From IMG/VR virus record IMGVR_UViG_3300010233_000106, positions 1-36,466 of that record: 36,466 bases of DNA, one strand, 5' to 3'. A program made the translations under genes and the position numbers. Shown piece by piece: positions 1 to 36,466 of this stretch. The notes under the pieces were generated by a model, which saw only the letters and a list, made by a program, of their open reading frames with translations, was not told the origin of the DNA and did not search any database. Within the stretch, counting starts at the first letter, position 1, and each line of letters starts with the position of its first letter. This DNA comes from a virus.

Positions 1-55
1 CTTGATGTTTAAATCCGACAAAGGCATTTGGCTTTTGGGAAGAGATCTTTCAACG
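1..55 (-). repeat. 55-bp exact inverted copy of nozzle-gene segment
   Basis: Bases 1-55 are identical to the reverse complement of 15816-15870, and identity stops abruptly at base 56. In the copy the + strand encodes the same peptide as the nozzle gene (…FKSDKGIWLLGRDLST) and then runs into unrelated sequence and a stop. The match begins at the very first base of the window and is exactly 55 long, a common assembler k-mer length, so it is probably a graph-end or amplification-chimera artefact rather than a biological repeat. Confidence 0.9.
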
Positions 56-264
56 TCGTTACTCGCCTTCCAACGGTTTATTTGTTAAACGCAGCCGCTC
101 CGTACCAATCCTCGAATCCAGGCCAACATCTTGCGATATCCGCCGGAATTACGTTCATCCCCTGCGTGTTCTAACTTTTTGCGATTGAAGATTTTTAATG
201 AAAGTGTTTATGCTGACATCAAGAATCTGAATTTCGCAGTTTTGATTCAAGCTCAACTGAGTTA
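56..264 (+). other. Left-end sequence without a complete gene; possible 3' end of a + strand gene
   Basis: No complete gene is visible here. One + frame is open from base 13 to a TAA at 172-174 and reads plausibly as a protein C-terminus (…SNPGQHLAISAGITFIPCVF). Its N-terminal part lies outside the window or was lost at the chimeric left end. A second frame is open to a TAG at about 261. Sequence up to the terminator at 265 is otherwise featureless. I do not recognise the product, and the coding reading is tentative. Confidence 0.25.
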
Positions 265-303
265 GGCCCGGCAAGATTTATTTCTACCGGGCCATTCTTT
301 TTG
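265..303 (+). terminator. Rho-independent terminator (+ strand)
   Basis: GGCCCGG (265-271) pairs with CCGGGCC (287-293) as a 7-bp GC-only stem around a 15-nt A/T-rich loop, followed by ATTCTTTTT. The T-run is on the + side only, so it ends a rightward transcript entering from the left edge, just before the recombination operon starts. Confidence 0.75.
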
Positions 304-356
304 TTGCTGAGTGCAACTTTCTCTACATCTAGAAATAAAAACTGGCTGTGCTACGA

Positions 357-575
357 ATGACTATGGATTTTGAATACACATCCGCCGCCGAGCTTTTTAA
401 AAGCCCTACCTATAAGAAATACATGGATGAATATGGGCAGTGTACGAAGTGCTTTGAAAATGCGGGGCTTTTAAGACCTTGCTGTAGCGCAAGCATTGTT
501 TATCAAGGTGATGTTATAAACCCAGAGGTTCTTTGGGAAATAATCAACGAGGAGCTAAAACATGAAACGAAGTGA
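357..575 (+). CDS. Hypothetical protein, cysteine-containing
   Basis: Small acidic protein of about 72 residues with a Cys-rich centre (QCTKCF … PCCS) that could bind a metal. No family is recognised. It is the first gene of the rightward recombination operon and overlaps the ERF gene by 14 nt. The start is uncertain: GTG 348, ATG 357 and ATG 363 are all in frame and none has a good ribosome binding site. I took the first ATG. Confidence 0.6.
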   Translation: MTMDFEYTSAAELFKSPTYKKYMDEYGQCTKCFENAGLLRPCCSASIVYQGDVINPEVLWEIINEELKHETK

Positions 576-1296
576 ACCCTATCCCATTATTGCGGAACAA
601 AAGGAACAAAACGATTCGAGTGCAACGAAAGTTGACAGTGCACCTTTAGCCGAAGCTTTGTTGAAAGTTCAAAAACAGCTGCATGCTGTGAAGAAAGATG
701 CCTCGAATCCTTTCTTTAAAAGTAAGTACGCCACTCTTCAGTCGACCTGGGAGGCCTGCCGAGAAGCCCTCCAAGATGCAGGACTCGTCATTATACAAAC
801 GATTCATAGGGACAATGGGGTTTTCCTAAGAACCAGGCTCATGCATGTCTCCGGGGCTTATACCGACTCCGAAACTCCTTTGCTCATGAAGGAGGAGACG
901 ATGCAGGCCATGGGATCAGCGATTTCTTATGCCCGCCGTTATTCACTTGCTGCCATTATTGGCCTTGTGACCGATGAAGATGATGATGGAAATGCAGCTT
1001 CAAAACCTATGCAGACCGCCCTTCATACGCACACAAACGCCCACCAAGCGATGCCAAGCTCTGCTCCTCAAAGAACCTTTGCAACCATCTCCGAAGCTCA
1101 AGCCAAGCGATTCTATGCCATGCAGCTTTCGAGAAAAGTAGGCGCTACTGAAATGCAGACCTATCTAAAATCTTGGGGCTATACAGACGCTAAACAAATT
1201 AAGCCTCAAGACTACGATGCGATGTGCCGATTCGATAAAGCTCCTAAACAGCAAGAGCCTGAAATTATTCAGGCCGATGATGAAATCCATTTTTGA
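562..1296 (+). CDS. erf: ERF-family single-strand annealing recombinase
   Basis: A 244-residue protein of the ERF superfamily, the phage annealing proteins that pair complementary single strands in homologous recombination and genome circularisation (P22 Erf type). The N-terminal half (about residues 25-145) carries the family pattern: a helix beginning LLKVQKQL, NPFFKSKYATL, then QAMGSAISYARRYSLAAIIG followed by an acidic TDEDDDGN. The C-terminal third is linker-like and may be a separate module. A strong binding site (GAGGAG, 7 nt before ATG 562) fixes the start. The last residues, ADDEIHF, resemble the acidic tip of bacterial SSB. It sits at the head of a cassette with two nucleases, as expected for a phage recombination operon. 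Confidence 0.92.
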   Translation: MKRSEPYPIIAEQKEQNDSSATKVDSAPLAEALLKVQKQLHAVKKDASNPFFKSKYATLQSTWEACREALQDAGLVIIQTIHRDNGVFLRTRLMHVSGAYTDSETPLLMKEETMQAMGSAISYARRYSLAAIIGLVTDEDDDGNAASKPMQTALHTHTNAHQAMPSSAPQRTFATISEAQAKRFYAMQLSRKVGATEMQTYLKSWGYTDAKQIKPQDYDAMCRFDKAPKQQEPEIIQADDEIHF

Positions 1297-1305
1297 GGTG
1301 AAATA

Positions 1306-1440
1306 ATGACGGAAGAACAAGAAATGCTTTTTAAGCTCATGAATCAGGTTAGCGATATTCTTGAGCGCCTTATGCTTCAATCTCAAATCAATGAAGAATT
1401 CCGCGTCGTCATTAAAGAATTGCGTGAAAAAATAAAATAA
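1306..1440 (+). CDS. Small coiled-coil protein (44 aa)
   Basis: A short ORF starting MTEEQEMLFKLMNQ and ending ELREKIK, almost entirely predicted helix with heptad-like hydrophobic spacing. GAGGTG lies 5 nt before the ATG, and it begins 9 nt after the ERF stop, so it is very likely translated with the recombination operon. Function unknown; it may be a helper or small regulator. It is too short to assign to a family. Confidence 0.65.
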   Translation: MTEEQEMLFKLMNQVSDILERLMLQSQINEEFRVVIKELREKIK

Positions 1441-1458
1441 ATTCATCAGCATGGAGGC

Positions 1459-1779
1459 TTGCAGAGTGAAAAAGAAATCCAAAAAGAAATCCTCGACGCT
1501 CTCCTCAAACACCCGAAAGTCGCCCTCATCTGGCAAAACGATCTCAACATCAAACATCTCCAAAAATATGGGGGCATCGGCAAATATCGACCTAAAGGCC
1601 TGCCGGACATTGCTGGCATACTTAAAGGCGGTCGAGCGATCCTTTTTGAAGTCAAAACAATGGTTGGGAAAACAAGCGCAGAACAAGATAGCTTTTTATT
1701 TAGAGCATCACAGGCAGGTGCTCTTACGGGCATTATCCGAAGCGTTGACGAAGCGACTCATCTCATCGAAACCGCTTGA
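1459..1779 (+). CDS. VRR-NUC domain nuclease
   Basis: A 106-residue protein matching the VRR-NUC fold (PD-(D/E)XK superfamily), small phage nucleases probably acting on recombination or replication junctions. Visible motifs are the N-terminal SEKEIQKEILDAL helix, GLPDIAG (metal-binding D), then ILFEVK, the E-x-K catalytic pair, near residues 60-66, and a Q-rich helix (AEQDSFLFRASQAGA) typical of the family. The only reasonable in-frame start is TTG 1459, with GGAGG unusually close (1 nt). The ATG at 1451 is in another frame. It overlaps the next gene by TTGA, indicating coupling. Confidence 0.85.
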   Translation: MQSEKEIQKEILDALLKHPKVALIWQNDLNIKHLQKYGGIGKYRPKGLPDIAGILKGGRAILFEVKTMVGKTSAEQDSFLFRASQAGALTGIIRSVDEATHLIETA

Positions 1780-2036
1780 AACCCCTAAGATTCAAAAGCG
1801 AAAAAAATCTTGAGCTCATCCGAGCCCTGCCTTGTTGTGTCTGTGAAAGACCAGGACCTTCTGATCCAGACCATCTCCGAACTCGTGGCGCAGGCGGAGG
1901 AGATGAACTTTCAAATCTCTTGCCACTCTGCAGAAATCATCACCGTGAACGGCACCTTCTCGGACTTAAAAGCTTTGCAACTCGCTATCAATTGCCAATC
2001 GAATGGATCGGCAGTTATCCTCGAGTAAAGCGATGA
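1776..2036 (+). CDS. HNH-type nuclease, recombination cassette
   Basis: An 86-residue protein with a compact zinc-binding HNH core: CCVCERPG at residues 20-27, DPDHLRTRGAGGGD in the middle, and LPLCRNHHRERH near 50-61. DH and the final HH…H fit the beta-beta-alpha-metal active site and its structural ligands. It resembles small phage HNH proteins of the DUF968/YbcO kind found in lambdoid recombination regions, which are thought to nick or resolve junctions. The start is TTG 1776, overlapping the previous stop (TTGA). The end overlaps the next ATG (ATGA). Confidence 0.8.
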   Translation: MKPLRFKSEKNLELIRALPCCVCERPGPSDPDHLRTRGAGGGDELSNLLPLCRNHHRERHLLGLKSFATRYQLPIEWIGSYPRVKR

Positions 2037-2185
2037 GTGAACACAGCTTTTACATTATCATCGGACTTCTGATTTGCTCTTTTTCTTTCGGAATTATCAT
2101 GACCATTCGCGATCATCAAAAAGATAAAAGACAGCGCATGGATCGAATGAAACGAAAACGTCTCAAACTTCCTAACGACCTCTGA
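2033..2185 (+). CDS. Small single-pass membrane protein (50 aa)
   Basis: Begins MSEHSFYIIIGLLICSFSFG: one strongly hydrophobic helix (about residues 6-24) followed by a very basic tail (KDKRQRMDRMKRKRLK), so N-out/C-in topology is likely. ATG 2033 overlaps the preceding TGA (ATGA), which is why I prefer it to the ATG at 2003. Last gene of the rightward operon, its end overlapping the convergent gene by 14 nt. Function unknown. Confidence 0.65.
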   Translation: MSEHSFYIIIGLLICSFSFGIIMTIRDHQKDKRQRMDRMKRKRLKLPNDL

Positions 2186-2408
2186 TCGGATATTCCATCC
2201 CGTAATTATCTTTTTGCATGTAATGACTGCATCTCGAGCAGTATCTCTCATGAGCACGATCAAACTTAAAAGTTGTTACAAACTGTCCCCCGCATTTCGG
2301 AGTTCTACAAACAACCCAGCCCGTCTTCACTGGAGGAAGACCGCAGGCCTCTCGGCATTTTTGAATTTCTCGAGTCTCTGAATTTCTTGTCCAAAGAATA
2401 CCGCTCAT
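2172..2408 (-). CDS. Small zinc-ribbon-like protein
   Basis: A 78-residue protein with CREAC, CRTPKCG and CSRC spaced so that two Cys pairs could hold a zinc ion in a ribbon (about residues 34-61). No enzyme motif is visible. It is the last gene of the long leftward block and converges with the recombination operon. A nucleic-acid-binding role is only a guess from the Cys pattern. Confidence 0.6.
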   Translation of the reverse strand: MSGILWTRNSETREIQKCREACGLPPVKTGWVVCRTPKCGGQFVTTFKFDRAHERYCSRCSHYMQKDNYGMEYPIRGR

Positions 2409-2409
2409 T

Positions 2410-2658
2410 TTAGTGGCAATGATCGTTCATCCATTTTTGCTGAATCTGCCAGCCCTCTAAAGTAGTGCAAGCGAGCTTATCAGCACGATCGTCATCAATA
2501 GGAATAATATCGTCGCTTCCATCTGCCTTCACTCCCTCAAACTGCTTTCTGTCTTTCGAATAAAGATAGTAAGCAATCTGCGGGCCCTGACAGCCCGCCA
2601 GAATTAAACAGATGCTCAAACCGAATCCGATGAAAAAACTTTTAAGTTCAATCTTCAT
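2410..2658 (-). CDS. Small lipoprotein, candidate outer spanin
   Basis: An 82-residue protein with a type II signal peptide: positively charged start, hydrophobic stretch FFIGFGLSICLIL and lipobox LAGC, with the acylated Cys at residue 23, leaving about 60 mature residues. Its ATG overlaps the stop of the upstream gene by 4 nt. That gene has a hydrophobic N-terminus and a helical C-terminus, so the pair could be an outer and inner spanin that fuse the membranes of a Gram-negative host at lysis. Spanins are too variable to prove this by eye; an unrelated lipoprotein is possible. Confidence 0.7.
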   Translation of the reverse strand: MKIELKSFFIGFGLSICLILAGCQGPQIAYYLYSKDRKQFEGVKADGSDDIIPIDDDRADKLACTTLEGWQIQQKWMNDHCH

Positions 2659-2870
2659 TGGTTCTTTTGAACATTCTGCATTTGCTTCGCCACTGCTTGA
2701 AAATCTTCCGTCGATTTTGCTTTCGGTGCATCGGTCTGACTAATCTGATCGATGGCCTTCGCATTATTCGACTGACGAATTTGCTCAGTAAGCGTTTCAA
2801 TCTCTTGAATGAGTGCTGCAATCGCTGCAGGCAGTCCGATGATCGCCTGAATGAATGCAAGAATACTCAA
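2655..2870 (-). CDS. Small membrane-anchored helical protein, candidate inner spanin
   Basis: A 71-residue protein with hydrophobic segment ILAFIQAIIGLPAAIAALI (residues 3-21), then a polar helix (EIETLTEQIRQSNN) and a Q-rich tail. The hydrophobic part contains a Pro and may be amphipathic rather than a true membrane span. It overlaps the lipoprotein gene downstream (ATGA) and the coiled-coil gene upstream. The spanin role is inferred from context only. Confidence 0.55.
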   Translation of the reverse strand: MSILAFIQAIIGLPAAIAALIQEIETLTEQIRQSNNAKAIDQISQTDAPKAKSTEDFQAVAKQMQNVQKNQ

Positions 2871-3199
2871 GCCGAAGGATTCAAGATGGCCAAAGCGGCA
2901 TCGATTTTACCTTGAAGACCAACAACCTTAGCAGCATCGGCAACCTCAAGTGCAGTTTCTGCGGCCAGCGCATCTTTTGCATCCGAAAGCTGTTTTTGCA
3001 AATCAGCAGAATCCGCATCCGCATCGGGAAGCGAAGAAACTTCTGAAATCAAAAGAGCGTAGTTTTTATTAATACGATCCATGAGATCCGATTTTTTTTG
3101 TGCAATCGCTGCTGCCTGTGCATCGAGATCGGCGCTCATGTCCGAAATATCTTGGTTTTGTTGTACAGCAATCGCTGCAAGTAGTTCTGATTTATTCAT
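2867..3199 (-). CDS. Ala-rich coiled-coil protein
   Basis: A 110-residue protein, almost entirely helical and alanine/aspartate rich (AQAAAIAQKKSDLMDRIN, then LQKQLSDAKDALAAETAL), with no Cys and no signal peptide. The binding site GTGGAAA precedes ATG 3199. It sits in the lysis/late tail of the operon, between a 44-residue hydrophobic protein and the spanin-like pair. Function unknown; it could be a minor virion component. Confidence 0.65.
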   Translation of the reverse strand: MNKSELLAAIAVQQNQDISDMSADLDAQAAAIAQKKSDLMDRINKNYALLISEVSSLPDADADSADLQKQLSDAKDALAAETALEVADAAKVVGLQGKIDAALAILNPSA

Positions 3200-3201
3200 A
3201 A

Positions 3202-3336
3202 TTATTTTCCACTTTCTAAGTTTTTAAGAGTGTTGATGATTAAAGTTAAAATGCTGTTCGATTGAAGACCTGGAATCAGAGCCAAAGCTTCTGAAACGGC
3301 CAAACAAGCGCCCAAAATTACGGTCATAGTTGTCAT
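3202..3336 (-). CDS. Small hydrophobic protein (44 aa)
   Basis: Starts MTTMTVILGACLAVSEALAL and ends TLKNLESGK. It has a strong binding site (AAGGGGAG) ahead of the ATG and stops 2 nt before the next ATG. The first half is hydrophobic and could span a membrane, but the alternating small residues also fit an amphipathic helix. Next to the lysis genes it could be a holin-like peptide; short proteins of this kind are also found in other phages without a known role. Confidence 0.6.
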   Translation of the reverse strand: MTTMTVILGACLAVSEALALIPGLQSNSILTLIINTLKNLESGK

Positions 3337-3427
3337 TGAATTTCTCCCCTTGAATAAGTTTCTGTTCGTTCCCCTAAAATCTCAAGATTAAGTTTTGGAT
3401 ATATTGATTCTATCATAGGGTTTTTGA

Positions 3428-3994
3428 ATGAAAGAGCTCTGGAAGCCAATAGAGTGTGCTGATGCTGCGTATGAAGTATCGAATTTAGGACGAGTTAGGT
3501 CTTGGTATGTTTACGGAAGCAATAGCGGAAAAAAGGCATTAGAACCCAGAATTTTAAAACCAGATATCAGTTGGTGTGGATATTATCGGATTGCTCTTTA
3601 TAAAAACGGAACTTCTTTCAAAAAACAATTAAGTAGAATCGTTCTTGAGGCTTTTTCTGGACAGCCTCCACACAGCTTTGAAGCCGCTCATTTGAACGGA
3701 ATTAAGGCTGACAACAGATTTCAGAACCTGAAGTGGTGCTCAAAAAAAGAAAACGCATATCACAAGAAACTTCACGGAACCCAAATAGCGGGAGAAACGC
3801 ACCATCTTTCCAAACTAACAAACATGGCCAGATTTTTTATTGTTGAAAAAACAAAGGAAGGTTGGTTCGAAAGAGAAATAGCCGAATATCTCGGAATCAA
3901 AAGATCAAACGTTCAAACTATAAAGAGATCCATGGGAGTAGCTCTAAAATGGGAATATGGCGCGAAACTAAGGAATAAAAAATCTTTTTCCTGA
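3428..3994 (+). CDS. Free-standing NUMOD4/HNH homing endonuclease
   Basis: A 188-residue protein on the strand opposite to its neighbours. The N-terminus has the NUMOD4 DNA-binding motif (WKPIE…YEVSNLGRVRSW, residues 5-27). The centre has an HNH_3-type nuclease core (VLEAFSGQPP…AAHLNGIKADNRFQNLKW), and the C-terminus has a helix-turn-helix-like segment (EREIAEYLGIKRSNVQTIK). Such genes spread by cutting alleles that lack them. It lies between the endolysin gene, whose 3' end it overlaps by 27 bp in convergent orientation, and a 44-residue gene, so it looks like a recent insertion into the late operon. Transcription must come from its own promoter, since it is antisense to late mRNA; I could not identify that promoter confidently. 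Confidence 0.88.
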   Translation: MKELWKPIECADAAYEVSNLGRVRSWYVYGSNSGKKALEPRILKPDISWCGYYRIALYKNGTSFKKQLSRIVLEAFSGQPPHSFEAAHLNGIKADNRFQNLKWCSKKENAYHKKLHGTQIAGETHHLSKLTNMARFFIVEKTKEGWFEREIAEYLGIKRSNVQTIKRSMGVALKWEYGAKLRNKKSFS

Positions 3995-4414
3995 ATGAGG
4001 CGGAATATTTTGACAGTGTATCCATCCCCCCACTCCATTGTTTCCGCAGGTATATTTAAAATCTTCAAAATAAGCGCCAATCTTTTCTGCTAACTCCAAA
4101 ATTTCATCTGATAAAAAAATACCCTGAAGATCAATAATTGAAAACGATGGGCAAATAAAATCTACAGCGTGACCTGTCAGATGGGCCGAGAACATTGGAA
4201 TCGTGCGTGGTGATTTTCCTTCGGCTTTATCTTGAGCTCTTAGTTTATCATAAATGGCCTTATGAGCTTCGATAGAGCGCAGTCCACTTGTGCACTCAAA
4301 CTTAAGGCCCATATAATCTTCAAAAGCATTCACAACAACGATGAGTTTTTTACAATTATCGAGCTGCTCTTGCGAAGGATAGAAGTTGTCGCGAAGTAAG
4401 TCGGTCAGGATCAT
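3968..4414 (-). CDS. Endolysin, M15 family peptidase
   Basis: A 148-residue M15-type (VanY/D-Ala-D-Ala carboxypeptidase-like) peptidoglycan peptidase that would cut peptide cross-links in the host wall at lysis. Visible motifs are TSGLRSIEAH near residues 42-51, SAHLTGHAVDF (about 76-86, the S-x-H-x-x-G-x-A-x-D zinc site with H and D ligands), and GGWIHCQ (about 129-135, the third ligand H). There is no signal peptide, so release would depend on a holin. It begins 2 nt after the small membrane protein gene upstream, a typical holin-endolysin arrangement. Confidence 0.85.
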   Translation of the reverse strand: MILTDLLRDNFYPSQEQLDNCKKLIVVVNAFEDYMGLKFECTSGLRSIEAHKAIYDKLRAQDKAEGKSPRTIPMFSAHLTGHAVDFICPSFSIIDLQGIFLSDEILELAEKIGAYFEDFKYTCGNNGVGGWIHCQNIPPHSGKRFFIP

Positions 4415-4416
4415 TT

Positions 4417-4692
4417 TTAATGGTCCTCCCGAGATTTGCGTATATGAAAAAGCGGATAAGTTTGTCGACCTTCGCTAATGAGCTTCGAATCGATCGGCTT
4501 TCCAAAAACCGAAGTCGCAAGCTTATCATGAACATCCAGGCGCTCTTCGTGCGATACAATCTTGGGATACACCTGTTTCATCTCATCGAGATCTTTGGAT
4601 ATCTTCCAAGCATACCGAATTAAAAGACCCACGCCTGGTAGCACCAGCGTCATGATGGTCGGCGCCCATTCTTTAAGCCAAGAAAAATCCAT
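4417..4692 (-). CDS. Single-pass membrane protein, candidate holin
   Basis: A 91-residue protein whose N-terminal part is a membrane helix (PTIMTLVLPGVGLLIRYAW, about residues 11-29), followed by a charged helical region (KDLDEMKQVYPKIVSHEERL) and a basic tail. GGGGAGGGG precedes ATG 4692. It is directly upstream of, and tightly spaced to, the endolysin, the usual position of a holin. One membrane span plus a helical soluble part would also fit an inner-spanin or antiholin. Confidence 0.65.
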   Translation of the reverse strand: MDFSWLKEWAPTIMTLVLPGVGLLIRYAWKISKDLDEMKQVYPKIVSHEERLDVHDKLATSVFGKPIDSKLISEGRQTYPLFHIRKSREDH

Positions 4693-4720
4693 AATCCCCT
4701 CCCCTCAGAAAAGAAATGAA

Positions 4721-4930
4721 TTATTTTTGACCGAGAGCCTGAAGCCGAAGATCTGCGTTTTTAGCCTGAGAGAGCGCTTGAAAAAGACTAATGATCGGCG
4801 ACAAATCCTGAGCTGTGAGCGCAATGCCTTGAGCCGGAATGGAAAGCTTCATGTAGTCGCCATCTCCTGCCGAAACGCTAATTTGATCGCCAACAGAAGT
4901 TGTAAAAGTTTGAGTGTATTGAAGTGCCAT
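4721..4930 (-). CDS. Small hypothetical virion/late protein
   Basis: A 69-residue soluble protein starting MALQYTQTFTTSVGDQISVS. Beta-strand-like N-terminus (YTQTFTTSVGDQISVSAGDGDYMKL), then a helix (SPIISLFQALSQAKNADLRL). Strong binding site (AAGGGGAAC). It follows the Gly-rich adhesin gene in the same operon, so a minor tail or chaperone role is possible but unproven. Confidence 0.6.
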   Translation of the reverse strand: MALQYTQTFTTSVGDQISVSAGDGDYMKLSIPAQGIALTAQDLSPIISLFQALSQAKNADLRLQALGQK

Positions 4931-4951
4931 GAGTGTTCCCCTTTTGTTTGA

Positions 4952-5929
4952 TTATAAATTATTCCAAGATCCATTAAAGGAAGCGAGTGAAACGGAGTTG
5001 CTACGACTGATTTGAAAGATACGAGCGGTTCCATCGTTTCCAGGATTTCCGTAGCCACTATCTCCGCCGCCGACCGACGTGACTGCCGTTCCTGCATGTT
5101 TATATTTTTTAGCCCAAACAACGATGAGTCCGCCGCCGCCGCAGCCTGCGCAGTAAGCCTCGGTACTTCCAAGACCGCCGCCGCCTCCCGAAGCTGAAAA
5201 AAGACCATTGCCGAGAAGATTGATGGAGTTCGCAACAATGAGAATCACGCCGCCGCCGCCTCCTCCTCCGGGAGTTCCAACGCCGTCTGGATCCGTGTCC
5301 CCTTCACTCCCGCCGCCCCCACCGCCGCCATAGCCACCCGCTGATCCACCGCCGCCGCCTAAAGAAGCGTCGGACCCATCTCCACCGGATCCCCAAACGG
5401 CCTGCGAGTAATTTACGTTTTGTTGACCAAAAGCCAATCCTTGGCTTCCCGCAAAACCGCCGTTTCCAATATCCGATCCACCATTGGTGGCTGCAAAATT
5501 ATAGGGATAGGGATAGGCCGGACTCCCGCCGCCCCCATTCTGATAGGCACCGCCACCGCCGCCAGGACCCATCAATGAGTTTCCACCGGCAGTTCCGTCA
5601 TTCGATTCTGGAGGACCATCATCGACCTTATCTTCGCCAGGCATCCCATCGCAGACAAAACCAGCGGCATTATTTAAAATGAGATTATTGCACCACAAGG
5701 TGATGCCGTAATTTCCACCCGAAATTCGTTTGCCGACGGCCATCGTAATCGTGTTGTACGCATGGATTCCCGATTCCCAAAAAACCACCATGTCCGAGCT
5801 CACGGTTAAATTAGGAAGCCCTGCAATTTTCATGGGCGCTTGATCTGCAAAAGCTCCTACGTTCGGAAGTGTGGTCGGTCCTGTAGAAGGATTAAAAGCA
5901 AGAGCGCCGCGACCCAGCCGTCTTCTCAT
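4952..5929 (-). CDS. Glycine-rich tail adhesin-like protein
   Basis: A 325-residue protein. Residues 1-10 are MRRRLGRGAL, almost identical to the start of the next tail protein upstream. About residues 60-110 look like a beta-helical lead-in. From about 120 onward there are long runs of Gly separated by short turns, with the recurring pattern Gly-run, then hydrophobic VILIVANSI or LIVVWAKKY, then another Gly-run. Such sequences occur in bacterial and phage surface proteins. Polyglycine-II helix bundles are known in the T-even-like gp38 adhesin of phage S16, so a receptor-binding role is plausible. A CAGC motif near the C-terminus is unusual. It is the last tail gene before the lysis cassette. 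Confidence 0.75.
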   Translation of the reverse strand: MRRRLGRGALAFNPSTGPTTLPNVGAFADQAPMKIAGLPNLTVSSDMVVFWESGIHAYNTITMAVGKRISGGNYGITLWCNNLILNNAAGFVCDGMPGEDKVDDGPPESNDGTAGGNSLMGPGGGGGAYQNGGGGSPAYPYPYNFAATNGGSDIGNGGFAGSQGLAFGQQNVNYSQAVWGSGGDGSDASLGGGGGSAGGYGGGGGGGSEGDTDPDGVGTPGGGGGGGVILIVANSINLLGNGLFSASGGGGGLGSTEAYCAGCGGGGLIVVWAKKYKHAGTAVTSVGGGDSGYGNPGNDGTARIFQISRSNSVSLASFNGSWNNL

Positions 5930-7410
5930 TAGGGCTTACCTGTTGTTGTCGTCGAAATTGTAAAGCCATGTCCAATCGGTGAGCCAGGTCCATCCATAGG
6001 ACTCGCAGTGGCCCCAATTTTTCTGTTTTTAAGAGAAAGCGCGGCTCCAACAACAACGGGACTCCAAAAAGTAACAGAAGCGTTGGCCGCAATTTTGGCA
6101 GCAACCTGCGCGGCGGTATCAGTCACAGCATAGGAAACGGAAATAACCACACTTCCCCCTGAGCCCGGAACGTTTGAGCCCGTGTTGAGATAAAGACTGA
6201 TTTGCACATAGCCGCCGATGCCGGCCGCATTATCATAGAAAATAAACTGCGGATCATAGGTGCCATCCGATGGAACAGAAAGCGTGAAGAAAGTGGGAGT
6301 CGTGCCATCAACATTAAAAGCATCGCCTCCAGGAGTGATGGCTCGCCACTGAACCGTGGTTCCCACAAAACTTGTGACCGTATAACCAGCCCCTGTTAGC
6401 GCACTGACAAGACTGGATGCAACCTGCGCGGCGGTATCCGTACTGGCGCAGGCGAGTTGAATTTGAGTGGTCGAGCCTTGCTGAGCGATTCCTTGAAAGA
6501 ACTGGCCTGAGCCGACACCATCGACAATCGGAATGACGCCGACGCCCCCATCATAGGGACTCCAAAATTCAAACCAAGAGGGATCGGTGCCATACGCATA
6601 GCGATCAATGTTATTCGGAGTGCCAAGGTTATAGATTTGATCTCCACTATTATTCCCATAGTCTAAATAAATATAACAAGTCTCAGCCCCATCGGTTGTG
6701 ACTGTAATTCCGTAGCCGCCAAGAGCGGTTTGAGTCGCATTCGCAACAGCCGTTCCATCGTCCGAAGAGTTCACGATGATTTGAATACCAGTCGCAATCC
6801 CTCCAAACGGATCTCCTGGATCGGGATACAGCCCATCAAGATTGTACCAACCGTAATAATCCGTTCCACCGGAAACGCCGCTTCCTTGAGGAGAAGTAAA
6901 GGCCATATAGAAATAGCAGAAAAAAGGATCGGGAATCGCGGCGGCGGGAGCACAGGTCATATAGAAAATGCTTTGAGTTGGAGTCGCAAAATTACTTGCA
7001 GCTACCGTCGTTGCTGAAAAAACAGCACGCTGAGCGACGGGAATCACGGATCCTGCGACGAGGTTCGCTGTCACGATTTGGAATCTTCCTGTCGTCGCTG
7101 TTTGATCGGCGGACGTAACGGTGCCGCCTGAGGGTGTTGTTGAGATCACTCGAAAATGATAAAGCGTAAAAGAGGTGAGCCCGGTAATCGTCACCGCATG
7201 ATTCGTTGTCAGCGTCGGATTAAGAGTGGTGAAAGATCCGTAAGCCGCCGTCAGTCCATACTCAACTTGAGAGGTCGATTTAAGATTCGTCGACCAGTTG
7301 ATAAAGAGCTGAGTCTCATCACTTGGATTCGGAGCTCCCTGAATAATAAAAATGCTTGGATTCTGCGGCTTACCTTTACTTAAGGCTCCTCGACCCGTTC
7401 GTCTTCGCAT
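5929..7410 (-). CDS. Tail fibre/spike protein with N-terminal Fn3-like domain
   Basis: A 493-residue protein. Residues 1-10 (MRRRTGRGAL) are a basic tag shared with the downstream Gly-rich protein. About residues 18-105 form a fibronectin type III/purple-acid-phosphatase-N-like domain (INWSTNLKSTSQVEYGL … VTITGLTSFTLYHFRV). The rest is beta-rich with repeated TDTAAQVA segments (about residues 325-440), a pattern seen in repeated modules of phage tail proteins. No enzymatic motif is visible. Its stop overlaps the next ATG by 1 nt, and both genes lie in the host-recognition region. Probably an exposed fibre or its decoration. Confidence 0.75.
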   Translation of the reverse strand: MRRRTGRGALSKGKPQNPSIFIIQGAPNPSDETQLFINWSTNLKSTSQVEYGLTAAYGSFTTLNPTLTTNHAVTITGLTSFTLYHFRVISTTPSGGTVTSADQTATTGRFQIVTANLVAGSVIPVAQRAVFSATTVAASNFATPTQSIFYMTCAPAAAIPDPFFCYFYMAFTSPQGSGVSGGTDYYGWYNLDGLYPDPGDPFGGIATGIQIIVNSSDDGTAVANATQTALGGYGITVTTDGAETCYIYLDYGNNSGDQIYNLGTPNNIDRYAYGTDPSWFEFWSPYDGGVGVIPIVDGVGSGQFFQGIAQQGSTTQIQLACASTDTAAQVASSLVSALTGAGYTVTSFVGTTVQWRAITPGGDAFNVDGTTPTFFTLSVPSDGTYDPQFIFYDNAAGIGGYVQISLYLNTGSNVPGSGGSVVISVSYAVTDTAAQVAAKIAANASVTFWSPVVVGAALSLKNRKIGATASPMDGPGSPIGHGFTISTTTTGKP

Positions 7411-7412
7411 GG

Positions 7413-7925
7413 TTAATCCACATAAAAAGAAAATAAAAACTTTAAGGCGCTCGTACTGTTATAAGTGACAGCTGATCGAATAACGGCGACAGCATAAAGA
7501 TTCGTTGGAGTTGCCGCTGTCGTCAGCGACTGAAGATTCATCCCTATGTTTTTTCCATCCGTGCTCGTTGATATCGTGACCCCGTCAGAATAAGAAGTTC
7601 CAATCGAAACAGCGCCGATACACTGAGCCGCTAAGTTCGCGGGAGTCATCGCAAAAGCGGAGTTGTCTGTGCTTCCAACGGTAGGGCTTTGATTAAAAAA
7701 CCAAACATCAATCGCAGCATCTTGTTTCGCGCCGTCGAGAATGGTCACCGAATGAAGCTCGGCTTGAGCATAGCCCGTATTACTATCGACCCGAACGACG
7801 TCTGGAAGAATCATAATGCCACCAATTTGATCGCCGGCCGTATAGGCTGGAGAAGTTGAAATGACGGGAACGACGGGGATTGTTTTTGTAATATTCAGTC
7901 TTGGAACCCAGGATAATGTGGTCAT
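7413..7925 (-). CDS. Virion structural protein (tail region)
   Basis: A 170-residue beta-rich protein starting MTTLSWVPRLNITKTIPV, without signal peptide or enzyme motif. The pattern (ITKTIPVVPVI, YTAGDQIGG, an AELHSVTILDGAKQDAAIDVWFF core, VAVIRSAVTYNSTSALKFLF at the end) matches a family of short structural proteins common in podovirus-like phages. I chose ATG 7925, 2 nt after the preceding stop and with AAGGATGAG upstream, over the longer ORF starting at 7958. Confidence 0.75.
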   Translation of the reverse strand: MTTLSWVPRLNITKTIPVVPVISTSPAYTAGDQIGGIMILPDVVRVDSNTGYAQAELHSVTILDGAKQDAAIDVWFFNQSPTVGSTDNSAFAMTPANLAAQCIGAVSIGTSYSDGVTISTSTDGKNIGMNLQSLTTAATPTNLYAVAVIRSAVTYNSTSALKFLFSFYVD

Positions 7926-7927
7926 GT

Positions 7928-8902
7928 TTATCTCATCCTTCTTGCGCTTAGGCGACATTGATACTGAGGCGTCGCCGCCAAATAAGTTAAAATTTGTTTC
8001 AAATAAACGGTCGAAGTCGAAGCCAAGGTAATACGATAAGCACAGACAGTGCCGCCTCGCTGATTAGAGCCCGTTGCAACCGCTGCGATGGGCATGACGT
8101 TCGATCCAAAAACGTGATCCGTTGTCGTCGCTCCTGAAAAAAGAGAAACAGCCACCAGCTGATCGACCGCTGTCTGTGTAATCGTCGCTCCGTTCGGCAC
8201 AATATAAACTTGTCCGGTCAGGTCCCAGTCGCCTGCCGTTAAAGAAATCGAAGTGGCGTTTCCCCAAACATTCGATGCCCCCGTCACATTCGTTAGCGAA
8301 GAAACAACGCTTTCATTGTATTCGCCAATAAAACCTGCGGGTGCGTTTCCTGTGCCGCCGGTTCCGAGCAGCTGAACTCCGTCACTTGCCGTATTTCCAA
8401 TGACAATTTTTTTGCTGCTTCCAAGAGAAGAAGCTGCACAGATTTCAAATTCATTTGTCGCCGCTTGATTAAGTCCCCACGACCAAAAACTTGTATCATT
8501 CACATTTGATCGAAAAATAGGATTTCCAGCAGAAGATCCTGCTACGAAAGACTCAATGATCGCGTTGCTGGCAGCGGTATTCGACTGATTACCAACTCTT
8601 AAACGAACGTTGTTGCCGCTGATGGCCCCCGTAAAAGAAAGAATGGGAGAAGCTCCTGTCGGATCAACGACTGCCGTAATACTATTCGTAATATCTCCGA
8701 GCGTGACGACGCCGGTATTCGTTAGTCGCTCAACATCGTTCCCACCCACCGAAGCTCTTAAATCGTTGACGGCCTTAAGATACCAACCCGTCGAAGGCTG
8801 AGCTGAAAAAGAATAAGAAGGAGCTCCGGCGGAGCCGCTTGGAGCGAGTAGCGGAAAAGAAGGACTTCCGCTAGAGCCTGCTGGATATCGAATATATGCC
8901 AT
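7928..8902 (-). CDS. Tail fibre protein
   Basis: A 324-residue protein with Gly/Ser/Pro-rich N-terminus (MAYIRYPAGSSGSPSFPLL), then SYSFSAQPSTGWYLKAVNDLRASVGG, a segment typical of phage fibre shafts in which residues mark simulated-looking beta repeats. The C-terminal 130 residues (from about GEYNESVV) form a separate beta-sandwich-like head ending LSARRMR. Probably a trimeric fibre with a receptor-binding C-terminal domain. Its start overlaps the upstream stop by 1 nt. Confidence 0.75.
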   Translation of the reverse strand: MAYIRYPAGSSGSPSFPLLAPSGSAGAPSYSFSAQPSTGWYLKAVNDLRASVGGNDVERLTNTGVVTLGDITNSITAVVDPTGASPILSFTGAISGNNVRLRVGNQSNTAASNAIIESFVAGSSAGNPIFRSNVNDTSFWSWGLNQAATNEFEICAASSLGSSKKIVIGNTASDGVQLLGTGGTGNAPAGFIGEYNESVVSSLTNVTGASNVWGNATSISLTAGDWDLTGQVYIVPNGATITQTAVDQLVAVSLFSGATTTDHVFGSNVMPIAAVATGSNQRGGTVCAYRITLASTSTVYLKQILTYLAATPQYQCRLSARRMR

Positions 8903-9294
8903 TAGATCATTTTCCCAACAATGACCGCATCGAAACTTCCAGTTCCGCTGGTCTTCGTATAAAGAAGTCGAACGTATTGGGAAGAGAGCTGATTCAAATC
9001 AAAATAGAGACTTGCTGTTGAATCTGAAAAAACTCCAGAGGTAAGCGTTCCAGTATAGGGACTGCCGAGCTTATTCCAGGTGCCAGCGACAATCACATTT
9101 CCGTTTACTTCCGTATGATCTGCAGACACTTGAACATCAAAAGTTCCGGAGGCTGTCCCCGTAAGGATGTTCACCTGAATTCCGATATTATCGAGCCCCT
9201 GAATGTTGGTAACGCTGGAAGTAATGGTGGCCTGGGACATATCCCCTGCAGACACAATCTTAAACGGTGAGAGGTGATTTTTTCTTCCGGACAT
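8902..9294 (-). CDS. Virion structural protein (tail region)
   Basis: A 130-residue beta-rich protein: MSGRKNHLSPFKIVSAGDMS then VQVSADHTEVNGNVIVAGTWNKLG, ending VIVGKMI. No catalytic motif. A strong binding site (CAGGAGGAAGC) precedes ATG 9294. It is the first gene after a conserved intergenic 14-mer (9341-9354) and so may begin a tail-fibre transcription unit. Assigned as structural by position and composition. Confidence 0.7.
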   Translation of the reverse strand: MSGRKNHLSPFKIVSAGDMSQATITSSVTNIQGLDNIGIQVNILTGTASGTFDVQVSADHTEVNGNVIVAGTWNKLGSPYTGTLTSGVFSDSTASLYFDLNQLSSQYVRLLYTKTSGTGSFDAVIVGKMI

Positions 9295-9340
9295 GCTTCC
9301 TCCTGATAGGTTAAAGGCTCATGGCCTAAGTCTCTATTAG

Positions 9341-9354
9341 GGTGAAACTGTCTA
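9341..9354 (-). promoter_or_regulatory. Conserved intergenic 14-mer, copy A
   Basis: TAGACAGTTTCACC on the - strand; its TAG is also the stop codon of the 861-residue internal protein gene. It lies about 50 nt ahead of the tail-fibre group and is followed by CTAATAGAGAC. Three further copies lie at 21429, 27022 and 27876. A role as late promoter or operator is inferred from recurrence and position only. Confidence 0.55.
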
Positions 9355-11937
9355 CTTTAGACGTTTCGATTCTCTCGCCTGAGCTGCCGTCATGTCATTC
9401 TGGGCAAGTTTATTGAGAGCATTCATGGAATGCTTTTGCCGGATCTGAGGCTGGTCGGCGGCATTTTGAGCATTCACATGCACGTTCGCCGACTGAGCTG
9501 CCATAATTCCTTGAGGCGTTAGCGTAGAATCTAAAGCCTGTCCCATGAACAAAGAAAGGCCCATTCGCGTTTGATAAGGAATCTCTCGATCCTTGGCCAA
9601 ATGATTAGTGAGATCTTCTGTTAACTTAGAAATCAGCTTTTGATGAAGCGCAGGATAAATCGAATTAAAAACCTGAACATCCTGAGGCTGCAGAGTTCCG
9701 TTTTTAATATGCTCTAAAACCATTAAGGGCTGTTGAGCAATATCAAGCGCTCGATCATATTTTTCCTGCTCCGCTTTTGAAACGACGGGCTTTTGATCAA
9801 GAGGCGCGGCCTTGCTGGGCTTTGGCTTCATCGACAAAAGAGTATTCATCGAAGAGCCTGCAAGCTGCCCGAGTGCCGATGCATGACCAGGTAAATAATG
9901 ACCTGTGGGTCCGCCGATATCGAACATTTTGTCTGGATTTTCTTGATAAGCATCGAGGGTTTTGTTCAGCTTCGAGCGATCTTTTTCCGTTGGAATGAGC
10001 CTCGAAGGAAGAACCTCTTCTCCTGCCTTAAAAATATTTTTAGAGGCTCGACTTAAAGCGCTCGCGCCCTTCACCGCCGCTAGACCCAAATCAGAGGCCG
10101 CTTTTAATCCGGAAGCAGAGGCTTCTTTTTCTAAAAAAGGCTTGATCATGCCCGGAAGAATGCTCGAAAAAAATGGAGCGAGTGCATGCTCTCCAATCAG
10201 AGCGCCAATCCAGCCCGCACCAAAAGCGTGTCCAACGCCGGCTCCGACTCCGGTGCCAATCGCTTCTCCGCCCAACTTTGAAAGTCCTTTTTTAATCATG
10301 GTATCTGCAAGACGAGCGCCCGGAGTAAGCTCATCGAGAGTGCTTTTCGTATAGGCAAGAGAGCTCGTCGGGATGGGACTTTCTTGCCCAATTTTTGAAT
10401 ACACATCATTGACGGTGTTTCGAAAGGCTTCACTTTTTTCAATAAAGTTCCCAAGCATTTCTTGCTTCACTTTTTGGCCGGCTTTTCCGGTTTGATTGAT
10501 ATAGGTCTGAAGCTTCCCCATATCTAAATCATGAGTGCCCGCCACCTTGGACATGAACTTTGATTTAAAATCTTTAAGCGCCGGAAGATAATCTGAAAAA
10601 GCTTTGTTGATGTCTTTTTGAACCGCTCCCGCCTTACCCCAAGCGTCGGTATCTTCGAGTCCCTTACGAATCCCGCCATAAAGATCTCTTCCGGATTTTA
10701 CAAACTCTCGATCCGCAGGCCCAATCATCTCACCTTTTTTTGGAAGAATTTCACCCAATCGCTGCTTAAAATCTTGAATCGAATTGAAAACTTCCGAAGG
10801 CTTTGGTTCGGGTTGAGAAAGATTTTCCGTCAAGACACGCAAATCACGATCAAAAGCCGAAGCATAATATCTCGGATAAAGATCAGGATTTTGCTGCATG
10901 TTTTGAGAAAGAGCTTTCGCTTTCGCTAAGATTCCTTGGCCATGCTCAAACATTTTATCGTTGAGCTGCTCAGGCATCAGCTTTTCAATGGCCTGCGCCT
11001 TAAGCCCCTTATCCCCATAAACATCTAAGCCCTCTTCGTTGATGTTGGTGAAATCTTTAAGCTCACTATGAAGCGCAGAAAGAGGGTCTGGATTTTGAAG
11101 GTGCTCTTTGACTCGCCCCTTATAATCTTCAATCATTTGTGAAAGCTTGCCGCCAATCGGACTTGCCTCCATCAAACCTGAAATCCCACCAAGGGGCGCT
11201 CCGATCAATCCTGCTAAACCAATATTCGCTGCAGCAGATCCAACCGTTTGATCGGGATCCTCAGAGAACATTTTAGAAAACTCATCTCCGCCTTGAAAAA
11301 GAGCGGATTCAATGGCCATCTTTGCAGCACCACCTGCAATGGGATTTTGAATTCCCATGGCATTCGCAGCTCGCTCCGCAGTGCCCGACATAATGCTTTG
11401 AGCGCTTAGAGGATTAATATTTTCTTTGGCGGATTTGGCGGCATCCAAAAAAGGTGCAGCGTCTTCAGCGGTAATTTCACCCGCCTTTAAAAGACTTTTT
11501 GCTTCGCTGGCTCCTTTGATCGCTTCCGAAACATCCGCAACTTCACCGAGCCCTGGAATCGCATTCGATGCGGCGAGCCCCACAACAGAACCCAGCCCTG
11601 ACATGTAAGGATGAGCTTCTTTTCCAATCCGAATTTCCTCAGGAGTTCTTAGGCCAGAAGCAGTTTCAAATCCTGTGGATGCACCAAAAGTACCTGCTGA
11701 AAGTGCACTTTCGAGACCCGTGATCAGACCTTGACCAGGGCCAGAGGCTTTCTCAAGCTTATCCGCATGAAGAATCCTCTCCGGATCTGCCATAGAATAT
11801 CCGCCGCCTCCATGTTCTTCGGGCAGCAGAGCTTTTTGAGCTTCTTGCTTACTAATTGTTTCAAGCTCTCCATGGGGGTTCTGTAAAACAACGGAATCAC
11901 CAAGATCTGCTGGATTTGGAAGAAGATCTGCCATCAT
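9352..11937 (-). CDS. Large internal virion (ejection) protein
   Basis: An 861-residue, mostly helical protein with Ala/Gly-rich hydrophobic patches: residues about 75-150 (GLITGLESALSAGTFG, GLAASNAIPGLGEV), about 230-255 (AAANIGLAGLIGAPLGG) and a glycine-zipper-like segment near 560-600 (GTGVGAGVGHAFGAGWIGAL). Long charged helices lie between them. This layout suits a podovirus core protein that leaves the capsid and helps form a channel through the host envelope (T7 gp15/gp16 or P22 gp16 type). There is no lysozyme motif. ATG 11937 overlaps the upstream stop (ATGA). It is third in a row of internal-protein genes. Confidence 0.75.
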   Translation of the reverse strand: MMADLLPNPADLGDSVVLQNPHGELETISKQEAQKALLPEEHGGGGYSMADPERILHADKLEKASGPGQGLITGLESALSAGTFGASTGFETASGLRTPEEIRIGKEAHPYMSGLGSVVGLAASNAIPGLGEVADVSEAIKGASEAKSLLKAGEITAEDAAPFLDAAKSAKENINPLSAQSIMSGTAERAANAMGIQNPIAGGAAKMAIESALFQGGDEFSKMFSEDPDQTVGSAAANIGLAGLIGAPLGGISGLMEASPIGGKLSQMIEDYKGRVKEHLQNPDPLSALHSELKDFTNINEEGLDVYGDKGLKAQAIEKLMPEQLNDKMFEHGQGILAKAKALSQNMQQNPDLYPRYYASAFDRDLRVLTENLSQPEPKPSEVFNSIQDFKQRLGEILPKKGEMIGPADREFVKSGRDLYGGIRKGLEDTDAWGKAGAVQKDINKAFSDYLPALKDFKSKFMSKVAGTHDLDMGKLQTYINQTGKAGQKVKQEMLGNFIEKSEAFRNTVNDVYSKIGQESPIPTSSLAYTKSTLDELTPGARLADTMIKKGLSKLGGEAIGTGVGAGVGHAFGAGWIGALIGEHALAPFFSSILPGMIKPFLEKEASASGLKAASDLGLAAVKGASALSRASKNIFKAGEEVLPSRLIPTEKDRSKLNKTLDAYQENPDKMFDIGGPTGHYLPGHASALGQLAGSSMNTLLSMKPKPSKAAPLDQKPVVSKAEQEKYDRALDIAQQPLMVLEHIKNGTLQPQDVQVFNSIYPALHQKLISKLTEDLTNHLAKDREIPYQTRMGLSLFMGQALDSTLTPQGIMAAQSANVHVNAQNAADQPQIRQKHSMNALNKLAQNDMTAAQARESKRLK

Positions 11938-13685
11938 CGACCCTTATAGGCGACTGCCGAAGAAGGTTTATATTTAACAGGCAATCCATAAGATTTTTTC
12001 ATTTGATTAAGCGCGCCTTCGTTCTGCTGAATTAATTCATCATATTTAGGAATCGTGCGAAGACTCGAGAAAAACTTAGTAGGATCTTGATCGACCATCG
12101 TATCCACGAAATTCTTTTCTGCTTCTCTAAACACACCGCCTGCCGTTGCTCTTCTAAAAAGATCTTGAACTGCAGAGGCTTTTGTTTTTCCGGCATTCAC
12201 AATCGCAGGATTTAAAGAGCCTTCATTTTCTTTTGCAAACTTTTTAAGATCGTTGAGTTTTTCATCAAGCTCGTTTCTTAAGGTAAGGCCTTCTCTTTCT
12301 TTTTCCGGAATAGGAACGGATCCAACGCCGACGCCAGGCACATATCGCTGCTCCACACTTTTCGCTAGCTCAGGATTTACAATTCTCATCATATCTAAAG
12401 ACTGCGGATTAAATCCTCCCGCAGAGCTCATGCCATTCATCATCGCCTGCGTAAGACTCATTTGTCGCAGTCCCGAAAGCGCGCCCTGAACGAGCTGATT
12501 GCTTGCTATTTTTCCTTGAGCGATAGCCATAGGGCTTGAAGACTTCGCCGCCGCAGCGTTGATCTGATCGGCAACAATGAAAGACTGAACCGCGTGAGCC
12601 ATCGTTTTCGCTTGAGCCAAATTATTATATTGCTTCATATAAGCACCCACAAGATTGCCGCTCTTATCTAGGTTTTTTGCTTGAGATTCTACATCGTTTT
12701 GAATTTGTTTATTTAAAAAATCCAATGCTGGGTTTCCTTGACCGGAAAGGCCTCCGCCTAGGCCACCCAAAATAAGCCCAATGGCAGTCGAAATTTTTTG
12801 ACCCGTCCCCATGCTATTCAAATGATGGTCAGGATCGATATGTCCTGACTTATAATCTTTGAGCGCTGAACTAACTTCGGAAAGACTATCTTGAAGTCCT
12901 TGAGTAGCCTGCGCTTCAATTTTTTGATGAGCCGAAAGATCTTGATTATAAATTCCTGCCTGTTCATTTCCGAGATTCGATTTAGCGGTCGCATAATCAT
13001 TGATTCCGCCAAGTTGGCCCTGAACAGAATTTTTATAATCTTTGAGATAATCTCCGGAAAATGGAGAGTTTGGATCTTGAGGTGCAGGCTGATCCACAGG
13101 TGTCGCGCCTGAAATTTCAGGCACTGAATCAAGTCCAGAAATGGGTTTGTATCCTATAGGGCCAGAATCTCCCGCATCCGCAACCTGATCTAGAGGAGGA
13201 AGTCCTGCCTCAGCTCGGGCCCTATTGTCCGTCATGATCTGCTGGTTTTTAGCAATCGCAGCATCTTGATCAGATTTTGTTTTTTCTAAAACATCGTTCT
13301 TTGCTTTTTGCCAGGAAGAAACATCGAACTGCTTTGGAGCTTCTCCGTCACTGCCAAACAAATAATCCATATTCCCTGAGCCAGATCCGTACTCATCTCC
13401 AATGTCCGTGTTTTTAGCAGCGGCGTTGATGTTATAGAATTTTTTAATCGGATCCAAAGAAGGAGCCTGTTCCTCTTCTACTTGAGGAACGGCGGTTCCG
13501 GTAGGAATGCCCTGGACCTCTCCTCCAGCATCGAAATGCTCAACCGGAATTCCAGATAGCTGTTTTTTCATTTCAGGAGATAAGACGTGTTTGGCCACGG
13601 TGATTTTGTGTCCATCCGGATGCTGAAACGTCGCTGATTTTTTATCTTCTGAAAGCTTTTTGAATTTTGACATATTCAAATGCAT
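11934..13685 (-). CDS. Internal virion protein
   Basis: A 583-residue protein. The N-terminus (FQHPDGHKITVAKHVLSPEM … HFDAGGEV) is a short module that recurs in phage internal/structural proteins. Residues about 60-210 are Pro/Asp-rich and probably disordered. A Gly-rich patch (GLILGGLGGGLSGQG) near the middle is followed by long helices to the C-terminus. There is no enzyme motif. I chose ATG 13685, with GGGGAAA upstream, over the ORF extension to 13724; ATG 13673 is also possible. The partner genes on either side suggest a shared role in DNA ejection. Confidence 0.72.
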   Translation of the reverse strand: MHLNMSKFKKLSEDKKSATFQHPDGHKITVAKHVLSPEMKKQLSGIPVEHFDAGGEVQGIPTGTAVPQVEEEQAPSLDPIKKFYNINAAAKNTDIGDEYGSGSGNMDYLFGSDGEAPKQFDVSSWQKAKNDVLEKTKSDQDAAIAKNQQIMTDNRARAEAGLPPLDQVADAGDSGPIGYKPISGLDSVPEISGATPVDQPAPQDPNSPFSGDYLKDYKNSVQGQLGGINDYATAKSNLGNEQAGIYNQDLSAHQKIEAQATQGLQDSLSEVSSALKDYKSGHIDPDHHLNSMGTGQKISTAIGLILGGLGGGLSGQGNPALDFLNKQIQNDVESQAKNLDKSGNLVGAYMKQYNNLAQAKTMAHAVQSFIVADQINAAAAKSSSPMAIAQGKIASNQLVQGALSGLRQMSLTQAMMNGMSSAGGFNPQSLDMMRIVNPELAKSVEQRYVPGVGVGSVPIPEKEREGLTLRNELDEKLNDLKKFAKENEGSLNPAIVNAGKTKASAVQDLFRRATAGGVFREAEKNFVDTMVDQDPTKFFSSLRTIPKYDELIQQNEGALNQMKKSYGLPVKYKPSSAVAYKGR

Positions 13686-13686
13686 T

Positions 13687-14733
13687 TTATTTTTTCCCCT
13701 TTTTGGCGAGAACAGCAGCAACAAATCTTGCGGCTTGATCGGGAGCGTCTTTCGAATTCACAACATTTCTTGGAATCACAATCTCACCAGGACTGAGCAT
13801 GGCAGGAACGGTATCGTTTTTAAGACTGTTTCCTTTCACTGCCGCCTTGCCTGGGACTTGTTTGCCATGAGCAGCCAGCATTGTTCCGCTGACAGGACCT
13901 CCTTTTGCAAAGCCCTTGAGATGCTTTCCAGCGATCGAAATGGGGCCATCAACTATTCCGCCTTGAGCGAATCCACCATTCGAAACTGGAGAGTGGATCG
14001 TATCTCCCGGAAGCACAGAAGAAACCATCGTTCCAACGCCTGCGCCCCCTAAGGCTCCGCCCAGTGCAGCTCCACCGAGTTTATAAAGCACATCGTTGCT
14101 TGAAGCGTTGGCCGCATTGATGCTGTTTTGATTTCCAACACGAGAATTATTCTGCTGAGCAACGCTGTTGAGAAGCATGTTCTGCTCATTCTGGTCCATC
14201 GCGTTTAAGTTTTGAAGAGCTCCCGACTGTTGACCCACTTGCTGAGTCGCAAGGTTTCCGAGCATGCCTTGTTGCTGTTGAAGCGCACCCATCGCCCCAA
14301 GTTGTTGCTGGGCTTGTAGGGCTGCTGCTTGTCCAGCCGACTGTTGATTAATATTCGCACCTTGCTGGCCAATTTGCCGAGCGAGCAGTCCTACGTTTGC
14401 GCCAGCTCCACGCTGTCCTGCCATTAAAGCAGATTGAGCAGCAATATTATTGCCGGTGGAATTAGCGAGTTGAGCTTGAGCGGGATTAGGACCTGTACCA
14501 TTGGCGACACCCTGAAGTTGGTTTGCAAGCGCTTGCTGCTGATCATAAACATTGGATTGGTTTTGAATTCCGCCTTGATGTCTTAAAGCGTTCAACAAAG
14601 CCTGCTGCTGAGAGGCATCCATTTGAGTGTTGGTATAGGCATTATTTGTTTGGTCAATAGAGGTAGGATTGATCAACTGAGCAGCCTTCGGACCTTCTTG
14701 CCCAATTCCTAAAAGTTTCGGTATCAGTGCCAT
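13687..14733 (-). CDS. Gln/Asn/Ala-rich internal virion protein
   Basis: A 348-residue protein. Residues about 35-205 are extremely rich in Gln, Asn and Ala (helical, low complexity). A glycine-zipper hydrophobic segment (KLGGAALGGALGGAGVGTMV) lies near 215-235. The C-terminal part (about 300-348) carries NDTVPAMLSPGEIVIPRNVV followed by AARFVAAVLAKKG, a conserved ending found on many phage structural proteins. Probably one of three podovirus-type ejection proteins. The start is 1 nt from the upstream stop. Confidence 0.75.
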   Translation of the reverse strand: MALIPKLLGIGQEGPKAAQLINPTSIDQTNNAYTNTQMDASQQQALLNALRHQGGIQNQSNVYDQQQALANQLQGVANGTGPNPAQAQLANSTGNNIAAQSALMAGQRGAGANVGLLARQIGQQGANINQQSAGQAAALQAQQQLGAMGALQQQQGMLGNLATQQVGQQSGALQNLNAMDQNEQNMLLNSVAQQNNSRVGNQNSINAANASSNDVLYKLGGAALGGALGGAGVGTMVSSVLPGDTIHSPVSNGGFAQGGIVDGPISIAGKHLKGFAKGGPVSGTMLAAHGKQVPGKAAVKGNSLKNDTVPAMLSPGEIVIPRNVVNSKDAPDQAARFVAAVLAKKGKK

Positions 14734-15132
14734 CTAAATCTCCTCCATCAATGTGGTTCCAACAATTTTAAAGTGTGATTCTTTCCAGCCATTTTTCTTT
14801 AAAAGACTGAGAATGCTTTTTTTTTCGGTGAACGCGATCAATCGACGAATTCCCTTTGTCTGAGCAAGCTCTCGACCACACATCAAAAGCTCGTCAAAAA
14901 CTTTATTTTTCATTCGTAAAGCGATGCTAGGATTCATTTCAAACGAGCAAAGCATCCCAAGATCTCCCTCACAGTATCTTAAAAAAACGCAGCCCATCGG
15001 CTCGCCGTCTTCTTCAGCGATTAAACCAAAACGAGGAAGATCAATGTGACGAACAGGATCCATGCTTCGAGATGAAAGCCACGCATTCATCACTTCGAGA
15101 TCTTTTGAAAAATCGAAAGACCTCATCATCAT
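14734..15132 (-). CDS. GNAT-like acetyltransferase fold protein
   Basis: A 132-residue protein with a reduced GNAT pattern: FGLIAEEDGEPMGCVFLRY (beta strands 2-4), a central acidic strand, a helix (MKNKVFDELLMCGREL) and a C-terminal LIAFTEKKSILSLLKKNGWK, like motif B. The usual R/Q-x-x-G-x-G/A acetyl-CoA loop is not clear, so activity is doubtful. It sits between nozzle and internal-protein genes; similar proteins are common in phage structural operons with unknown role. Three tandem ATG codons (15132, 15129, 15126) overlap the nozzle stop, so the exact start is uncertain. Confidence 0.7.
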   Translation of the reverse strand: MMMRSFDFSKDLEVMNAWLSSRSMDPVRHIDLPRFGLIAEEDGEPMGCVFLRYCEGDLGMLCSFEMNPSIALRMKNKVFDELLMCGRELAQTKGIRRLIAFTEKKSILSLLKKNGWKESHFKIVGTTLMEEI

Positions 15133-18100
15133 CCAACCTGTACCGCCGCTTTAAGTCGTGGATAGCCGCTCTTCGCGCCAATGATTAAATTAATTCCTGA
15201 CATTGAAAATCCAGCACCTGCAGTAACCCCAAACGAGGAATCAAAAATTTCCTGAACGCTTATTTGAAAGGCTTCGCATTTTTGCTTTTGCAAAAAGACT
15301 CGCCACTGCTCGACGTTCGAAGCACCCCCAAAAACTTCAGAGCCTCCATAAAGAGAATCATCACCATAAGGAGGGGAATAATTATGAGGGCTAATAACAG
15401 AAGACTGAGTAGGCGAAGCATTATAATCATAAGCGATTTGCACGTTCAGCTTGTGAGGAGAAAGATAGGTTGCGAGTAAATAAAAAAAGTAGGATCTCTC
15501 ATATCCTTGAAGTCCAGCTAGATTTAACCAGCCTGTGGTAAAGTTCATCAGAACAGGTTTCGAGCCGTCTAAATAACTTCCAACAGATTCTTGAAAAACT
15601 CTCCCATAAGAATCAATAAACACATGAAGGTTTTGATAAAGCGTCGCTGAAATTCCTGGAATTCCAGAAAAGCTTCCCCATTGTTGATAATAATAATCGT
15701 ACATGAGGACTTCGCCGGTGCTTAAGTTAAACCTAACTTGATTCGTTCCTGGAATGGCCAGCGCTGATAAGACGTCGGATCCATTAAACTTTTCAACCGG
15801 AGCTCCAATGTAAGTCGTTGAAAGATCTCTTCCCAAAAGCCAAATGCCTTTGTCGGATTTAAACATCAAGCCCTGAGGCATGAAGACAATCGAATTTTGA
15901 TTCGAGCACCCGACCGTCGAGGTAACGAAAACAGGATCAGAAAAATCGTTATTCGCTCCCGTATTATCCGGGCCCGTTCCAACGAGATAATAAATCGCAT
16001 CTTTTTTAAAGATAATGAGCTTATCGTCCATCGCACTAAGGGCGGTGATTGGCCCGGTATTTCCTTGAGCAGAAACCGTAGGCGCTACATAAATTGTAAA
16101 CAAATCTGACATTTCGACGGGTGTAGATTCAATGACTTGTTTCGAATACCAAAGAAGATTTCGATCTTCCGCATCGACTAAAAAAAGTCGAGATTTGAAA
16201 AGAGTCATCACGGTTGTCGCGGGAGCTCCAATGTTTTCAACCACTCCGCCCGTTGTATAAAGAATCGAGTTTCCCACAATTTGTGAATCGGACTGAGCAT
16301 CCGTGATCGTTACGCTATCTGTGGTCGTGCTATTGAGCGTCGGTGAAGTCACCGAAGTCACCTGATAATAAGTTTGCTGAGCCGTAGAATAACGATAGAG
16401 CACAATTTTCACCAAAGACTTATAGGTCAATCGAAGCGTTGGAATTTTAATGGTGTTGGTGGAGCTCGATGTCGTGGTGGTTTGTTTGATGGCCAAAGAA
16501 GGCGCAGAGCGCTGAATATTTCCTTGGCTGTCTGTCCATTCATAAATGGCCTGATACCAATAATCATTCGCTGTAATCGATCCCGAGCCTGTGGCTGTGG
16601 TGACAATGACGTTATCAGGATAAAGATTAAAACCTTGTTCGACTAAACTATAGCCATCATAAGCCCAAAGCAGTCCCCCTGAAACATGGAGGTTATTTCC
16701 AATCTCAGAAGAATTCATACCATCAGTGGTAAAGTTAAAAGAGACGAGATTGATTCCGGTCTGAGAAAAATTGGGTGCGCCGGTTGGGTTGGTGGGATTT
16801 TGATTTTTGTTCGTTGGAACCAAAAGATCTTTGATTAAATATCCTACCTGAGCAGTTGTTCCTGTGACCGTGACGGAAGGAAGGCCGAGCGTGAGATAAC
16901 CCCCACCGTTTGAATAGGCCAGTTTCGTAACCACACTTCCAGAGCTGCTAATTAAAAAATAACTCGGCTGATAAGCAGAGCTATAAGCGGAAAGAACATA
17001 AACTTTTCCTGCGACAATAAAAGCTTTTGAGGCGAGTCCCACCGATCGAACAATAATTCCTAAACTTGTGATGGAGCCTGCCTGGGTAATCGTCTTGCAT
17101 GAAATAAAATCTGAGGGCAAAGACGTCCCATAAGAATACGTATTTGAATCTTCGTATAAAAAAGTAAGAACCCCGTTTTGAGCCGCCGTCGCAAGATTAA
17201 CAATCGTATCCGAGTTCGTCATGAGAGTTGCGGCCAAAACACTTGTGAGCTGCTGATCCACCGCTAAAGCATAACTGCTTGTTGTTCCAGAAGTATAAAA
17301 GCTCACCCAGATAATAGGCGAAGAAGAGATAGTGTCCGCGCAAATAGAAAGAAAAGAAGCTGATTTCGCGTTTGCTACATTCGTTCCCGTGTTTGCTGTT
17401 TGTCGAACGAGAAACGAATTCACAAAGGTCATGCGGATAGCGCCGCCGCCATCCGATCCGTTGTAAGCGACATAAAGATTGTTGTTTGCAACCACAGCAT
17501 CGAAAGCAAGTTCTGTCGCGCCGATGGCATAATTCACAACAAGAGTCACTGCGGCGAGTGGAGCTGAAGGATTGTTTACCGGGATCGCAACATATTTAAT
17601 GTTTGCTGCCTGACTAAAAAGAATAATGAAATAGTTTCCTAAAACAAAAACTCTAGGGCTTTCGCTAGGAGTACTAAGAAGTGTCGGCGAAACAATGTTT
17701 TGTCCTGTGATGGAATCCGCAATCACATAGTTGTAGGTGGTTGATGGAGATGAGTTTGTATAAACCGTACAAACAAGCCCATTCGAAGCAATCGCAGTAT
17801 CCACCTGAGACTGATTGGAGCTTGTTCGAACCAGCGGCAAAGTTTCGAGCTGAACAGGAGTAAGAGAGCCCCTGGAGACCCAGCTATTAGAAGCGGAAGA
17901 AAGAGCAGACACACTTGTTCCCACAGAAACAAGGTTTCCGCTGAATGTGCTTAAATATTTAAAATTAGTCGAAAGAGAGGGAAGCGGAAGATATCCGTTT
18001 CTTTTTGAAAGTAGTCCGCCCTTATTAAAAACAGAGTTTTCTAATGATAAAAACTTTCCAACAGGAACCTGAAAAGGATCTGTTTTGGTCTCAAGCCCTT

Positions 18101-18140
18101 GAGAGAAATTAATAGAAACGTTTTGTTTTTGAAGTGGCAT
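15129..18140 (-). CDS. Tail nozzle-like protein, probable beta-propeller
   Basis: A 1003-residue beta-rich protein. The N-terminus (NVSINFSQGLETKTDPFQVP … LENSVFNKGGLLSKRNGY) is characteristic of podovirus tail proteins positioned like T7 gp12. The body shows many short strands typical of propeller blades. A likely Fn3/bridging segment lies near 510-620 (YWYQAIYEWTDSQGNI…). The C-terminal third has SRLFLVDAEDRNLLWYSK and FKSDKGIWLLGRDLST, found in nozzle-type proteins. It would form the tail tip channel below the adaptor. ATG 18140 overlaps the upstream TGA by 1 nt; the preceding in-frame TTG is not needed. Codons encoding the FKSDKGIWL stretch recur inverted at the window's left end. Confidence 0.78.
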   Translation of the reverse strand: MPLQKQNVSINFSQGLETKTDPFQVPVGKFLSLENSVFNKGGLLSKRNGYLPLPSLSTNFKYLSTFSGNLVSVGTSVSALSSASNSWVSRGSLTPVQLETLPLVRTSSNQSQVDTAIASNGLVCTVYTNSSPSTTYNYVIADSITGQNIVSPTLLSTPSESPRVFVLGNYFIILFSQAANIKYVAIPVNNPSAPLAAVTLVVNYAIGATELAFDAVVANNNLYVAYNGSDGGGAIRMTFVNSFLVRQTANTGTNVANAKSASFLSICADTISSSPIIWVSFYTSGTTSSYALAVDQQLTSVLAATLMTNSDTIVNLATAAQNGVLTFLYEDSNTYSYGTSLPSDFISCKTITQAGSITSLGIIVRSVGLASKAFIVAGKVYVLSAYSSAYQPSYFLISSSGSVVTKLAYSNGGGYLTLGLPSVTVTGTTAQVGYLIKDLLVPTNKNQNPTNPTGAPNFSQTGINLVSFNFTTDGMNSSEIGNNLHVSGGLLWAYDGYSLVEQGFNLYPDNVIVTTATGSGSITANDYWYQAIYEWTDSQGNIQRSAPSLAIKQTTTTSSSTNTIKIPTLRLTYKSLVKIVLYRYSTAQQTYYQVTSVTSPTLNSTTTDSVTITDAQSDSQIVGNSILYTTGGVVENIGAPATTVMTLFKSRLFLVDAEDRNLLWYSKQVIESTPVEMSDLFTIYVAPTVSAQGNTGPITALSAMDDKLIIFKKDAIYYLVGTGPDNTGANNDFSDPVFVTSTVGCSNQNSIVFMPQGLMFKSDKGIWLLGRDLSTTYIGAPVEKFNGSDVLSALAIPGTNQVRFNLSTGEVLMYDYYYQQWGSFSGIPGISATLYQNLHVFIDSYGRVFQESVGSYLDGSKPVLMNFTTGWLNLAGLQGYERSYFFYLLATYLSPHKLNVQIAYDYNASPTQSSVISPHNYSPPYGDDSLYGGSEVFGGASNVEQWRVFLQKQKCEAFQISVQEIFDSSFGVTAGAGFSMSGINLIIGAKSGYPRLKAAVQVG
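15816..15870 (+). repeat. Internal partner of the left-end inverted 55-bp match
   Basis: This stretch within the nozzle gene is the exact reverse complement of bases 1-55. The gene reads straight through it in frame, so this copy is the native one and the left-end copy is secondary. Confidence 0.9.
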
Positions 18141-19312
18141 CAAGTTTTCTCGTAAGCGACCAGCTGAACATTGTTAGCGATCGCGGTCGTCGTTCCAACT
18201 CCAGCCTTGGATAATATTTGAGCTTGGAGTTTATAAGTATAGGTTCCCGCTCCCACTGCATCCATGCCTGTTAAGCACGATGCTGGAATACTAAAATCAA
18301 GAGTGTTTGTGCTGTTACCGTTGAGTCGTGATGAGATTTGATATTCCGCAATCGGCGTCACGCCTCCTTTTAAAATTCTAAACTGAGCGATGACCTGAGT
18401 GTTGGAATTACCACTAAAGCCAATCGTCCCTTGAGTCACTGAAGTCAGAGATAAAAGAACGGGTCGCCCAGCTGTTGTGAGAGTGACGGAAACTCCGGTC
18501 ACATCGACATAGCTCAAGGAGGAGGTTGAAAAAGTTCCGCTCGAACCACTAATCGCCACATCTCCTATGCCAACCGTTGATCCAGAGGCTGAGCTTTGCA
18601 TCGAATCACGAATGGTATCGGCACCCGCTGGAGTGATTTGAGAAGCAATCGCATCTGCTCCGGTTGTCGTAATGGCTGCCGCAATAGTGTTCGCGCTTGA
18701 AAAAGAAATAACGCCCGAAGAGTTTGAAGTGAAATACTGATTCGAAGCAGGAAGTCCCGCAGGAAAAGTAAGCTGATAGTCGGCAGCAAGAGAGCTCGGC
18801 GAGGCAAGAGTAATTCCCTTCGCGGCCGCCACGTTTGTTTCACGAATGGTAACGGCGCCATTATCCATCGCCGCCGCTTGAGTCGAAGCTGCCGTCCAAA
18901 GAAAAGTCTTGCTCCCAGCAGAATAAGTCGCTGCTGCCGGTGCAGTTAAAGATCCAATGCTACCAGGGCTACCCGCCACGCCCCCACCCGAAGTAATTTG
19001 AATCTGATTTCCAGATCCATCGTTGAAATAAAGATTCCCACCAACGCAGGATGCAAAGTTTGTTCCTACAATCGCAGCGCTCTGAGAATTAAAATTAACC
19101 GACAAAACTCCAGAAGGACTAAATCCATTAAAAGGAAGGTTTGTATTAATATTAATTCCGTCGGGAGTAATCTGCACTCCGCTTCCAGCCGAATGATCGT
19201 GAGCATCTAAAATTGTAAAAGCGTTGTTTTGATCTGTCCCATAGATGGGACCTGGCTCTTGTCCGACAACAGGCAGAGGAAGAAACATGTTCGGTGTAGT
19301 TGTTGTGGCCAT
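18140..19312 (-). CDS. Tail fibre protein
   Basis: A 390-residue protein. The N-terminal 60 residues (NMFLPLPVVGQEPGPIYG … LDAHDHSAGSGVQITPDGIN) are a well-known fibre start, with an HDHS motif that attaches fibres in many podovirus-like phages. The middle is Ala/Ser/Thr-rich beta repeats (about residues 110-240), with repeated ITTTGADAI/ITPAGADTI. A C-terminal beta-sandwich (from about 255) ends with YTYKLQAQILSKAG and VQLVAYEKT, typical of a fibre head. It lies between adaptor-associated and nozzle genes. Confidence 0.8.
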   Translation of the reverse strand: MATTTTPNMFLPLPVVGQEPGPIYGTDQNNAFTILDAHDHSAGSGVQITPDGININTNLPFNGFSPSGVLSVNFNSQSAAIVGTNFASCVGGNLYFNDGSGNQIQITSGGGVAGSPGSIGSLTAPAAATYSAGSKTFLWTAASTQAAAMDNGAVTIRETNVAAAKGITLASPSSLAADYQLTFPAGLPASNQYFTSNSSGVISFSSANTIAAAITTTGADAIASQITPAGADTIRDSMQSSASGSTVGIGDVAISGSSGTFSTSSLSYVDVTGVSVTLTTAGRPVLLSLTSVTQGTIGFSGNSNTQVIAQFRILKGGVTPIAEYQISSRLNGNSTNTLDFSIPASCLTGMDAVGAGTYTYKLQAQILSKAGVGTTTAIANNVQLVAYEKT

Positions 19313-19319
19313 AAATCTC

Positions 19320-19634
19320 CTAAAAAACAGCGATATTAATCGTAACGTCAGCGCTTGTTTTTAAATTCAAAGTTAAGTTCGGCGACTGATTTGTTGATTG
19401 AGCATCATAAATAATAGCGGAAGCGTTTTGTCCGACAATAAACCAACCCTGCAAGGTTCTTCCGAGTTTATGATTCACAACGTTTGGATTGGAAGCCGCA
19501 AGAAGCTTAATGCCGGACAAAACATTACAGTTGTTGAGGGGGTTGTTGATGACAGGATTCAGCGCACTTGCCCAAGAATTCTGCATAAGCTGAAAGCTTC
19601 GATTGTCATCTTGAAACTGCGCAAGAGTGGTCAT
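19320..19634 (-). CDS. Virion structural protein
   Basis: A 104-residue protein starting MTTLAQFQDDNRSFQL and ending with beta strands (LTLNLKTSADVTINIAVF). The core, HKLGRTLQGWFIVGQNASAI, is a recurring phage structural pattern. ATG 19634 overlaps the upstream stop (TAATG), so I prefer it to the ORF extension to 19679. Its gene position after the adaptor suggests a tail-associated protein. Confidence 0.75.
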   Translation of the reverse strand: MTTLAQFQDDNRSFQLMQNSWASALNPVINNPLNNCNVLSGIKLLAASNPNVVNHKLGRTLQGWFIVGQNASAIIYDAQSTNQSPNLTLNLKTSADVTINIAVF

Positions 19635-20623
19635 TAATAGCCACCCGTTGGGCCGTCGAATCCACCATATCCGCCCCATCGCTCGGCCTGCGTCTTGATA
19701 TCACTGATCGTGTCGGGCTGACCGGCATCTCGGTTCATCGAAGCTTCTTCGATTCTCTTGATGAGCGCCTGCTTTTGCATCATTAAAACAGAAACATCCG
19801 ATTCTTCTTTTTGAAGAGCTTTGATCGCAGCATCGACAATAATATATTCGGTCCAACCGCTCACCCCAAAGGCGATGTCTGTGTCTTGTAAAAGATCCAA
19901 AAGCTTCGGGATATACCAAATGCGAACCGACTGATTGCTCGACGGATTCGGAATAAACATCAAAGTATTTCCCACCAAGCGATAACGAAGATTGAAAATT
20001 CCTAAATAGGTGCTTTGAATGTTTGGGTAGACATAACGATTGCGGGCAATGAAATCAAACTTCTTCAAAGTCACATAACCGTTTTGATTCGTGCCTCCTA
20101 AGGCAAGATCAACGCCAATCAGTTTATAAAAATCAGAAGGAAGCGTTGCCTGTCCGGTCGTATTATCAATCGTCACCGTAAAAGGAGCTTTAACGAAATA
20201 ATCTTCGTAAACATCGACAAGCAAATCATAAAGCTCTTTGTAGCTTTGATTAATGTACGAGTTCCATTCAGCCATGGTGACAAACTGCGAGTTCACTCGA
20301 TCCGCTCTTTGCTGAGAGTAGAGTCGAAGCTGCCCGAGCGACATATCGGAGGTGTTCACTGGCACGATCGACTGAGGATTGCTTTGGGCGCTTGAGCCCG
20401 ATCCATTCGAAGCCAAAACAGTGTACCAATACTGAGTTCCAACAGCGGCTGTCGTATCAAGATAAGAATAGGCGGTCGGAGACGCTAAAAGACTATAAGA
20501 GACGTTATCGCTAGATCGATAAACGCCATAGCTCGTCGCTCCAGCGCTCTGATCCCAGGAAACAAGAACATCGCCGTTGCCAACTTGTAAAATAACATTA
20601 CTTGGAATGCCAGGAACTGCCAT
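19634..20623 (-). CDS. Head-tail adaptor with N-terminal Fn3 domain
   Basis: A 329-residue protein. Residues about 1-90 form an Fn3-type domain (VSWDQSAGATSYGVYRSSDN … YWYTVLASNGSG). From about 93 the sequence becomes that of a podovirus adaptor (SLGQLRLYSQQRADRVNSQF, then SYINQSYKELYDLLVDVYEDYF), with alpha-helices, TLPSDFYKLIGVDLAL strands, RYRLVGNTLMFIP and a final helical segment. This resembles T7 gp11/P22 gp4-like proteins linking portal to nozzle. The Fn3 fusion is an extra exposed domain. It follows a bidirectional terminator. Confidence 0.75.
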   Translation of the reverse strand: MAVPGIPSNVILQVGNGDVLVSWDQSAGATSYGVYRSSDNVSYSLLASPTAYSYLDTTAAVGTQYWYTVLASNGSGSSAQSNPQSIVPVNTSDMSLGQLRLYSQQRADRVNSQFVTMAEWNSYINQSYKELYDLLVDVYEDYFVKAPFTVTIDNTTGQATLPSDFYKLIGVDLALGGTNQNGYVTLKKFDFIARNRYVYPNIQSTYLGIFNLRYRLVGNTLMFIPNPSSNQSVRIWYIPKLLDLLQDTDIAFGVSGWTEYIIVDAAIKALQKEESDVSVLMMQKQALIKRIEEASMNRDAGQPDTISDIKTQAERWGGYGGFDGPTGGY

Positions 20624-20637
20624 GCCCTACCCTTTCG

Positions 20638-20677
20638 AAAAAAGGGGGGCCCTGATTAAAACTAGGCCCCCATTTTT
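20638..20677. terminator. Intrinsic terminator, bidirectional
   Basis: GGGGGCC (20645-20651) pairs with GGCCCCC (20665-20671), a 7-bp GC stem around a 13-nt A/T-rich loop. Six A residues at 20638-20643 give a T-run on the - strand, and TTTTT at 20673-20677 gives one on the + strand. On the leftward transcript it lies between the 212-residue structural gene and the adaptor gene, so it may set an expression ratio after the capsid genes. Confidence 0.8.
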
Positions 20678-20680
20678 AAA

Positions 20681-21319
20681 TTATCCAAGATCCAAAGACG
20701 TATTGCTCGAATCGCTGAAATAAAATACGAGCTTAAGCGCAGAACCGTTTGCAGGATCTGTAGGAACAAGAGTGGTGGTGCTCGAGTTCGTTGCTGCGAG
20801 GGTTTGTAAAATCATATAGGGAAGCGCAGCGCCTACGCCGGTCGGATACATCGTTAAGCTTGGAATGCCGAGAGCTTCAATGGCTACGATTCCCGAATTG
20901 GATTGAACTTGAACTGCACCCGTTCCAGTAGCAGTCGTCGTTGCTGTGGCCTTAAAGGCAACGCCAACAGCGGGTGTAACCCCTACAGGCAAACCAAGAG
21001 ACTGCCAGCCGGCGGTTGTAGTCGTTCCAACGATTGTAATGATGTAGCTGGTTCCGGAAACTGTTCCGGCAGACGCCACAAGAATCGAAGATCCGCTATT
21101 TGGGCTTTCGATCGACCAAGAGTGAGCGATATATTTATTATAAGGATCGCTGAAATTGATTTGATAAATACCGGCAGCATTACGAACAACGCTTGAAATT
21201 CCAGAACTTAAACCCAAAGTTCCAACTGCTCCTGTTGCTCCAATAGGAACTTTTACATCTAATTGAACCGGCTTGTTGTGGAATGTATAAAAGAACTGAT
21301 TAAATCGGCGATTTGCCAT
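20681..21319 (-). CDS. Virion structural protein, possible capsid-associated
   Basis: A 212-residue beta-rich protein. The N-terminus MANRRFNQFFYTFHNKPVQL is a recognisable start seen on structural proteins encoded just after the capsid gene in podovirus-like phages. Ala/Thr/Gly-rich strands follow, ending LKLVFYFSDSSNTSLDLG. It has its own binding site (GAGGTCTTCCT before the ATG) and is flanked by an upstream terminator and 14-mer and a downstream terminator, so it looks like a separate late transcription unit. A decoration-protein role is possible. Confidence 0.72.
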   Translation of the reverse strand: MANRRFNQFFYTFHNKPVQLDVKVPIGATGAVGTLGLSSGISSVVRNAAGIYQINFSDPYNKYIAHSWSIESPNSGSSILVASAGTVSGTSYIITIVGTTTTAGWQSLGLPVGVTPAVGVAFKATATTTATGTGAVQVQSNSGIVAIEALGIPSLTMYPTGVGAALPYMILQTLAATNSSTTTLVPTDPANGSALKLVFYFSDSSNTSLDLG

Positions 21320-21428
21320 AGGAAGACCTCTTTTTGAGTTTTACCTGCTGCCAGGAGGGTAAGGTTTTATTTTCGAGTCATTGGACGCCCCTGTCATTTA
21401 CTCGGAAGGCCCAAAAGGCTTTCAATAA

Positions 21429-21442
21429 GGTGAAAGTGTCTA
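21429..21442 (-). promoter_or_regulatory. Conserved intergenic 14-mer, copy D
   Basis: TAGACACTTTCACC on the - strand, directly after the T-run of the terminator at 21441-21476 and about 110 nt ahead of the structural gene starting at 21319. Terminator followed by this motif is what a promoter for a new transcript would look like. Confidence 0.55.
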
Positions 21443-21476
21443 AAAAAAGAAAGGGCCCGACATTTCTGCCGAGCCC
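21441..21476 (-). terminator. Rho-independent terminator
   Basis: On the - strand GGGCTCGGCA and TGTCGGGCCC (21476 down to 21453) form a 10-bp stem with two G-U pairs closed by a GAAA tetraloop, followed by TTTCTTTTTTT. It ends the transcript carrying the capsid gene and the free-standing endonuclease. Confidence 0.9.
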
Positions 21477-21517
21477 TAACCATGAAAATACACTTTATGA
21501 AATAGTGTGCTTAAATT

Positions 21518-21970
21518 TTATTTGAAGGCTTCGAGATAGGCAAAAGCTCTTTGAAGTAGGCCGTCTTTTTCAAGAGTATGAAGGGCCCTGTTGCATCCAT
21601 AGCAAAGAAGCGCCCGAACCTTTTTTGTCTTGTGACAATGATCAACAGCGAGAGGACGCTTTAATCTTTTGTCAGGGATTTTATGACAAATCCAGCACTG
21701 ATAGTCTTGCTTAAGAAGCATCTGCTGATATTGATCTTCGGTGATTCCGTAGCTTCTTTTTAGATTCTTATCTCTAAAATAGAGTTTGTGCTCTGCCCTA
21801 TATTTTCGCATCGATTGATTATATTTATCTTTATTTTCGTGGCGCCATTTTAAGGTAAGGGCCTTTTTGCAGGCTTTACAAATTGTATAATGGCCATCTT
21901 TCGAGGCTCTATCTTTGAAGAATTCTTCTAGCGGTTTTTCAATTTCACATTCATTGCAGGTCTTTTGCAT
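21518..21970 (-). CDS. Free-standing endonuclease VII-like HNH homing endonuclease
   Basis: A 150-residue protein. The N-terminal zinc ribbon (CNECEIEKPLEEFFKD … CKACKK, residues 5-35) is followed by a basic helical linker, YGITEDQYQQML (about 75-86), and the endonuclease VII (HNH) core CWICH … LAVDHCHKTKKVRALLC, then CN. It is a clear paralogue of the intron-encoded enzyme at 23235-23669. It lies 74 nt after the capsid stop and is not inside an intron; free-standing enzymes of this kind cut nearby intronless alleles. An 11-bp hairpin covers its ribosome binding site AAGGAG (see 21974-22024). Confidence 0.88.
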   Translation of the reverse strand: MQKTCNECEIEKPLEEFFKDRASKDGHYTICKACKKALTLKWRHENKDKYNQSMRKYRAEHKLYFRDKNLKRSYGITEDQYQQMLLKQDYQCWICHKIPDKRLKRPLAVDHCHKTKKVRALLCYGCNRALHTLEKDGLLQRAFAYLEAFK

Positions 21971-21973
21971 AAC

Positions 21974-22024
21974 AGCTCCTTGTATCTTTAAATTACCATG
22001 TAGTAACCAAATTTACAAGGAGCT
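21974..22024 (-). promoter_or_regulatory. Hairpin sequestering the endonuclease ribosome binding site
   Basis: AGCTCCTTGTA and TACAAGGAGCT (arms 22014-22024 and 21974-21984) are perfectly complementary over 11 bp around 29 nt. The downstream arm contains AAGGAG, the binding site of the gene starting at 21970. In the long capsid mRNA this hairpin would hide the site and keep endonuclease synthesis low. RBS-hiding hairpins of this kind are known for T4 homing-endonuclease genes. Confidence 0.75.
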
Positions 22025-22044
22025 ATAAATGCATTATAAGCCTT

Positions 22045-24021
22045 CTACTGACTTAAAGAAACGACACAATTCCAACCGGGTGCGTTGCATATTAAATTCC
22101 CGTAATAGCCAATTCTGATTTCCAATGCATCGGCAGAACCGACTCGTAGACCTTCAAGGCCTTCTAATCCGTAAGTAAGGATATGAGGAATTCGTCCAAG
22201 CGAACGAAGCTTCAAGGTATCCATGCTCAGCAGATAAGCGGTTTGTGTAGGACAGCTACGATCAGGAACAATCGTGATCGGTCCATAAGGAGCGTGAATT
22301 CGAATACCAGCAAATGAGATATTTGCTTCATCGTGTTTCACATCCACATATTGAACCTTAGCGCCGAGTGATTTTTCCAAAGCTGCATAGCTTGTGAAAT
22401 TCATGAAGCACATATCAGGTTGTCCACCTTCACGAGCAACGAGTGCCGCACCGTCAACAAGAGCTTCTTCGATAGATTCAGAAGAACCATCAAAACGAAC
22501 TCCAGCCAAACGAGTGACATCGACTGATCGATCCACACCCCAGAAAGAATCTCCGGCAGTGGGAGCAACTGTAGGAAACCACATCGGGAGTCCAGCAACT
22601 TTCAAGAATTTACCTGTCGATACTTGCAAGCCGTTTGCAGCGAAAGTGATGTCGCCGTCTGCCGCCAAGTATTTAAACGAGGTTGACCAGTTGGTCGGTG
22701 TACCTGCAGAACCACCAGCCGTTGCCGAAACAGTAATCTGTCCAGAACTTCGGTTCACTGCAATCACATATCCAAGCGCTGCACTGGTAGAAACAGTAGG
22801 AGTCGAACCAGAAACAGAATAGCTCGTAAGAACCGTGCCGATTTCAAAGTTAACGACGGTTTGTGAATCAACCAAAACAATCACGCCGCTGGTGATCGAT
22901 GAAATTTGTCCACGCTCTCCAGTAGGAGTGGTGAACAAGTCATGGGCTAAGTCATTCGAAATATTTCGAAAGCCTGTGTCCATGTTAAGCTTCGCTTCAT
23001 CAACGAAAGCTCCAGCATCATCTTTAGTTGCTTCAAGAAGTTCATTCGTAATCGTTACTAATTGATAGTTCGATACACGATAAACAAAGAAGCTCGCTAA
23101 AGCGGGAGCTGTTTGGTTATTTTGTGCATTGCTGAAGCTTGCGCTTCGGCCTTGCGGAGTTCCATAGACCAGGGGCACGGGAATGTATTTCATGCCGCAG
23201 CTGCGGCTTTGTTATCCTAAAAGCTTTTTATCTCTTAGTTCTTAAACTTTTTTAAATATGTAATAGCCTGTTTTAATCTAGGAATGGAGTGTTGTAAAAA
23301 CCCTATTCCAGGATTGCATTCGGTACAGAGAAGCATCCTAATTGCGCCAGTTTTTTTATCATGATCTACATGAAGTCTTCTTTTGAAGGTTGATTCATGT
23401 TGACCGCAACACGCACATTTATGGTTCTGTGCTTCACGCATCTCCTGATATTTTTCTGGAGTGATTCCATAAAATCGCTGAAGACCTCTTTTAAATTCAT
23501 AATCACTATATTTTTTAGGATTCTTAATCTTATTCTGTCTTCGCCATTCATTATGACATTCTTTGCACCAAGAAGTGATTCCGGATTTTCTATCAAACCT
23601 TTTGCCAAAATCAGACTTCTTCTTTTTCTTTTTGCAATTCGTACATATTTTTTCGTTTAAGTTCGGCATATATTTTCATCCAATTCTGGAGCCGCGCACT
23701 CGTGGGGCCTTATATTCTATAGCTGCAAGTTTCATGCCCTATGCTCTACGATGGCTGTTGCTTGTTATTTCAACAGCTTATCTCGGTATTCCCATTTCAG
23801 GGTTCACCGATATTGCGCAGTTTAACGCAGGCAAACACTTTACCTGCGAATCCACCAGGAGACTCGTCCTTCGCGACCAGCGCGAGAAACGGGTTCTTCT
23901 TGTAGCATTTCTGATGGATTTACTTGGCCTACAATTTAACCAAGTCTTTCATATAATCGTCGCCCGTATAAAGTTCTTTTAACGCGGCAACTTGATTGCT
24001 CACATTGCTATATGTAGCCAT
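22045..24021 (-). CDS. Major capsid protein, gene split by two inserts
   Basis: HK97-fold-type major capsid protein in three coding pieces: 24021-23939, 23905-23842 and 23190-22045. Joined they encode 430 residues in one frame: MATYSNVSNQVAALKELYTG…, KDL-VYKKNPFLALVAKDESPGG, then FAG-KYIPVPLVYGTPQG…. Later parts show the usual capsid features (FFVYRVSNYQLVTITNELLEA, ending GWNCVVSLSQ). ATG 24021 has AAGGACA upstream. The piece boundaries coincide with P1 and P10 pairings of a group I intron (651 nt) and of a 33-nt insert. The long ORF from ATG 23193 is not the true start: its ATG is the last three bases of the intron. The frame is clear; splicing itself is inferred. The gene is preceded by scaffold and portal. 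Confidence 0.88.
23191..23841 (-). ncRNA. Group I intron in the capsid gene
   Basis: 651 nt. At the 5' splice site the exon CGCAGGU pairs with intron GCCUGCG (23832-23826) as P1, with U-G at the junction. Just 5' of it, GUGUUU pairs with AAAUAC at the start of the 3' exon (P10). The intron ends in G (23191). Core elements visible: P3 CUGCG (23820-23816) with UGCAG (23727-23723); P4 UCGGU (23810-23806) with ACCGA (23787-23783); P5 CCC/GGG inside it; P6 GCUGUUG (23777-23771) with CAACAGC (23760-23754). P7 I could not resolve by eye. A 14-nt palindrome (23194-23207) ends the intron. The ORF for an HNH enzyme lies after the core. Splicing restores …GGFAGKYIPV…. Confidence 0.85.
23235..23669 (-). 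CDS. Intron-encoded endonuclease VII-like HNH homing endonuclease
   Basis: A 144-residue protein inside the group I intron. The N-terminus is a zinc ribbon with Lys-rich insert (CTNCKKKKKKSDFGK … CKECH, residues 9-40). Then come the linker, YGITPEKYQEM and the endonuclease VII core CACCGQH … LHVDHDKKTGAIRMLLC, then CN. Order and spacing match the free-standing paralogue at 21518-21970. It would cut capsid genes lacking this intron and so spread it. ATG 23669 follows the core by about 45 nt, with weak GGATGA upstream. Confidence 0.88.
   Translation of the reverse strand: MPNLNEKICTNCKKKKKKSDFGKRFDRKSGITSWCKECHNEWRRQNKIKNPKKYSDYEFKRGLQRFYGITPEKYQEMREAQNHKCACCGQHESTFKRRLHVDHDKKTGAIRMLLCTECNPGIGFLQHSIPRLKQAITYLKKFKN
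23906..23938 (-). other. 33-nt coreless group I-like insert in the capsid gene
   Basis: The insert interrupts codon V28 of the capsid protein and carries in-frame stop codons. The exon ACUUGGU pairs with insert GCCAAGU (23928-23922), 7 bp with U-G at the junction, as in P1. UUGUAG (23934-23929) pairs with CUACAA (23905-23900), the first bases after the insert, as in P10. The insert ends in G (23906). Precise removal gives GAC TTG GTC TAC AAG, i.e. …KDLVYKKNPF. All end signals of a group I intron are present but no P3-P8 core. Geometry matches the neighbouring 651-nt intron. It may be spliced by that neighbour's core, or be a deletion remnant or assembly error. Confidence 0.7.
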
Positions 24022-24036
24022 TTTTTAAATGTCCTT

Positions 24037-24870
24037 TTAAGTTAGTTGTCCTTTGAACGCTGCAAGAGCTCGGCTGATTCTTTCCTTCTCGGAAGCCTTA
24101 GCGTTAGGTGAGTTCATCGCATGCGTTATGGTTTTAATGGGCTGCTTCTGAATTTGCGGCTTCGTAGCCTCAGCTTGAGGCGGAGTAAGTTTTTGTTGAA
24201 CTTTCTTCAGTCTCGCCATCTTCATGGCTTCTTCTGTTAAATAGTCTTCCACCTGTTTGGCAGCCTCATCAATCGAGAGGATGGTTCCACTGGTGTTAAA
24301 GTGCTCTTTAATGAGTTCAACGACTGCTTCTGCTGAATTCGTTTCGCGAATCATTTCGTAGTCCGGTTCTGCACTGACGAAAATTTTCACATCACTTCGA
24401 ATTTGATTCACGGCTTGTTCATAGGCCTGAGTTTCACGTTCATCTATTTTGGTGCTGGTTTGTGAGAGCCTTCCCTCAAGTTCAGCAATTTTAGCGTTAA
24501 GCTTTATGATGTCGTGTTTCTCAGGTGAAGAGTTTAAGAGAGCCTGCGTGAACTCATCGGGAGTGAGCCCGCCTTGTTCTAAAAATCCCAAAGGATTGTT
24601 TCTCGCAATTTCAGAAAGCTTCGCTCTTGGAATGTAGTCCGATTCATATTTTGCTTTTTCAGCAAGCCACGAATCTTTCTCAGCCTTGAGTTTCAGCGCT
24701 TCCGCTCTGTTTGCTCTTTCTTTTCGAGCCAAAGCAGCAAACTTTGGATCCATCTGCTCCGCGACCTCTGCTTTTGCTTCCGGCATAGGTGTGGGTTGAA
24801 CAACTGACTGTTTAATAGCTTCGACAGGCGCAGCTGTAGGCAGTGGCGACTGGGCCGTAATAATAGGCAT
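24037..24870 (-). CDS. Scaffold-like protein
   Basis: A 277-residue, highly charged, mostly helical protein starting MPIITAQSPLPTAAPVEAIK. The N-terminal 40 residues are Pro-rich; then KFAALARKERANRAEALKLK, a segment typical of phage scaffold proteins; then long coiled-coil stretches (LNAKIAELEGRLSQTSTKI) and a basic C-terminus ending ISRALAAFKGQLT, like the helix that contacts capsid subunits. Directly between portal and capsid genes, the usual position of a scaffold. AAGGAGA precedes the ATG. Confidence 0.82.
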   Translation of the reverse strand: MPIITAQSPLPTAAPVEAIKQSVVQPTPMPEAKAEVAEQMDPKFAALARKERANRAEALKLKAEKDSWLAEKAKYESDYIPRAKLSEIARNNPLGFLEQGGLTPDEFTQALLNSSPEKHDIIKLNAKIAELEGRLSQTSTKIDERETQAYEQAVNQIRSDVKIFVSAEPDYEMIRETNSAEAVVELIKEHFNTSGTILSIDEAAKQVEDYLTEEAMKMARLKKVQQKLTPPQAEATKPQIQKQPIKTITHAMNSPNAKASEKERISRALAAFKGQLT

Positions 24871-24908
24871 TCTTATCTCCTTAAAATGTAGTGATTATTT
24901 TCTGCTAA

Positions 24909-26789
24909 TTACTGCGGCGAGTTTGGTAACAGCGGCGAAGTCGGCGGTGCCTGCGGTACGGCCTGTGGTACAGGTCCGGCAGGTGCCTGAGGTTGAGATG
25001 CTTGAACAAGCGCCTGAACCTGCGTGAAAAAGTCTCTCAGCTTCTGAGCTTTCTCTTCTTCCAGCTTAGCACTGGAATACAAATTAATATACTGAACGCA
25101 TAATTGGTTTGCCAACTGCAAATCCATAAACGGATCTGGAGGAGTGAACTTTCCATCTTCAACGATCTGATCAAGGATCTGAAGAATCCGCTCTTCGGAA
25201 GCATTCGCAAGTTTTTCAACTTGTTCCAAATCAGGATAATCAAGCAGCCGACGCGCCTCCTGAATATTAATCATTCCCGATTGAGCCATTTCCGTTACTT
25301 TTTCAAGACGCCCTGCAGGATCTCTTGGTAAAGAAGAGGCGTCGAAACACTGAATAACGGGATCACTCAGCAAATCAATCTTCGGAAGATCGATCTCTCT
25401 CGTACCGTTTTTATTTGGGTAAACGGTGGAATAAGAGCCCGTATCTTTCGCGATATCTACGGCTTCATCGATATCGAGGTAAGCGCAATCGACGAAGAAA
25501 TTATCGTATCTCTTTGTAAGAGCTGCGAATCGGTCGGACTGAAGGTCGTCGTAGTTTCGGATGGCTTCTCCGGAATTAAGTCCGGCTGGTTTTTGAGCTG
25601 AGGCCGCAAGCGCGCTAACACCGGATTGTTGATAAGCGTATTGAACGAGTCTTTGGAGTTGTGCATAAACCTCTTCCGGCATACAGGGTGCGACTTCATA
25701 GATCGGTTTTGTGCCTCGATAGGTGACAATCGATCCAATGGAGTTGTTTAAGTGGGCCTTTACTATTTTCGAACCGTCTTCAACAAAGACTCTTGGAACG
25801 CCGACAAGATTAATGGCATTCGAAATAGTCATCAGCAGTTTGTTAATTTCAACCTGAGTACCCATCAGCTGCTCAGCAAGTCCCTGTCCCCAAAATCCTA
25901 AAATGCGAGGAGAATAATGAAGAAAGGCGAATGGAAAATTATCTTTCTCAAAATTTGGCTCATCCAAAACACCTTCTGTGCAGGCGACAACATGCAGACC
26001 ATCGCTGGATTTCTTGCTCGACCTTAAATGCCAGCCCTCAACGAGCATGATTTGATCGGAAGCCGTACGACCTGATTCTCCGGAAGCATCAGGATAGGCT
26101 TGCTCTGCGTTTTCAATCATTCCCGGATTTTTAGGAAACATGGCTTTGGCCATATCTCGATCGACAAGTTTAAATTGAATGAGAGCTCTTGGTTCTCCAT
26201 AGAGGGCATCGTTGGGATCGACTAAAAGCTCCGTTAACATGGTTCTTTCAAAGCCCACACGATCATCTGTCGTTCTGAATTTTTTAATACATCCCGTTCC
26301 TAGTGCGCAGGCATCTCTCAGAATCAAAGGTGCCTTCTCATAAAGCTTGGTTTGATAGAACTCTCCCATAATGAAGTTGTTCATCTGCTTGGCGATGTTT
26401 CTTTGCTTGTAGTCCCCGTTATCGGTGAGGAAAACAGGTCTTGGTCTTGATTGAGTGATTCGAGAGGTGAGGGTATCGATGCAGCTTTGAACGACGTTCA
26501 TCGTCGGTCGATCGATGGGTAGATTGTTCGCAGCGCTGTTCTTGTTGAAATTGTTCCCTACAAAATTAAAAAGCGGCATGTTTCCATATAGACGGGAAAA
26601 AATACCGGCCTGGCGATATCGAAATTGTTGCTGTTCTTTTAAAAAAGCGGCTGTTGAAAGGACCTTCTCTGTTAACTCTTTCTTGCTTCCAGAGTCCCAC
26701 CACTTGGAAGCCCCGCTTCCGGTGTTCTGTGCTTTGGTTTTAACAACAACAGTCGAGCGCTCAGATCGATCGGACTTCGTAATCTTCAT
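24909..26789 (-). CDS. Portal protein
   Basis: A 626-residue protein resembling P22-type podovirus portals, the dodecameric DNA-entry channel at the capsid vertex. Visible features are an N-terminal helical region (AAFLKEQQQFRYRQAGIFSRLY), IDRPTMNVVQSCIDTLTSRI near 95-115, a central wing with DACALGTGC, the long ILGFWGQGLAEQLMGTQVEI helix (about 295-315), NLVGVPRVFVEDGSKI, and a Gln/Pro/Ala-rich C-terminus. The start codon overlaps the stop of the small gene upstream. Followed by scaffold and capsid genes as expected. Confidence 0.9.
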   Translation of the reverse strand: MKITKSDRSERSTVVVKTKAQNTGSGASKWWDSGSKKELTEKVLSTAAFLKEQQQFRYRQAGIFSRLYGNMPLFNFVGNNFNKNSAANNLPIDRPTMNVVQSCIDTLTSRITQSRPRPVFLTDNGDYKQRNIAKQMNNFIMGEFYQTKLYEKAPLILRDACALGTGCIKKFRTTDDRVGFERTMLTELLVDPNDALYGEPRALIQFKLVDRDMAKAMFPKNPGMIENAEQAYPDASGESGRTASDQIMLVEGWHLRSSKKSSDGLHVVACTEGVLDEPNFEKDNFPFAFLHYSPRILGFWGQGLAEQLMGTQVEINKLLMTISNAINLVGVPRVFVEDGSKIVKAHLNNSIGSIVTYRGTKPIYEVAPCMPEEVYAQLQRLVQYAYQQSGVSALAASAQKPAGLNSGEAIRNYDDLQSDRFAALTKRYDNFFVDCAYLDIDEAVDIAKDTGSYSTVYPNKNGTREIDLPKIDLLSDPVIQCFDASSLPRDPAGRLEKVTEMAQSGMINIQEARRLLDYPDLEQVEKLANASEERILQILDQIVEDGKFTPPDPFMDLQLANQLCVQYINLYSSAKLEEEKAQKLRDFFTQVQALVQASQPQAPAGPVPQAVPQAPPTSPLLPNSPQ

Positions 26790-27016
26790 TAATTTACCTC
26801 AGAGATAGCAGAAGAAGACCAAAACAAAGCCTGATCTTCAGTATAAAGAGGCTCCGCTATTTCATCTTTTTCGTTGGAATGTTTAGTTCGGCGAGTAGGT
26901 GGCTCTTCGAGAGTAAACTCAAAGCCAATCCCCTTGAAATTACGAATGCCTTCTTTTCGGCATATTTTGATGAGTTTTTGTAGGTTTTTAATCGAATCTA
27001 AATCGTTTTCACTCAC
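26789..27016 (-). CDS. Conserved small phage protein upstream of portal
   Basis: A 75-residue protein with IKNLQKLIKICRKEGIRNFKGIGFEF in its first half and an acidic C-terminus. Small proteins with this helix-then-strand layout (a helix, CRK.G, then a short EF(T/E)L strand) recur directly upstream of portals in podovirus-like phages; role unknown. The start is GTG 27016 with no clear binding site. The upstream region carries copy B of the 14-mer, and TTTCAC…GTGAAA form a small inverted repeat across the start. Confidence 0.65.
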   Translation of the reverse strand: MSENDLDSIKNLQKLIKICRKEGIRNFKGIGFEFTLEEPPTRRTKHSNEKDEIAEPLYTEDQALFWSSSAISEVN

Positions 27017-27021
27017 ATAGA

Positions 27022-27035
27022 GGTGAAATTGTCTA
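27022..27035 (-). promoter_or_regulatory. Conserved intergenic 14-mer, copy B
   Basis: TAGACAATTTCACC on the - strand; its TAG is the stop codon of the Met-rich gene and it lies 5 nt before the GTG start of the next gene. One base differs from copies A and C. Confidence 0.55.
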
Positions 27036-27653
27036 CTTCATGTGCCCCGAGTGAAGATTGCCCATAATTTTATGGATCATCATCTTTTGCTTCATCTTGG
27101 GATCCATCTCTTCTTCCATCATCCCGCCGTCCGCCATCATGCTCATCGGAGGATTATGATCTGCTTCGTCTGAAAGAAAATCATCATGCTCAGTGCCCAT
27201 ATCGAGAGGCATCTCGACGTTTCCGCCTTGGGCATATTTCTTCATCATGATCATTTTAGCCATGTTCTTCGGGTGCGCCATTCCACCGTGAGCCATCATG
27301 CTCATCGGAAGCTCGCCAGAACCAGATTCTTGCATCCCTTGCTTTTCTTTTGCCCATTCATAGGCCTTCGCATGAGCAAGAGCGCCTGGAGACATGATGT
27401 GGGTTGACTGAGGGCTGCTTTCGGATTCTGCCTCCCCCATAGTTTCTCGATCTTCCTGATATCTTTGAGCCTTATTGAGCTCCGCTCCGGAAGAAATCTC
27501 ATTCATCTTCGGAAGCATATGCTGACCGTCAGACTCTTTATCTGCCTCGTATTTTGAAGCTTCATCTAAAGCATCGCCGGAATTAATCATTCCGCCCTTA
27601 GCTTTCATGTTTCTTCGTTTCATACCGTAAGCAATAGCGAGTTTAGGATTCAT
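27033..27653 (-). CDS. Met-rich low-complexity protein
   Basis: A 206-residue protein starting MNPKLAIAYGMKRRNMKAKG. Very rich in Met, Glu, Lys, His and Gly, with recurring PMSMMA(H/D)GGM segments (about residues 115-125 and 170-180) and repeated acidic helices (DALDEASKYEADKES, AELNKAQRYQEDRE). Probably extended or disordered. Such sequences are common between terminase and portal genes, but the function is unknown. Its start overlaps the upstream stop (ATGA). Confidence 0.7.
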   Translation of the reverse strand: MNPKLAIAYGMKRRNMKAKGGMINSGDALDEASKYEADKESDGQHMLPKMNEISSGAELNKAQRYQEDRETMGEAESESSPQSTHIMSPGALAHAKAYEWAKEKQGMQESGSGELPMSMMAHGGMAHPKNMAKMIMMKKYAQGGNVEMPLDMGTEHDDFLSDEADHNPPMSMMADGGMMEEEMDPKMKQKMMIHKIMGNLHSGHMK

Positions 27654-27859
27654 CGGGATTCTCCAGATTTGAGTGATTCTAAAATTTCAGCAACAGCCTT
27701 AGCGTCTTTCATGTGAACAGCAGAGATAAGATCTTCTGCCATGTTCATCAGCTCAGGCGAGGCTTCGCCTTCTTCTTTTTCATCCGATACGCCACCATCT
27801 GGTTTTCGATTTGCCATAATGACAGCGGCCATTTTGTTGGGTTTAAGAAATGGAAGCAT
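27650..27859 (-). CDS. Small helical protein
   Basis: A 69-residue protein. The C-terminal half (MNMAEDLISAVHMKDAKAVA EILESL) is a single conserved helix pair found in small proteins between terminase and portal genes of related phages. The N-terminus is basic and Lys/Met-rich. GAGGTG lies 7 nt before ATG 27859. Role unknown. Confidence 0.68.
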   Translation of the reverse strand: MLPFLKPNKMAAVIMANRKPDGGVSDEKEEGEASPELMNMAEDLISAVHMKDAKAVAEILESLKSGESR

Positions 27860-27875
27860 AAGACACCTCTATGAA

Positions 27876-27889
27876 GGTGAAACTGTCTA
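27876..27889 (-). promoter_or_regulatory. Conserved intergenic 14-mer, copy C
   Basis: TAGACAGTTTCACC on the - strand, followed by TTCATAGAGGTG. Its TAG is the stop codon of the gene at 27887-28093 and it lies 17-30 nt ahead of the next ATG. Confidence 0.55.
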
Positions 27890-28093
27890 AAGCCTTTCCA
27901 GGATAAGACGAACCGCCATCTTTAAAAACTCTAAATCAACCGCATCTTCAAGGGCATAAGAGGACTCTATCTTGTTCTTTTCTTTTTTTGATTTGCCTTG
28001 CATTGCCATTCGCTTTTGAAGGCGGCGAATAACGGCAACGTGGCGAGCACCATCTCTAGAAACCCAAAGAAGTTTATCCCCATTAATTTCCAT
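27887..28093 (-). CDS. Small hypothetical protein after terminase
   Basis: A 68-residue protein, basic at the N-terminal half (AVIRRLQKRMAMQGKSKKE) and hydrophobic/acidic at the end (DLEFLKMAVRLILERL). It begins immediately after the TerL stop. No family recognised. Confidence 0.6.
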   Translation of the reverse strand: MEINGDKLLWVSRDGARHVAVIRRLQKRMAMQGKSKKEKNKIESSYALEDAVDLEFLKMAVRLILERL

Positions 28094-29521
28094 TTATATC
28101 CACTCCGATCCAAAGCCCTTTGTCGCATCCTCTTGGTTCTTCCAATATTCTTCAGCAGCCTCTTCCATCGCTGTCACCTGCTCTTGAGCCCACTCAGGTG
28201 TTCTCTCTTTGTAAACAGGCTTTGCTGCTTGATAGGTAAAGGCTGGAGATTCTTTAAAGGCATAAAGAACCGCATCAATGATATCGCTATGGAATCCATC
28301 CTTCACTTTGATCTTATCTGGAGTACTTTTATCGCGATCAATTTCGACGAGATAGGAGTCCTGAGCAAAACGAGAATCTTTTTTGGCTTTAAAGCGTCCC
28401 GTTCTTAAGGCATCGTTTAAGAATGCAATGTTCTCCATCTTGCGAGCTTTGTCGGCAGCCATTACCGGAATCTGATGCCGTCTACGCAGCTCCTCGGCAA
28501 TCTTCTTACCCAAGCCCCCTTCATCAATTAAAATTTTGGCTGTGTCGTACTTGTTACGCAAACGATCAGCCTGAACGACTAGCTCAGATATACCAGACTT
28601 TGCCATTGTATATTCCTCAACTAGATAAGTCTGTGGCTCCGACTCAGACCATGCCAACACCGCAATCGCATCCGCATCTACAAATCCCAAATCGATCCCC
28701 ATGATGTAATTCCACTTCGCATCTGGAAGCTTATCGTAATGATTTACGGTCTCTTGATATCGAAGAAGTAGCGATTCCGAGTCGAGGACCCATTTACCAA
28801 ACCACTCTCTTTGGATGGAGGGATCGTTGACTGACACTCCTCGTCTATCGAGTTCGCGCTGTAAGAGCTCTCGGTGAGTGGAGCCTGATTTTGCGGTGAT
28901 GAACGGGTTATCAAAAAAAGACCAACCATGCTTAGTCCAAGCAGAAGATCCAACAGCGCAATTATGAAAGTAACCCGAAGGTATCGGGCCCGGAGTTCCG
29001 ATAAGACAAAGACTACCAGAATAATCCATGAGAGCAGGTGCAAGTACGTCATCTATGAGTCCTTCAAGATAGCTTTTGAAGCTTTGCGTTTCGTCGATGT
29101 AACATAATTTTATTGGGAGTCCTCGAAACTTTTCAATTTCGGACTGATCTTTTGCTCCAGAGAGATAGATGATGGATCCGTTTGGAAAACGAATGGATAG
29201 TTCTGTGTTATCAAGATGACCGCCCAAACGGTAAACACGATTAATCCGCTGAAGCTCGGGCCAGATGATTCGCTTAGCATTATTGCGGCTAAGAGTAATA
29301 TACACACAAACAACAGCTTCATTCTTAATCGCAGTTTCAATTAAGTGTGCAGCACAAGCAACAGTCTTTCCTGATCTTCTAGAGCATACAGCCACCTTAA
29401 AAGGCTTCGGGTCATTTACAAATGCAAATTGTTTATCGAATAGAAACTGCTGAAGGCTAAATTTGTTCGTTCGTCTTTGAACTTCTGCAAGCCATAGACG
29501 AGCTTCAGTCTTGGTTGCCAT
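28094..29521 (-). CDS. terL: Terminase large subunit
   Basis: A 475-residue packaging motor ATPase and nuclease that cuts and pumps DNA into the prohead through the portal. The N-terminal ATPase shows Walker A at residues 46-53 (CSRRSGKT), Walker B at about 139-144 (LCYIDE) and a coupling motif LIGTPGP at 173-179. The C-terminal RNase H-like nuclease shows three Asp: D277 (GIDLG), D333 (ILIDEGG) and D413 (GFHSDIIDAVLYA). Length is normal. ATG 29521 is overlapped by 17 nt by the capsid-like fragment gene upstream. A compact set with TerS, portal and capsid downstream. Confidence 0.95.
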   Translation of the reverse strand: MATKTEARLWLAEVQRRTNKFSLQQFLFDKQFAFVNDPKPFKVAVCSRRSGKTVACAAHLIETAIKNEAVVCVYITLSRNNAKRIIWPELQRINRVYRLGGHLDNTELSIRFPNGSIIYLSGAKDQSEIEKFRGLPIKLCYIDETQSFKSYLEGLIDDVLAPALMDYSGSLCLIGTPGPIPSGYFHNCAVGSSAWTKHGWSFFDNPFITAKSGSTHRELLQRELDRRGVSVNDPSIQREWFGKWVLDSESLLLRYQETVNHYDKLPDAKWNYIMGIDLGFVDADAIAVLAWSESEPQTYLVEEYTMAKSGISELVVQADRLRNKYDTAKILIDEGGLGKKIAEELRRRHQIPVMAADKARKMENIAFLNDALRTGRFKAKKDSRFAQDSYLVEIDRDKSTPDKIKVKDGFHSDIIDAVLYAFKESPAFTYQAAKPVYKERTPEWAQEQVTAMEEAAEEYWKNQEDATKGFGSEWI

Positions 29522-29861
29522 AAACCATTGGCACCATTATTTGCTTTGATTGCCAGCCTGGATCTGGATCTTTTGGCAACAGGGCTAAAAACGGATTCTC
29601 GGCATAAATAAGGTCTTTAATGATGGTATCGTTAATAAATAAATCAGATCGATCTTCGTTAAATTGAATTGAATTATAACAATCATTAAATAACCCGCTA
29701 AGACTAGGACCCCCGCCAAGTGTTGATGATATTGCGTTATCAAGGCGACGAAGGTGCCTACCGACGAATTTAACTTCTAGCTTTTTAGCTTTTTGAAACC
29801 AATCTCTGGCAATGCGCAGACGCTCGGCGTTTCGTTGGGCGTTTCGTTGGGCGCTATTCAT
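29505..29861 (-). CDS. Chimeric ORF with capsid N-terminal fragment
   Basis: A 118-residue ORF. Residues 1-44 are basic and helical (RIARDWFQKAKKLEVKF); from about 50 the sequence is a capsid N-terminus. Residues 74-116 (FINDTIIKDLIYAENPFLAL … VPMVYGN) align with the true capsid protein (KDLVYKKNPFLALVAKDESPGG, VPLVYGT). The alignment spans both insert sites of the capsid gene, but here they are uninterrupted. It ends by sliding into the TerL start: TATGGCAACC belongs to both. Probably a remnant of another capsid gene joined by recombination; a retained function is not excluded, since the ORF is intact and coupled to TerS by overlap. Confidence 0.72.
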   Translation of the reverse strand: MNSAQRNAQRNAERLRIARDWFQKAKKLEVKFVGRHLRRLDNAISSTLGGGPSLSGLFNDCYNSIQFNEDRSDLFINDTIIKDLIYAENPFLALLPKDPDPGWQSKQIMVPMVYGNQD

Positions 29862-30243
29862 CTTTCTCCTTCAGAGCTTTCAGCATATCTGGCGCCATCA
29901 AGGCGAGCTCTTCATCACTCTTATCTTGAAAGGGCTCAACCTTAACGTGAATATTCTCTTTCATCTTTCCAATCAGTCGATCGAGTAAGAAGTTAAGCCG
30001 TATAGGATCACCCTTGTTTGCTCCATGCGTGATGATGCTAGCAATAAGAATCTGAAGCATCGTAGACTCAGGGTCCGTCTTCACTCTCTTCAATTGCTCC
30101 GGTGTCATCGTGAGCATTTCGTTGAGAGACTTCTCTAATTCAAATTGATTGAGCTTCTTAACTTCCTTTAGATCCTCGGGAAGCCTTGGGCGTCCTGGGC
30201 CGCCTGGATGGCCATTCTTAAACTGTGTGTCTTCTTTTGCCAT
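29854..30243 (-). CDS. terS: Terminase small subunit (probable)
   Basis: A 129-residue protein. The N-terminus QFKNGHPGGPGRPRLPEDLK is the Gly/Pro/Arg tail seen on terminase small subunits of this kind. A helical bundle (about residues 30-105) contains LEKSLNEMLTMTPEQL and LIGKMKENIHVKVEPF, followed by an acidic tail (LMAPDMLKALKEKDE). It would recognise the packaging site and recruit TerL. It overlaps the next gene by 8 nt. Assignment rests on N-terminal pattern, size and position; a clear helix-turn-helix is not visible. Confidence 0.75.
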   Translation of the reverse strand: MAKEDTQFKNGHPGGPGRPRLPEDLKEVKKLNQFELEKSLNEMLTMTPEQLKRVKTDPESTMLQILIASIITHGANKGDPIRLNFLLDRLIGKMKENIHVKVEPFQDKSDEELALMAPDMLKALKEKDE

Positions 30244-30247
30244 TCCA

Positions 30248-30580
30248 TTATTTTACCATTTTGACACTAGGTGTTTCTATTTTAACAGCCTCTGCCCAGG
30301 CGGCTATTGAATTGTCAGCCACCAGGTCCGCGAATTCTTGCTCTTCGCTTTCGTAATCTTGATAATTGACCGGGAGACTTTTTTGACCGCCCATTCTTCC
30401 GGCAGCCAATAATCCAAGCCCGGCCGTAATATACCCAGACATTTTAGATACTCGAACAGGACGCCGTATTCCCTGATATTCAAGGATCTTAAGAAAACGC
30501 TTAAGCTGGGCGTCTGAATGTTTATTCGGGTTTTTCGGGTGAGGCTTGAGGTCTTTGATTTCAATGAGTTTGTCATAGTT
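30248..30580 (-). CDS. ParB-like domain protein with damaged start
   Basis: The open frame codes KLIEIKDLKPHPKNPNKHSD, then LKRFLKILEYQGIRRPVRVS, GYITAGLGLLAAGRMG, and EEQEFADLVADNSIA: a ParB-like nuclease/partition domain as found near TerS in many phages. Only about 110 residues. No normal start exists in frame before ATG 30442, which would remove half the domain. ATG 30584 overlaps the upstream TGA as elsewhere in this operon but is one base out of frame; with one A fewer in the AAA at 30581-30579 it would read M-N-Y-D-K-L-I-E. A frameshift, sequencing error or TGA readthrough would explain it. Confidence 0.72.
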   Translation of the reverse strand, partial: NYDKLIEIKDLKPHPKNPNKHSDAQLKRFLKILEYQGIRRPVRVSKMSGYITAGLGLLAAGRMGGQKSLPVNYQDYESEEQEFADLVADNSIAAWAEAVKIETPSVKMVK

Positions 30581-30925
30581 TCATTTAAAACCCAGTTTTT
30601 CAAAAAACAACTGATAATATTCTAAGAGCATTTCTCTGCCAGCGTCGGAATTGTAAGTCCCGCACATCACCATTCTATCCTTAGCAATGTCGGCAATGGC
30701 AGCGAGGACCTGTTTTTTACTTAAAGATATTTTAATTTCATTTTCATAGTCTTTCTTAGCCTCTTGAATCTTGGCACTCTGTCGAATCAGTTCCTTTTTT
30801 CTTATAAACCCTTCTTTAAGAGCGCCAACTGCGTGGAATAGAAATATGGGAATGATCATGATGCCAATTAATGGTAGCGCCAGATCCCATATTAGAAGCC
30901 AAAAGCTTTGAATGAAGCCGATCAT
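30581..30925 (-). CDS. Single-pass membrane protein with cytoplasmic helix
   Basis: A 114-residue protein. A long hydrophobic N-terminus (FWLLIWDLALPLIGIMIIPIFLF, residues 8-30) may cross the membrane once or twice. A charged helix (KKELIRQSAKIQEAKKDYEN) and a folded C-terminal region with CGTYNSDAGREMLLEYY follow. ATG 30925 overlaps the upstream stop (ATGA). The ParB-like frame continues directly after its TGA, so readthrough would fuse both. Function unknown. Confidence 0.65.
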   Translation of the reverse strand: MIGFIQSFWLLIWDLALPLIGIMIIPIFLFHAVGALKEGFIRKKELIRQSAKIQEAKKDYENEIKISLSKKQVLAAIADIAKDRMVMCGTYNSDAGREMLLEYYQLFFEKLGFK

Positions 30926-31164
30926 ACATCCACAGAGGCTATACCTGCCTGCGGTATAATCGCCTGCTTATTTTTCCATTCCAACAGAAGTCCAGCGGGG
31001 CACCACCACATTTTAATATTGGGATATTTAGTTTCTGAAATTGTTTTTTCAGTTCGTTCAAAGACTCGCGATGCTTGGTGCTGTGTCACTCGGCTCACTT
31101 GAAGTCCCTGAGCTTTCCACAGTTCCCATAGATCCGTTGGTGTTGCTTTCTTGCTTGCTGACAT
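30922..31164 (-). CDS. Hypothetical protein, overlapping the previous gene by 107 nt
   Basis: An 80-residue protein starting MSASKKATPTDLWELWKAQG. GGAGAAAC lies before ATG 31164. The first third overlaps, in another frame, the C-terminal 35 codons of the upstream coiled-coil gene. The rest contains WWCPAGLLLEW. No family recognised; the ribosome binding site and ATGA coupling to the next gene support it. Confidence 0.6.
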   Translation of the reverse strand: MSASKKATPTDLWELWKAQGLQVSRVTQHQASRVFERTEKTISETKYPNIKMWWCPAGLLLEWKNKQAIIPQAGIASVDV

Positions 31165-31348
31165 CTTGTTTCTCCTTGGGTGCGTTGGCTTGAAGTGTAT
31201 TGATTTTTCGAATCACGGTATCGATTTGTTTTTCAAGATCATCGGCGGTTCGTTGATGATCTCTTGCAAGTGCTCGATGATGTCCTACGAGTGGGACGAG
31301 TCGGTTGTATTCTTTTTGTTGAGTCTCTTCGGCTTCTTTAACGGACAT
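31058..31348 (-). CDS. Coiled-coil protein with disordered tail
   Basis: A 96-residue protein: a helical first half (EEYNRLVPLVGHHRALARDH-like, LEKQIDTVIRKINTLQ) and a Ser/Thr-rich, probably disordered second half that overlaps the next gene out of frame. A very strong binding site (TAGGAGGAAGC) precedes ATG 31348. Function unknown. Confidence 0.65.
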   Translation of the reverse strand: MSVKEAEETQQKEYNRLVPLVGHHRALARDHQRTADDLEKQIDTVIRKINTLQANAPKEKQDVSKQESNTNGSMGTVESSGTSSEPSDTAPSIASL

Positions 31349-31356
31349 GCTTCCTC

Positions 31357-31758
31357 CTATAAAAAGGGATTGAATTTAATATCTGATTTTTTGTTTTTAA
31401 GAATATTTTCACCAACGGTCGTAACGTGAGTCACGGTATCGAAGTTTGGAGGAAGAAGCTCTTTCGCAATGCCAATTTTTCTCCAAGCTTCTTTGACATG
31501 GACCCAGTGCAGCTTTGTTCCTTGAGATATGGAATATCCAAGAATTATTTCTGGATCATCTTTAAGACAGGCAACAGAGACCTGCGCTGTTTTAAGTAAA
31601 CTCTCGATCACTTTTCGATAGTTGGTGAAGTAGATGTCATGATCAATGAGATTAAACAGGGAGTTGCCATGATAAAGCCCTTGTAGCCAGGTTTGGAAGA
31701 TAAAGGCTTCATCGTCTGGATGATATCCACGAACGCTAATCAGATCTTTTCTATTCAT
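31357..31758 (-). CDS. GNAT-like acetyltransferase fold protein
   Basis: A 133-residue protein. ISVRGYHPDDEAFIFQTWLQ (first helix) and DPEIILGYSISQGTKLHWVHVKEAWRKIGIAKELL (strands 4-5 and the acetyl-CoA-binding helix, WRKIGIAKEL resembling the R-x-x-G-I-A/G motif) are typical of GNAT. A substrate cannot be guessed. Similar short GNAT genes lie near TerS in other phages. The start overlaps the stop of the HTH gene upstream. Confidence 0.72.
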   Translation of the reverse strand: MNRKDLISVRGYHPDDEAFIFQTWLQGLYHGNSLFNLIDHDIYFTNYRKVIESLLKTAQVSVACLKDDPEIILGYSISQGTKLHWVHVKEAWRKIGIAKELLPPNFDTVTHVTTVGENILKNKKSDIKFNPFL

Positions 31759-32176
31759 AAGAAAGGAGCCTCATTCGAATCATTTTAGAATATTTTGAAA
31801 CTATTTTTTGCACGCTATCCTTGTTTACTTTTTGTTTATGGGTTCTCAAGATTTCAGCGATTTCACGATAAGAAACGCCTTCGGAGTGCAGCCTCCAGAT
31901 TTCTTTTTCAAGTTTGTTTTCGAATCGATGTTCATAATAAAACTGCCCTGCGAGACGAAAATAATCCTGAATTTCATCGAAGTCTTGTTGGGTGTGCTGC
32001 CATGTGTAGGCAGAAAAGCTTCTTTTTAAAATTCTACATCCTTCAAAATCTTCAATGTCTTCAAAGCCAGAATCTTTTAGTTTTTTATACCAAAGCTTTT
32101 GTAAGCTTTTAAAGTCATCATCCAATTCAATGGGCAGCCTCTTGAGTAACTGCGGAGTCAACGACCTCAGAATCAT
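31751..32176 (-). CDS. Helix-turn-helix protein
   Basis: A protein of about 141 residues. A helical N-terminal half (LPIELDDDFKSLQKLWYKKL) precedes an HTH-like segment near the C-terminus (EIWRLHSEGVSYREIAEILR, then KDSVQKIVSKYSKMI) like region 4 of sigma-type or resolvase-type HTHs. It may bind DNA as a regulator or packaging aid. Start uncertain: ATG 32212 (86-nt overlap with upstream gene), ATG 32176 or TTG 32161. I chose 32176. No strong binding site. Confidence 0.65.
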   Translation of the reverse strand: MILRSLTPQLLKRLPIELDDDFKSLQKLWYKKLKDSGFEDIEDFEGCRILKRSFSAYTWQHTQQDFDEIQDYFRLAGQFYYEHRFENKLEKEIWRLHSEGVSYREIAEILRTHKQKVNKDSVQKIVSKYSKMIRMRLLSYE

Positions 32177-32459
32177 GCTTTTTCGTTTCTTTATATTGTT
32201 GGAGCTTCGCATAAGCGATTTGATTGGCCATTGATTTGCGAATAGAGGCAGCGAACCAAGATTTTCTTTTGTAAGTCACAAGAGGATCGAGGTGCATGAT
32301 CATGGTAGCGATAGCGCCCCGATAAGTATCGTCATCTGGGAAGCCATAAATGCTAATGATCGATTCGACGAATTGGTCGAAATCTTGCATTCCTAAGGGA
32401 AGTTTTGAGGGTAGGTGGGTTAGAAGTTTGAGGAGCAGCAGCTTCAGCTTTTTCTTCAC
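32127..32459 (-). CDS. Conserved phage hypothetical protein
   Basis: A 110-residue protein. The core LPLGMQDFDQFVESIISIYG … AIATMIMHLDPLVTYKRKSWFAASIRKSMANQ matches a family often seen upstream of terminase genes in phages; no biochemical role is known. The start is GTG 32459 (GAGG close before it); ATG at residue 24 is an alternative. The region upstream contains a GCAACTTTCGTT motif (32468-32479). Confidence 0.65.
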   Translation of the reverse strand: MKKKLKLLLLKLLTHLPSKLPLGMQDFDQFVESIISIYGFPDDDTYRGAIATMIMHLDPLVTYKRKSWFAASIRKSMANQIAYAKLQQYKETKKHDSEVVDSAVTQEAAH

Positions 32460-32467
32460 TGCCTCAT

Positions 32468-32479
32468 TGAAACGAAAGT
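32468..32479 (-). promoter_or_regulatory. Repeated intergenic motif GCAACTTTCGTT (copy F)
   Basis: GCAACTTTCGTT followed by TCAATGAG, ahead of the GTG start at 32459. The copy near 35937-35948 is followed by GCAAAGAG, 18 of 20 bases identical over the extended motif. Regulatory role is a guess. Confidence 0.35.
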
Positions 32480-32525
32480 TGCTTTTGAATACAACCGTTT
32501 CTTTTATAAATAAATAACGCGAAGG

Positions 32526-32885
32526 CTAAGAACAGTTCGTCGTATACATTCCCGGCATTCCGGTCGTGATGCAGCTGATCGACTTTGTGGGTTGGCTTTC
32601 GTATTCGTTCATTCCTTTGCTTATACCTGAAAGCATCGGACCGCAGCCAACAACGAGCTGGGAAAGGAGGCCGATCATCGTCACCATCTTAATAGGGTTC
32701 AGTTTGGATTTGTTTTTAGAATAAGTATCGATAAAAACCTTGAGGGCTCCAGCAGCTTCAGCAAAAGCATCAGAGGCCTTATCGTGAATAGAAGCCTCTT
32801 TGGCTCGTTTTTTAAGCCATTCGAAAAGCCAGTTTGCATCTTTGATTGGAATTCCTACTTGTTTGATTTCAGTGATCTTGCTCAT
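32526..32885 (-). CDS. Hypothetical protein with internal lipobox-like segment
   Basis: A 119-residue protein. Residues 1-65 are soluble and helical (DANWLFEWLKKRAKEASIHD, AEAAGALKVFIDTY). From residue 67 it reads MVTMIGLLSQLVVGCGPML, a hydrophobic stretch with a lipobox-like LVVGC, and the tail has four Cys. An internal start at ATG for residue 67 would give a small lipoprotein of about 53 residues, but no binding site supports it. As a full protein the hydrophobic segment would be a membrane helix. Confidence 0.55.
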   Translation of the reverse strand: MSKITEIKQVGIPIKDANWLFEWLKKRAKEASIHDKASDAFAEAAGALKVFIDTYSKNKSKLNPIKMVTMIGLLSQLVVGCGPMLSGISKGMNEYESQPTKSISCITTGMPGMYTTNCS

Positions 32886-32924
32886 GCATCTAAAGAATGC
32901 AAGTTTCGGGCCAAGACCGGCTCG

Positions 32925-33188
32925 CTAAATCATTGGGGTTTTTGAGATGAGTGGGTCACAGAAGGGGCAGGGAAACTCTTCTCTGAAGCCGTGCTTACAA
33001 ACCTTGCTTCCATGAATAGGCTGGCCTAAATTTCTCGCTTCATTGATATGACAGGAGAGAATGATGCTGACTCTTAAGAGAGAATTGTTTTTTTGCCGAA
33101 TCGTTTCATTGAGGCTTTCGATTTCTTGAACCAGCATCTCAATCGCATTTTGATAATCTTTGATTTGAAGATCAGGATGAAACCTCAC
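32925..33188 (-). CDS. Coiled-coil protein with C-terminal zinc-binding motif
   Basis: An 87-residue protein. A long N-terminal helix (DYQNAIEMLVQEIESLNETI), then CKHGFREEFPCPFC near residues 63-76, a C-x-H…C-x-x-C set able to bind zinc. The start GTG 33188 has AAAGG unusually close. No family recognised. Confidence 0.6.
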   Translation of the reverse strand: MRFHPDLQIKDYQNAIEMLVQEIESLNETIRQKNNSLLRVSIILSCHINEARNLGQPIHGSKVCKHGFREEFPCPFCDPLISKTPMI

Positions 33189-33260
33189 CCTTTATTGTCG
33201 TATGAGAGTCCCGTTTTGCCAAATTTTAAGCTGCGTTGCCAATAGCCCTACTTTCAGTCT

Positions 33261-33473
33261 TTATCCTTGAGCGCTGATCCTCCAAGGCCGGCTCCGACTC
33301 TGGCTACAGCTATAGCTCCCACTCCAGCTCCAGCTCACGCCCTCGCTACAACTCTCGCTCCTGTTCCAGCTCTGGCTTCCGCTCTCGCTCCGGTCCTGGC
33401 TCCCGCTCCAGCTCCTGTTCCGGTCCCGGCTCCCGCTCCAGCTCCAGCAATAATGTCTAGTTGGAATTCTCAT
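33261..33473 (-). CDS. Ser/Trp/Arg/Gly dipeptide-repeat protein
   Basis: A 70-residue ORF of dipeptide repeats: every second residue from 13 to 60 is mostly Ser or Asp/Asn, with SWSG, RDRN, SQDR and SES alternating. DNA shows a 30-nt tandem unit (33391-33416 and 33421-33446, two mismatches) built from GCTCCN steps. Its ATG overlaps the upstream gene's stop (ATGA), the usual coupling in this operon, which favours this strand over the Ala-Pro-rich + frame. Low-complexity repeat proteins of this type occur after the same neighbour in other phages, as far as I recall. Function unknown. Confidence 0.5.
   Translation of the reverse strand: MRIPTRHYCWSWSGSRDRNRSWSGSQDRSESGSQSWNRSESCSEGVSWSWSGSYSCSQSRSRPWRISAQG
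33288..33450. repeat. Degenerate hexamer repeat tract (GCTCCN)n
   Basis: About 160 bp dominated by GCTCCA, GCTCCC, GCTCTG, GCTCCT and similar steps on the + strand, including a 30-nt unit repeated in tandem at 33391 and 33421. It codes Ser/Trp/Gly/Arg repeats on the - strand and Ala-Pro repeats on the + strand. Such a tract can change length by slippage. Confidence 0.8.
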
Positions 33474-33733
33474 GCTCTCTTATTAGTCTTTCCGATGGAC
33501 TCAATAGAATTTGTTGAAATAAAAATCTGATCATGAAGTTTTTGGGCGTCACCAAACGATTTTTCATTAAAAGCGCCTGTCTGGTAAACAATATAAGGAT
33601 CTTCCAAAAGAATTTTGTCGGAATTTACGCCAGCAAGCTTCCCTGTATAAATGTAGTTCATGCAGAAAACCAAAACCTGCTCTCCAAGCAGCGTTTCATA
33701 GCCACCATTTTCAATTTCAATTATTTTTCTCAT
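33470..33733 (-). CDS. Conserved phage hypothetical protein
   Basis: An 87-residue beta-rich protein: IIEIENGGYETLLGEQVLVF, YIYTGKLAGVNSDKILLED, IVYQTGAFNEKSFGDAQKL, ISTNSIESIG. This pattern is found in many phages near the early/late boundary, with no known function. The fold may be an SH3-like barrel. It precedes the repeat protein by an ATGA overlap. Confidence 0.72.
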   Translation of the reverse strand: MRKIIEIENGGYETLLGEQVLVFCMNYIYTGKLAGVNSDKILLEDPYIVYQTGAFNEKSFGDAQKLHDQIFISTNSIESIGKTNKRA

Positions 33734-33745
33734 TCTTTATTCCTT

Positions 33746-33961
33746 TCATAATTTAAGTTTTTTACACAATTTCTTAAAATCTTTCGACACCTTTGCCGGA
33801 ATAAAGCCTTCACACGAATTCCAGATTTCAATCAGCCTTGTCTTGGTTAAATAAATTTTCTTTTCACCCATCGGAAGACTTGGATCTTTTGCGGGTCCTT
33901 CCTGCTGAATCTTTCGCTCGCAGTATTTCTGGTAAGTGTTTCTAGGGATTCCGCGTGGCAT
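33746..33961 (-). CDS. Small basic hypothetical protein
   Basis: A 71-residue, strongly basic protein (MPRGIPRNTYQKYCERKIQQ … KKLCKKLKL). Contains KIYLTKTRLIEIWNSCEGFI. It overlaps the upstream gene by 20 nt. Could bind nucleic acid, but nothing specific is visible. Confidence 0.6.
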   Translation of the reverse strand: MPRGIPRNTYQKYCERKIQQEGPAKDPSLPMGEKKIYLTKTRLIEIWNSCEGFIPAKVSKDFKKLCKKLKL

Positions 33962-34409
33962 CTATTCCTCGTATTTTATTTAGCGCTTCTCTTGCTGTCG
34001 CGCCGACAATAGATTTGTCATAATCAGAAATTCCTTTGTCTTCCTCTATTGTTCCAGCGCAACAACCACATCCAAACTCTATGCGAGTTCCTTTTGGCCA
34101 ATCTTTCCCAGGATGTTTTGGAGCAGAATAAAACTCAAGCGCAGCGCAGGCGGTCTCTAGGTCTTCGAGGAGGGAGTCGATTTGATTGCGGGCTTCGGTA
34201 ATAAACTGTCCGTCTTCATCTGGTCTCATGATAATAGAGGCAACGGCAAGCTCAATTCCATTCTCTCCGTCAATTATGCCCCTATGTTTATCGTTTTTTT
34301 TCCAAGGTCCTTTAGTTGCCTTCTCACTCAGCTCTTTAAGTCTGGAATATTTTTCAGGAAGCGCATCAGCCGGGGGGTTCATTTCCACTCCAATGCTTAA
34401 ATCTCTCAT
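33942..34409 (-). CDS. Ead/Ea22-like hypothetical protein
   Basis: A 155-residue protein. SRLKELSEKATKGPWKKND, then FITEARNQIDSLLEDLETAC, resembles lambdoid Ead/Ea22-type accessory proteins (a short ATKGPW motif and N-terminal region followed by a helix). A CGCCAG-like Cys cluster (GCGCCAG) is unusual. The start is ATG 34409, with GGAGAGCAC just before it; the ORF could extend to 34442 and another ATG lies at 34382. Confidence 0.65.
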   Translation of the reverse strand: MRDLSIGVEMNPPADALPEKYSRLKELSEKATKGPWKKNDKHRGIIDGENGIELAVASIIMRPDEDGQFITEARNQIDSLLEDLETACAALEFYSAPKHPGKDWPKGTRIEFGCGCCAGTIEEDKGISDYDKSIVGATAREALNKIRGIDATRNP

Positions 34410-34719
34410 CGTGCTCTCCAGAAAGTGCCTCAACGACAACATGAAAAGGCAAATCCCTTTCCAATAAATGATGGTACTTATTATCTAAATCAACAAACAG
34501 AGAGCTAATCTCATCGAACTCTTCAGGCTGAATCAAAAGCCATTCATGTGGGTCTTCATCATCTAAAATTTCTTTCGATTCAAAAGAGTAAATATTATTG
34601 GCATTGTCGCAGATGCAGTGGACATGTCCGCTGACAGTTACTTCTATAACAACGAACCACCAGTCCCAGCCAATTACAGTTCCTTTTTTCAAAATAGGGT
34701 CTCTCGTTAAGGCTTTCAC
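34366..34719 (-). CDS. Hypothetical protein
   Basis: A 117-residue protein with a beta-rich N-terminal half (GTVIGWDWWFVVIEVTVSGH) and a helical C-terminal half (EFDEISSLFVDLDNKYHHLL). No family recognised. Its ATG overlaps the upstream stop (ATGA) and its end overlaps the next gene. Confidence 0.6.
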   Translation of the reverse strand: MKALTRDPILKKGTVIGWDWWFVVIEVTVSGHVHCICDNANNIYSFESKEILDDEDPHEWLLIQPEEFDEISSLFVDLDNKYHHLLERDLPFHVVVEALSGEHDERFKHWSGNEPPG

Positions 34720-34970
34720 TTTCCCTCCTTCGTTTCATCTCTCATGCTGCGGAACTTAAGAGCTTCCTTAGCGCATAAAAGCAAATCAATATTTAATGGC
34801 TGAGCCTCTAGATAGGGGATTATCCATTCCAAAGCCTCACGCTGCTTTTCAATGATTTGCTGTTGAATGCGGGCGAGTCTCAAAATCCAAGCCATATCAC
34901 CGTAGTTCTCGGTAAGGATGAAAACAGCATATTTTTTCTCAATCTCATCAATTTTTGTTTGGATGCTCAT
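34716..34970 (-). CDS. Helical hypothetical protein
   Basis: An 84-residue protein, essentially one helical hairpin (KIDEIEKKYAVFILTE, LRLARIQQQIIEKQREALEW) with a basic/acidic tail. No family recognised; overlaps both neighbours by 4 nt. Confidence 0.6.
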   Translation of the reverse strand: MSIQTKIDEIEKKYAVFILTENYGDMAWILRLARIQQQIIEKQREALEWIIPYLEAQPLNIDLLLCAKEALKFRSMRDETKEGK

Positions 34971-35173
34971 TTTCTATCCAAATGAAAATTCAGCGCCCAT
35001 GTAAGCAAGATGCACATGTTCACATCGAAGCTGAGCGTCACATGATAATTATTTAAATTGAAAAGATGCCAGAATGCTTGCTCGTATTGCTGATAGGAAT
35101 AGTCGGGCTGATAAACAATCCATTGATGAAGCAAACTGGAAACAAGCTCTTTAGTTTTTTTATTTTTTTTCAT
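34967..35173 (-). CDS. Hypothetical protein, basic N-terminus
   Basis: A 68-residue protein beginning MKKNKKTKELVSSLLHQWIV. GGAAAATT precedes ATG 35173, so I prefer it to the ORF start at 35191. Aromatic-rich (YQPDYSYQQYEQAFWHLFNL). No family recognised. Confidence 0.6.
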   Translation of the reverse strand: MKKNKKTKELVSSLLHQWIVYQPDYSYQQYEQAFWHLFNLNNYHVTLSFDVNMCILLTWALNFHLDRK

Positions 35174-35227
35174 AATTTTCCAATCGCCCAAAGAAAGACA
35201 GCCAGAAAGTGAATCAAAATAGAAGAG

Positions 35228-35425
35228 TTAGCCCCTTCTAGAAGATCCTCCAATAGGATTGAAATTTATAAAATCAACGACAGCATTAAAAAAAACGATC
35301 CTCACAAACTGTGCTGTAATGATTTTGAAATAAAACCAATCTTTCCATGACGTTTTTTTAGAAGATTCATGAATAATAACTTTTAATTTCGAGTTTTTAT
35401 AGTTTGGAATATAAAAAACTCTCAT
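35228..35425 (-). CDS. Hypothetical protein, weak evidence
   Basis: A 65-residue ORF, aromatic and basic (VFYIPNYKNSKLKVIIHESS, IVFFNAVVDFINF), with no clear binding site and no recognisable family. It is in line with its neighbours on the same strand. It may be a real small accessory gene or a chance ORF in an A/T-rich stretch. Confidence 0.35.
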   Translation of the reverse strand: MRVFYIPNYKNSKLKVIIHESSKKTSWKDWFYFKIITAQFVRIVFFNAVVDFINFNPIGGSSRRG

Positions 35426-35495
35426 CGTTTAGACTCATTCAACATCCGAAGAAACATGGTCGTGAAGAGCATGATGAGTTTATCGAGATGTTTTT

Positions 35496-35687
35496 TCATT
35501 TAAACATTTCCATTCCATGCTCATATTGTGATTTTTTAGACTTTAAACTCACGACAACCTTCACGTCATATTCCTCATCTACGAGGTAGAGCTCTATCGG
35601 CATCGAACAGCACAGAGGCTCGTGTTGTTTTTTTAACCAATGAATGGCGCTTAAAATTTTACGGCCCATATAATCGATTTCGCTCAT
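35496..35687 (-). CDS. Hypothetical protein
   Basis: A 63-residue protein: IDYMGRKILSAIHWLKKQHE then a beta pair (IELYLVDEEYDVKVVVSL). It overlaps the upstream stop (ATGA). No family recognised. Confidence 0.55.
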   Translation of the reverse strand: MSEIDYMGRKILSAIHWLKKQHEPLCCSMPIELYLVDEEYDVKVVVSLKSKKSQYEHGMEMFK

Positions 35688-35842
35688 TTTTTCCTCGCAT
35701 CCTCTGGAAACTCTTCATCAACCAAAGCTTCCCAGTCTTTTTGTGACTGAGGGTTAAAGCGCTCAGGGTACATTTTCTTTGGAATGTATTCTGCTGTCTT
35801 TGGATCAATCGTCTCTTCTTCGACGATTTGTACGACATTCAT
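35684..35842 (-). CDS. Small hypothetical protein
   Basis: Starts MNVVQIVEEETIDPKTAEYI; about 52 residues with an acidic/basic end (EEFPEDARKK). ATG 35842 and ATG 35878 are both possible and neither has a good binding site; I took the shorter form because the extra residues look unlike a natural start. A GCAACTTTCGTT motif lies about 60 nt ahead of 35878. No family recognised. Confidence 0.5.
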   Translation of the reverse strand: MNVVQIVEEETIDPKTAEYIPKKMYPERFNPQSQKDWEALVDEEFPEDARKK

Positions 35843-35936
35843 TTTGATAAGGAGATGTAAGATTGCAGAACAGATCATTTGTTTTTTTATAACTCTTTTT
35901 TTTTATTTTCTCGCGTGTAGTTAAAATCACTCTTTG

Positions 35937-35948
35937 CAACGAAAGTTG
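35937..35948 (-). promoter_or_regulatory. Repeated intergenic motif GCAACTTTCGTT (copy E)
   Basis: GCAACTTTCGTTGC forms a 5-bp hairpin (read on the + strand it closes with a GAAA loop) just after the stop at 35951, and is followed on the - strand by AAAGAGTG. It matches the copy ahead of 32459. Function unknown. Confidence 0.35.
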
Positions 35949-35950
35949 CG

Positions 35951-36148
35951 TTAAGTATTCATCCATTCATCTAAAGCACACCAAAGGCGCTCAACTTCTT
36001 CGTAAGCCATTGGAACGTGCAAGGGTAGTTCATTTGATGGCTTAAAAATTAGAGTGATCGAATGCCCAAGTTCTTTAATTTCAAAATCAGCACGAATTCT
36101 TGCGATACCTTTTTCGTTAAACATAGATTCAGGTTTTTCAGTTTTCAT
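35951..36148 (-). CDS. Small hypothetical protein
   Basis: A 65-residue protein (MKTEKPESMFNEKGIARIRA, then ITLIFKPSNELPLHVPMAYE). GAGGAATCA precedes ATG 36148, so I chose it rather than the ORF extension to 36187. No family recognised. Confidence 0.6.
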   Translation of the reverse strand: MKTEKPESMFNEKGIARIRADFEIKELGHSITLIFKPSNELPLHVPMAYEEVERLWCALDEWMNT

Positions 36149-36159
36149 TGATTCCTCTT

Positions 36160-36420
36160 TTAAAACGACCGATGACAAGTAGGACATTCTGTAATCTCTT
36201 TCGATTCAACTTCATGTCTAAAATCATGATCAGCAAGTTCAAGCAATAGAATCGATTTCTTTCTAATTTCTATAAGCTCAAGACTCACTACTTTTAATAA
36301 CTCGCCATCTTTTTTTTCAACAGCAACAACATCAACTCGATCTCCGAGCTTCATTTCAATTCCATTTACCGAATACCAATATTGATTCGTTTTGCTTAGC
36401 TCTTCGTTATTCCAAGTCAT
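36160..36420 (-). CDS. Hypothetical protein, first gene of the leftward block
   Basis: An 86-residue protein: SVNGIEMKLGDRVDVVAVEKKD (beta strands), VSLELIEIRKKSILLLELAD, and a C-terminal CPTCH that may bind metal. It is the first complete gene of the leftward operon. Upstream sequence to the window edge (36421-36466) has TATAAAT 4 nt before the ATG but no clear binding site. No family recognised. Confidence 0.55.
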   Translation of the reverse strand: MTWNNEELSKTNQYWYSVNGIEMKLGDRVDVVAVEKKDGELLKVVSLELIEIRKKSILLLELADHDFRHEVESKEITECPTCHRSF

Positions 36421-36466
36421 TTTATTTATAGCATTGAAGTTGAAGCTGATCGTACAAGGACTAATA

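What the first reader, a model, noticed from the sequence alone, without database searches (positions are those of the whole stretch)
23906..23938. A 33-nt insert in the capsid gene with complete group I intron end signals but no catalytic core
The insert splits codon V28 and brings in-frame stops. It shows a 7-bp P1 (ACUUGGU with GCCAAGU) with the canonical U-G at the 5' junction, a 6-bp P10 (UUGUAG with CUACAA) to the 3' flank, and a terminal G. Removing exactly these 33 nt gives …KDLVYKKNPF, matching the capsid-like fragment at 29505 (KDLIYAENPF). Nothing resembling P3-P8 is present. A real capsid gene cannot tolerate the stops, so it must be removed, bypassed or mis-assembled. The 651-nt group I intron lies only 64 nt downstream and has the same P1/P10 geometry, so its core could process this P1-P10 hairpin as a second substrate: a dependent, coreless group I intron. 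Such an element would be new to my knowledge.
Basis: partly seen in the sequence, partly recalled or inferred. Interest (0 to 1): 0.92.

Follow-up and report, generated by a model that had tools for sequence, protein, structure and literature searches.

The report
Coreless mini-introns borrowing a neighbour's ribozyme
Phage capsid genes carry tiny 30-59-letter inserts that keep only the cut-and-join signals of a self-splicing intron, plus a short arm that clamps them onto the complete self-splicing intron just downstream, so one ribozyme very probably removes both; no such dependent intron appears to have been described.

Summary
It is neither an artefact nor unique. Among 106 distinct capsid loci, 18 genomes (19 inserts) carry 30-59-nt coreless inserts at six sites; a later search added a 19th genome. 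Nearly every insert has its own site-matched P1 and P10; all end in G. All 18 lie in genes with a full group I intron, always 5' of it; none lies in the 80 intron-free genes (p=2e-14). Window and L004 share the site, but their full introns sit elsewhere and each tail fits its own. The host introns have a covarying P3-P8 core. Frame-breaking lengths and strongly purified exons mean the inserts must be removed; ribosome bypassing fits only at chance level. Best reading: non-autonomous, coreless introns spliced in cis by the downstream group I core through P1 exchange at a three-way junction. Splicing itself is untested.

The parts
23906..23938 (-). 33-nt coreless mini-intron splitting capsid codon V28; in-frame stop TAG
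23939..23945 (-). 5' exon strand of the mini P1 (ACUUGGU)
23929..23934 (-). mini guide, P10 strand (UUGUAG)
23922..23928 (-). mini guide, P1 strand (GCCAAGU; its first G pairs with the exon U)
23911..23920 (-). tether arm (AAUCCAUCAG) aimed at the exon next to the full intron's P1
23906..23910 (-). spacer AAAU and terminal G of the mini
23900..23905 (-). 3' exon strand of the mini P10 (CUACAA)
23849..23858 (-). exon partner of the tether (CUGGUGGAUU), -17 to -8 from the 5' splice site of the full intron
23842..23848 (-). 5' exon strand of the full intron's P1 (CGCAGGU)
23191..23841 (-). 651-nt full group I intron (P3-P8 core with P7.1), proposed source of catalysis
23235..23669 (-). Endonuclease VII-type (HNH) homing endonuclease gene in the full intron
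23740..23744 (-). P7 5' strand (GCAUA); its partner UAUGC at 23666-23670 overlaps the endonuclease start codon
23815..23820 (-). P3 5' strand (CUGCGC); its partner is at 23692-23697
22045..24022 (-). Interrupted SU10-type major capsid gene (start codon ATG near 24022)

Best explanation
The 33-nt insert is a non-autonomous, coreless intron. It keeps the substrate half of a group I intron (guide with P1 and P10, terminal G) and has lost P3-P8. Its tail base-pairs over about 10 bp with exon bases -17 to -8 before the 5' splice site of the next full group I intron. The mini's P1, the tether and the full intron's P1 then meet in a three-way junction with linkers of 0-2 nt, so the mini's P1 can take the place of the full intron's P1 in the shared core. 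Inferred steps: (1) guanosine attacks after the U of ACUUGGU; (2) the terminal G enters the G site, P10 aligns the 3' exon and the exons are joined; (3) the tether leaves with the mini, and the full intron's P1 docks and splices normally. Minis arise most likely as core-deletion derivatives of full introns. Shown: the anatomy, covariation, association, position relative to the full intron and strong protein constraint. Inferred: the reaction and its order.
For: 19 distinct inserts in 18 genomes, among 106 distinct capsid loci, plus L204. P1+P10 match each insert's own flanks, not other sites (Fisher p 7e-45; one per site 2e-17). Tether at -18..-8 in 17 of 19 (p 3e-28; one per site 4e-10; swapped segments score half). 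Minis occur only with a full intron and always 5' of it (18 of 26 against 0 of 80, p 2e-14). Window and L004 have the same mini site but full introns at codons 49 and 59, and each tail fits its own. Full introns occupy mini sites in relatives: V28 in L100; the L159 mini is at the codon-51 site of full introns in L120, L127 and L171. Host introns have covarying P3, P4, P5, P6, P7, P7.1 and P8. Minis have in-frame stops (18/19) or lengths not divisible by 3 (12/19), while the interrupted protein is under strong purifying selection (pN/pS 0.01-0.19). RNA folding gives mini P1, tether and full P1 as contiguous helices with probability near 1 in most cases.
Against: No RNA data: splicing is not observed. 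Two of 19 lack the tether: L145, whose tail instead fits exon near the codon-30 site where L100 has its full intron, and the first mini of L111. The tether is short in L128 (6 bp) and broken in L120 and L125. Four codon-31 minis need a bulged U in P1; L099 and the second L111 mini have imperfect P1/P10. Splice boundaries came from an aligner with a small bonus for exon-final U and intron-final G. All cases are in one capsid gene family. Rfam recognised none of the full introns that were scanned.
Confidence: 0.86

Rival explanations
1. Ribosome bypassing: ribosomes hop over the insert, as in T4 gene 60 or yeast mitochondrial bypass elements, and the RNA is never spliced.
For: Short stop-bearing inserts with a hairpin. 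[quoted passage not shown]
Against: Matched codons occur in 10 of 19 minis against 0.30-0.61 in shuffles, none restores the exact product, and the take-off codon differs each time. Bypassing explains neither P10, nor the tether set on a downstream group I splice site, nor the strict association with full introns.
Confidence: 0.03
2. The minis are dead deletion remnants or assembly errors and the genes are broken.
For: Full introns occupy the same sites in relatives, so deletion is a plausible origin.
Against: Independent contigs from many metagenomes carry them at six sites. P1, P10 and tether covary, and coding sequence on both sides is under strong purifying selection at nearly saturated synonymous divergence.
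Confidence: 0.02
3. The minis are spliced by a group I core acting in trans, such as the already excised neighbouring intron or another copy.
For: Group I cores accept P1 stem-loops as separate substrates in vitro (established knowledge, not checked here).
Against: The tether pairs with the 5' exon beside the still-attached intron; minis always lie 5' of and near that intron in the same gene. This favours cis action before the full intron leaves.
Confidence: 0.07
4. Autonomous mini-ribozymes, or removal by a host or phage protein machinery that recognises the hairpin.
For: No protein factor has been excluded.
Against: 30-59 nt cannot hold a group I core, and an autonomous or protein route would not require a downstream full intron or the tether.
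Confidence: 0.02

Closest known systems
Group I introns with P7.1 (subgroup IA-like; T4 td and relatives)
   Same: P1 with exon-final U-G, adjacent P10, terminal G; full introns at the same sites in relatives
   Different: Minis have no P3-P8, no P7 and no G site, and carry a tether to another intron
Group III introns of Euglena chloroplasts (PMC4424553)
   Same: Intron reduced to substrate domains, depending on catalysis from elsewhere
   Different: Derived from group II, about 90-120 nt, with an unidentified general machinery; here the donor is an identifiable neighbouring group I intron, reached by a dedicated helix
Alternatively splicing group II intron of Clostridium tetani (PMC3919590)
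   Same: One ribozyme in a bacterial transcript carries out several splicing reactions
   Different: Group II and alternative products; here each mini is a separate complete intron removed in addition to the full one
[quoted passage not shown]
   Same: Short stop-bearing insert in a phage gene, possibly an intron relic
   Different: Bypassed by ribosomes at matched GGA codons; the minis lack consistent take-off and landing codons
Engineered trans-splicing group I ribozymes (PMC6155759)
   Same: A group I core acting on a site that is not its own
   Different: Designed; the guide sits in the ribozyme, whereas here it sits in the substrate

Membership tests
Group I intron (the 33-nt insert) | P1 with U-G at the 5' splice site, P10, terminal G | tested here: met
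Group I intron (the 33-nt insert) | Catalytic core P3-P8 with the P7 G-binding site | tested here: not met
   30-59 nt, fully used by guide, tether and spacer
Group I intron (the 33-nt insert) | Guanosine-initiated splicing in vitro | not testable with these tools
   needs RNA experiments
Group I intron (the 651-nt neighbour and relatives) | Covarying P3, P4, P6, P7, P8 with the P3/P7 pseudoknot | tested here: met
   96.8% of cells paired, 25 of 34 pairs with changes on both sides, 0 of 500 shuffles as high
Group I intron (the 651-nt neighbour and relatives) | Match to a curated Rfam model | tested here: not met
   no match; the core was shown by covariation instead
[quoted passage not shown]
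Group III intron | Derivation from group II (domains I and VI) | tested here: not met
   the ends are group I-type: P1/P10 and terminal G

The most novel reading that the evidence does not exclude
A natural class of non-autonomous group I introns: 30-59-nt elements without a ribozyme that recruit the catalytic core of the next intron in cis through a retargetable tether, exchanging P1 helices at a three-way junction so that one core splices two, sometimes more, introns of one gene.
Probability: 0.82. Interest if true: 0.95.

Novelty: categorically new. Interest (0 to 1): 0.93.

Why it matters
Loss of catalysis by individual introns that come to share one core is the step long proposed for the evolution from self-splicing introns to a common splicing machinery. 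Here it would be caught in group I introns, in bacteria-infecting viruses, in an essential gene, with a visible recruitment helix. It gives a directly testable minimal system (a 33-nt intron plus one ribozyme), a possible tool for programming one ribozyme to remove many tiny introns, and a warning that short frame-breaking inserts in metagenomic phage genes may be real introns.

Tried and rejected
Exact search for the window's P1 hairpin in viral contigs: no match. A looser pattern gave only L004's contig plus three chance matches. Bypass idea from AAA/AAA and AAT/AAT: rejected. Minis in other genes or the C-terminal capsid half: none found in the held flanks; 18-24-nt in-frame gaps there look like ordinary indels. 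Protein search for the capsid in GenBank phages: no match. Genome contigs gave one distant relative without minis. Rfam: no match to any group I model. The first core regex was too strict. Literature searches for coreless, non-autonomous or dependent group I introns found no precedent in the open-access library.

Full report
What was claimed.

Check of the observation. It is exact. The window is a whole 36,466-base virus record. On the minus strand the capsid gene reads ...GACTTGGT|33 nt|CTACAAGAAG..., with P1 ACUUGGU/GCCAAGU, P10 UUGUAG/CUACAA and a terminal G. The full intron, 23841-23191, follows after 64 nt of exon and carries an Endonuclease VII-type homing endonuclease. The gene encodes an SU10-type capsid protein.

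Not an artefact, not unique. Relatives of the capsid protein were collected from viral contigs and aligned with a splice-aware protein-to-DNA program. After removal of duplicates there are 106 distinct capsid loci, the window included. 80 genes are uninterrupted; 26 have at least one full intron; 18 of these also have one or two inserts of 30-59 nt. The closest is L004 (78% protein identity), with a 34-nt insert at the same codon: the 5' half is nearly identical (TAATTTGTAGGCCAAGT) and the 3' half different. The inserts lie at six sites (codons 22, 28, 31, 34, 46 and 51). No insert occurs without a full intron, and each lies 5' of one, with 23-119 nt between (Fisher p 2e-14).

P1, P10 and terminal G. 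Each insert was scored for P1 (guide G against exon-final U, one exon bulge allowed) and adjacent P10. Observed sums are 7-15 bp. Shuffled inserts give a combined p of 7e-45, or 2e-17 with one value per site; guides tested on flanks of other sites average 2-6. All 19 end in G; the aligner gave a small bonus for this, so that count alone is weak. The four codon-31 inserts share a bulged U in P1; L134 differs from the other three by a compensating change in exon and guide.

The tether. The rest of each insert is not random. In 17 of 19 the tail pairs with the exon within -18 to -8 of the 5' splice site of the next full intron, usually ending exactly at -8, so it abuts that intron's P1. Combined p against shuffled tails is 3e-28, or 4e-10 with one value per site; mean score 21 against 11 for segments of other loci. 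The strongest single argument is the window with L004: same mini site, but full introns at codons 49 and 59, and the tails (AAUCCAUCAG and ACUAAGGGAA) each fit the exon before their own full intron. At codon 46, synonymous changes in the exon are mirrored in the tail (AUUUUCCUGC/GCAGGAAAAU, UAUUUACCCGC/GCGGGUAAAUA, ACUUACCUGC/GCAGGUAAGU; the pair table uses tails already chosen by pairing, so one search is the unbiased test). RNA folding places mini P1, tether and full P1 side by side with linkers of 0-2 nt. A search by signature alone found 13 minis at 35 cores, including a new genome (L204), against 1 in 1400 shuffled controls.

The donor is a real group I intron. In 22 aligned full introns P3, P4, P5, P6, P7, P7.1 and P8 covary, including the P3/P7 pseudoknot. 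P7.1 between P7 and P3' suggests subgroup IA (established knowledge). The homing endonuclease usually begins inside the 3' strand of P7 (MYAEL...). Rfam found none of the introns scanned. The donor of the L128 mini is a different, 203-nt intron without an endonuclease gene, so the arrangement may not be tied to one core type.

Must the inserts be removed? 18 of 19 bring an in-frame stop and 12 of 19 a frameshift. Codons 1-46 of mini-bearing genes differ almost only at synonymous sites (pN/pS 0.01-0.19). [quoted passage not shown]

Mechanism. The tether's pairing end is continuous with the mini guide on one strand and with the full intron's P1 on the other. The two P1 helices are therefore alternative arms of one junction, and the mini's P1 can dock where the full intron's P1 docks. 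P10 and the terminal G would set the 3' splice site. After excision the tether is gone and the full intron splices. The anatomy and covariation are shown; the reaction, its order and its efficiency are inferred.

Origin. L100 has a full 740-nt intron at V28, with a guide similar to the window's mini, and L159 has a mini at the codon-51 site that holds full introns elsewhere. Minis are therefore best seen as core-deletion derivatives that gained or retuned a tether (inference).

Exceptions. L145 lacks a tether to its present full intron; its tail fits exon near the codon-30 site where L100 has one, as if its partner had changed. The first mini of L111 has a tail pairing elsewhere. L120, L125 and L128 have weak or interrupted tethers.

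Novelty. No report of natural coreless or dependent group I introns was found in the open-access library, which lacks most subscription papers. The nearest kinds are Euglena group III introns (PMC4424553), the alternatively splicing C. tetani group II intron (PMC3919590) and the T4 gene 60 insert (PMC5009743).

Noticed in passing
29505-29861 (-): Short ORF whose C-terminus resembles the capsid N-terminal region (KDLIYAENPFLALLPKD...VPMVYG) and overlaps the terminase start; perhaps a duplicated or truncated capsid gene.
   Followed up: no
21518-21970 (-) and 3428-3994 (+): Free-standing Endonuclease VII-type gene just downstream of the capsid gene, and a NUMOD4/HNH endonuclease gene.
   Followed up: partly
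window 23666-23670 and the full introns of many relatives: The homing endonuclease reading frame begins inside the P7 3' strand (MYAEL...), so the same bases serve core and protein.
   Followed up: partly
L041 4729-4952, 5736-5944, 6269-6474; L128 3806-4008; L162 5055-5270: Compact introns of 203-224 nt without an endonuclease gene in the capsid gene; up to three in L041; not recognised by Rfam in L041 and L128.
   Followed up: partly
L097 2322-3157; L108 3254-3890: Introns at codon 15 with an endonuclease ORF that looks GIY-YIG-like by eye and a second core type (GACUA/UAGUC P7).
   Followed up: no
L145 3244-3281: Mini whose tail does not fit its present downstream intron but fits exon near the codon-30 intron site: possible orphan after intron loss or recombination.
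   Followed up: partly
L111 308-359: 52-nt mini with an internal hairpin and an 8-bp match (GACCAGAG/CUCUGGUC) to exon 5' of the second mini; target unclear.
   Followed up: partly
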